A DNA stretch of 47,328 bases from Microcaldota archaeon. Its GTDB lineage: Archaea; Micrarchaeota; Micrarchaeia; Micrarchaeales; CABMGC01. The stretch spans positions 1-47,328 of the forward strand of contig JAGDXY010000026.1 of assembly GCA_023256495.1 (NCBI GenBank), read 5' to 3'. The notes under the pieces are model-generated. The model was not told the origin of the DNA and did no database searches. It saw nothing but the letters and a program-made list of their open reading frames with translations. Numbering within the stretch: the stretch's first letter is position 1; each line of letters opens with the position of its first letter. Below are positions 1-47,328 of this stretch, one piece after another. Position numbers and translations under genes: made by a program.

Positions 1-357
1 CGCCTGCTGCACGCCGTAGCGCTAGGGCCCTTGTCTCAGTGCCCTTCTCGGGGCTTCTACTTACATAGCCCCTACGGGTCAAAGGTATGGTGGGCCATTA
101 CCCCGCCATCTGCCTGATCCGACGCAGTCCCATTGTAAGGCGGTAATACTGCATTTCGTATTACCATTTGAACTAAGGTTCATTCCAGAGACCTTAGCCT
201 ATAGGGGATTATCCTCAGTTTCCCAAGGTTATCCCCTTCCTTACAGTAGGTTAACTACGCGTTACTGAGCCGTGTGCCACTCTATGAAGCCATAGAGTAG
301 ACTTGCATGGCTGTCGGAATCTGATAGCGGAGCCCTCCAGCAGCATCAACTGGTATC
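1..357 (-). rRNA. 16S rRNA, 5' portion (truncated by window edge)
   Basis: Reverse complement begins ...CCAGTTGATGCTGCTGGAGGGCTCCGCTATC... (cf. archaeal CCGGTTGATCCTGCCGGAGG) and contains CACACGGCTCAGTAACGCGTAG, GATGGCGGGGTAATGGCC, ACTGAGACAAGGGCC and TACGGCGTGCAGCAGGCG. 5' boundary is approximate. Confidence 0.95.
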
Positions 358-457
358 GATTATTTTGGCCTTTTATCATCACTTAAACATTGCCTAGAGT
401 CTTAATTGAATCCAATAAGGATTCTCATATTAAATAAAGGAAACCAAATTATATTTT

Positions 458-477
458 GTTTATAAAGTATTTATACT
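458..477 (-). promoter_or_regulatory. Putative rRNA promoter (TATA-like)
   Basis: AAAAGTATAAATACTTTATAAAC on the minus strand, about 100 bp upstream of the 16S 5' end. Confidence 0.45.
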
Positions 478-482
478 TTTCG

Positions 483-1553
483 TTATTTCATAAGATAGAT
501 TGTCTCTACTAATATTTCAACTACAAATAGTATTATTATAATAATCTCTAGCATATCCTCTCTTTTCATAGCCAATTGTTCATTAATAAATGTTCTCATT
601 TCATTAAGATATTCTATATTCTTTTCTAAAGAGCTTATTTCATTCTCTAAATTTACTGCACTTGCGAATAAGTTATATACCCTAGATAAATACCATTCAC
701 CAGTTCCATAGACTATATTATTCATTAAATTCAATAAGCCATGACCCTCATATAGCTTAGATCCTAACTCAAAATGTAATCTTTTAAGAATAGAGCTTTT
801 ATTTTGAAAAGTTGACCCTATATCTAGATGTACTCTTTGTATAATCTCATTTATCTCACTGTTTGTTCTTCTTGTAACTAGAAATTGTGCATTTGTAACT
901 TCTGCTAGTATAAGTTCTATTTCATGACTTGGCTCTGTATCGATCATAACACTACTTTCCCAACCCGCTAATAATATGCTATCCTCGCTATACCTTATAT
1001 TCTTATTTAGCAATGCATCTACATAGTTCTTGTCTAGATTTTTATATTCTTTTTCATCAATCATCAAACCTGCTACAAAATCTTTGTTTTCATTCAAAAA
1101 TTCCTTTGCTCTTGTTAAGAAGAAATAAAATCTATATGTCTCTTTTTCTCTTTTTTGATTTAGCTTATATAATTTGCTTAGTTGGTTCTCTACCTTTTTA
1201 GAAGATTTTATAACAATCTTTTCTATAGCCCTTTTTATCTCATCATTGAATGTCATGTCTATAATATTAGCTATTGAAAATTCCTCTGTTTGATATCTTA
1301 CTCTTATGCTATATACGCCAAAATAATAAAAGGCAACCTGTACTTTTAGCTCTATTTTTTTATCCTTTATATTTATTACTTCATCTTTAAAATTAAAAAC
1401 GTAAGGCATTGTTATAGTAGGTATTTCTTCTGGCTGCGGTCTTTTATATTCGTAACTAGTAAAATCCTCTGGATTATTAAATAATTTGTTTAATTCGTCT
1501 TGTTCAATCTTATTTCCTGTATCAAATAAATAGAGCCAAACAATTTCATGCAT
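483..1553 (-). CDS. RMD1/YagE (DUF155)-like protein with C-terminal TM segment
   Basis: ORF 356 aa; late region ...NLENEISSLEKNIEYLNEMRTFINEQLAMKREDMLEIIIIILFVVEIL resembles the RMD1/YagE C-terminal signature (helical region then TM). Confidence 0.6.
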   Translation of the reverse strand: MHEIVWLYLFDTGNKIEQDELNKLFNNPEDFTSYEYKRPQPEEIPTITMPYVFNFKDEVINIKDKKIELKVQVAFYYFGVYSIRVRYQTEEFSIANIIDMTFNDEIKRAIEKIVIKSSKKVENQLSKLYKLNQKREKETYRFYFFLTRAKEFLNENKDFVAGLMIDEKEYKNLDKNYVDALLNKNIRYSEDSILLAGWESSVMIDTEPSHEIELILAEVTNAQFLVTRRTNSEINEIIQRVHLDIGSTFQNKSSILKRLHFELGSKLYEGHGLLNLMNNIVYGTGEWYLSRVYNLFASAVNLENEISSLEKNIEYLNEMRTFINEQLAMKREDMLEIIIIILFVVEILVETIYLMK

Positions 1554-1568
1554 CTTATCACATTTGAT

Positions 1569-1640
1569 GCGAGTGCCGGGATTTGAACCCGGGTTACTGC
1601 CTTGGCAAGGCAGTGTCCTACCAGGCTAGACTACGCTCGC
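1569..1640 (-). tRNA. tRNA-Gly(GCC)
   Basis: Cloverleaf on minus strand GCGAGCG..CTGCC-TTGCCAA-GGCAG..CCGGG-TTCAAAT-CCCGG-CACTCGC; one C6-A67 acceptor mismatch; no encoded CCA. Confidence 0.93.
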
Positions 1641-1743
1641 ACTTAATATTATTTTTAATAAAAAATATTATTAAAGGCTTTTCTTTTGAATTTTATAACT
1701 TGGTTATGAAAAGTTTAAATCTTTTTATAATGAAATAAGATTT

Positions 1744-2373
1744 ATGGTTTCAACTTTATTCATTGATACGCGCAGTATATTCTATTATAAAACAGATGAA
1801 GATGAAGCATTTTATATAAAAGAAGCAATAAGATCAGTATTTGGCATTAATATAGAAAATCCAGAAGAATATATTGAATATACCCCTCTTAGCATGCTTA
1901 ATAAGATCTCTTATGACCTTGGAATAGAACTAGAGGGCTTAATAAACAAAAAAGATGTATTTATAAATGATCTTTACTATGCTTTCTATAATCTATTTGG
2001 CCATGCATTGCCATTAGTCAAGAAAGGAGTTTTAGAGCTCATAAATTGGTCTATAAAAAACAATATAAATATATACATATTAACTCCTGAAATTGAGAAG
2101 ATTAATAGATATAAGATATTGCATGCGGGCTTAGCAGGTTATTTTAATAATGGCCTTTTTGGTGATAATTACATTGTTGATGAACTTTTTAAAGAGGCAA
2201 AGAAGATAGCAATTGATTCTATCTTTATAACTAATTCTATGAACCTATTTAATGTATCTAAATCTATAGGTATTAATTCATTCCTAGTAAACGATAAGAA
2301 ATATGATATAAAAGGAGAAAATATATTAAAAAACTTTAGTGATATATCAAAAATAAAAGAGCTTATTAAGTAA
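1744..2373 (+). CDS. HAD-superfamily-like protein with degenerate catalytic motifs
   Basis: N-terminal TLFIDTRSIFYY in place of FDxDGT; cap-like helical region; IYILTPEIE as motif II position; IFITNSMNLFNVSKSIGINSFLV as motif III/IV position. Confidence 0.5.
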   Translation: MVSTLFIDTRSIFYYKTDEDEAFYIKEAIRSVFGINIENPEEYIEYTPLSMLNKISYDLGIELEGLINKKDVFINDLYYAFYNLFGHALPLVKKGVLELINWSIKNNINIYILTPEIEKINRYKILHAGLAGYFNNGLFGDNYIVDELFKEAKKIAIDSIFITNSMNLFNVSKSIGINSFLVNDKKYDIKGENILKNFSDISKIKELIK

Positions 2374-3376
2374 TTATGCTTTGATTACAACCTAAAGGCT
2401 GCGCTAATTGTCCAGAAACTATAAGTTTAACATAACCAAGTAATGGTATGCTATACACCATATAACCAAGCACTTCGTTTTCTGAAGGCGGCTTATTATA
2501 ATATTGTATGTCGAATGCATTATTATTATCGCCTTTTGTTATAAAGTAATAAGTATCATTTACCCTTATTGCTGCAACAACTCTGTGTATTATATCACCA
2601 CTAAAAGAATCAGGGGGCGTTGCTCTATATACTATTATTGGCATCGTATAATTTTCTTTTATTACTCTATTGTCATAAATTAATTCATCATTATCGACTA
2701 TCTTATACATCTTACCATTAATACTTACATTTTCTATGGTATAGTTAAATCTTATTATACCTATCTGCTTTGGTATTACACATTGTCCTAAATTTTTATC
2801 ATTTGCTCCAAGCAATCTGCTTATACAAACCAAACTATATAATGCTACATTATATCTATTATGTATTATCACACCATTTAAAGATACATTTGACTTATTA
2901 TCATTATAATAAGGTAGATACAATACAAGCTCGTTTTCTATACTTTCATTAAATAGGCTAAAGAGATAAGGGCTCATGTTTATTGTAGGTATTTTATTAT
3001 TGCTTACAAAAGAGCTATAGTTTTTTATACCTTGTATTATTACTAAATCTCCTCTATTTAGATGCGGAAGCATACTACAGCTAGCTACAGTATCTATTGG
3101 TACTTGAGTGCCAAGCAAGATGCCAATTCCATAAATAGTCAATATAGCAGCTATTATTGACAAAGCAAATTCTATCATCGTCTTTTTAACCCCTATATTT
3201 TTTGAGCTATAAGTGATTTCGCTTGAAAAAATAAGCACTATAATGAAAAATGCAAATATGCCTATTAATATGTTGCTAGTAAATGCATATGCAACTATAG
3301 CTAAGATAAGCAATATATAAAGCAAATTTATAAGCAACTTATTGAGCTTCATTCTTATCCTTCTCATTTTTTTCAT
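2366..3376 (-). CDS. Signal peptidase I (S26 family)
   Basis: N-terminal TM segments, ASCSMLPHLNRGDLVII active-site Ser box, DIIHRVVAA His box, ITKGDNNNAFD. Confidence 0.85.
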   Translation of the reverse strand: MKKMRRIRMKLNKLLINLLYILLILAIVAYAFTSNILIGIFAFFIIVLIFSSEITYSSKNIGVKKTMIEFALSIIAAILTIYGIGILLGTQVPIDTVASCSMLPHLNRGDLVIIQGIKNYSSFVSNNKIPTINMSPYLFSLFNESIENELVLYLPYYNDNKSNVSLNGVIIHNRYNVALYSLVCISRLLGANDKNLGQCVIPKQIGIIRFNYTIENVSINGKMYKIVDNDELIYDNRVIKENYTMPIIVYRATPPDSFSGDIIHRVVAAIRVNDTYYFITKGDNNNAFDIQYYNKPPSENEVLGYMVYSIPLLGYVKLIVSGQLAQPLGCNQSIIT

Positions 3377-6300
3377 TAATTAATCTATTTGCATCTATAC
3401 CAACTACCTTTGAACCGTCTTCACTTTTATATACACCGAGTATTGCATCTGCATTGTAAATAGTTGAGTCATTGTGGCTTACCACTATAAACTGCGCATT
3501 TTTACTAAGCTCTTTTATAAGCAAAGATAGCTTTATGGAATTTTCTTTATCTAAAGCGCTATCTATCTCATCAAATATGTAAATAGATGATGGTCTGCAT
3601 AGATGTATCGAAAACAATAACATCAACAAAAGCAATGCCTTTTCGCCACCTGACTTAACACTTAGATTTAGATTACTATCTTTTATCAATATCTCTAGAC
3701 CACTATTAAATGGATCTCTTGGATTTGTTAAGGCTATACTTGCTTTGCCAGGGAATATATAAGAATACAATTTTTCAAAGTTTTTATTAACTTCATTAAA
3801 TGTCTTCATAAATGTCTCTACTTTTCTTTTGTCTATCTCTTCTATAAGCCTTAACACTTCATTCTTCTCACTTTCTAGCTTTTCTACTTTTTCCTTCATT
3901 GAATCTACTTCTTTCTTCCTCTCTTCATATACCTCTGGTGCTTTTAGATTGACACCACCAAGATTATTTATCTTTTCATTAACCTCTTTTAGCTCATTTT
4001 CTAATATAGAAGGATCTTCTTTTATGTATGGCTCATCTATGTTATATGCCTTAATCTCTGCTTCTATATCACTTATTCTTACTTCTAGCTGAGTTTTCTT
4101 TATATTATATTCATTTTCAATCCTTTCCAAGCTGCTTATCTTCTCTTTATTTTTCTCTATCTTTATTTGAACTTCAGCTAGATTGTTATTTATCAGTGAT
4201 ATCTTGTCATATAGCTCTTTGTTTTCTTTGTTAAATGATTCCATCTCTCTTAATATATTCTCTTTGCTCTTCTCTAATTTCTCTTTTTCAATAGATAGCT
4301 TATTTGATTCTTCTTCATCATTTGCTATAGTCTTATTTAGTTCTTTGATCTCTTTTTCTATATCACTTATTTGTAATTTTAATATCTCCTCTTCTTTTTC
4401 TATCTTTGCTAATTCTATGCTTATCATTTCTCTTTCTTTTTTATTTTCTTCTATATCTATCTTTCCTTTTCCTATGTTGCTTTCTATAAGCTCATTTATC
4501 TTTTTGCTTATTTCATCTCTTTTTGCGATAAGCTCTTCCTTTCTCTTTTTTATCTCATCTATATTAATATTACTCGTTTCTATCTTCTTCTGCATCTCAT
4601 TTCTTATTTCTTCTAGCGTTTTTTCTAAACTTGCTATCTCACCTTGTAATAATGCATACTCTTTTCTTGTTTCAAAGATCTTCTTATCTATATTTGCTAA
4701 TTCCTCTTCCTTCTTTTTCTTTTCTTCTTTTACACTTTCATATGCCTTCTCTGCTATTAATGGATCTATATTCTTTTTAAATGAACCCCCTGTTATTAAT
4801 CCACTTGCTTCTATTAAATCGCCTTCGATAGTAACAAATCTCTTATTTCCTATTCCTTGTCTTTTTGCTTCATCTATATTATTTACAAGATAGGTATTGT
4901 ATAATAAGAACTTGAATACAGGATCAAATCTAGGATCATAGGTTATATGATTAAGCAATAATCCATTGCTATCCTTGCTTTCACTATATGCTATATTCTT
5001 TAATGGTATAAAAGTATATCTTCCAAGATTATTCTTCTTTAAATAATCTATTATCTTGCTTGCTGTATCTATATTATCTACAACCAAATATTGTATTCTT
5101 TGACCAAGAGCAGCATAAATTGCATAAGATAAGCTTTGGTCATATTCCATTAAGTCTATTACCCTACCATAAAATCCATTATAACTATTCTTTAGCTGTT
5201 CAAATAGTTCATTTCTGCTGTTGTATGTATATTCTCCTATATCAATGAGCTTCTTGTTAATTTCATTAAGTTCATTACTTAATTGCGCCTTTTCCTTGTT
5301 TAGATTATATTCTTCTTTTATCAAATTGCTTAGCCTATTTTTCTTTTCTATTAGCTCTTTTTCTATATCATCTTTTTTCTTTGATAATTCCATTAACTTT
5401 TCTTCTTCTATTTTTCTCTTTTCAATATGCTCAATTGCAATCCTTTCCTTTTCTTCTATATCTATTATTTCTGTGTTTAAAGAAGCTAATTCCTTATTTA
5501 AGTTCGCAATAATCTCAACAATATTTGTAGATTGATTTTCACTGCTTGATATTACTAGATTCAACTCTTCTAATCTCTTTTTTATTACACTTTTCCTATT
5601 CTCGTTTTCATTTATCTTATTCTTTAGCTCATTAATCTTTTTGTTTTCATTATCTAAGTTTGTTCTTTTTTCAACTATATCTTTGCTTATATCATTTAAT
5701 CTTGAATTAATATAGTTAATATTGCTCTCTATCTCGCTTAGTTTTCTTGTAAATTCTGCATTGCTCATAGACCCTTTGTTTATCTTTTCTTCTATGCTAG
5801 ACCTTTCATTAATTAGTTCATTTGCTTTATTTGTTTGATCTAATATATCATTATTTAATGCATTCTTTTCATTTTCAATTTTGCTTAACTCTTCATTAAC
5901 TTTGTTTAATTCTATTCTTATAGAATCTAGTCTATTGGCTAAAATACTATAATTAAGAAGCTTTGCCCTTTTGTTTAGCTCAACAAATTGATTTGCTAAA
6001 TCTTTTTCTTTTTCTAATTCCTTTAGATATGCCTCTTTTTCATTAAGCACAAGCTTTGTTTCTCTTATTCTAGTTTCTACTTCATCTAATTCTTTAAGTG
6101 CTTCCTCTTTTTTGCTTTCAAATTCTTTTATACCTGATGTAGTATCTATCAATTCTCTTCTCTCTTTTGCGTTCATCTCTATTAGCTTGTTAATCTCACC
6201 TTGAGCTATAGTAGTGACTTCATTCACAAATATTCTGTGCTTTTCTAATATCTCTATTACCTCTTCTTTTTTCATTTTTTTATTATTTACTATAAAACGA

Positions 6301-6590
6301 GCCCTTCCATCCGATCTTGCCTCTCTTATTATATATAGCTTTTCATCGCCATCTAGATCTAATCTTACTCTTAAGAACTTGCTTTCATTATTATTGAATA
6401 GTGTCTTAAACTTATCAACCCTAAGCCTCTTTAGTGAGCTCTCTCCTAATGAGAATAAGATCGCATCGCAGATGTTGCTTTTTCCAGAGCCATTAGGCCC
6501 TATTATAATGTTAAAGCCCTTTTTGAATTCTATCTTAGCCTTTTTAAATGACTTAAAATGCTCTAATGTCAATGTTTTTATATAAAGCAA
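3339..6590 (-). CDS. smc: Chromosome segregation protein SMC
   Basis: Walker A GPNGSGKSN, long coiled coils, SMC hinge (GFYGRVIDLMEY...GQRIQYLVVDN), signature LSVKSGGEKALLLLMLLFSI, Walker B IYIFDEIDSALD. Confidence 0.95.
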   Translation of the reverse strand: MLYIKTLTLEHFKSFKKAKIEFKKGFNIIIGPNGSGKSNICDAILFSLGESSLKRLRVDKFKTLFNNNESKFLRVRLDLDGDEKLYIIREARSDGRARFIVNNKKMKKEEVIEILEKHRIFVNEVTTIAQGEINKLIEMNAKERRELIDTTSGIKEFESKKEEALKELDEVETRIRETKLVLNEKEAYLKELEKEKDLANQFVELNKRAKLLNYSILANRLDSIRIELNKVNEELSKIENEKNALNNDILDQTNKANELINERSSIEEKINKGSMSNAEFTRKLSEIESNINYINSRLNDISKDIVEKRTNLDNENKKINELKNKINENENRKSVIKKRLEELNLVISSSENQSTNIVEIIANLNKELASLNTEIIDIEEKERIAIEHIEKRKIEEEKLMELSKKKDDIEKELIEKKNRLSNLIKEEYNLNKEKAQLSNELNEINKKLIDIGEYTYNSRNELFEQLKNSYNGFYGRVIDLMEYDQSLSYAIYAALGQRIQYLVVDNIDTASKIIDYLKKNNLGRYTFIPLKNIAYSESKDSNGLLLNHITYDPRFDPVFKFLLYNTYLVNNIDEAKRQGIGNKRFVTIEGDLIEASGLITGGSFKKNIDPLIAEKAYESVKEEKKKKEEELANIDKKIFETRKEYALLQGEIASLEKTLEEIRNEMQKKIETSNINIDEIKKRKEELIAKRDEISKKINELIESNIGKGKIDIEENKKEREMISIELAKIEKEEEILKLQISDIEKEIKELNKTIANDEEESNKLSIEKEKLEKSKENILREMESFNKENKELYDKISLINNNLAEVQIKIEKNKEKISSLERIENEYNIKKTQLEVRISDIEAEIKAYNIDEPYIKEDPSILENELKEVNEKINNLGGVNLKAPEVYEERKKEVDSMKEKVEKLESEKNEVLRLIEEIDKRKVETFMKTFNEVNKNFEKLYSYIFPGKASIALTNPRDPFNSGLEILIKDSNLNLSVKSGGEKALLLLMLLFSIHLCRPSSIYIFDEIDSALDKENSIKLSLLIKELSKNAQFIVVSHNDSTIYNADAILGVYKSEDGSKVVGIDANRLINEKNEKDKNEAQ

Positions 6591-6617
6591 TTCTGTCGCC
6601 TTATATTATTCTTTTAT

Positions 6618-7652
6618 TCATCTATTATTAATAAATTTTCTCTTATAACGCATTTCATGCAATGATAGGAAAGTTTCTATATGTTGGGCAGTAACTATGC
6701 CTATAGGCTTATGCCCTTTTGTTACTATACCTATTCCATAATCACTTAAATCTATTAATGTATCTACTACACCTCTATTATATGGTATCTCTTTTATAGG
6801 CTTTAGCTCTATATTATTATTCCTTGCTATGAGTATTATCTTATATCCATGATCTCTTTTTATTATATAATAATGTGGTCCATATCTAACAAGTATTTTG
6901 TATAAGCGCTCTAAGCTAATCTTCTTTACTATAATAAAATTCTTAGATACTAATCTCTCTATGCTAATATTCTTAGTTATCTTCTTTAGATTAAGAAGCT
7001 CTTCTTCGCTCTTTGTTGCTCCATACAAAAAGAATAGTATTATGAAGTCATAGAAGATAATAAAGGTTTTATTATCTAGACTTGTATTGATAAGTATTGC
7101 ATAGATTATAGTAAATACACCAATTCCATAAATAAGCATTTTGCTTATTCTAATTGTCTTTCTTGTTGCATATTCTTCATTGCTCTTTTCTTCTAGATAA
7201 CTTTTTAGTATTCTACTTCCATCCATAGGATAAGCAGGCAATAAGTTAAATATACCTAGCAAGATATTTAGTATAAATAGGCTTTGAAAGAAATAAGTTA
7301 CTATTCCTTTAGGTGTTATTAGAGTAATTAAACCAAAGAATAGGCCAAGGACTATGCTTGCTAAAGGTCCAGCTAATGCTATCTTAAAAGATACTCTTGG
7401 CTTTATATTTATAGTATCTATTACTGATATGCCCCCAATAGGAAGTAATACAATCTTATTTACCTTTATCTTATTTCTCTTTGAAGTTATTGAATGTGCT
7501 AGCTCATGGAGTAATACACAAATGAATAATGATAGGATAAGGATAAAGAAGAGAAGACCACCAAATGCTACTATTAATAATAGTAATATAAAGGTCCAAT
7601 GCAATTCAATATCTATACCAAATAATCTAGCTATTTTTATTGAATCACTCAT
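6618..7652 (-). CDS. Site-2 protease-type zinc metalloprotease (M50) with possible C-terminal CBS-like region
   Basis: HELAHSITSKRN zinc motif, NLLPAYPMDGSRILKS motif, multiple TM segments. Confidence 0.88.
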   Translation of the reverse strand: MSDSIKIARLFGIDIELHWTFILLLLIVAFGGLLFFILILSLFICVLLHELAHSITSKRNKIKVNKIVLLPIGGISVIDTINIKPRVSFKIALAGPLASIVLGLFFGLITLITPKGIVTYFFQSLFILNILLGIFNLLPAYPMDGSRILKSYLEEKSNEEYATRKTIRISKMLIYGIGVFTIIYAILINTSLDNKTFIIFYDFIILFFLYGATKSEEELLNLKKITKNISIERLVSKNFIIVKKISLERLYKILVRYGPHYYIIKRDHGYKIILIARNNNIELKPIKEIPYNRGVVDTLIDLSDYGIGIVTKGHKPIGIVTAQHIETFLSLHEMRYKRKFINNR

Positions 7653-7828
7653 TGTTTAATATATTAAACAAAAAGATTTATTTTTAGATATGGTATTGAT
7701 CAAAAATCTAAATATTAAGTTTATTGTATATTATTAAATCTGCTTTTGACGAATTTAAATAGCAATTTACTTAATAATGACTAACAAAGTTTTTAAACTT
7801 TTCATTTTTAATTTGCTTAGATGATGTT

Positions 7829-10800
7829 ATGAAAAGTCTAAATGTAAAGCGTATTGCGGCTTTGGTCGCAACACTAGCAATTGGCTTAGCAAGCGCAGCA
7901 CCAGTAACATTCCAAAATGTACAAATAATAAATAATCAAGGCCAACCAGTAGTACAAATTGTTGTTGGTTCAAAAGCAGCAATAACAGATGGTGTTGTAG
8001 CAGCAAATATTGCTGCAGTAATTGGTAACTTGGCATTTACATCAACACCAGTAACAGCAACTGTCTCTGGTCAGCAAAACTTGCATTGTGTTGTAACAAG
8101 CACTGCTTGCTCATTGACAAACAAGCAGGTTGAGCTTGGAGTAAGAGGATTAAGTGCAGTAAGTGGTTCATATAGCTTTAGTGCATTAATAGGTTCTGTT
8201 TTAAACAGAGCAGTAAAGATGAATCTACCACAATATACAAAAATACCACAAAGTGGTACTGGTACACAATATGCATATCCAGAAACATATTCTACTCAAA
8301 CCTCACCAGCTGCAAGTCCATATACAGCTATTAATGGTGCTCCAACAAGCATTGGTGTAACCCCTACTTATAATGGTGGTGGTGTTTCATTTACAACATT
8401 CACAAACAGTAGTTATGACAATATAATGAGAATAACACCACAAGAAGTACCAAGCTTGGCAAGCAATTTTGGCGTTGGAAACGAAAACGAGTATTTGTGG
8501 GTAACTGGTTTTCCTGTCTATGATCAAAATGCAAAGAGCTTTGCATTAATAGATGCAGGCGGTGCAGTACAAGCTGTATTCCAAAACCCAATCCAATTCA
8601 ATATACCTGCAAATACAATGGCAAATACAACAAAGACATCTACAATTTCATTGCTTGGTGAGAATTGGACAATAATTAGTGGTAATTATCCAACTGCACC
8701 AACTGGCTTTACATCAGGTAATGTCGTATTTGGTTATAGTAAATTAGAAATAGCTCAATCATTAACACCATTGCAAGTTGTATATGTTGGTCACAACATA
8801 ACAAGCGGTCCATTCATGGTAGAATTGCAAGACCTATCATATCCTACACAAAATGGCACTTCAAAGGCAGCACTTGCAATTTATTATAAAGGCCAATTGG
8901 TAAATGAGACAGCAATACCACCATATACATTAAAGAGCTTCAATATATCAGGAACTAAATTATATGTAAGAGTTGGCGAGACATTCCCAGGCTTATATGC
9001 ATACCAAAAATGGGCACAATTGCAGCTATATTCAAATGTCTACAACTTAACAAGTGGACAAGCATTCAATTCAACATATGACAAAGGTTGGTATGTATTG
9101 CTTGGTTGGACAAACACAACAACAAGCACTAATGCAAAATTAAATGAATTGCAACAAATAGTAATCTATAATACAACACCAGTACAAACATTAACACCAC
9201 AACAAAGCTTCAATTTCATATCAAACCCAGCAGTATGGAAATTAACATTCGTTGGTGAAACACAAGGTTCTGGCAATTTTGATCCAGTAACATTCACAAC
9301 AAGCTATGTATCAAGCAAAGAATATGAAAACCTTGGCCTTGGCTCATCTAAACCTGGAGCTCCAGCACCAAAGAATATAACAGAGCCAGCACAATTGCTA
9401 ACAGTAACAAGCTCAATACCTAATGCATTTAGCTACATGGGCGAGTCAAACAACACTGTAGTATATGACCTCACACCATATGAGTTAAATGAAGTTGCAA
9501 ATGCAATGGGTGTAAATTCATTATACGCTAGTGCGCCTATTAATGTAAGTATCGAAGGAATAGAAGGTAGTTTTATAGGTGGTGCATCAAACCCTAATCT
9601 ATTTGTTACATTAACAGGTTATCCTTCAAATACAGCTACCACAACATTATCTAAAACATTATCATTCACTTCACAGAGTGGAAAAGGCTCATATAATACA
9701 TCAATGGGTAGCCTCTTCAATGTTACTAATATAAAAGTAAGCGAAGCATTACCAGGGCTTACAGTAAATGTAAACTCAACTATACCTGCAGTATTTAATG
9801 CAAATCTGGGTTGGAATAGCAATACAGTTACAGCAACAAATGTTCCAGCATTAGGTACTCCTGCTAATGCATTAGCATATATAACAGTAAATACCTTAAT
9901 TAATACAGCAAATGTAATATTATTTAGCGGAAGTGGTAAATCACCTTTAACATTATCTTTTGGAGGCAATGTAGAAGTAACAAGCAATACCTTACCAGTC
10001 AATACCGCAATAAGTAGCAATACAATGGTTTTAAGTGGTCAAGTTGACTTTGGGCCACAATCAGTACCTATATATAATAATAGTAATGTATTAGGTTATG
10101 TGACATTGAGCGGTAATGTAGTATTCAACAATATTAATGATCAAGTAGGCTATACTCCAGGTAATGCAATAAGCAATTCTATACCTGTTAGTGGTAATAT
10201 TCTGTTAAGCTATAGCGGTGCTTATTTAGGCAATATACTTTTATCAGGTAATGTAGTACTTGATCTAGAAATACCTGCAAATGCTTTAGGTTCTGTTACA
10301 CCTACACAAAATGCTATTGTAATAAGTGCAAATACCTATGCAAGTGGAAATATAATAACAGATAAAGGTTTGGCACAGCTTAATTCATTACCAGTAGGTC
10401 TATTCTATCAAGTAGGTACTACACCATATCCTTACTTAACAACATCAACAAATGTACTTTACAACCAACAAAACGGCCAGCCAATACAACAATTCGTTAT
10501 AACACCAAGTTATGCAGCAAAGCAAGGAGAAGCCTCTCAATACTTTACATATCAATTAAGTGAATCTCCAATACCAGGAAATACAGCAGCAAATGATTAT
10601 CTAGGCTTTGCAATATATAATTCAACTGCAGGTGCATCTGCAGCAGCAAGCAATCTATTCCAGCTCAATTATTCATTGACTGGACAAGCAAACAACATGA
10701 CATATATAAGTACAATTGGCGCAAATGTACAAGCACCAGTTGGCTTTAGAACAGAGAAAGGAAGCGAAGTTGCAAGCATATCTCCAACATCATTGACAGT

Positions 10801-11314
10801 TGATCTTGCAAAAGGAGTAGATACACTTGGCTTTGTAGTTGGACCAGTCAATGCAACAACTGCAACATTAGAGCACTACTACAACTATACAGTCGGTCAA
10901 ACATTAGCAAATATTGGTTTGCCTAATGTAACAGTAGCAAATGTAACAGCAAAATGCGTACCTTCAACAACATCATGCCAAATAACAAATGTAACAAACT
11001 TAACAGCAACACCTAGCGTATCACAAGCATATACAAGAGTACCTATAAACACAGCAACAAATCCACTTGTAGTACTTGATAAACAAGCAAACAATGCATC
11101 TAACCTAATAGTAATTGGTTCATACTATGTAAACAGCGTAGCAGCACAGATATTCAATGCAACACCAACATTGAAGAGCAGCTTTGGACCAGGATCAGTA
11201 ATAGTAAAGGCATTCGGTACAAACAGAATATTAATAGCAGGTTATACAGCAAACGAGACAATACAAGCTGGCAATGAATTCATAAACATGTTATTATCTA
11301 ATGCCAGCGTTTAA
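7829..11314 (+). CDS. S-layer protein
   Basis: Signal peptide; N-terminal VQIVVGSKAAITDGVVAANIAAVIG (S-layer N-type), C-terminal NASNLIVIGSYYVNSVA...NRILIAGYTANETIQAGNEF (S-layer C-type); many N-X-S/T sequons. Confidence 0.85.
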   Translation: MKSLNVKRIAALVATLAIGLASAAPVTFQNVQIINNQGQPVVQIVVGSKAAITDGVVAANIAAVIGNLAFTSTPVTATVSGQQNLHCVVTSTACSLTNKQVELGVRGLSAVSGSYSFSALIGSVLNRAVKMNLPQYTKIPQSGTGTQYAYPETYSTQTSPAASPYTAINGAPTSIGVTPTYNGGGVSFTTFTNSSYDNIMRITPQEVPSLASNFGVGNENEYLWVTGFPVYDQNAKSFALIDAGGAVQAVFQNPIQFNIPANTMANTTKTSTISLLGENWTIISGNYPTAPTGFTSGNVVFGYSKLEIAQSLTPLQVVYVGHNITSGPFMVELQDLSYPTQNGTSKAALAIYYKGQLVNETAIPPYTLKSFNISGTKLYVRVGETFPGLYAYQKWAQLQLYSNVYNLTSGQAFNSTYDKGWYVLLGWTNTTTSTNAKLNELQQIVIYNTTPVQTLTPQQSFNFISNPAVWKLTFVGETQGSGNFDPVTFTTSYVSSKEYENLGLGSSKPGAPAPKNITEPAQLLTVTSSIPNAFSYMGESNNTVVYDLTPYELNEVANAMGVNSLYASAPINVSIEGIEGSFIGGASNPNLFVTLTGYPSNTATTTLSKTLSFTSQSGKGSYNTSMGSLFNVTNIKVSEALPGLTVNVNSTIPAVFNANLGWNSNTVTATNVPALGTPANALAYITVNTLINTANVILFSGSGKSPLTLSFGGNVEVTSNTLPVNTAISSNTMVLSGQVDFGPQSVPIYNNSNVLGYVTLSGNVVFNNINDQVGYTPGNAISNSIPVSGNILLSYSGAYLGNILLSGNVVLDLEIPANALGSVTPTQNAIVISANTYASGNIITDKGLAQLNSLPVGLFYQVGTTPYPYLTTSTNVLYNQQNGQPIQQFVITPSYAAKQGEASQYFTYQLSESPIPGNTAANDYLGFAIYNSTAGASAAASNLFQLNYSLTGQANNMTYISTIGANVQAPVGFRTEKGSEVASISPTSLTVDLAKGVDTLGFVVGPVNATTATLEHYYNYTVGQTLANIGLPNVTVANVTAKCVPSTTSCQITNVTNLTATPSVSQAYTRVPINTATNPLVVLDKQANNASNLIVIGSYYVNSVAAQIFNATPTLKSSFGPGSVIVKAFGTNRILIAGYTANETIQAGNEFINMLLSNASV

Positions 11315-11352
11315 TTTCTCTATTTTTTATTTTTCTATTCTTTTCTTTTCCT
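11314..11352 (+). terminator. Probable poly-T archaeal terminator after S-layer gene
   Basis: TTTCTCTATTTTTTATTTTTCTATTCTTTTCTTTTCC directly downstream of the stop codon. Confidence 0.5.
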
Positions 11353-11385
11353 CAATATTTAAATAACTTTTTTTCTTAATAATCT

Positions 11386-13413
11386 TTGATTTTCATGAGA
11401 AAACTAGTATTTTTGTTATTACTCTTTGTGCCTTTCTTAATAAATGCAAATCCCTCTTTTCTATTAGCTCAGTATATACCACAGGCATTTATAAAAAATC
11501 TAAGTATTGTAAATATAACATACAACGGAAGCGAATATACTCTATTCTATTCTAATCTCACCCCTTACTTTCTTCTAAACAATACTGGTTTTGTTACAAA
11601 CTATACAAAAATCTTCTATATAATAAAGCCTTTTATATTGTCTAAAGCAATTAGCTATGCAAATTTCTCTAGTTTAAATAATAATATGCTTAAATTCATA
11701 AATTCATCTCAAGCAGCTATAAATGATTGTTTAAGGGAAACAGGTTTAGATAATGGCTATACTTGCACATTATCTAATCATTGTCAATCATGTCAATCAG
11801 TACCTGTTTGCTCAATAGCTTTGTATAAGACTGATGGTCCTACAGGTCCTTTAGGAAGAGGTATAATGCAATTTGAATCACAATATAGCAATTTAACAAC
11901 TAATCTTACTAACTTTTATTCAGCAATAGCCTTAGTTAATTATAGCAATATAGCAATAGAGCTAAATAGAATAAATCATGCATTTGCAAATATTTACAAC
12001 ATAACATTTTCTATGCCTGCAAATCCATTATTCTCTCCAGGGCCTAATATAACAAATCAACAAATCGCAACTTGTAATTATTATACAAATATAAGTTCAG
12101 CTCCTTGGTATTGTGTTGCACTTGGTTTTTGTGGTAATACTCAAGGTATGCTAACTTTTAACTATACAATATTAAATAATACAAAGAAAGAATTGAATTA
12201 CATAAATTCACTTCCTTTAACAGATTCGCAAATAGGTTCTTTGGCTATGCATGTTGTTTATGAATATGATACTTATGTAGAACCAAAAATAATAAAGCAG
12301 AAAACAAATGAATTGAATACAATATTGAATACAACTCTCTTTGGCTATGGAAAAATTGTAAATGAATCAACACTATTGCTTACTTCATTGAATAATAAAA
12401 CATTGGCTAATGCACTAAATAAATTAGAAGAAAACTACTCTATATTAACTACTAATTATCTCTTCATAAATCTAACACAGATGAATAAAACAATTTATAA
12501 ATTATTTGAAAATGTAACAAAGTTATATAATGAGTTATCTACTACTTATAACAATACATTAAGGTTAGCAAATAATAATACTGTAAAAATGCTATATTTT
12601 GAGCTCAATGGTAATAATAATTCTAAATTAGCATATTTAGGCTTTGAACAGCAAGCATTATTGAGAAATATTTCAAATGGTTCTATAAATTTAATATTCT
12701 CAAGGTTAAGCAATATAAGCAGTTCATTAAACACTTTGCATACTACAAATAATCAATTGCTTGATTTTGTAAAATATTTTAATAGAGGCTTTATTATATT
12801 CATGGCAAATAAGACAGGATTCTCATATAAAGACAATATTGCATTAGTACCATTTTACTCTAGCCTATTTAGCTTCTTTATGTGGCTTATTCTTATAGGT
12901 ATAGTTTATGCAATCTACCTTATATTAAAATTGCATCATAGAATAATACATAACAAAAAGGTCTATAGAAATTGGCACATATTATTTGCTATTCTATTCA
13001 TAATTGCAATAGTTTATGCAATTATTGTATATGCAATTGCCTATAATGCAAACCATACAACTTATCTAAATGAAGTAATTAATGCAATAAACAATAGTCA
13101 ATATGTTGCAGTTGGAATAACAAATACATCATATGCCCAATTCTCTTGTGCAAAAGATCTTTTGAATAGACTAAATAATATTGATAAAAAGGCTATATTG
13201 ATTAAGATCAATACTTATACATGTAGCGTTGGCAATGAGACATTAGATATAAACTCATGCCTTAACTTTTATGCACAACATCAAATACCTTTAATAGAGC
13301 TTGTAGATTCAAACAATAATTCTATATCATTATATAACTTCTATGGCACTTCAATAGTATATTATGCAAATTATTCCACAATGAACTCTTGCTACATAAG
13401 TGATCTTATATGA
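11386..13413 (+). CDS. Secreted/membrane surface protein: signal peptide, large Asn-rich ectodomain, two late TMs, C-terminal Cys-containing ectodomain
   Basis: Signal peptide MRKLVFLLLLFVPFLINA; CTLSNHCQSCQSVPVC motif; TMs at FFMWLILIGIVYAIYLIL and FAILFIIAIVYAIIVYAIAY. Confidence 0.6.
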   Translation: MIFMRKLVFLLLLFVPFLINANPSFLLAQYIPQAFIKNLSIVNITYNGSEYTLFYSNLTPYFLLNNTGFVTNYTKIFYIIKPFILSKAISYANFSSLNNNMLKFINSSQAAINDCLRETGLDNGYTCTLSNHCQSCQSVPVCSIALYKTDGPTGPLGRGIMQFESQYSNLTTNLTNFYSAIALVNYSNIAIELNRINHAFANIYNITFSMPANPLFSPGPNITNQQIATCNYYTNISSAPWYCVALGFCGNTQGMLTFNYTILNNTKKELNYINSLPLTDSQIGSLAMHVVYEYDTYVEPKIIKQKTNELNTILNTTLFGYGKIVNESTLLLTSLNNKTLANALNKLEENYSILTTNYLFINLTQMNKTIYKLFENVTKLYNELSTTYNNTLRLANNNTVKMLYFELNGNNNSKLAYLGFEQQALLRNISNGSINLIFSRLSNISSSLNTLHTTNNQLLDFVKYFNRGFIIFMANKTGFSYKDNIALVPFYSSLFSFFMWLILIGIVYAIYLILKLHHRIIHNKKVYRNWHILFAILFIIAIVYAIIVYAIAYNANHTTYLNEVINAINNSQYVAVGITNTSYAQFSCAKDLLNRLNNIDKKAILIKINTYTCSVGNETLDINSCLNFYAQHQIPLIELVDSNNNSISLYNFYGTSIVYYANYSTMNSCYISDLI

Positions 13414-13928
13414 AAAGAGATAATGAAAAGAAGCAAAATGGAAATAATTTTAAGTACTTTTATTTATTATTACTAGTAATATTCTTAGTTGCATTTCTTT
13501 TAATTTATGTATTTTTGCCAAATATAATCAATAGCAAAAATGTATCTGTTAGCTATGCATATTTTAGAAATGCATTTGATGCAGCAAGCAATGTTAGCAT
13601 ATTTTTAATAGGCAATCAATCTAATATAGCAAATATGGAACCTTGTGTAGTTACCTTTATAGAAACACTATCTATGCATAGAAAAGCAAATACAATAAGC
13701 CTTTATTTTATCAACTATACTAATTGCACATATCTTCCTTATCTTGGTGCAAACTATAAAATATTGCACTTATCAATAAATAGTTGCATAGCAAATGAAA
13801 CAAGAAATCCTTCTGTAATCTTTCAATTTTCCAATACAAACAATACTGAAATAAGCGATGATAGATTATTTATTAATGGTACATCATCTTATTATAGGCT
13901 TTGCCCTATAGCTTCAGAGCCTCCATAG
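13410..13928 (+). CDS. Single-TM extracellular protein resembling the C-terminal domain of the upstream gene
   Basis: ATGA overlap with previous gene; TM then ectodomain with similarly spaced Cys and an NGTSSYYRLC ending. Confidence 0.55.
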   Translation: MKRDNEKKQNGNNFKYFYLLLLVIFLVAFLLIYVFLPNIINSKNVSVSYAYFRNAFDAASNVSIFLIGNQSNIANMEPCVVTFIETLSMHRKANTISLYFINYTNCTYLPYLGANYKILHLSINSCIANETRNPSVIFQFSNTNNTEISDDRLFINGTSSYYRLCPIASEPP

Positions 13929-16365
13929 CCTTCTTTACTCTTATGTTTGCTTGTATCCTATCTATTAATTGTTTGTATTCTCTTGCTATATCTTTTCTCA
14001 TGTTTTCTTTATTTGAGAAGAATTTCTTTATATCAAGAAGTTCTTTTTCATCATCTATCAATGCAAGTGCCTCTATATACCTTGATAAGAAATGTGCACC
14101 TTCTGGGGAATTCTTCATAATTTCTTTCCAATGAGACTTTATAAAATGCCAAATATACTTTTTGCCAATTATATTTGAACCAACATATAATGGTATGAAA
14201 AATGAATCTTGCAATTTGATTTCTTTACTTCTGCTAAGCTCTAGAGCCTTTTTTATAAGCTTTTCATCTGTAAAGTTGCCAAGGGCTGCTATTGCATACA
14301 TTTTGTCTGTTGGATCTATAGATGATCTATACTTTTTAAGGAACAAGCCAAATTCTTTTGATGAGCCAAACATTGCATTTGCTATATATATAGCACTCTT
14401 AGAGTCTATTAGCCTTCTATTCTTTTCTACTTCATTTAACAACTTCTTTATTTCTCTTTTAATAAATTCATTGCCTATTATTGCTAGTGCATTAATTGAT
14501 GCATTCCTAATTCTTATATCTCCTATTGTATCTATCTTCTTTTCTTCAAAACCTAGTCTTTTTATATTTGAAAGGGCTATCTTTTCTATTCTATTCCTTA
14601 TATAATTGCTTTTGCTAAGGATATATAGATATATTAAATGCGATAATATAGATAGATTTGCTGGATAGCCAACATTTGATTCTATATCATTTGTAAATTC
14701 TAAGTAATGGCTTAATTCTATTAAACCGCTTTTCATTTCTGCAAATAAATCCTCTTCTATATTCCATGCATCTATATTATTTATCTTATTTTTTAATATA
14801 AGGTCTTTTAGCATAGATAAGTTATCTTTTGTATACAAAGCCCTATAAAAGCCATGCGCGTTTGCATTTAATTTTAAGTAGCTATCTTTAATTTCAAAAT
14901 TTTCATTCTTTGTGAAGATATTACCTCTTCCTATCTTTGACAAATACTCTATATATAAAGGCCATCTCCCTTCTTCTATACCACTTATCAAAAATCTTTT
15001 CTGCTTTATTTTGAATACATTATCTTCTTTATTGACAAGCAATATGGGATAGCCCTCTTTGCTTATCCAATATTTAGCAAATTCTACAAATTCTTTTTTA
15101 TTAGACTCTTCTTGTATTGCTTTTAATAGGTCTTCTGTAGTTGCATTGCTATAAATGAATTTATTTAGATACTTGTTTATACCTTTTCTAAATGCATCTT
15201 CACCAACAAAATGCTCAAACATGCTTAGTATAGATGCCCCTTTTTCATAACTTATTCTATCAAAGATTTCATTAATCTCTTTTGGGTCTTTTACATGTGT
15301 TTCTATTGCATGCGTACTCTTAAATTGATCATATGACAAAGCAGTTGAAAATACACTTACATAAAAATCTTTATCCATTTCAAATTCTTTTATAGTATTT
15401 GCTACTGCTTTATAACTCATAAAAGTAGCAAAGCTCTCATTTAGCCATAAGTAATCCCACCACTTCATAGTTACCAAATCACCAAACCATTGATGTGCTA
15501 TTTCATGTGCTATTACCTCTGCTGCACCTGTCTTTGCTAAAATAGGGCTTTCTTCATTAATTAAGAATCTGCTTTCTCTAAACGTTATTGCACCCCAATT
15601 TTCCATTGCTCCTGCAGCAAAATCTGGTATAGCAATCAGATCTAGTTTAGGCAAAGGATATTTTATTCCAAAATAATCATTATAAAAAGATAGGAATTTC
15701 TTTGCATATTCCATAGGCAATTTTGCATATCCCTCTTTGCCCTTTGTGGTAACTACCCTTAGCTCTATTCCATCTAATTCATCTTTATAATAGCTGAATT
15801 TGCCTATACCAAGATATACAAGATATGTTGACATCTTAGGTGTAGTCATAAAGCTTACAATCTTTTTTCCATTTTTATATTCTATTTTTTTAATGGGCAT
15901 ATTAGATATTGCATCCAGATTTTTGTCTATAATCATTTTTATGTCAAAATTTGCCTTCATATCTGGTTTGTCAAAACAAGGAAATGCTGCCCTTGCATCA
16001 GTAGGTTCAAATTGTGTAGTTAATAAGTATTCTATCTTATTCTTTAACTTATATGAGCTTCTATAAAAGCCATACATCTTGTCATTATTTATGCCAATGA
16101 ATTCAATATTTATCTTTACATCTCCTTTAATCTTCTTATCTAAATTTATTATTAGCTCTTCATTTTTTGTATTTAGCTTATACTTTGCTTTAATTATCTT
16201 TTCATTATTTTCTATAGAGACATTCTTTATTTCTAGTTCTTTTGCATTCATTATTATTTTGTCTGTTTCCTTCTTTATTGTTGCATAAATTGTTTCATTA
16301 CCTTTAAACTTAAAGTTCTCTATAGGCTCAAAAGTTAATTCATATCTCGTTGGTTTTATCTCCAT
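13906..16365 (-). CDS. M1-family (aminopeptidase N / tricorn-interacting factor-like) aminopeptidase
   Basis: GAMENWGAITF and HEIAHQWFGDLVTMKWWDYLWLNESFA motifs. Confidence 0.95.
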   Translation of the reverse strand: MEIKPTRYELTFEPIENFKFKGNETIYATIKKETDKIIMNAKELEIKNVSIENNEKIIKAKYKLNTKNEELIINLDKKIKGDVKINIEFIGINNDKMYGFYRSSYKLKNKIEYLLTTQFEPTDARAAFPCFDKPDMKANFDIKMIIDKNLDAISNMPIKKIEYKNGKKIVSFMTTPKMSTYLVYLGIGKFSYYKDELDGIELRVVTTKGKEGYAKLPMEYAKKFLSFYNDYFGIKYPLPKLDLIAIPDFAAGAMENWGAITFRESRFLINEESPILAKTGAAEVIAHEIAHQWFGDLVTMKWWDYLWLNESFATFMSYKAVANTIKEFEMDKDFYVSVFSTALSYDQFKSTHAIETHVKDPKEINEIFDRISYEKGASILSMFEHFVGEDAFRKGINKYLNKFIYSNATTEDLLKAIQEESNKKEFVEFAKYWISKEGYPILLVNKEDNVFKIKQKRFLISGIEEGRWPLYIEYLSKIGRGNIFTKNENFEIKDSYLKLNANAHGFYRALYTKDNLSMLKDLILKNKINNIDAWNIEEDLFAEMKSGLIELSHYLEFTNDIESNVGYPANLSILSHLIYLYILSKSNYIRNRIEKIALSNIKRLGFEEKKIDTIGDIRIRNASINALAIIGNEFIKREIKKLLNEVEKNRRLIDSKSAIYIANAMFGSSKEFGLFLKKYRSSIDPTDKMYAIAALGNFTDEKLIKKALELSRSKEIKLQDSFFIPLYVGSNIIGKKYIWHFIKSHWKEIMKNSPEGAHFLSRYIEALALIDDEKELLDIKKFFSNKENMRKDIAREYKQLIDRIQANIRVKKAMEALKL

Positions 16366-16765
16366 TATCTATCACCAAGCCCAATTCATTTATAACATCA
16401 GACAATCTTCTATTGATTGATAATGCCTCTTTTTTTGTTATTCCAAAATCTTTGCTTTCTTTTAATTCCTCTAGCTTAAAGAAGTACCAACCTTTTCCAT
16501 TCATACGCCAGCCTATATAGACTGGAAAGTTAGTATTTAAAAACCATTTCTTTAATCTATTATATTGCTCCTTTTTTATACTCAATCTATTCTTTTCCCA
16601 TGCTTTGCATTCAAATGCAATACATACCCTATCTTTTAATGCTAATATATCTGGGCTTAATGCATTTACTCCAGAGCCTGCGCTTCTTATTACTGAGAAT
16701 CCAAGATTATATAGCATATGAAGCAATTCTCTTTCAGTTCTAGCCCCTTTCTTAAACTTGTGCAT
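16340..16765 (-). CDS. hjc: Archaeal Holliday junction resolvase Hjc
   Basis: KGARTERELLHMLYNLGFSVIRSAGSG...SPDILALKDRVCIAFECKAW nuclease motif. Confidence 0.9.
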   Translation of the reverse strand: MHKFKKGARTERELLHMLYNLGFSVIRSAGSGVNALSPDILALKDRVCIAFECKAWEKNRLSIKKEQYNRLKKWFLNTNFPVYIGWRMNGKGWYFFKLEELKESKDFGITKKEALSINRRLSDVINELGLVIDNGDKTNEI

Positions 16766-16809
16766 TAAAAGAAATAATGTTTTAAGATTTAAATTCTTAT
16801 TGAATTAAT

Positions 16810-17574
16810 ATGAAGATAGAGATAGATATAACAAAAAATGCACAGGAGAATGCAAATTTATATTATGAAAAGGCCAAGAAACTAAGAAAAAAAGCAGAAG
16901 GGATTAGAAATAGCATAAAGAAGCTAGAAGAGAAGATAAATGAAATAAACAAAGAAGCAAGCAAAATAGAAGTAAAAAAGATAAGAAAAAAAGAATGGTA
17001 TGAAAAGTTCAATTGGTTCTTTACAAGCAATAATATGCTTGCCATTGGTGGCAGAAATGCCAATGAAAATGAGATTATAAATAAAAAATATTTTTTAGAA
17101 AACGATCTTGCTTTTCATGCTAATGTCTTTGGTGCTTCATTAGTAATCCTTAAAAACGGCTTAAATGCAGATTATAGCATAAAAGAGGAAGTTGCTCAAT
17201 TTGCTGCTTGTTATTCAAAGGCATGGGAGGATAAGCAATATGCTATAGATGTATATGCATTGAAGAGAGAGCAGGTATCTAAATCTACACAAGAAGGCTA
17301 TTTAGCTAAGGGAAGCTTTTTGCTTAAAGGTGAGCGAGAATGGTTTAGGAATCTTAAATTAGAGCTTTATATAGGCTTAGATAAAGAACATGATAGGATT
17401 AAGATAGTGCCTTCTCTTACCTATAATAAAATAAATGATAAAGACATGATTCATATAGTACCAGGCAAAACAGAAAAATCACAATTTGCTAAGCTCATTG
17501 CAAATAGGCTTGGTTTTGATGATATAGACTATATAATACAACATCTACCCCCTGGCTATTTTTCTATAGTTTAG
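16810..17574 (+). CDS. Stand-alone coiled coil + NFACT-R (DUF814) protein, RqcH/Rqc2-related, lacking NFACT-N
   Basis: Coiled-coil start, then WYEKFNWFFTSNNMLAIGGRNANENEIINKKYFLENDLAFHANVFGAS...QFAACYSKAWEDKQYAIDVYALKREQVSKSTQEGYLAKGSFLLKGERE. Confidence 0.88.
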   Translation: MKIEIDITKNAQENANLYYEKAKKLRKKAEGIRNSIKKLEEKINEINKEASKIEVKKIRKKEWYEKFNWFFTSNNMLAIGGRNANENEIINKKYFLENDLAFHANVFGASLVILKNGLNADYSIKEEVAQFAACYSKAWEDKQYAIDVYALKREQVSKSTQEGYLAKGSFLLKGEREWFRNLKLELYIGLDKEHDRIKIVPSLTYNKINDKDMIHIVPGKTEKSQFAKLIANRLGFDDIDYIIQHLPPGYFSIV

Positions 17575-17623
17575 AGATAGAAAAATATTAAAAACCTATT
17601 ATTATATATACTATAGGTATAAG

Positions 17624-19855
17624 ATGAAAAAATCTAGCAAAAAAGAGGCAAAGAAGGCACAAGCAGCTATAGAGTATTTAACTACCTATGGCTGGGCATT
17701 GATAATAGCTGCTATTGCCTTAATTGCTTTATATACCTTTGTATTTGCTCCTTCAATTCTTGTACCTAATTCATGTTCATTTACTTATGGTGCTTATTGT
17801 CAAGATTTTGTCTTTGGCTCAAATACAACAGCATCAAGAATTACCCTTTTTCTTACAAATATTGAGAACTATCCAATAATAAATCCATATGCAGAGATAA
17901 GTAGTTCATTTGGTAATTTTACAGGTTCATGTGCACCAAAGTTTGTATTGCGTGGCGGAGCAATTATATGCAATATTAATATACCTCAATCCTTTTCTAC
18001 AGGTACCTTTGTAAGCGGTTCATTAACTTTATATGCTACTCCCTGCCCAAGTGGTAATTATAGCTCTTGCGAGTCAATAAGCAAACAAGCATATGTTGGT
18101 TCATTCAAAGCCCATGTTGTTCCATTTTTGCAAAATACACCATTAACTATTTCATTAACTGCTCAAAATACAACACAAGCAGCAAATGGTGCATTGGATC
18201 GATTAACTGCTCTTGTAAAGATGCTTGGTTATCCTCTTGGTGGTGCAACAGTTAATTTTACTTCTAATTCTATTAATGCAAGCATATCACCAAATTTTGC
18301 AACAACAGGTTCAAATGGTGAAGCGATTTCTTATATAAGCTCATATACAACTGGTAATGTAATCGTAAAAGCAACATTTGCAAATGTAAGTGCAAATATA
18401 ACAATAGATTTTGTACCACCAGTCAATATTTCTTTTTCATTGATAAACACTCAAATATGCAAAGGAACAACAGCTACGAGCTCAGCAATTCTCGAGATTA
18501 ATAACAAATATTATTATTGCTCAAACTTCCCTGTTTATATAAGCGTTGCCCCTGGTTCAAAAATTTATTATAAATTCCTTTCCCCATTATCTGGTCCAAT
18601 CAATACAAGATATATATGGAATAGCACTTCTGGTCTTGGTGCAACAAACCAATCTGGCTATATAATTGCTATTTCAAATGGCACTGTTGTTGCATCTTAT
18701 AAAACACAATATTATCTAACAATGCTTGCTAATCCTAGCAATGGTGGTTCTGTATCACCAAATAGCAATTGGTACAATGCATCTTCACCAGTTACCATTG
18801 TTGCTACTCCAAATACAAATTATTTCTTCAAGAATTGGCTTGGCACTGGTAATGAGAGCTATACAGGAACAAGTCCAAGTGCACAAATAACAATAAACTC
18901 ACCAATAAATGAAACTGCCTATTTCTATTCAACCTCTACAACAACATCTACATCTTCTACTTCAACAACAACTTCTACAACAATTACAACCACTTCAACC
19001 TCTACAACTACTTCAACAACAACTTCTACAACAATTACAACTACTTCAACAAGAAGTTCAACATCAACATCGACATCAATAACAACTTCATCAACATCTA
19101 CTACAATATCAACTACATCAACTACATCGACTTTACCGGAATGCAATTGTGGTGAAAATTGGTATGCTTGTAATGGTACACTAGAAGAACAAGTATGTAG
19201 TGGTTGTCCTAGCAATTGTCCTAATTCAAGTATAAGTCAAATTACGTGTTCTGGTGCAGTTTATAGACAAGAAACTTGTGAAGCTTCAACATCAACTTCT
19301 ACAACAATTACAACTACTTCAACAAGAAGTTCAACATCAACAACTACTTTATCTACAACATCAACTGCGACATCGTCTTTATCTACAACATCAACTGCGA
19401 CATCGTCTACGACTTCTTCAACTTCAACAACAGCCTCTGGGGGTGGTTGTGTTCTTGGCAATGATACAATTACCCTATATAATGGAGCAACTATACCTAT
19501 ATCCGATTTAAGAGTTGGTGATTATGTGCTAGCATATGATAATGGTAGTTTAGAAGTTTCAAGAGTTACAGGTATATCATATTCATACACAGATATTATA
19601 GAATATATTAATAGCAAGCTTGGAGTAACCCCAACAGACCAGCCACTATATATAAGAAATTCAACATATACTGGTTGGATCAAGAACCCAGATGAAATAA
19701 AAATTGGTTGGTACATGTATAATCCAGTAAACAACACATGGATTATGGTCCAAAACATTAGCTATAAAGTAGGAGTATTTAAGGTATATGATATAGTTAC
19801 ATCGAAATCTAATACCTTTATAGTTGATAATTCATTAGCAGATGTGAAAACATGA
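17624..19855 (+). CDS. Pilin-signal (class III) multidomain adhesin with C-terminal Hint domain
   Basis: KKAQAAIEYLTTYGWALIIAAIALIAL signal; Big_1/invasin-like Ig region; InlB B-repeat-like GGSVSPNSNWYNASSPVTIVATPNTNYFFKNWLG; Ser/Thr-rich linkers; Cys-rich module; C-terminal GGGCVLGNDTITLYNGATIPISDLRVGDYVLAYD...VTPTDQPLYIRN...VYDIVTSKSNTFIVDNSLADVKT. Confidence 0.82.
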   Translation: MKKSSKKEAKKAQAAIEYLTTYGWALIIAAIALIALYTFVFAPSILVPNSCSFTYGAYCQDFVFGSNTTASRITLFLTNIENYPIINPYAEISSSFGNFTGSCAPKFVLRGGAIICNINIPQSFSTGTFVSGSLTLYATPCPSGNYSSCESISKQAYVGSFKAHVVPFLQNTPLTISLTAQNTTQAANGALDRLTALVKMLGYPLGGATVNFTSNSINASISPNFATTGSNGEAISYISSYTTGNVIVKATFANVSANITIDFVPPVNISFSLINTQICKGTTATSSAILEINNKYYYCSNFPVYISVAPGSKIYYKFLSPLSGPINTRYIWNSTSGLGATNQSGYIIAISNGTVVASYKTQYYLTMLANPSNGGSVSPNSNWYNASSPVTIVATPNTNYFFKNWLGTGNESYTGTSPSAQITINSPINETAYFYSTSTTTSTSSTSTTTSTTITTTSTSTTTSTTTSTTITTTSTRSSTSTSTSITTSSTSTTISTTSTTSTLPECNCGENWYACNGTLEEQVCSGCPSNCPNSSISQITCSGAVYRQETCEASTSTSTTITTTSTRSSTSTTTLSTTSTATSSLSTTSTATSSTTSSTSTTASGGGCVLGNDTITLYNGATIPISDLRVGDYVLAYDNGSLEVSRVTGISYSYTDIIEYINSKLGVTPTDQPLYIRNSTYTGWIKNPDEIKIGWYMYNPVNNTWIMVQNISYKVGVFKVYDIVTSKSNTFIVDNSLADVKT
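19020..19069 (+). repeat. 50-bp direct repeat, copy 1
   Basis: CAACTTCTACAACAATTACAACTACTTCAACAAGAAGTTCAACATCAACA; identical copy at 19293-19342. Confidence 0.92.
19293..19342 (+). repeat. 50-bp direct repeat, copy 2
   Basis: Identical to 19020-19069; offset 273 bp = 91 codons. Confidence 0.92.
19348..19407 (+). repeat. Perfect 2 x 30-bp tandem repeat (10-aa unit LSTTSTATSS)
   Basis: TTTATCTACAACATCAACTGCGACATCGTC twice in direct succession. Confidence 0.92.
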
Positions 19856-19869
19856 AACGGGTGATTTAG

Positions 19870-20625
19870 ATGTTGCAAAACATATTTTTAAATAAAAAAT
19901 ATATAATTTTATTATTGTTATTAATAATTATAATTCTTCTAATTTATAGTTATTATTCATTAAGAACAAACACACCAGAATATAATTTAACTACTTCTAT
20001 ATCAACTTATACTACAATTAAAAATACTTATACTACAATTAAAAATTATACTTTAAATTTTACTGTTATTGATAATATTATCAATAAGTTCTCACCACCC
20101 ATACTACTTGGAAATGTATCTTTTAGCAATTATACTCTTAATATCACTAATTGCTCAGAAGATGCCTTTGTTAAAGCATATTACTCATCCAATACATTAG
20201 AGAAAGCACCACCATATAATTTTACAAGTTTATTTAATAGACAACCGATTACCGAATACATAGATATTGCGTATCTATATAATCCAGAGCAATATAATAA
20301 CTGGTTTGAACATGGCGGTGGTATTTGTTTATATAACTTTAATTTGATATTAGGGAATTCACAGCATAAAATTATAAATTATACATATAGAAACATACCA
20401 ATAAGAGTATATTACCTATATAACTTTACAAATGAGGGATTAAATCTTACATATAATCAATATATTGGTAAAAAACCTAACTTATATTGGATCTTTGCGA
20501 TAGCATCATATAAGAATTTAAGAGTTGTGTATGGTGAATGGGGCTTTGAAGGTTATCAAAACATAACAAGAGTAATGAATGAAGAAAACAAGACATTAAA
20601 CATTTTAATTAATTTAACTAAATAA
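19870..20625 (+). CDS. Uncharacterised single-TM extracellular protein
   Basis: N-terminal hydrophobic segment then Asn/Tyr-rich ectodomain with many N-X-S/T sequons; 15 bp downstream of the Hint adhesin. Confidence 0.55.
   Translation: MLQNIFLNKKYIILLLLLIIIILLIYSYYSLRTNTPEYNLTTSISTYTTIKNTYTTIKNYTLNFTVIDNIINKFSPPILLGNVSFSNYTLNITNCSEDAFVKAYYSSNTLEKAPPYNFTSLFNRQPITEYIDIAYLYNPEQYNNWFEHGGGICLYNFNLILGNSQHKIINYTYRNIPIRVYYLYNFTNEGLNLTYNQYIGKKPNLYWIFAIASYKNLRVVYGEWGFEGYQNITRVMNEENKTLNILINLTK
20005..20046 (+). repeat. 2 x 21-bp tandem repeat (TYTTIKN)
   Basis: ACTTATACTACAATTAAAAAT twice in direct succession. Confidence 0.85.
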
Positions 20626-20649
20626 ATTATTACCTTTTAGATTTAATTT

Positions 20650-21252
20650 TTGATGCATATGTATAAAATAAAAACTATAATATCTTTTATACTATTAATT
20701 ATTCTAATTTTCGTTATTCTAATTTTTATTAATTATAAACAACATAATTTATCAAAGGAAAATGCTATATGCTACTTAACAATGCTTGGAAACGAATATT
20801 TTAAGAATAAAGAATATGTTTTATTAGTAAATTTTAATTTGTTTTTATCCAAATTTCCAAATAAAGGTGTTGGTTATTTACATAATTTTAATTCTTCTAT
20901 ATTATTTGGCGACTCTTCGCTTGCAAACAGTATCGCTGTTTTTATATTCAACAATTCTTATCTAGCTAAAAAGATGTTTTATAATAATTCTATTTTAGAG
21001 TCTTATTTTACATATGAGATAAATGAAAGTCTTATATCAAACAATACTATTAATTTTTCTAATATAATTATTAAGAAATTCGTTTTTCAGACAAAATTAA
21101 CTAGTTACAATAATACAAACATTACTTTTTATACTTATACAGATGCTTTTGTATATAATAATATATTATTTCTTGGAGTATTTGAAAATAGTTCGATTGA
21201 GAGCAATTTAACTTATAATTTAATTTCTCTATTTAAAAATAATACTTGTTAG
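20650..21252 (+). CDS. Uncharacterised single-TM extracellular protein
   Basis: N-terminal TM (TIISFILLIILIFVILIFINY), Asn-rich ectodomain; follows 19870..20625 with a 24-bp gap. Confidence 0.5.
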   Translation: MMHMYKIKTIISFILLIILIFVILIFINYKQHNLSKENAICYLTMLGNEYFKNKEYVLLVNFNLFLSKFPNKGVGYLHNFNSSILFGDSSLANSIAVFIFNNSYLAKKMFYNNSILESYFTYEINESLISNNTINFSNIIIKKFVFQTKLTSYNNTNITFYTYTDAFVYNNILFLGVFENSSIESNLTYNLISLFKNNTC

Positions 21253-22682
21253 ATTTCTTTTGAAAAATACCAAATAGGGCCATATTCGGTGTCTTCTATT
21301 ATTATATTAAATTCTTTCTTTAATCTCTCTCTGATCTTGTCTGCCTCTTCATATTTACCAAGTTTTCTTAGTTCTTCTCTTTCTTCTATTAGATTATATA
21401 TTTCATTGCTAAGTTCTTTTTTGTATAAATCTTCTCTTTCTAATATACCAAGTATATTTGAGTAATTCTTTACAAAACTGATTGCTTCACCCTTTATTTC
21501 TTTTTCTATACCACCATTATCTTGTATATAGCTTCTTATATAGCTTAAGAATGAAATCAATATCTTAAGAGCCTCTGGTGTATTAAAATCATAGTTCATT
21601 GCTTCTTTAAATGCATTTGAAAACTTCTTAATTTCTTCTTTAACTAAATCTTTTTTACTAGTTTCTTTTTCTCTTGCATTATATAATAATGAAAATGAAT
21701 TATAGATATACTCTAGCTTTTTCTTTGAGTTTTCAACCAATGATTCTTGATAATCTATCTCACTTCTATAGTGAGAAGAAGCAACCATTATCTTAAGAAC
21801 TTCTGGGTCATATTTTTCTAGAAATTCCCTTATTGTTATAAAGTTCTTTAGGCTCTTACTCATCTTTTCTCCTTTTATTTTTAATATACCTGTATGCAAC
21901 CAATATTTTACAAAAGGCTTTACCCCATATGCTGCCTCTGCCTGTGCAATTTCATTTGTATGGTGTGGAAATATTAATTCTGTAGCCCCACCATGTATAT
22001 CATATTGTGGCCCAAATATAGAATATGTCATTGCAGTATCTTCAATATGCCAACCAGGTCTTCCTCTTAGTTTCTTTTCCTCATTATTAAATCTTATAGT
22101 AATTTCCCAAAATGGCTCATTTGGCTTAGCTGCCTTCCATAACGAGAAATCATAAGTATTTATCTTTCCTTCTTTTGGTTCTATTCTATGCTTATTTAGC
22201 TCTTCTAGCTTCATGCCAGACAATTTAGTATAATCCTCAAATTTTGCTACATTGAAATAGATATCGCCATCTAGATAATATGCATATCCTTTATCTACTA
22301 ATATTTGTATTTGATCTCTAATTGCATCTATATAATCATGTGATCTAGGATATAAGTCTACATCCTTTTTTATATTTAGCTTCTCCATATCTTCTAGAAA
22401 TCTCCTTTCGTAATACCTTGCTAGTTCTATAGGCTCCATTCCTCTTTCATGCGCCCTTGCTATTATTTTATCATCTACATCTGTTATATTTTGCACATAA
22501 GTTACTTTATAGCCAAGATATCTTAGCCATCTTACTATTATAGAAAAATCAATATAATTTTTTGCATGACCTAAATGAGCATCATCATAGACTGTTTGAC
22601 CACATACATACATCTTTACTTCATTATCATGCAATGGTACAAATTCCTCATAGCTTCTACTTAGCGTATTATAAACTATCAT
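21249..22682 (-). CDS. cysS: Cysteinyl-tRNA synthetase
   Basis: MYVCGQTVYDDAHLGHAKNYIDFSIIVRWL, HGGATELIFPHHTNEIAQAEAA, GEKMSKSLKNFITIREFL. Confidence 0.96.
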   Translation of the reverse strand: MIVYNTLSRSYEEFVPLHDNEVKMYVCGQTVYDDAHLGHAKNYIDFSIIVRWLRYLGYKVTYVQNITDVDDKIIARAHERGMEPIELARYYERRFLEDMEKLNIKKDVDLYPRSHDYIDAIRDQIQILVDKGYAYYLDGDIYFNVAKFEDYTKLSGMKLEELNKHRIEPKEGKINTYDFSLWKAAKPNEPFWEITIRFNNEEKKLRGRPGWHIEDTAMTYSIFGPQYDIHGGATELIFPHHTNEIAQAEAAYGVKPFVKYWLHTGILKIKGEKMSKSLKNFITIREFLEKYDPEVLKIMVASSHYRSEIDYQESLVENSKKKLEYIYNSFSLLYNAREKETSKKDLVKEEIKKFSNAFKEAMNYDFNTPEALKILISFLSYIRSYIQDNGGIEKEIKGEAISFVKNYSNILGILEREDLYKKELSNEIYNLIEEREELRKLGKYEEADKIRERLKKEFNIIIEDTEYGPIWYFSKEI

Positions 22683-22753
22683 AATAACTCTTTTCTAAAA
22701 TAAAGTATTTAATTCTTAATCTATAAGTTTTGATATTTAAAATTAACTTGCTA

Positions 22754-23623
22754 TTAAGGAGGGCTATAAGAATTTTCCCAAGTAGAGTACCATATTATAC
22801 CATATGCTTTCGCGTTATAGTTATCTCCACTATAATCGTTTGCATTTCCATTCAATGGCCACCAAGCAATCAAGTTCTTTAAATCAATTGGTGCACCTCC
22901 AATACCTTCTTGATAAAGTGCTTTTATTTCATTTGCAGAAAGAGTTGTATTATAGTATTGTATGTTTGATATATAACCATAAAAGTTTCCATTTCCACCG
23001 CATCCAATGCATAATGGGTAGTTAGTAATATTTTCTGCAGTACATGTTGTAGAGCCAACTAGAGTACCATTTACATATAACTGCTCTAGCTGTGTGGCAT
23101 TATTATATATGCCTGTTATAAAATGCCAATTGCTATTACCCCAATTATAGCAGATTTCACACCAAATGTGTGGATAAGCACCTATACTCCATATAATTCC
23201 TTGGCCATTCCCACAATTTCTATTAGGTGTTAACAAATACCAATCTGTTGGATTAGACCATCTACCTTTGTTTATTACAGGTGCCCACGTTCCAAGAGGC
23301 ACTGGTTCATCAACCCATAGAGAAATAGAATAAGATGGTGGATCTTTAATATTTGGTGTTACAATAGCTTGATAATTAAATTGCGCCACATACTCAGGAA
23401 GCATATCTGTACAAGTGCCAACTAAGCTAAGAAATTGATTTGATCCTTGGGCATATCTATAAACTTGGCAAGAGCCAGGCTGTGCCTTAGGAGCAAATGT
23501 ATATGGATTTAATATACCAAGACTTGCTAATGCACCAAGAACAATAGAAATTACTAAAATAGCCCAACCATAAGTCATTAAATATTCCATAGCGCTTTGT
23601 AATTTTATTTTTAATATTTTCAT
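22754..23623 (-). CDS. Pilin-signal (class III) protein with LamG/concanavalin-like domain
   Basis: KLQSAMEYLMTYGWAILVISIVLGALASLGI start; LamG-like pattern SYSISLWVDEP..NWHFITGIYNN..LYVNGTLVG..YGYISNIQYYNTTLSANEIKALYQEG..LIAWWPLNGNANDYSG. Confidence 0.8.
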   Translation of the reverse strand: MKILKIKLQSAMEYLMTYGWAILVISIVLGALASLGILNPYTFAPKAQPGSCQVYRYAQGSNQFLSLVGTCTDMLPEYVAQFNYQAIVTPNIKDPPSYSISLWVDEPVPLGTWAPVINKGRWSNPTDWYLLTPNRNCGNGQGIIWSIGAYPHIWCEICYNWGNSNWHFITGIYNNATQLEQLYVNGTLVGSTTCTAENITNYPLCIGCGGNGNFYGYISNIQYYNTTLSANEIKALYQEGIGGAPIDLKNLIAWWPLNGNANDYSGDNYNAKAYGIIWYSTWENSYSPP

Positions 23624-23659
23624 ATTCTATAAATAATAAATAAAATATTAAAAGTTTAT

Positions 23660-23730
23660 GGACTCGGCGGGATTTGAACCCGCGACCTTCTCGTTGCGAA
23701 CGAGATGCTCTACCGCTGAGCTACGAGCCC
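23660..23730 (-). tRNA. tRNA-Ala(CGC)
   Basis: GGGCTCG..CTCAGCGGTAGAG..TCTCG-TTCGCAA-CGAGA..CGCGG-GTTCAAAT-CCCGC; G3-U70 pair typical of tRNA-Ala. Confidence 0.95.
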
Positions 23731-23785
23731 CTATTTAGATTTAACTAAGAATAGGCTTATTTATTTTTTTATTTTATATACTAAC

Positions 23786-25129
23786 ATGGATTCTAACAGG
23801 AATAAGTATAAATCTATATTTAAAGAAGTTTTAAAAGAGATAAAACCTAGTGAAAAAGAGAATGATTTTTATATAGATCAAGCAAATGAGATTGTAGAGC
23901 GTTTAGAAAAAGTATTGCCAAAAGATACAGAAGTAAGAGTAGTTGGCTCATTAGCAAGAGGCACTAATTTAAAAGGAAATTCAGATGTAGATATATTTAT
24001 TTTATTTGATAAAAAGCTAGGTAAAGAAAAAGCTGTAGAAAAAGGCATAGAATCTATAAAAAAGATCATTAAAAAAGAAGAGAAATATGAAATGAAATAT
24101 GCTGAGCACCCATATATAAGGCTTTATTTAAATTCAGGACTTAGAGCAGATATAGTTCCTGCTTTAAAGATTGATTCAATAGAGGAATTAGCAACTGCTG
24201 TTGATAGAACCCCTTTGCATAATAAGTTTTTGTTAGAGCATTTTAATGAGAAACAAAAAGATGAAGTGCGATTGCTTAAACAATTCTTAAAAGCTCATGG
24301 AATTTATGGCTCAGAGATAAAGACAAGAGGTTTTTCTGGTTATTTATCTGAGCTTTTAATTTATTTCTTTGGTGATTTTCTAAGTGTTTTGGAATATTTT
24401 TCTAAAGCAAAATTACCAATCTTATTAGATCCAAAAAATAAACTATTCCTAGACAATAGTTTTTCAAGAAAATTTGAAAGCGAATTTGTAGTAATAGATC
24501 CTATTGATCCTGATAGAAATGTAGCCGCTAGTGTATCAATAGAGAGTTTAGCAAGATTTGCAATCTTCTCTAGATTGTTTTTAAAAGACCCTAAAGTAAC
24601 AGATTTCTATGTTAAAGGCTACTCTAAAAATGAAGCAGAAAGCTTGATTAAATCTCTGAGTGATATGGGTATAGAGATTATAATCATTGAGTTTAATATT
24701 AAAGAAAAAAGCGAAGATATAATCATAGGCGAGCTTAATAGATTGGCACTTATTCTAAAAGAACAGCTAGAGGAGCAAGGTTTCTTATTATATAAAACTA
24801 TTGATTTCTTAAATGGAAATAAAGGGTATATTGCTTTAATAACTGATAAATATGAGTTATTGAGAGTGATAAGACCAGGACCAGATGCATTTATAGCACA
24901 AGGCGCAGAAGAATTTTTAAATAAGCATAGTTTTGTATTTATAGATAATAGTAAGCTTTATGCTATAGAAAAAACTTTAATTAAGAATATAAAATTAGCA
25001 AGCTTAATGATTTTAAAGAACTTAAAGAATGAAGATATAGATACAAACAATGCAAGAATTGTAGATAAAGAAAAAATCCTAGAGCCGCTTTATTTTTCTT
25101 TAATATATAAATTTTTAGTTGTTAGATAA
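23786..25129 (+). CDS. cca: Archaeal (class I) CCA-adding tRNA nucleotidyltransferase
   Basis: VRVVGSLARGTNLKGNSDVDIFILFDK nucleotidyltransferase motif, RADIVPAL, KQFLKAHGIYGSEIKTRGFSGYLSELLI. Confidence 0.95.
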   Translation: MDSNRNKYKSIFKEVLKEIKPSEKENDFYIDQANEIVERLEKVLPKDTEVRVVGSLARGTNLKGNSDVDIFILFDKKLGKEKAVEKGIESIKKIIKKEEKYEMKYAEHPYIRLYLNSGLRADIVPALKIDSIEELATAVDRTPLHNKFLLEHFNEKQKDEVRLLKQFLKAHGIYGSEIKTRGFSGYLSELLIYFFGDFLSVLEYFSKAKLPILLDPKNKLFLDNSFSRKFESEFVVIDPIDPDRNVAASVSIESLARFAIFSRLFLKDPKVTDFYVKGYSKNEAESLIKSLSDMGIEIIIIEFNIKEKSEDIIIGELNRLALILKEQLEEQGFLLYKTIDFLNGNKGYIALITDKYELLRVIRPGPDAFIAQGAEEFLNKHSFVFIDNSKLYAIEKTLIKNIKLASLMILKNLKNEDIDTNNARIVDKEKILEPLYFSLIYKFLVVR

Positions 25130-25634
25130 TCTTTTCTTTTATTAGCTCATCAGATAGCTCTATAAATCTATTTTTTCTTTTTCCTTTTAAAAATTCTATT
25201 ATCTCATTATAGTTTGGTCTTATAAATTCATATACATTCTTATAGTGCATAAATGCATTTAATCCGCAATAATCTATCGCCTCATCTATTAAATTATTAG
25301 TTATCTTTTCTTTGCTATAGCCTCTTTTCTCTAGTCTAGATCTAATTTTATTTAGATGCTCTCTTTTAACTAATACCCTTGCATTATCTAACCTAAATTC
25401 AGAAAGAATATGGCCTTCTATAATAAGATCCTTTTTTCTACTTATTTCTTTTTCAAGTCTCTTTTTTAATTTCATTGGCCTTACTATATATTCATTGTCT
25501 TCAATTCTATCATATAATGCATATTTTTTGACATAATCAGTTACATGCAATACCTCTATCTTAAGTCTTTTGCCTAATAAGTTAGAAAAATAAGTCTTGC
25601 CACTACCAGGGGTTCCAGTTACAACAATAATCAT
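25122..25634 (-). CDS. Fap7/AK6-type putative adenylate kinase
   Basis: VVTGTPGSGKTYFSNLLGKRL Walker A; IIEGHILSEF; RLEKRGYSKEKITNNLIDEAIDYCGLNAF. Confidence 0.88.
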   Translation of the reverse strand: MIIVVTGTPGSGKTYFSNLLGKRLKIEVLHVTDYVKKYALYDRIEDNEYIVRPMKLKKRLEKEISRKKDLIIEGHILSEFRLDNARVLVKREHLNKIRSRLEKRGYSKEKITNNLIDEAIDYCGLNAFMHYKNVYEFIRPNYNEIIEFLKGKRKNRFIELSDELIKEKII

Positions 25635-25635
25635 T

Positions 25636-26235
25636 TTATCTACTTAATACCATTTTTGCGTTATCAACTAATGACAACAAATAGGCTCTTGCATTTTCTA
25701 CATCTATTACAGGGCTTTTTGGTATGTTAAAAGCTAATATGTAAGCTCTTTTATCAGTTGAAAAGAACCAATTTCCTATACTATAATTATTATAGCTAAA
25801 TGAGACATCTGCTATATAAAAAGACGATTCTACTAGTTTTTTAAGCAATGTATCAATGCTTTCATCATATTTATCTATTATTATATCCTCTCTTATGTTG
25901 TTGCTTACATTTATTGAGTTTGGAAATATTATTGGTATATTGTTCTTTTCTGCATACTCACCTATTTTTGACATTATAGTCTTTGTTTGTGTATCAATAC
26001 TCTCTACAATTGAGTCAAACCTGTTCTTTTCATCACTAAGCGATGTCATAATCTTATCAAAATAATCATTTATATAGCTAACTAATGAGTTTATTTTAGG
26101 AAGCAATTCTTCTTTATTATCTGTATATTGCTCTGGGTGTCTAAGGAATTGTGATATACTAATACCAAATTTGCTTGAATAGCTATTATCTATCTCATCT
26201 AAGTATGACTCCACTGATTTATCTATATCAACCAT
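25636..26235 (-). CDS. Hypothetical protein
   Basis: 199-aa ORF directly upstream of the Fap7-like gene on the same strand; no motif recognised. Confidence 0.55.
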   Translation of the reverse strand: MVDIDKSVESYLDEIDNSYSSKFGISISQFLRHPEQYTDNKEELLPKINSLVSYINDYFDKIMTSLSDEKNRFDSIVESIDTQTKTIMSKIGEYAEKNNIPIIFPNSINVSNNIREDIIIDKYDESIDTLLKKLVESSFYIADVSFSYNNYSIGNWFFSTDKRAYILAFNIPKSPVIDVENARAYLLSLVDNAKMVLSR

Positions 26236-26278
26236 CTATATCACAATATTTATTAAAATAAAAATCTTTAAATATCTC

Positions 26279-26518
26279 ATGGATTCTATTATAGAGAGAA
26301 TAAACAAGAGCATATACCTGTTTGATAAAAATATAAGTTTGATTAATGAGAAAGAGCTCAGTGAAAAAGAAAAGCTTATAGTAGAGCTTGCAAAAGATTA
26401 TAGGAGAGATTCTACATCATGGCTTGAGAAAAATGATTATATAACCTCTTTTGCAGCTATAGAATATGCACATGGATTGCTTGATGCAATACTAAAACTA
26501 AAAGGATTGATCGAATGA
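26279..26518 (+). CDS. DUF357-like small helical protein
   Basis: YRRDSTSWLEKNDYITSFAAIEYAHGLLDAILKLKGLI pattern; overlaps the trm1 start by 4 bp. Confidence 0.75.
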   Translation: MDSIIERINKSIYLFDKNISLINEKELSEKEKLIVELAKDYRRDSTSWLEKNDYITSFAAIEYAHGLLDAILKLKGLIE

Positions 26519-27561
26519 TAGAAGAAGGTTTAGTAAAAATAGATACAAGCAATGTCTTTTATAATCCAAAAATGAAAAGGCTTAGAGATATCTCTGTAGC
26601 ATTTTTAAAAGCAATGAATATAAAAAATGCAAGCCTATTAGATGCAACTGCTGCTTCTGGTATTAGAGGAATAAGATATAAGATAGAGGCGAATATAGAT
26701 AAAATTACTCTTTTAGATATAAACAGGAATGCATTAAATACTATAAAAGAAAATTTAAAGATCAATAATATAGATGCAAATGTAGTAATAGATAGCATTG
26801 AACATTTTGCAAATTCAACAAGAGAAAGATTTGATATAATAGATTTAGATCCTTTTGGAAGCCCTGTTCCTTTTATTTATGATATTATGAAGTTGGTAAA
26901 AGACAATACAATATTAATGGTTACTGCAACAGATATGCCTGTATTATGTGGCGTAGATAGAAATGCTTGTATTCGCTTTTATGGCTCATATCCTTTGCAT
27001 ACATATCTATGTAAAGAAGTAGGCATGCGCATCTTATTATATAAAATCATTCAAACTGCTGCACAGTTTGATTATGGCATAGAACCATTGTTAGGCATAT
27101 CAGATATGTATTATATAAGGGTATTTGTTAGATTAAAAAAAGGCTATAAATATGCAGATAATAGCATAGAGAATTTAGGTTACTTAATATTCTTTAAAAA
27201 TAATGAATTTTCTTATACAAGAAGCATAAGCAAAATATCAAGTTTATATAAAAAAGGATCACAGATTAGCGGCCCATTATGGCTTTCTAATCTATACAAC
27301 AAAGATATAATAAGCAATATGCTCTTATATACAAATGAGAAGATAATAAAGACAATAAATAATGAATTAGATATACCTTTTTTCTATCATCTCGGTCTTT
27401 TAACTTCTTCTCTAGGCATAGGTTCTATACCAATAAAAAAAGTTATAGAAGCTATATCTTCTTTAGGCTTTAATGCTACGAGAACTCAATTTGATAACAT
27501 GGGAATAAAGTCTAATATTACTTTTAACCAATTAATCAAGCTTTTAAGTAATAAATACTAA
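26515..27561 (+). CDS. trm1: tRNA (guanine26-N2)-dimethyltransferase
   Basis: YNPKMKRLRDIS, LLDATAASGIRGIRY, IIDLDPFGSPVPFI, ATDMPVLCGV, YPLHTYLCKEVGMRIL. Confidence 0.95.
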   Translation: MIEEGLVKIDTSNVFYNPKMKRLRDISVAFLKAMNIKNASLLDATAASGIRGIRYKIEANIDKITLLDINRNALNTIKENLKINNIDANVVIDSIEHFANSTRERFDIIDLDPFGSPVPFIYDIMKLVKDNTILMVTATDMPVLCGVDRNACIRFYGSYPLHTYLCKEVGMRILLYKIIQTAAQFDYGIEPLLGISDMYYIRVFVRLKKGYKYADNSIENLGYLIFFKNNEFSYTRSISKISSLYKKGSQISGPLWLSNLYNKDIISNMLLYTNEKIIKTINNELDIPFFYHLGLLTSSLGIGSIPIKKVIEAISSLGFNATRTQFDNMGIKSNITFNQLIKLLSNKY

Positions 27562-27624
27562 CCATTTATATTTATCTAATATGTTAGAAAAGCTTAAATA
27601 TAAGTTCTGCGTAATATTAATTAG

Positions 27625-27924
27625 ATGAGGGAGGTGTTGGGTGGGGAATCTGAAAGATATGTGGCTAGGGTTAGAATTAATAAGAAAAGAGCTTTAATAG
27701 ATAAAGGATATAGAAGTGAAGAAATACAAGATATAGATTTTGTAGAATTTAGTAAAATGATAGAAGCATTGAAAGATAGCTGTGCAGTCTGTGGTAGATT
27801 TATAGATAAAGGGGCATATAGAGCGCCAAGAGAGATAGAATTAAAAGACCCTTGGATAAATATAGGATTATTGAAAGAGAGATATGTATGCAGTAATTGT
27901 TATAAGAAGCTAAATTTGAAATGA
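27625..27924 (+). CDS. Small zinc-ribbon-like protein
   Basis: CAVC...CSNC pair in a 99-aa ORF; start codon uncertain. Confidence 0.55.
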   Translation: MREVLGGESERYVARVRINKKRALIDKGYRSEEIQDIDFVEFSKMIEALKDSCAVCGRFIDKGAYRAPREIELKDPWINIGLLKERYVCSNCYKKLNLK

Positions 27925-29358
27925 CTAACCTTTCATAACACCGATAGGTTTATTTTTGCTTATTATTTTTGATATACCTGCCTTTTCTACTATAGAGACT
28001 ACTTCATCTACATCCTTATAGGCCCACTCAGCCTCTTCGCTTATTAGATTTTTGCTTTTTACCATTATTTCAATACCTTTTTCTCTCATTGTCGATAATG
28101 TCTTATTTGGCGGTATCTCTCTAACTGCTTGATGCCTTGACATTACTCTTCCAGCTCCATGGCATGTAGAGCCTAAGCTTTCAGTTAATGATTGAGGCAT
28201 ACCGCTTAGTATATAGCTAGATGTGCCCATGCTACCTGGTATAAGTACAGGTTGACCTATATCTCTATACGCTTTTGGTAGTTCTATCCTACCTTTAGGA
28301 AAAGCCCTTGTAGCACCTTTTCTATGTACAAAAACCTTAACTCTCTTGTTTTCTATTATATGCTCCTCTTCTTTTATTATATTATGTGCTACATCATATA
28401 ATATAAATAAGCCCAATTCATCGAAGCTTTTATTAAATACTCTTTCAAATACCTTTCTTATATTATGTGTGATTATCTCTCTATTAGTAAATGCATAGTT
28501 TACTGCTGCCTTCATAGCCTCTAGGTAATCTATAGCTATATGATTTGATATATGTGCATATCCTAATTCAGGATCAACGAGCTTTATATTATTCTTTTTG
28601 TTATAATCACTTATCCTCTTTATATAATCGCTAGCTATTTGATGACCAAAGCCTCTTGAACCTGTATGCAGCATAATCAATACTTGATTTTCAAATAATC
28701 CATATTCTTTTGCAATATTGTCATCATAGATCTTTTCTACTCTTTGCAATTCTAAGAAGTGATTGCCAGCCCCTATAGTACCTAGTTCATCAATACCTCT
28801 CTTTATTGCTTCTTGGCTTACCTTTTCTATATTTGCTCCTTTCATTGATCCATTTTCTTCTATATAATCTATATCTTCTTTTATTCCTATACCTTTATCT
28901 ATAATATAATTAACGCCTTCTTCTCCTATATTTTTTATATCATGCTCTGTTAAGCCTATTTTTATTTTACTTCCAACACCACTTGGTACTGCTTTAAATA
29001 ACTCACTTATTATTGTCTTTAATTTTGGTTTTATCTCATCATAAGTAAGGTTTGTTTTTATAACTCTAACTCCACAATTTATATCAAAGCCACATATGCC
29101 TGGCGATACTATACCGTCTTCTACAGGTGAAGCTAATACACCACCTACAGGAAAACCATAACCCTCATGTGCATCTGGCATTAATAATAAATTGCCTATT
29201 ATATTTGGCAATGTTGAAGCATTGATTATTTGGTTTAATGTCCTATCTCTTTTTATATTTTCTAAAAGCTTATTATTTGAGAATATTACTATATTTGCAT
29301 TCATATTGCCTTCTTTCTCTATTATATATTTAACCTCATTTATTTGTTTAATATTCAT
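27925..29358 (-). CDS. rtcB: RNA ligase RtcB (tRNA-splicing ligase)
   Basis: LMPDAHEGYGFPVGGVLA, GICGFDINCGVRVI, GTIGAGNHFLELQ, LMLHTGSRGFGHQ-type (IMLHTGSRGFGHQIASDY), PVLIPGSMGTSSYIL, STCHGAGRVMSRHQA. Confidence 0.97.
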   Translation of the reverse strand: MNIKQINEVKYIIEKEGNMNANIVIFSNNKLLENIKRDRTLNQIINASTLPNIIGNLLLMPDAHEGYGFPVGGVLASPVEDGIVSPGICGFDINCGVRVIKTNLTYDEIKPKLKTIISELFKAVPSGVGSKIKIGLTEHDIKNIGEEGVNYIIDKGIGIKEDIDYIEENGSMKGANIEKVSQEAIKRGIDELGTIGAGNHFLELQRVEKIYDDNIAKEYGLFENQVLIMLHTGSRGFGHQIASDYIKRISDYNKKNNIKLVDPELGYAHISNHIAIDYLEAMKAAVNYAFTNREIITHNIRKVFERVFNKSFDELGLFILYDVAHNIIKEEEHIIENKRVKVFVHRKGATRAFPKGRIELPKAYRDIGQPVLIPGSMGTSSYILSGMPQSLTESLGSTCHGAGRVMSRHQAVREIPPNKTLSTMREKGIEIMVKSKNLISEEAEWAYKDVDEVVSIVEKAGISKIISKNKPIGVMKG

Positions 29359-29450
29359 ATTAACACCTAAAGTTGATAAAAAGATTTTAAATACTAATCT
29401 ATTATTTAAATGAAAAAGTTTATATTAAGATTATCATAATTATATTAAGT

Positions 29451-29546
29451 GCAGGGGTGGCGGAGCCTGGTCAAACGCGGCGGACTCAAGATCCGCTGGC
29501 TTAGAGCCTGCGAGAGTTCAATATTGAATAAATCTCTCCCCCTGCA
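29451..29546 (+). tRNA. tRNA-Leu(CAA) with 10-nt insertion in the T loop
   Basis: Acceptor GCAGGGG/CCCCTGC + A73; anticodon arm GCGGA-CTCAAGA-TCCGC; variable arm GGCT-TAG-AGCC; T stem GAGAG/CTCTC enclosing a 17-nt loop TTCAATATTGAATAAAT; removing 10 nt leaves TTCAAAT. Confidence 0.88.
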
Positions 29547-29561
29547 CTAAAAGGTGATAAA

Positions 29562-30272
29562 ATGGCAAAATCTATATCTAAAAAATCATCTAAGAATACT
29601 AAAAATAGTAAGTCAAAGAAGTTTAGCATTTTGGACAAGATAAGAGATGTAGAGATTAAGGATAGTGTTAAGTTTAATATAGACATTTATCCACAATCAG
29701 AGGAATTTACAAGTGCAGCAGCATGTGCATTAATGGTTTTAAAGTTTCTAAATAAAAACGTAAATCCAGATAAAGAAGAAGAATATAAGATATGGCAAGA
29801 AGCAGTTAATGGAAGCATATGGTATGGTTCTAAGTATGGTTTGGCTTATGCATTAGCAAAGAGAGGTGCAGATGTTAAGATAATAAGTAATACAGAAGAT
29901 CCAGGGTATGAAAAGAAAATGGCAGTAGAAGAGAACTTTAATTTAGATGCACTTGAAGCATCATTTAATGAGATTAAAGATAAGGCATTTAGTCTTAATG
30001 TAGAAGAAGCAAAAGCCCCAGTTAGTATAAATCTAATAAAAAAGGCACTCTCTGCAAAGTATATACCTATATTGCTAGTAAATGCCTCTTTAATAAATAC
30101 ATATCTAGATGAATTTCCTCATTGGGTGGTAGTAAAGGGCTATGAAAAAGATATATTCTATATAAATGACCCATATACAGGCAATGAGGTTACAGTCGAT
30201 GCAGCTGTATTAAAAGATGCTTTAGGCTTCGATGACAATATGCATATGTTACTAGTAAGAGCTAAGAAATGA
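29562..30272 (+). CDS. C39-like (papain-fold) peptidase-related protein, basic N-terminus
   Basis: IDIYPQSEEFTSAAACALMVLKFLN...FPHWVVVKGYEKDIFYINDPYTG. Confidence 0.7.
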   Translation: MAKSISKKSSKNTKNSKSKKFSILDKIRDVEIKDSVKFNIDIYPQSEEFTSAAACALMVLKFLNKNVNPDKEEEYKIWQEAVNGSIWYGSKYGLAYALAKRGADVKIISNTEDPGYEKKMAVEENFNLDALEASFNEIKDKAFSLNVEEAKAPVSINLIKKALSAKYIPILLVNASLINTYLDEFPHWVVVKGYEKDIFYINDPYTGNEVTVDAAVLKDALGFDDNMHMLLVRAKK

Positions 30273-30956
30273 GTTTATTTTTTCTATAAGCAAAGTTATT
30301 CTATAGTAATCTACATCTTTTATCTTTTCTAAAAGTTCTAGACTCTTTTTGATTCTTCCTTCTTTGGCATAGAATCTTGCAAGCTGATACATATAAAAGT
30401 AGTCATTATAATCTATTTTCTTTATACTTTTATTATCTATATTAATTACATTTTTCAAATAATTCTTCATTTCTTCATTACTTATCTCTTCTAGCCAATA
30501 ATTAAGCTCTTTCTTCTTTATTTTATAATAGAGCATAACAAGCAATGCTCTATATTTATCATCTTTTGTTTCGTTTGCATATTTCTCTGCAAGTCTTATA
30601 GCCTTGTAGTAAAACATCTTAAATAAAGTATTATAATAGTTTGCTAAACTTTTGTTCTCTGCATTCTCTTCCATAAAATCTTTTAGATAATAGTTAGTAT
30701 TATTATAATAAAAATCAGAAACGTATTCATATGCTGATCCTATAGCATTTATTATAAATGGATCGCTTATATTATTTAAATCTATATGTTGTTCTTTTTT
30801 ATCACTTATTATCTTTTCTACTAATTTTATATTTTCATCATTTGGCTTTAAGTTATTTTCAATTAATGCATTACAAAAAAGGCATATAGTAAAATTATTT
30901 TTGCTATAATTTTTAAAACCGCAATAAGGGCATTTAATCTCTTTATAATCGTTCAT
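30252..30956 (-). CDS. Zinc-ribbon + helical-repeat (TPR-like) protein
   Basis: N-terminal CPYCGFKNYSKNNFTICLFC zinc ribbon; helical repeats with YQLARFYAKEGRIKKSLELLEKI. Confidence 0.6.
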   Translation of the reverse strand: MNDYKEIKCPYCGFKNYSKNNFTICLFCNALIENNLKPNDENIKLVEKIISDKKEQHIDLNNISDPFIINAIGSAYEYVSDFYYNNTNYYLKDFMEENAENKSLANYYNTLFKMFYYKAIRLAEKYANETKDDKYRALLVMLYYKIKKKELNYWLEEISNEEMKNYLKNVINIDNKSIKKIDYNDYFYMYQLARFYAKEGRIKKSLELLEKIKDVDYYRITLLIEKINSFLSSY

Positions 30957-30957
30957 T

Positions 30958-31629
30958 TTATAACCTTTTCAATACAACAAAGGCATGCGCCTTATGGAAT
31001 TTTGATATATCAATCATCTCTACAAGCTTAAATGTATCGCTTACTTCTCTTATGAATTCATTATATACTTCTCTTGGTTGCTTTACTATGCTTATACTCT
31101 GTGATTTGATTGCTACATATGCATATCCACCTTTCTTAAGCATTTTTGCATTTTCTTTTAATATAGCTGCTTGATCTCGGGCAGCAACATCTTCATATAT
31201 GAAGTCAACATTATTTACATAATCATAATTTTTTGTTATTCTTGCATCACTTAATATAGGTATCATATTCTCTCTTTTTTTGCATAATTCTACTAGCTTA
31301 AGCATTGCTATACTAGAAATCTCTACACAAAAGACTATACCTTCTCTACCAACTATATCGCTAATATGACTACAAGTAGTGCCTGTTGCAGCGCCCAAAT
31401 AAAGAACCTTAGAGCCTTTTTTTATATAGAAATTCTTCAAACCAAGCGACAATGCAGCAGCAAGTTTGCTTCTATTTGGATTCCATAATCTATATTCTTT
31501 TCCTTCTATATTGACCAAGTCTTCTCCATAAACCTTTTCTCCTTTAACGAGATTCAAAGTAGACAATTTATTGTCTATTATATATACACCATCAAAAATT
31601 TCTTTTATATGCATTGAATTATTAAACAC
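30958..31629 (-). CDS. flpA: Fibrillarin-like rRNA/tRNA 2'-O-methyltransferase
   Basis: RLWNPNRSKLAAALSLG, VLYLGAATGTTCSHISDIVG, DFIYEDVAARDQAAIL, YAYVAIKSQSI. Confidence 0.95.
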   Translation of the reverse strand: MFNNSMHIKEIFDGVYIIDNKLSTLNLVKGEKVYGEDLVNIEGKEYRLWNPNRSKLAAALSLGLKNFYIKKGSKVLYLGAATGTTCSHISDIVGREGIVFCVEISSIAMLKLVELCKKRENMIPILSDARITKNYDYVNNVDFIYEDVAARDQAAILKENAKMLKKGGYAYVAIKSQSISIVKQPREVYNEFIREVSDTFKLVEMIDISKFHKAHAFVVLKRL

Positions 31630-31658
31630 AATTAAAATATAAAAAAGTAGAGGGAAGA

Positions 31659-32291
<633 letters not shown>

Positions 32292-32380
32292 ATTTTATAA
32301 TGCATATCATATTTTTAAACCCTTTTATTTATTCTTTTTATAGAAAGTATTTTATTATTTAAAATAATAATCGATTTATT

Positions 32381-33106
32381 ATGCGTTATTTAATATCTAG
32401 AAATGAAGAATTGAAGGAAATATTAGTAGCGGATTTAGTGCTTTCAATAGCATTTGATTTAGCATTTAATAATGGTATGTTTTCATTTAATATATTTTCA
32501 TTTCTATACTTTTTGCCGATATTTATTATCTCTACTACATTAACTTTTGTTTTACATGAGCTTATGCATAGAGAAGTAGCACAAAGGTTTTTTGGTGCTA
32601 TTGCAGCATTTAGATACTCAGAACAAGGATTAGCATTTACATTCTTATCTAGTCTATTTGGCTTTTTTATAGGCCTTCCTGGAGCAACTGTAATATATGA
32701 TTATTTAAATAAGAGAGAAGAAGGCATTGTATCATTAGCAGGTCCGCTTACGAATTTTATAATTTTCTTTGTATTTTTTGCAATAGGCATTAGCTTTTAT
32801 CCAAATTTTATAAATAATATAACTACAAGCTTTTCAAATCCATTTAAGCTAGATTATATACAAAATATGATAAATATAACATTATATATTAGTCTTATTT
32901 TAGCATTCTTTAATATGCTTCCAATTTATCCATTAGATGGTTCAAAAATATTTAGGTGGAATAAGTTTGTCTATCTCTCCTTTTTAGTATTTCTATTTTT
33001 AAATATGTCCTATATAATTGGCTTAGGTCTTACTATAGCATATCTAATAATTATGCTCTTCTTTGCTTTATTTTCTTCTATACTTGCTAGAGCTATATTA
33101 ATTTGA
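32381..33106 (+). CDS. M50-family membrane metalloprotease
   Basis: TFVLHELMHREVAQRFFG, SLAGPLTNFII, FNMLPIYPLDGSKIFRWNKF. Confidence 0.85.
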   Translation: MRYLISRNEELKEILVADLVLSIAFDLAFNNGMFSFNIFSFLYFLPIFIISTTLTFVLHELMHREVAQRFFGAIAAFRYSEQGLAFTFLSSLFGFFIGLPGATVIYDYLNKREEGIVSLAGPLTNFIIFFVFFAIGISFYPNFINNITTSFSNPFKLDYIQNMINITLYISLILAFFNMLPIYPLDGSKIFRWNKFVYLSFLVFLFLNMSYIIGLGLTIAYLIIMLFFALFSSILARAILI

Positions 33107-33109
33107 TAG

Positions 33110-33616
33110 TCATTGTCTTAAGAGTTGTCTATCTTTTGCTATTCCTAAAACAATTTTATCCTTCTTTACATCTATTATTACTGTAAAGCCCCTTTCATCT
33201 TCTCTTGCTGTTACTATTGGTTTTCCATTTTTGTCTTTAATAATTATAGAATCAACTCTTTCCTTTTTTATTTCATCTACATATATTGTTTGATTTCCTA
33301 ACTTAACTTCTTTCTGGTATGTTCCAGTTATCTTATATATGCCTGTTTCATCTATAATAAATCTTTCTTCATGTGTAGAATTTGCACTTACTCCATACCA
33401 ATTTGCTTGTGAAACATTAATCTTTATAATTACTTTTTTATCATTTTCTTCATCGATTTTATAAGAAGATTCATAGATATCTATTCTTTCTGTACTTCCT
33501 ATTGTATAATTTTCAATATGGTATTCCCCTTTTAATGCAAAGTTATCCTTTTCATTCATTAATGTTATCTCTACATTCTTTTGTTTATCATTCTTTCTAT
33601 TTAATATTCCAAACAT
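33110..33616 (-). CDS. Hypothetical beta-rich protein
   Basis: 168-aa ORF between convergent and co-directional genes; no family recognised. Confidence 0.45.
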   Translation of the reverse strand: MFGILNRKNDKQKNVEITLMNEKDNFALKGEYHIENYTIGSTERIDIYESSYKIDEENDKKVIIKINVSQANWYGVSANSTHEERFIIDETGIYKITGTYQKEVKLGNQTIYVDEIKKERVDSIIIKDKNGKPIVTAREDERGFTVIIDVKKDKIVLGIAKDRQLLRQ

Positions 33617-33685
33617 AAATTAAATTTTTGCTTTCGAAATATTTAAATAAAGCTAGCTAAAAATAGAAAAAAAGTTTGGTTAAAA

Positions 33686-34045
33686 TCATTTGTAAATAGA
33701 TCTATACACATTGCCTGCATCGTCTTTTATTACTATGCATTCACCTTCACATTCTATTAGGCAAGCTTGGCATAGTATGCAAGCGCTTCCGTTTACTGCT
33801 ACTGAAATACCTCCACTTGAACCGTCATTCTTCTCTGCAAAATGCTTGTGCCCATCATTAACATCTTTCCATTTTGCTACTACTTGAGGGTCACTTACCC
33901 CTTTCCATTGCATGTCTGCTGGTGCACTATCTACGTTTACTTCTTCTGGCTTGCTTCTATCACGCATCTCAAATACGCCTACAGGGCAAACGTCTTTGCA
34001 ATGTTGACAACCAGTACATTTAGGTTTTTCAACGTAGACATCCAT
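33686..34045 (-). CDS. Ferredoxin with two 4Fe-4S motifs and a long linker
   Basis: CTGCQHCKDVCP and CILCQACLIECE. Confidence 0.88.
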   Translation of the reverse strand: MDVYVEKPKCTGCQHCKDVCPVGVFEMRDRSKPEEVNVDSAPADMQWKGVSDPQVVAKWKDVNDGHKHFAEKNDGSSGGISVAVNGSACILCQACLIECEGECIVIKDDAGNVYRSIYK

Positions 34046-34050
34046 ATTAA

Positions 34051-34347
34051 TTACCCAAATAGGCTAGCTAAGCCTGCAGATGCTTCTTCACTTGATTTTT
34101 CTTCTTTCTTCTCTTCTTTCTTAGCTTCTTGTTGTGGTTGTTGAGTTGTCTGCGCCACTTGTACTTGCATATTCTGTGCATTCTTTATAATCTCTTTTAT
34201 ATCAACACCTTTTAATGAATCTACTACCATCTTTATTGTTGCTTTATCTGGCTCTTTTCCTGCTGCTTTAATTACATTTTCTAAGTTCTCTTCATTAATT
34301 TCTTTTCCTACTGCATCTAGCAGCAATGCAGCGTATATATACTCCAT
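34051..34347 (-). CDS. Ribosomal protein P1/L12 (archaeal)
   Basis: [30 protein letters not shown], acidic/basic hinge, C-terminal [10 protein letters not shown]. Confidence 0.95.
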
Positions 34348-34363
34348 TTTTGTTCACCCAAAC

Positions 34364-35197
34364 TCATTCTTTTTTAATCATATTATTTAAGCTATTAACA
34401 ATATTTAAAACTTTTGTAACTAGGTATGGCATAATTTCCTTTTCATATATATTTCTTTCTATACCTAATGTCAATGCATTTCTATAAGCTCTATTTATAA
34501 ATTCTTTTATATTATAGCTTGTTATTATATTTGCTTCAACGCTTAATAAGTAACTCTCTTTAAATGCCCTTGTTATCTCATTGATTAGCAATTCTTTGTT
34601 TATCTTTAATGCCTCTTTGTTAAATATCAAATTACTATTCTCAATTGCTAATATATCTATCTTTGCAGTAAATGGTGTTATACCTAATAAAGTTAATACC
34701 TTCGCCATTCGTGAGCTTATTTTAGAGCCTTTTTCTACTAAAACCTTTCTTTTCATTATCTTTGCTTTTCCTTTTTGTATCTGTATATCTATGCCCGCTG
34801 CTTTTACCTCGCTAACTGATTGTGGTGGAATATTAACTTCTATAGGCTCTACCACTATATCTTCTGGTGCTATAGATTTTGGCTTTGGTGGTAACTTCTT
34901 TTCATATCTACTTATTAATGCATTTATTTCAGCAGGCTCTTTGTTAGATAGTATTAATGCAAAATTTTCATTTGTTATATAATTTACTAATCCTTCTAAG
35001 CCACTCTCTTTTAATGCTCTTATTATTAGATTCTTTCTTGTAATTATTACTTTTACATCATTTCTAAGCTCATTTCTCATTTTTTGCAAGAGATTATCTG
35101 GTACTTTTGATACATTTATTATGCCAATGCTCTTATACTTTTTAATCTCATCTTTTAGCTCATTTACTATCTTAATCTTTTCATCTTTTGTTAGCAT
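34364..35197 (-). CDS. Ribosomal protein uL10 (P0)
   Basis: IIRALKESGLEGLVNYI...PPKPKSIAPEDIVVEP...GIDIQIQKGKAKIMKRKVLVEKGSKISSRMAKVLTLLGITPF. Confidence 0.94.
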   Translation of the reverse strand: MLTKDEKIKIVNELKDEIKKYKSIGIINVSKVPDNLLQKMRNELRNDVKVIITRKNLIIRALKESGLEGLVNYITNENFALILSNKEPAEINALISRYEKKLPPKPKSIAPEDIVVEPIEVNIPPQSVSEVKAAGIDIQIQKGKAKIMKRKVLVEKGSKISSRMAKVLTLLGITPFTAKIDILAIENSNLIFNKEALKINKELLINEITRAFKESYLLSVEANIITSYNIKEFINRAYRNALTLGIERNIYEKEIMPYLVTKVLNIVNSLNNMIKKE

Positions 35198-35832
35198 TAT
35201 ATCAACCTCTTCGAAGGGCTCATTGTGAGCTTTATATAAACTGATCTTATTGCATTATCTCCTACCTTTCTTTTTATAGCATTTAGTGCTTCTTCTAGAT
35301 TTTCATATAGGCTCTTTGGATCCATATCCTCTTTTCCTATTATAAAATGCACTGTTGGTAAAAATCTTCCTTTTGTTTTTATATTTATCTTTCTCTTCGC
35401 TTCATCTAATAGCTTTTTTAGATCTTGATTAGGCAATATAGGCTTAGGTAGCTTATTTCTAGGACCTAAGAATGGACCCAATAGCTTAGCTATAGTAGGC
35501 ATCATAGAAGCTTGTGCATATAGCTCATAATTTAGTAGTTGCTTTAATCTTTTTTTATCATTTGCAATACTCTGTAGTTCATCTTGTGTTATTACTTCTA
35601 TACCTAGCGCCTTTGCCTTATCTATAGTCTCTTTCTCATTAGCAAATAGCAATACTTTACTTTCTTTTCCTTTTCCATTTGGTAATAAGACCTCGAGGTT
35701 TAATCTATTCTCTTGCTTTGAAAAATCTATATTCTTAAAATTTACTGCTACTTCTACGCTTTGTTTAAACTTTCTTTTACCTTTATTTTCATTAATAAAT
35801 TTTTCAAATTCTTGATATATATTATCGGCCAT
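35197..35832 (-). CDS. Ribosomal protein uL1
   Basis: FKQSVEVAVNFKNIDFSKQENRLNLEVLLPNG, ASMMPTIAKLLGPFLGPRNKLPKPILPN, VHFIIGKEDM. Confidence 0.94.
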   Translation of the reverse strand: MADNIYQEFEKFINENKGKRKFKQSVEVAVNFKNIDFSKQENRLNLEVLLPNGKGKESKVLLFANEKETIDKAKALGIEVITQDELQSIANDKKRLKQLLNYELYAQASMMPTIAKLLGPFLGPRNKLPKPILPNQDLKKLLDEAKRKINIKTKGRFLPTVHFIIGKEDMDPKSLYENLEEALNAIKRKVGDNAIRSVYIKLTMSPSKRLI

Positions 35833-35837
35833 AAAAG

Positions 35838-35858
35838 ACCTCCTGCATTGAAATGCAG
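35838..35858 (-). promoter_or_regulatory. Hairpin overlapping the Shine-Dalgarno sequence upstream of uL1
   Basis: CTGCATTTCAATGCAGGAGGT: inverted repeat CTGCAT-TTCA-ATGCAG whose 3' end overlaps the AGGAGGT SD. Confidence 0.5.
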
Positions 35859-35897
35859 TAATTTAATCATTTGTATAAAAATTATTAAATACTTTTC

Positions 35898-36527
35898 TTA
35901 ATGTGCTATATTCCTTAGCATGAGCAATTGTCTCAATGCTAGATAAGTTGCTTTAGCCATATTATATGTATTTCTTGTATGTCCTTTAGAGAATGACCAT
36001 ATATCCTTTATACCTGCTAATTCAAGCATAATCTTTGCTGTCTCCCCCGCTACTATTCCAACCCCTCTAGGAGCAGGTACCAATTTAATCTCTACACTTC
36101 CACTCTTTCCTATTAAGGTATATGGAATAGAATGTTGTGTGCCGCAATTGCATTCCCAAGAACCACAGCCAAGATAGATAGGTATAATGTTCTTCTTTGC
36201 ATTTCTTGTTGCTTCAGATACTGCTGCAGTTACTTCTTGATCTTTGCCTAAACCTAAGCCAATATGGCCATTTCTATCACCAACTATAACTATTGCTTTG
36301 TATTTTGCTCTTCTTCCATTCTTTGTCATTCTTTGTACAGATGTTATTTCTAAGAGCTTATTTTCAAGATTTGGAAGTAAAGCATCTACTATCTCTGGCT
36401 CTTTTATTGTTTCTCCTTTTGCAAATATCTCCTCTATGCTATTTATCTCTTTATTCTTTACCAATCTACCTAACTTCGTTTTTGGTTCCCATGTTTCAAC
36501 ATTAAAAACATTATCTTCGTTAGCCAT
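35898..36527 (-). CDS. Ribosomal protein uS5
   Basis: WEPKTKLGRLVKNKEINSIEEIF, SVQRMTKNGRRAKYKAIVIVGDRNGHIGLGLGKDQEV, LVPAPRGVGIVAGETAKIMLELAGIKDIWSFSKGHTRNTYN. Confidence 0.95.
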   Translation of the reverse strand: MANEDNVFNVETWEPKTKLGRLVKNKEINSIEEIFAKGETIKEPEIVDALLPNLENKLLEITSVQRMTKNGRRAKYKAIVIVGDRNGHIGLGLGKDQEVTAAVSEATRNAKKNIIPIYLGCGSWECNCGTQHSIPYTLIGKSGSVEIKLVPAPRGVGIVAGETAKIMLELAGIKDIWSFSKGHTRNTYNMAKATYLALRQLLMLRNIAH

Positions 36528-36531
36528 TTAA

Positions 36532-37086
36532 TCACTTTAGCATCTTAACAGTCTCATAGAAAAGATCTTTCAATTTTTCTGGTTCTATACCCTCTTTTAT
36601 ATATTTACTAAATTGTCTTTCATATCTGCTCTTGTCTTCTTTCTTAAGCCTGCTTGCATATTCGCTTATAAGTGTTGCATCATAATCTTCTTTTTCAAAT
36701 TCTTTATTCATCTTTATTTTAAGACCACCATCTATACAGCCTAAAGCAAAGATGAAAGGAATCTTTGCCTTTGTAGAAAACCCAATATCTAATATCAAAT
36801 CCTCATTATCCTTGTATTTCTTTGCTAGCAATAAGCCAGTTAAATATGCTGTTGGTTTATTTGCCTTTACAGGCCATTTATATTGTTTTAATTCTTTTGA
36901 GTTAACATATGCTAATACTTCATCGCCTTTTGGATTGAATCTTATTACTTCGCCAATTATATTTCTATTGCTCATCCTAACTACAACTCTTTTTAAACCA
37001 CTCTTAACTAGCTCTAACCTTTTCTTATAGTTTGTCTTGCCTTCTCTTCTCCTTCTAAATTTCAACCTTTTAATAGCTTTAGCCAT
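36532..37086 (-). CDS. Ribosomal protein uL18
   Basis: RRRREGKTNYKKRLELVKSGLKRVVVRMSNRNI..DEVLAYVNSKELKQYKWPVKANKPTAYLTGLLLAKK. Confidence 0.94.
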   Translation of the reverse strand: MAKAIKRLKFRRRREGKTNYKKRLELVKSGLKRVVVRMSNRNIIGEVIRFNPKGDEVLAYVNSKELKQYKWPVKANKPTAYLTGLLLAKKYKDNEDLILDIGFSTKAKIPFIFALGCIDGGLKIKMNKEFEKEDYDATLISEYASRLKKEDKSRYERQFSKYIKEGIEPEKLKDLFYETVKMLK

Positions 37087-37088
37087 AA

Positions 37089-37589
37089 TTATCTACCATA
37101 ATATCTCTTTTTTATCTCTTCATTAATCTCTTTTATTAAGTTATCATCTATCTTTATTCCATCTTCTTCTCTTAGATGGAATATCATACTTTTTTTGTCT
37201 GCAAACGCATTGCCCTTTGATAACTTATAATATTTATCATATATTTTATTATCAATGATCTTTTTTTCTAATAATAGCTTTAAGAACCTTCTTTGCGCTC
37301 TTATCTTCTTTTCCCATACTCTGCCTATCCTTGCGCCTCTTTTACCTTCTTTTTTACCAGGTCCTCTGCTTCTTCCCTTCTTCCTCTTTTCTTTTCTTAT
37401 TTTGCCATGCAAGCTAAGATTCTTCTTTGGTTTTATTGCATATATTTTACCCTCTTTTATTAAAGCCCTTACATCATCTTTTGTTATTGCCTTCTCAGCA
37501 TCTTTTAGAGCATCAGGCTTAATCCTAATAGCACTTATACCTCTATTTAATATCTCACTTGCAGCTCTTTTTGTAAATTCTATACTCAT
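37089..37589 (-). CDS. Ribosomal protein eL19
   Basis: DDVRALIKEGKIYAIKPKKNLSLHGKIRKEKRKKGRSRGPGKKEGKRGAR. Confidence 0.94.
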   Translation of the reverse strand: MSIEFTKRAASEILNRGISAIRIKPDALKDAEKAITKDDVRALIKEGKIYAIKPKKNLSLHGKIRKEKRKKGRSRGPGKKEGKRGARIGRVWEKKIRAQRRFLKLLLEKKIIDNKIYDKYYKLSKGNAFADKKSMIFHLREEDGIKIDDNLIKEINEEIKKRYYGR

Positions 37590-37942
37590 ATTCTCACTCT
37601 ATTTGCTATTTTTATATTATGTTCATCTGCAATCTTTTGTAATTCAATTCTTTTCTTTTTTGATAAGCTGCTAGAAAACTTGGCCATATAATCATTTTTT
37701 CCAATCAAATTTAATAATTCATTCTTATTGTGTATTATTACTTCATATAATCCATTTTCTTTTCTAAATCTTAAATCTTTAGGTGCTCCATAGCCAATCT
37801 CAGGACCTTTTGGATAACCTTTTCTTTTTATTCTAGATTTGTTATCTATACCTCTCTGCTTTCTCCATCTATCGCTTAATCTGCTTCTTCCTTTAGCTCC
37901 GTAATTTGGAACGGTAAATGCAGGTTTTTTCTTTGGGTTCAT
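37586..37942 (-). CDS. Ribosomal protein eL32
   Basis: FTVPNYGAKGRSRLSDRWRKQRGIDNKSRIKRKGYPKGPEIGYGAPKDLR. Confidence 0.93.
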   Translation of the reverse strand: MNPKKKPAFTVPNYGAKGRSRLSDRWRKQRGIDNKSRIKRKGYPKGPEIGYGAPKDLRFRKENGLYEVIIHNKNELLNLIGKNDYMAKFSSSLSKKKRIELQKIADEHNIKIANRVRI

Positions 37943-37943
37943 A

Positions 37944-38468
37944 TTACTCCTCCTTTATTGGATATATTCCATCTTGGAATACCCTTTGATCTTTCTGCAT
38001 ATTCTTGCATGTATTTATTATATTTGCTATTGTTTGATTAACATCATAAATATCAACACCTTTTACATAAACTTCTTGTCCCTTTATCTCTATTTTCGTA
38101 TCGCCAATAATCTTTGCTTCTCTTGGTACACGCTCTCCATATATGTTCTTTATTATTAGCTTATCTCCTTTTACTTCAAGACTCAATGGGAAATGTGCAC
38201 TAACTGCATTTAGTTTAACTGTTATGCCATTATTTACACTGTTCACTGCTCTTTCTATCTCATTTTTAAGTGCATTTGCAATGTTCTCACTGAACTTCTT
38301 TAGCCTCTTATTATCTGTTTTTGGTATTATTAATATCTTTCCATTCTCTATCTTTATGTCTACAAACTTCTTATTGAACTTCTTTTTTGTAGAGCCGAGA
38401 CTACCTTTAATTATTATATAGTCATTTTCAATATTTGCATTAACTCCTTTTAGATCAATCTCATACAT
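37944..38468 (-). CDS. Ribosomal protein uL6
   Basis: VNANIENDYIIIKGSLGSTKKKF...AHFPLSLEVKGDKLIIKNIYGERVPREAKIIGDTKIEIKGQEVYVKGVDIYDVNQTIANI. Confidence 0.94.
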   Translation of the reverse strand: MYEIDLKGVNANIENDYIIIKGSLGSTKKKFNKKFVDIKIENGKILIIPKTDNKRLKKFSENIANALKNEIERAVNSVNNGITVKLNAVSAHFPLSLEVKGDKLIIKNIYGERVPREAKIIGDTKIEIKGQEVYVKGVDIYDVNQTIANIINTCKNMQKDQRVFQDGIYPIKEE

Positions 38469-38476
38469 AATAATCG

Positions 38477-38869
38477 CTAATAAACAAAAGCAATTAATCT
38501 GCCACCAAGATGCTTCTCCTTTGCTTCTCTATTACTCATTACCCCTTGTGGTGTGCTTACTATTAATATACCAAAGTCCTTACTTGGTATATACCTACTC
38601 TCGTACTTTTGATATTCATCTAATTTAACAGCAAATCTCGGCTTTATTGTTTTAATTTCATTTATTCTTTTGTTTAATATTATATTTATATAATCAAATT
38701 TTCCTACTTTCTTAATACTATAATCTTTTATATATTCATATTTCTTTAATGTATCCATTATAGCTCTGAGTAGCTTTGAATTTCTTATTAAGCATTCCTT
38801 TTCTCCATTCTTTTCGTATATCTTTATTTTATTTAATGCATCAGATATAATATCTACCATATTTATCAC
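38477..38869 (-). CDS. Ribosomal protein uS8 (likely true start ATG at 38860)
   Basis: MVDIISDALNKIKIYEKNGEKECLIRNSKLLRAIMDTLKKYEYI...GILIVSTPQGVMSNREAKEKHLGGRLIAFVY. Confidence 0.94.
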   Translation of the reverse strand: MINMVDIISDALNKIKIYEKNGEKECLIRNSKLLRAIMDTLKKYEYIKDYSIKKVGKFDYINIILNKRINEIKTIKPRFAVKLDEYQKYESRYIPSKDFGILIVSTPQGVMSNREAKEKHLGGRLIAFVY

Positions 38870-39024
38870 TGGTATTGTTCAAAACCAAGATCCTTTGCAT
38901 GCTCTCTGAAACACCTCTTGCATATATAAAGATCATAAGATCTAATTACAGCTCTCGCTGAACCGCATATACGGCATTTTCTCATGCCCTTGCCTTTTAG
39001 TTTTAAATCATTATTTACTTTCAT
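38866..39024 (-). CDS. Ribosomal protein uS14 (absent from supplied ORF track; 52 aa)
   Basis: Translated by hand: MKVNNDLKLKGKGMRKCRICGSARAVIRSYDLYICKRCFREHAKDLGFEQYQ; CxxC...CxxC zinc motif; between uL5 and uS8. Confidence 0.93.
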   Translation of the reverse strand: MKVNNDLKLKGKGMRKCRICGSARAVIRSYDLYICKRCFREHAKDLGFEQYQ

Positions 39025-39026
39025 AA

Positions 39027-39539
39027 TCATTCACTAACTATTTTAGTATTAAAATTCTTAATAAGATAATCTTTTATCTCCTCAGGTTTAATAATTTTAT
39101 GTCTTCTTTTTACTTCGCCTCTCATTCTTTTTCTCTCTTCTACTCTCTTTCCTTTTCTTGCAAATGTTACATGCACATGTAGTCCAAACATACCTATAGA
39201 TGGATCATATTTCATGTTTGGCAAGTATATATACTCACTTATCCCAAAACTAAAAGTATTATTCGTTATAGATTTTTCTTGTATCTTATTATTTACTGCA
39301 TCAAGTGCCTTTTCAAGCATCTCTTTTGCTTCTTTTCCTCTCAATGTTACTGCTGCTCCAATAATTTGGTTTTTTCTTATGCCAAATTCTGGATATCTTC
39401 TTTTGGCCCTTGTTGGATATGGCTTATGTCCTGTTATTCTTTCCAATACTGTTTTTGCTGCATCATACTTTGTTTCGGTAGAGCCAATACCAATATTTAA
39501 TACAACTTTTTCTAAATATATTTCTTGCATTTTATTCAT
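39027..39539 (-). CDS. Ribosomal protein uL5
   Basis: IYLEKVVLNIGIGSTETKYDAAKTVLERITGHKPYPTRAKRRYPEFGIRKNQIIGAAVTLRG. Confidence 0.95.
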   Translation of the reverse strand: MNKMQEIYLEKVVLNIGIGSTETKYDAAKTVLERITGHKPYPTRAKRRYPEFGIRKNQIIGAAVTLRGKEAKEMLEKALDAVNNKIQEKSITNNTFSFGISEYIYLPNMKYDPSIGMFGLHVHVTFARKGKRVEERKRMRGEVKRRHKIIKPEEIKDYLIKNFNTKIVSE

Positions 39540-39540
39540 A

Positions 39541-40221
39541 TTACATCACTATTACATAAGATACTGGTGTTTCAAACTGTTCATCCCCTGCTTTTATTAC
39601 TACCTTCTTCTCCTCTCTTATATTGCCTGGTATTATATCAACTATAGTACCTTTTTTACCTGTATGTCTACCCTTAAATACAAAACAATTTGCCCCTTTT
39701 TCGAGCTTTATTATTCTATCTATTTTATTATTACTTATTGCTATTGAATCACCGACCTTTACTTCGTTATTTCCACTTATATTTGAACCATCCATAAGTT
39801 GGAGCATAATTTTATTTCCTTTTGTCTTATACTTTTTTACAACCTTTAATATTCTAGGCTTTTCTGCTTCCTCTTTTTTAATCTCTTCTACTACTAATTT
39901 GCCTTTATTTATATTTATTTTATAATATTTGTCATTGGGTACTATACTTATAATATCATTAAATCCAATTGGAAATGCTTCATCTTTTATTGTCTTCCCA
40001 TTAACCTTTATTGCGCCTTTCTTAATAGCTATTCTTGCCTCTTTTGATGTCTTTGCTAGATTAAGATGCTCTTTTAATAAAGTAATCAATGCTATAGACT
40101 CCTCTAGATTAAATCTACCTGGATTAGGCTTTGTAACAAAAGTGCTAACCTTCTTCCTAATATGCATAAATTTGCTTGTTGCAAGCCTCTTTAAGTGTCT
40201 ATTATTCCCTTTATTTGCCAT
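39541..40221 (-). CDS. Ribosomal protein eS4
   Basis: RHLKRLATSKFMHIRKKVSTFVTKPNPGRFNLEESIALITLLKEHL, GKTIKDEAFPIGFNDIISI. Confidence 0.94.
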   Translation of the reverse strand: MANKGNNRHLKRLATSKFMHIRKKVSTFVTKPNPGRFNLEESIALITLLKEHLNLAKTSKEARIAIKKGAIKVNGKTIKDEAFPIGFNDIISIVPNDKYYKININKGKLVVEEIKKEEAEKPRILKVVKKYKTKGNKIMLQLMDGSNISGNNEVKVGDSIAISNNKIDRIIKLEKGANCFVFKGRHTGKKGTIVDIIPGNIREEKKVVIKAGDEQFETPVSYVIVM

Positions 40222-40222
40222 A

Positions 40223-40582
40223 TTATTCTAACCCCAATTTTTCTTTTCTCAATTTATCAGTTAAATCAAGATCTATAATATAAAGATTGCTAGCAGATAT
40301 AGGTATTGGTATTTCTTTACCTCTTGAATTCTTCCTTACTATACCTTCTATATGTACTTTTGCATCCTTTAATATTACTTTGAGTACTTTTCCTGTCTTT
40401 CCTTTATACTTACCAGACATTATCTTTACTGTATCTCCTCTCCTTAACTCTATTGCCCTTTTCTTTATATTCAATTTTTCTTTCAATGTTTTATCAATAT
40501 GAGCATGTACAAAATGCTGTTTAATATGCAATGGTGCATTGCTTCTAAATTTCCTTTGTTTTCTTGGTTTACTACTATTCAT
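40223..40582 (-). CDS. Ribosomal protein uL24
   Basis: SSKPRKQRKFRSNAPLHIKQHFVHAHIDKTLKEKLNIKKRAIELRRGDTVKIMSGKYKGKTGKVLKV. Confidence 0.95.
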   Translation of the reverse strand: MNSSKPRKQRKFRSNAPLHIKQHFVHAHIDKTLKEKLNIKKRAIELRRGDTVKIMSGKYKGKTGKVLKVILKDAKVHIEGIVRKNSRGKEIPIPISASNLYIIDLDLTDKLRKEKLGLE

Positions 40583-40980
40583 TATATCACCTTCGATGCA
40601 AGGCCTGCCAAGTTTATATCTATTTCTATTACCTCTCTTGGCATAGGTCCCTTTACAACTGTACCTACTGGAAGACCTTCATCATTTATCATTATTGCTG
40701 CATTATCTTCGAATCTTATTCTTAATCCATTTGCTCTTCTCATAGGCGCTTTTTGTCTTATTACTACCGCTTTTACTACTTTCTTTAGATATGTTGGTGA
40801 GCCTTTGATAACACTAGCTACTACAACATCACCAATACCTGCTTTTGGATTTCTTCTCTTTCTACCTTGCCAGCCTAGAACACCAATTACTTTTAACAAT
40901 TCTGCGCCGCTATTATCAGCGCAATTTAGAATAGCACCAGGTACTAATGTTTTGCTTATAGATGTTGATAAACCCTTCAT
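40582..40980 (-). CDS. Ribosomal protein uL14
   Basis: LVPGAILNCADNSGAELLKVIGVLGWQGRKRRNPKAGIGDVVVASVIKGSP..VRQKAPMRRANGLRIRFEDNAAIMINDEGLPVGT. Confidence 0.96.
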   Translation of the reverse strand: MKGLSTSISKTLVPGAILNCADNSGAELLKVIGVLGWQGRKRRNPKAGIGDVVVASVIKGSPTYLKKVVKAVVIRQKAPMRRANGLRIRFEDNAAIMINDEGLPVGTVVKGPMPREVIEIDINLAGLASKVI

Positions 40981-41285
40981 GCTAAACCACGCTCAATAAT
41001 TTTTGTAACTACAAAGGATTTTGTCTTACTTATCTTTCTTACTTCATTTATCTCTACTAAATCCCCTTTTTTAGCCTTTATGCACTCTGGGTTATGTGCT
41101 GGTATTCTAGATCTCTTTCTTAGATATCTTTCATATTTAGGAACATAAGTAGTATAATCTATTGATACTATTACTGTTTTTTGAGCCTTATCACTAACAA
41201 CTTTACCAATAAACTTATTGCCTCTAATCTTAATATCTCCATGTATAGGGCAATTCTTGTCATGGCATTCTATTTCATTCATCAT
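40977..41285 (-). CDS. Ribosomal protein uS17
   Basis: CPIHGDIKIRGNKFIGKVVSDKAQKTVIVSIDYTTYVPKYERYLRKRSRIPAHNPECIKAKKGDLVEI. Confidence 0.95.
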   Translation of the reverse strand: MMNEIECHDKNCPIHGDIKIRGNKFIGKVVSDKAQKTVIVSIDYTTYVPKYERYLRKRSRIPAHNPECIKAKKGDLVEINEVRKISKTKSFVVTKIIERGLA

Positions 41286-41574
41286 CTCTCCTCATTCTAT
41301 AAAATTTTAATGCCTTTTTTGTTCTTTCAAAAGGCCTAAATGCGATCTCTTCTCCATTTACTATAAATGATTTTTTCTTATAATAAAACTTAAATTCATT
41401 TCCATCTTTAGGTATCTTCTTTATTCCTTTTTTAGTTTCTATTATTAATAAATTTTTTGTTTCGTCTATGACATCTCCTATTAAACCTATTTTACTTTTA
41501 TCTTTAGATTTAATTACTTTCACTTTTAGTCCAATTAACTCGTTTATCACTATATTTTTGTTTGTATAGTTCAT
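41275..41574 (-). CDS. RNase P protein Rpp29/Pop4
   Basis: NELIGLKVKVIKSKDKSKIGLIGDVIDETKNLLIIETKKGIKKIPKDGNEFKF; position upstream of uS17 as in archaeal spc clusters. Confidence 0.88.
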   Translation of the reverse strand: MNYTNKNIVINELIGLKVKVIKSKDKSKIGLIGDVIDETKNLLIIETKKGIKKIPKDGNEFKFYYKKKSFIVNGEEIAFRPFERTKKALKFYRMRRDDE

Positions 41575-41592
41575 AATAATTTTCTCTCAAAA

Positions 41593-41606
41593 GTTTATAT
41601 ACTTTT
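41593..41606 (-). promoter_or_regulatory. Putative TATA element for the Rpp29-led ribosomal cluster
   Basis: Minus strand AAAAGTATATAAAC shortly upstream of the Rpp29 start. Confidence 0.45.
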
Positions 41607-41779
41607 CTAAAAGATTATTATTTCATTTCAAATAGAAAAATATAAATATTGAGATTTTTTTGAAAGGCAAAATATAAATAAATTAACAATGAATTTTGCT
41701 AATATGTTTTACAAAAACTTTATTCGCTTAGAAGCCTATGCTATTTGGTTTTTGAATAAATTGCAGTTATATAACCAAA

Positions 41780-42559
41780 ATGAGAAATGATAGTATGTAT
41801 AAGTTTTCTATTTCTGATAGCAAAGATAAGATTGTTTCTGATTTAGCTGATTATATAAGAGATAGGACATCAAAAGGCAATAACGAAAGACCAAGCAAAC
41901 ATGAACTTTCTTTGTTTATATCTCTTGAATTTCTAAAACATGTAATGTCAGAATCATATCCTTATAATATAAAAATAGATTATGAAAAGCTCATAGAAAC
42001 AAACGATGATATAAGCATTTGCAGAAGCGATAATCCTATATATAAGTCTTATAGGTATATATCTGATTTTCTGGTTAGTATTAGTGCAGATGGCTACAAA
42101 AATAATTCTATTATAGAAACGCATGGTTTCAATCTTAAAAAACCATTCTCAAAATTTAATGTTAATTTTGTAAGAAAGATGCTTTGCGTAAGTGAATCAA
42201 TAAATGATCCTATTTATATTTTTGGGAATCTGCATTTTAATCAATTTAAAAAAATAATGCGAGATGTAAACAAGAAGAGTATTAAAAATTCACATTTGTA
42301 TTATATAAATGAGACTTCTTATCTAAAAGCTTTTAGTTCTTATAAACAAGCTATCATGTATAATGAAGGATTGTTAGCCTTATTATATAGTCTTGGTTTA
42401 TTAGATACAAAACCGATAGTAGCTCTTGCAATAAAAAGAGGCGCCGACCCCAAAATATTCAAAAGCGAGATAATGTCTATTATTGATATAGAATTTATAA
42501 AATATCTTACTGTTTTCCTTTCAATATTAAATAACGAGAAAAAAATACTTAGACATTGA
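41780..42559 (+). CDS. Hypothetical protein, lineage-specific candidate
   Basis: 259-aa ORF with its own upstream TATA-like sequences; no motif recognised. Confidence 0.55.
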   Translation: MRNDSMYKFSISDSKDKIVSDLADYIRDRTSKGNNERPSKHELSLFISLEFLKHVMSESYPYNIKIDYEKLIETNDDISICRSDNPIYKSYRYISDFLVSISADGYKNNSIIETHGFNLKKPFSKFNVNFVRKMLCVSESINDPIYIFGNLHFNQFKKIMRDVNKKSIKNSHLYYINETSYLKAFSSYKQAIMYNEGLLALLYSLGLLDTKPIVALAIKRGADPKIFKSEIMSIIDIEFIKYLTVFLSILNNEKKILRH

Positions 42560-42584
42560 AATATAAAGTATTATAAATATTTAA

Positions 42585-43016
42585 ATGATAAGTTATTACA
42601 TGGCCAATGATACAAAAAGTGGAAAAAATAGAGATGAGCTTTTATATTTAAGAGATTTATATCTAAATGAATATGAAATGTTAAATGCAGAGATAAACAA
42701 TTATTATATGGTAAAAGATTATTTAGATAAAACTCTAGATTTCTTGAAGAATGTAGATAAATTGTATAAAAATAATGTTTGGTTTCCTTTATTTAATCTT
42801 TTTGTTAATGCAAAAATAGAGAGTATTGATAAATTCTTGGTATATGTGGGGGGCAATTATTCTATAGAAATGAGTAGAGATAAGGCAATAGCTTTTTTTG
42901 AAAGCAGAAAGAAAGAAGTAAATGAGGGTTTAGAGATGGCTTCAAAAGAAAAAAATGAGCTAGAGAAGAGGCTCATTTCTATAGAAGAACAATTGCACGG
43001 TGAAGGTGGTGTTTGA
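42585..43016 (+). CDS. pfdA: Prefoldin alpha subunit
   Basis: Coiled-coil / WFPLFNLFVNAKIESIDKFLVYVGGNYSIEMSRDKAIAFFESRKKEV / coiled-coil; overlaps ftsY. Confidence 0.82.
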   Translation: MISYYMANDTKSGKNRDELLYLRDLYLNEYEMLNAEINNYYMVKDYLDKTLDFLKNVDKLYKNNVWFPLFNLFVNAKIESIDKFLVYVGGNYSIEMSRDKAIAFFESRKKEVNEGLEMASKEKNELEKRLISIEEQLHGEGGV

Positions 43017-43977
43017 TCAAATAAAGAAGAAATTCTCTGAGTTTATAAACAATATATCAAAGAAAGAAGAGAGCAAGGAAGATAAAATTGATCTATCATT
43101 ATCAACCAAAGTAAAAGCAATAATAAAAGATGAGATACAATTAAAAGATAGTGATATAGATGATTATTTAGAAAAGCTTAGGCTAGAGCTTCTAAAAAGC
43201 GATGTTGCTTTTGATAGTGTAGATAAGATAATTGATAAGATAAGAAGCAATTTACTAAATTCTAAAGTAAAAACTAGTAATATAGAAGAATCTATAAAAA
43301 ACATAATAAAAAATAGCCTGTTTGATATAATAAAAGTTGATAAGACAATAGATCTTATTTCATTAATAAATGAAAAGAAGGAAAAACCTTTTGTAATATT
43401 GTTCATTGGTCCAAACGGTAGTGGCAAAACAACAACCATAGCAAAGATTGCATATATGCTAAAAGAAAATAATCTTTCTGTGGTTATATCTGCTAGCGAT
43501 ACATTTAGAGCTGCAGCGATAGAACAAGTTCTTGAGCATGCAAATAAATTAGGTATAGAGGTTATAGCAAAGGGCTATGGTGCTGATCCAGCAAGTGTTG
43601 CATTTGATGCAATAGCACATGCAAAGTCAAAGAAAATAGATGTTGTATTAATAGATACTGCAGGCCGACAAGATAGCAATGAAAATCTTATTAATGAAGT
43701 AAAGAAAATCAATAAGGTTTCAAAACCCGATCTAAGGATTTTTGTTGGTGAGGCCATAGCTGGCAACGCTTTACTTGAGCAAATAAGGCATTTTTCAGAA
43801 GCAATAGGTATTGATGGCATAATATTAACTAAAATAGACTGTGATGCAAAAGGAGGAAATACATTATCTATTTTATCTGAGACAAAAATACCTATTTTAT
43901 ATCTTGGAACAGGTGAATCATATAAAGCTCTAGAAGTTTATAAGCCAGAGGCAATAATAGACTCAATAATAAGCTAA
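43000..43977 (+). CDS. ftsY: Signal recognition particle receptor FtsY
   Basis: GPNGSGKTTTIAKIAYMLK, ASDTFRAAAIEQVLEHANKLG, VVLIDTAGRQDSNENLINEVKKI, TKIDCDAKGGNTLSI. Confidence 0.96.
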   Translation: MKVVFDQIKKKFSEFINNISKKEESKEDKIDLSLSTKVKAIIKDEIQLKDSDIDDYLEKLRLELLKSDVAFDSVDKIIDKIRSNLLNSKVKTSNIEESIKNIIKNSLFDIIKVDKTIDLISLINEKKEKPFVILFIGPNGSGKTTTIAKIAYMLKENNLSVVISASDTFRAAAIEQVLEHANKLGIEVIAKGYGADPASVAFDAIAHAKSKKIDVVLIDTAGRQDSNENLINEVKKINKVSKPDLRIFVGEAIAGNALLEQIRHFSEAIGIDGIILTKIDCDAKGGNTLSILSETKIPILYLGTGESYKALEVYKPEAIIDSIIS

Positions 43978-44017
43978 TTACTTTTAAAGTTTTATTTCAT
44001 AATTTAAATTAGATCTT

Positions 44018-45328
44018 ATGGACTCTGATATGTTTAAAGAATTTGAGAATAGAGTATTTGATGAGCTTAACGGACGTTTTTCAGAATTTGATACAGATGA
44101 AGAGCGATATAATTATTTAAAGAATGTAATAAAATCATTAAAGCCTGATTTGCCAGATGAAGACATACAAAAAATATTCAAAGATGCCTTAGATTATTTT
44201 CCTATAAATGAATATCTCAATGATGAGAAAGTAGAAGATATAATGATAAATAACACAAAAAATATCTTTGTTTATACATCTGATCGTGGTTATGTTAATA
44301 CAAACAAAAGAATTGACTCTAGAGAAGAACTCAATAGATTAGTAAAGAAGTTTAAACTATTCTCTACAAACATAACAAACGATAAGATCTTTGACGTTCA
44401 TTTACCTAATGGCTCAAGAGTAAATATTGTTGATTCACCATTGGGTTATGATATAACAATAAGAAACTTTAAATCTAGGCCATTTAGTATTCTAGATCTA
44501 ATAAATGCAAATGAACTAACTTATATGCTTGCTGCGAGATTATGGTTATATGCAGAAGGGCTAAAGGTAAGACCTGCAAACCTCCTCATTGGTGGCTTGC
44601 CTGGCGCAGGTAAAAGTACATTGCTAAATGCAATGTTTAGTTTCTTCAGACCAGAAACTAGAATAATTACTATAGAAGAAACATATGAACTTAATACAGA
44701 GACGCAAGAAAATTGTGTTAGATTAGAGACAGGGCCAGGTATCACTATGGCGGATTTGGTAAAAGCAGCATTGAGAATGAGGCCAGATCTTATCATAATT
44801 GGAGAGGTAAGAGGGGAAGAAGCAAAAGATATGCTTACTGCTATGAATATAGGAAAGATCTCTATGGGTACTATACACGCAAGTAATTCTAGAGATATAA
44901 TAACTAGATTAGAGCACACCCCTATGAATATAGATATGGATATAATACCACTTATTGATGCTCTTATAATTGTATCTCAAGTTAATGAAAATGGCAAGCT
45001 TGTTAGAAAAGTAACACAGGTTTCAGAAATATCTGGAATAGAAACCCAAATTCTATTATCTGATCTATACAAATATGACTATAAAACTCACAAAGGTAGC
45101 GACATATTACCTAGTGTTACATATAGAGATACATTGGCCAGGCTAACAGGCCTAACACCTACAGATATAGTACTAGAAGAACAGAGAAGAGCAAAGATAT
45201 TAGAGCAATTAAACAAACTTGGTATTAGAGATATTAACGGCATAAATGAGTTTTGTAGAAGCTATTATGATAATCCAAAACAAGCCCTAATAAAAATAGA
45301 TATGAAAGATCTTGCACAATTCTATTGA
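44018..45328 (+). CDS. CpaF/TadA-type (type II/IV secretion, pilus) ATPase
   Basis: GGLPGAGKSTLLNAMFSFF Walker A, IITIEETYEL, LRMRPDLIIIGEVRGEEAKDMLTAMNIGKISMGTIHASNSRDIITRLE. Confidence 0.92.
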   Translation: MDSDMFKEFENRVFDELNGRFSEFDTDEERYNYLKNVIKSLKPDLPDEDIQKIFKDALDYFPINEYLNDEKVEDIMINNTKNIFVYTSDRGYVNTNKRIDSREELNRLVKKFKLFSTNITNDKIFDVHLPNGSRVNIVDSPLGYDITIRNFKSRPFSILDLINANELTYMLAARLWLYAEGLKVRPANLLIGGLPGAGKSTLLNAMFSFFRPETRIITIEETYELNTETQENCVRLETGPGITMADLVKAALRMRPDLIIIGEVRGEEAKDMLTAMNIGKISMGTIHASNSRDIITRLEHTPMNIDMDIIPLIDALIIVSQVNENGKLVRKVTQVSEISGIETQILLSDLYKYDYKTHKGSDILPSVTYRDTLARLTGLTPTDIVLEEQRRAKILEQLNKLGIRDINGINEFCRSYYDNPKQALIKIDMKDLAQFY

Positions 45329-46023
45329 AGATCTAATGCTTCTGCTATTCTAGAAATTTCATAGCCACTTGTCCTCTTGCCTATTATCATACCTTTAGAA
45401 TTTGCTATCACAGATAAGCCAATACTTGTAGAGCCTAAATTAGCAGTTGAGGCTACTATATTCTTAAAATAATTATTAATCTTGCTTATTTCGTTGTCAT
45501 TTGCTAATGTATTTATTACAATTCCTTTATTTGTTATTATATTATTGGCACCTGTTGTATTATAACCACCTATTGCTAATCTTATCGTTTCTACACCTAA
45601 CACATCACTTATTTTCTTTTCCTCTTCTTTGTTGAATTCTGGGTTTATTATTGCTATTTTATCATTTGCCAATATATTATTTCTAAGTGCATTGAGTTTA
45701 GTATGCATCACTTCTACATTCAAATCATTGTTTTTAATCTGCTCTTTTAAAATTTCTAATTCGTAATCATTAATTAAATCAGGTATTAATATGCCGTTTT
45801 CATTAGAGGATACAAATATGCCAACAAAATCAGAACCATCAATGCTCAATTTAAATACATCATTTATTTCTAATATATCTCTTATTATATTCTCCACGCT
45901 CCTCGGTAGATCATTTCCTATTATAGCATATTTGTCGTTTGCGGTTGCGAATACACCAACATAGTCACTTCCCAGTATCTGATACTTTGTTATCATTTTT
46001 AATTTCCTCGTATAAATCGGCAA
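45322..46023 (-). CDS. eif6: Translation initiation factor aIF6 (true start probably the internal Met of MITKYQ, about 45993)
   Basis: Repeated pentein-like units (GSDYVGVFATANDKYAIIG / GSDFVGIFVSSNENGILIP / GYNTTGANNIITNKGIVI / GLSVIANSKGMIIG). Confidence 0.93.
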   Translation of the reverse strand: MPIYTRKLKMITKYQILGSDYVGVFATANDKYAIIGNDLPRSVENIIRDILEINDVFKLSIDGSDFVGIFVSSNENGILIPDLINDYELEILKEQIKNNDLNVEVMHTKLNALRNNILANDKIAIINPEFNKEEEKKISDVLGVETIRLAIGGYNTTGANNIITNKGIVINTLANDNEISKINNYFKNIVASTANLGSTSIGLSVIANSKGMIIGKRTSGYEISRIAEALDLQ

Positions 46024-46249
46024 GTAATTTATTATTTTCTTCTTTTAGTACAACCTTTATATTCCTTAAATGTTTTAATGCTTTATTTTTGACTATAAAA
46101 TCATTTAGCTTTTTGCTTATCTTAAATTCATCTTTCTTTGCATGTCTTTTAATTAGTCTTCTTAGTTCTATAGCAACGAGTCTATTTCTTCTTTTTGAAT
46201 GTGCTCTTATCAATCTCTTCTTTAAATTTAAAATTATTACTTTATCCAT
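45965..46249 (-). CDS. Ribosomal protein eL31
   Basis: IILNLKKRLIRAHSKRRNRLVAIELRRLIKRHAKKDEFKISKKLNDFI. Confidence 0.85.
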   Translation of the reverse strand: MDKVIILNLKKRLIRAHSKRRNRLVAIELRRLIKRHAKKDEFKISKKLNDFIVKNKALKHLRNIKVVLKEENNKLLADLYEEIKNDNKVSDTGK

Positions 46250-46253
46250 ATTA

Positions 46254-46415
46254 TCAATCCTTTATTCTAAGCTTTTGATGTCTCCAATCTCTTGCATGTA
46301 TATTATAATATACTCTCCTGTGCTTTCTTAGCATCGCCAATAATGGTAATCTATCTCTAGATTGTCTCAACATATGAATTAATCTCCTTTTTTTCATAAA
46401 AGACTTTTTGCTCAA
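46254..46415 (-). CDS. Ribosomal protein eL39 (absent from supplied track; TTG start)
   Basis: Translated by hand: (M)SKKSFMKKRRLIHMLRQSRDRLPLLAMLRKHRRVYYNIHARDWRHQKLRIKD; between eL31 and PDCD5-like gene. Confidence 0.88.
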   Translation of the reverse strand: MSKKSFMKKRRLIHMLRQSRDRLPLLAMLRKHRRVYYNIHARDWRHQKLRIKD

Positions 46416-46424
46416 GATAACACC

Positions 46425-46730
46425 TCATTTATGTTTAAATTCAATCTTAGGCTCTGGCCTAGAAGAGAGCTTTAGTAATATCTCTTTAAGCTCATCTTCA
46501 CTTAGCATTCTATTTAATCTATTTGCTTGAATATTTGCAACCAATATATTTAATACAGTTTTATATAGTTCATAATTTGCAAGCTTGACATTCATAAGTC
46601 TCTCATATGCCTTTGGAGTTAGATATTTTCTAACTATGCTTAGCAAGCTCTGCTCCTCTTCTAATTCTTTTAATCTTTTTTTCAATGCTTTATCTAATTC
46701 CTTATCGTTTTCATCCATCTTCTCATGCAC
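46425..46730 (-). CDS. PDCD5-like DNA-binding protein
   Basis: EEQSLLSIVRKYLTPKAYERLMNVKLANYELYKTVLNILVANIQANRLNRMLSEDELKEIL. Confidence 0.88.
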   Translation of the reverse strand: MHEKMDENDKELDKALKKRLKELEEEQSLLSIVRKYLTPKAYERLMNVKLANYELYKTVLNILVANIQANRLNRMLSEDELKEILLKLSSRPEPKIEFKHK

Positions 46731-47148
46731 CTTTTGCCAATTCGTTTGCTATATGATCTAAAAAGCTTTTTCCTGCTGGTGTTACTACTCTGCCACCTTT
46801 TACTTTAGTCACAAAACCTGCTTTTTCTAGTTCATTCAATGCATCTCTTATTATGCTACCACCTGCCTTATAATGGTGGTGATGTATATAAGCAACATGT
46901 CTTTTTCTATTTCCATATCTTGTTCTCAATCTAGATACTCCTATAGGCCCATTTAGATATATTGTTCTAAGCAATGATGCACTTCTTACATACCAAAAGT
47001 CTTTATCACTTGGTGGTCTCTCTCTACCTGCACCACTCTTTACGAAATCTACATACTCTGGTTTGCTTATCTTTTCTTTTAGAAGCTCAGCTACTCTTTT
47101 TATTAGTAATTGTGGGTCTACATCTTTAACATTAGCCATAAGAATCAA
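46723..47148 (-). CDS. Ribosomal protein eS19
   Basis: KPEYVDFVKSGAGRERPPSDKDFWYVRSASLLRTIYLNGPIGVSRLRTRYGNRKRHVAYIHHHHYKAGGSIIRDALNELEKAGFV. Confidence 0.95.
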   Translation of the reverse strand: MILMANVKDVDPQLLIKRVAELLKEKISKPEYVDFVKSGAGRERPPSDKDFWYVRSASLLRTIYLNGPIGVSRLRTRYGNRKRHVAYIHHHHYKAGGSIIRDALNELEKAGFVTKVKGGRVVTPAGKSFLDHIANELAKGA

Positions 47149-47263
47149 CTTAGAAGACTAAATATTATTTATCTTAATAAGTTATAAATATATTTCTCTT
47201 TTAGTTTTTGATTTTTAATAAAAAGAAAAGATATAAATATCAGAAAAAGCATAATTAATATTA

Positions 47264-47328
47264 ATGAATGATGTACCAGATAAAATTAAAAACGCATTTG
47301 AAAATATTAAAAATATAATACCTTTTCC
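47264..47328 (+). CDS. Start of an unidentified ORF (truncated by window)
   Basis: MNDVPDKIKNAFENIKNIIPF... open to the window edge, with TATA-like sequence upstream. Confidence 0.4.
   Translation, partial: MNDVPDKIKNAFENIKNIIPF

Follow-up and report, generated by a model that had tools for sequence, protein, structure and literature searches.

Introduction

The tRNA introns of ARMAN-1 and ARMAN-2 and the epsilon2 EndA were reportedly treated by Fujishima in 2011 and by Hirata in 2012, and it is possible that a T-loop intron in an ARMAN tRNA-Leu(CAA) was already listed in the former. The epsilon2 EndA cleaves introns with BHL and hBH motifs at various tRNA positions (PMC4033280; PMC6379350). 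The locus described here shares with the ARMAN system the phylum, an EndA orthologue whose catalytic and ARMAN-loop residues are the same, and a motif of the kind that epsilon2 EndA accepts as BHL and hBH substrates at various positions (PMC4033280); it differs in the tRNA concerned, as the tested substrates that are named are pre-tRNA-Ile(UAU) and pre-tRNA-Cys(GCA) (PMC12397907).

The standard motif of archaeal tRNA introns is a 4-bp helix between two 3-nt bulges, T-arm introns are known at 53/54, 56/57 and 59/60 in a list that ends with "etc.", and the intron lengths quoted are 11-129 nt (PMC4090602). With the non-canonical archaeal introns (Marck & Grosjean 2003; Sugahara 2008; PMC4090602) the tRNA-Leu(CAA) intron has in common a 4-bp helix between exon and intron, cuts placed in a bulge and a loop, a location in the T arm and a freely varying centre; it differs in its site, 58/59, which is outside the quoted list, and in its length of 10 nt, which is below the quoted range. 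A first-pass annotation of this DNA had noted that T-loop introns are known in archaea and that this one would be very short. Many non-canonical introns are translocatable (PMC4390854), whereas the tRNA-Leu(CAA) T-loop intron is nearly fixed, order-wide, in one isoacceptor. It is a very short example of a known intron kind, conserved across an order, and introns with relaxed motifs are recognised as belonging to the wider family of archaeal introns spliced by EndA.

Two eukaryotic cases are also comparable. The intron of eukaryotic tRNA-Leu(CAA) is found in the same isoacceptor, is spliced by the homologous TSEN and often forms a BHL (PMC6379350), but it is located at 37/38 and common descent is without evidence. 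The T-arm introns of the Guillardia nucleomorph, 3-24 nt long and at non-canonical positions (PMC4090602), are a likeness in that they are very short and their removal has been demonstrated; the nucleomorph is eukaryotic, and homology with the present intron is not claimed. The analysis below indicates that the locus is very probably a functional, single-copy tRNA-Leu(CAA) gene with a 10-nt T-loop intron at 58/59, cut by an epsilon2 EndA and joined by RtcB.

Results and Discussion

The tRNA-Leu(CAA) gene and its genome

The window, by which we mean the whole analysed stretch of 47,328 nt, is contig C15 of a genome assembly of 605,534 bases in 28 contigs that is 87.7% complete. Coordinates and sequence of the gene (Table 1) are as the first-pass annotation gave them, as is its T stem, GAGAG/CTCTC, around 17 nt (TTCAATATTGAATAAAT, 29517-29533), where a T loop usually has 7. 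ARAGORN missed the gene on the unspliced window, and a scan of the window with Rfam at the gathering threshold listed two other tRNAs and had no entry for Leu(CAA); in a search of the whole genome with the Rfam tRNA model the gene scored 44.4 bits. Because a default tRNA finder can miss such genes, a tRNA may be wrongly called absent. Elsewhere in the window, the start of an archaeal 16S gene occupies positions 1-356, and 17624-19855 encodes a predicted surface protein; it has long repeats rich in Thr/Ser and, judged by eye, its C-terminal part resembles a Hint/intein-type domain.

Table 1. Features of the tRNA-Leu(CAA) locus and its neighbours, in window coordinates
Feature	Position	Strand	Basis or remark
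tRNA-Leu(CAA) gene with T-loop intron	29451-29546	+	exons 29451-29521 and 29532-29546
Acceptor stem, GCAGGGG paired with CCCCTGC	29451-29457 and 29539-29545	+	sequence
Anticodon CAA	29487-29489	+	sequence; ARAGORN on spliced form
T stem, 5' strand GAGAG (positions 49-53)	29512-29516	+	sequence
Central helix, 5' (exon) strand G53-T54-T55-C56	29516-29519	+	pairs with intron in 107/107
Intron, 10 nt, TATTGAATAA, position 58/59	29522-29531	+	sole register yielding TTCAAAT in 107/107
Central helix, 3' (intron) strand GAAT	29526-29529	+	GAAC in most relatives; all tetramers pair
3' bulge AAA in slipped register, with predicted 3' cut 29531/29532	29530-29532	+	slippage possible in 105/107; precursor centroid
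TCTC (positions 60-63), partner of GAGA 29512-29515 in slipped pre-tRNA	29533-29536	+	precursor fold; 105/107
T stem of mature tRNA, 3' strand CTCTC	29534-29538	+	sequence
Discriminator A	29546	+	sequence
RtcB tRNA-splicing ligase gene	27925-29358	-	divergent, 92 bp upstream of tRNA; Pfam PF01139, E 3.1e-157
C39-peptidase-like (DUF3335) gene	29562-30272		starts 15 nt past tRNA 3' end; GGTGAT ahead of ATG

TTCAAAT loops are present in all four remaining Leu tRNAs of the genome (TAG, CAG, GAG and TAA). A second Leu(CAA) gene, the presence of which the first-pass annotation had raised as a possibility, was not found in the 88%-complete assembly; three further genomic matches to ACTCAAGAT all lie outside tRNAs and were rejected. 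This result bears on the idea that the gene has decayed or fallen silent and that UUG is read by another Leu tRNA, for which Leu(TAA), by wobble, would be available. Against it stand the lack of a second CAA gene in the assembly and the occurrence of the gene in 40/40 relatives with acceptor and T stems intact; since the gene is conserved order-wide, decay is disfavoured and we consider it extremely improbable.

Insertions were also seen in other Leu tRNAs. The Leu(GAG) tRNA of the genome has an intron in its anticodon loop, and the D loop of its tRNA-Leu(TAA) (L075, G000:C21:2080-2320), a gene that ARAGORN misses, holds an intron-like insertion; Leu(TAA) of a relative (L219, genome G002) likewise has a D-loop insertion.

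Conservation of the insertion among relatives

From the relatives and the named genomes, 118 distinct sequences were parsed as the gene, and the removal of one misparse (L083) left 117 orthologues; two sequences that were not parsed (L101 and L102) are outside this number. An insertion of 10-21 nt is present at the same site in 107 of the 117, the 10-nt insertion of the window being the shortest, and a plain 7-nt loop in the other 10. Among the named genomes, those with exact-pattern relatives belong almost without exception to Candidatus Micrarchaeota, and it is from these names that we assign the source to the Micrarchaeota. They include Micrarchaeum sp. A_DKE, whose gene (L105) has an 18-nt T-loop intron, and the complete genome ARM-1. 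As more than 100 related genes carry it at the same spot, the T-loop intron is real and almost certainly spliced. An assembly error was rejected on the ground that the insertion is common to over a hundred genomes, and chance was excluded by the same-site insertion in 107/117 orthologues, with invariant flanks and variable centres.

In the phylum sample the insertion was found in 72/76 genomes of the order and was missing in G002, G028, G036 and G038. Intronless G002 and the carrier G045 belong to one genus, and G028 shares its genus with several carriers; such precise presence and absence within a genus is the behaviour of an intron. Since intronless alleles occur in some relatives, members of the order can do without the intron.

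In two intronless Leu(CAA) genes (L034 and L179) the T stem, GTGAG/CTCTC, has a T50-T64 mismatch, which is possibly a trace of the route of intron loss. The two paralogues examined lend no support to gene conversion by another Leu tRNA as that route in G002: their T stems read GAGAG, that of the intronless CAA gene GTGAG, with the T50-T64 mismatch. Two further Leu(CAA) genes (L094 and L165) combine a normal T loop with an insertion of about 50 nt on the 3' side of the anticodon.

Intron boundaries and the exon-intron helix

Because of runs of A, the boundaries of the intron are ambiguous within any single sequence. Across the 107 carriers, T-loop positions 1-5 (TTCAA) and the last two (AT) are invariant while the centre is free to vary, and only the register TTCAA|intron|AT, i.e. 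58/59, restores the canonical TTCAAAT in every one of them; the excision of 29522-29531 offered as an example by the first-pass annotation is this register. ARAGORN recognised none of the 107 unspliced genes and, after removal of the intron in silico, all 107, each as tRNA-Leu(caa).

The four bases G53-T54-T55-C56 at the end of the 5' exon pair in full with a tetramer in the 3' part of the intron in 107/107 sequences. This tetramer is GAAC in 80, GAGC in 10, GGAC in 10, GAAT in 6 and GGGC in 1, so that every deviation from GAAC preserves pairing by wobble; when it was slid by up to 4 bases as a control, pairing was found in at most 1/107. The 107 sequences are related and non-independent, and departures from GAAC were nevertheless found in several genera. 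A few long variants, such as the 21-nt one of L114, are able to fold an inner helix.

The first-pass annotation had proposed a 4-bp helix of TTCA with TGAA. Its exon-intron helix is retained here, but with a different pairing, as G53TTC56/GAAT is what is kept in all relatives: the base ahead of GAA, T in 78 sequences, is A, C or G in the other 29. The fourth TTCA/TGAA pair is thus unconserved, and the pairing was rejected as the conserved helix in favour of GTTC/GAAC and is regarded as an extension peculiar to the window. We consider it improbable that a real intron is held by the TTCA/TGAA helix with a 5-nt bulge, even though the window's T arm, taken with its flanks, has its minimum-energy fold in this form, or that it is excised in another register, such as 57/58 or 59/60. 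The A runs that blur the boundaries would allow other registers in any one sequence, but 59/60 fails in the 31 sequences that have a T at loop position 6, the window's included, and registers further 5' fail in variants with a C or T close to the 3' end.

The pattern at 58/59 also bears on the possibility that the mature tRNA has an unusual architecture in which the T loop stays enlarged. The gene appears intact and the loop can fold into a hairpin of its own, as such an architecture would have it, yet the insert varies freely in sequence and, between 10 and 21 nt, in length while the TTCAAAT bases and the exon-intron helix are kept in every relative, and intronless alleles occur inside the same genus. 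Moreover, a loop of 17-28 nt would disrupt the well-established T54-A58 and D-loop/T-loop contacts of tRNA. Retention of the loop is thus very improbable, and removal of a 10-nt intron at 58/59 remains the preferred reading.

Fold of the precursor

If the T stem keeps its normal pairing, 5 nt are bulged out on the 3' side, as the first-pass annotation had it (TAAAT). A two-base slip of the T stem, in which G49-A52 pair with T60-C63, is possible in 105/107 sequences and leaves a bulge of exactly 3 nt, which in the window is AAA. For the full-length window pre-tRNA the centroid of the predicted folds is the slipped form and the minimum the normal form, and family-wide the predicted energies of the two registers are about equal (mean difference -0.1 kcal/mol); either bulge size may therefore be the one present at cleavage. 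In the slipped form each cut falls two bases beyond the 4-bp helix, which is consistent with the standard motif. Stability of the fold is not exceptional in all relatives, with a z of -0.65 for one.

The arrangement does not have the two 3-nt bulges with helices on both sides of a strict BHB. Since its 5' side is a loop and the 3' bulge measures 3 nt in the slipped register only, we class it as a relaxed BHL; the first-pass annotation had arrived at the same class, with a loop and a 3' bulge.

Splicing enzymes and neighbouring genes

An epsilon-type EndA, to which the first-pass annotation had pointed, is encoded in the genome (L041:916-2043) as a full-length orthologue of the ARMAN-2 epsilon2 enzyme (PDB 4fz2/9w2k; E 1.8e-120); with phmmer, residues 13-375 of the query match 14-387 of the chain, i.e. 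a single chain of alphaN-alpha-betaC units. Following the residue roles given for ARMAN-2 EndA (PMC12397907), the catalytic Y236/H251/K282 align to Y226/H239/K270, Y160/K161 of the ARMAN-specific loop are kept as Y151/K152, and the bulge-binding R275/W384 as R263/W372. EndA is present in 39/40 relatives. The genome thus encodes both an endonuclease for relaxed motifs and a ligase, RtcB, whose gene is adjacent to the tRNA and which likely joins the exons; a homologue of RtcB was found in 58/137 related loci.

On the other side of the tRNA, a homologue of the C39-peptidase-like gene was found in 123 related loci, and in every one of these it follows closely downstream on the same strand. As it keeps this place, the tRNA and the C39-peptidase-like mRNA may share a transcript.

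Proposed processing of the precursor

For tRNA-Leu(CAA), the layout of the gene and its conservation, the helix, the one register common to all carriers and the presence of both enzymes are observations; from these we infer that the precursor is cut and ligated, and in which fold the enzyme meets it. In the precursor, exon bases G53-T54-T55-C56 would pair with GAAT of the intron over 4 bp, leaving an open loop on the 5' side and, on the 3' side, a bulge that would be AAA after a two-base slip of the T stem and 5 nt long without it. The epsilon2 EndA would then cut at 29521/29522 and 29531/29532, two bases past each helix strand, and RtcB would ligate the exons to give the canonical TTCAAAT T loop. 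The first-pass reading of an intron cut by a broad-specificity EndA appears, from the sequence data, to fit the relatives, the helix, the restored tRNA, the intronless alleles and the epsilon2 EndA alike.

Whether selection retains the intron as a processing checkpoint is doubtful. If it did, the intron while present would block formation of the elbow between T loop and D loop, so that EndA and RtcB would have to precede T-loop modification, trimming by RNase P and RNase Z and release of the downstream mRNA; this would account for order-wide retention at a single site of a single isoacceptor.

An intron of 10 nt, which is essentially one helix strand and two short single strands, would place a lower bound of 10 nt on the sequence needed by a broad-specificity splicing endonuclease. 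The order supplies 107 natural variants of one substrate along with several alleles that lack the intron, so that the relaxed-motif rules of epsilon2 EndA become directly testable.

Introns of the same design in other tRNAs

Matches to the intron pattern were also obtained in other families; four of them (L213, L214, L216 and L221) lie outside tRNAs and were rejected. In genomes from other families of the class, T-loop introns of the same design were found: Thr(CGT) in G090 and G077 has one of 14 nt, and another tRNA, in G113, has one of 16 nt together with a second intron in the anticodon arm; these intron-bearing tRNAs (L211, L212 and L215) were recognised only after removal. As nearly all tRNAs have GTTC at positions 53-56, an intron with GAACAA at its end could suit almost any of them.
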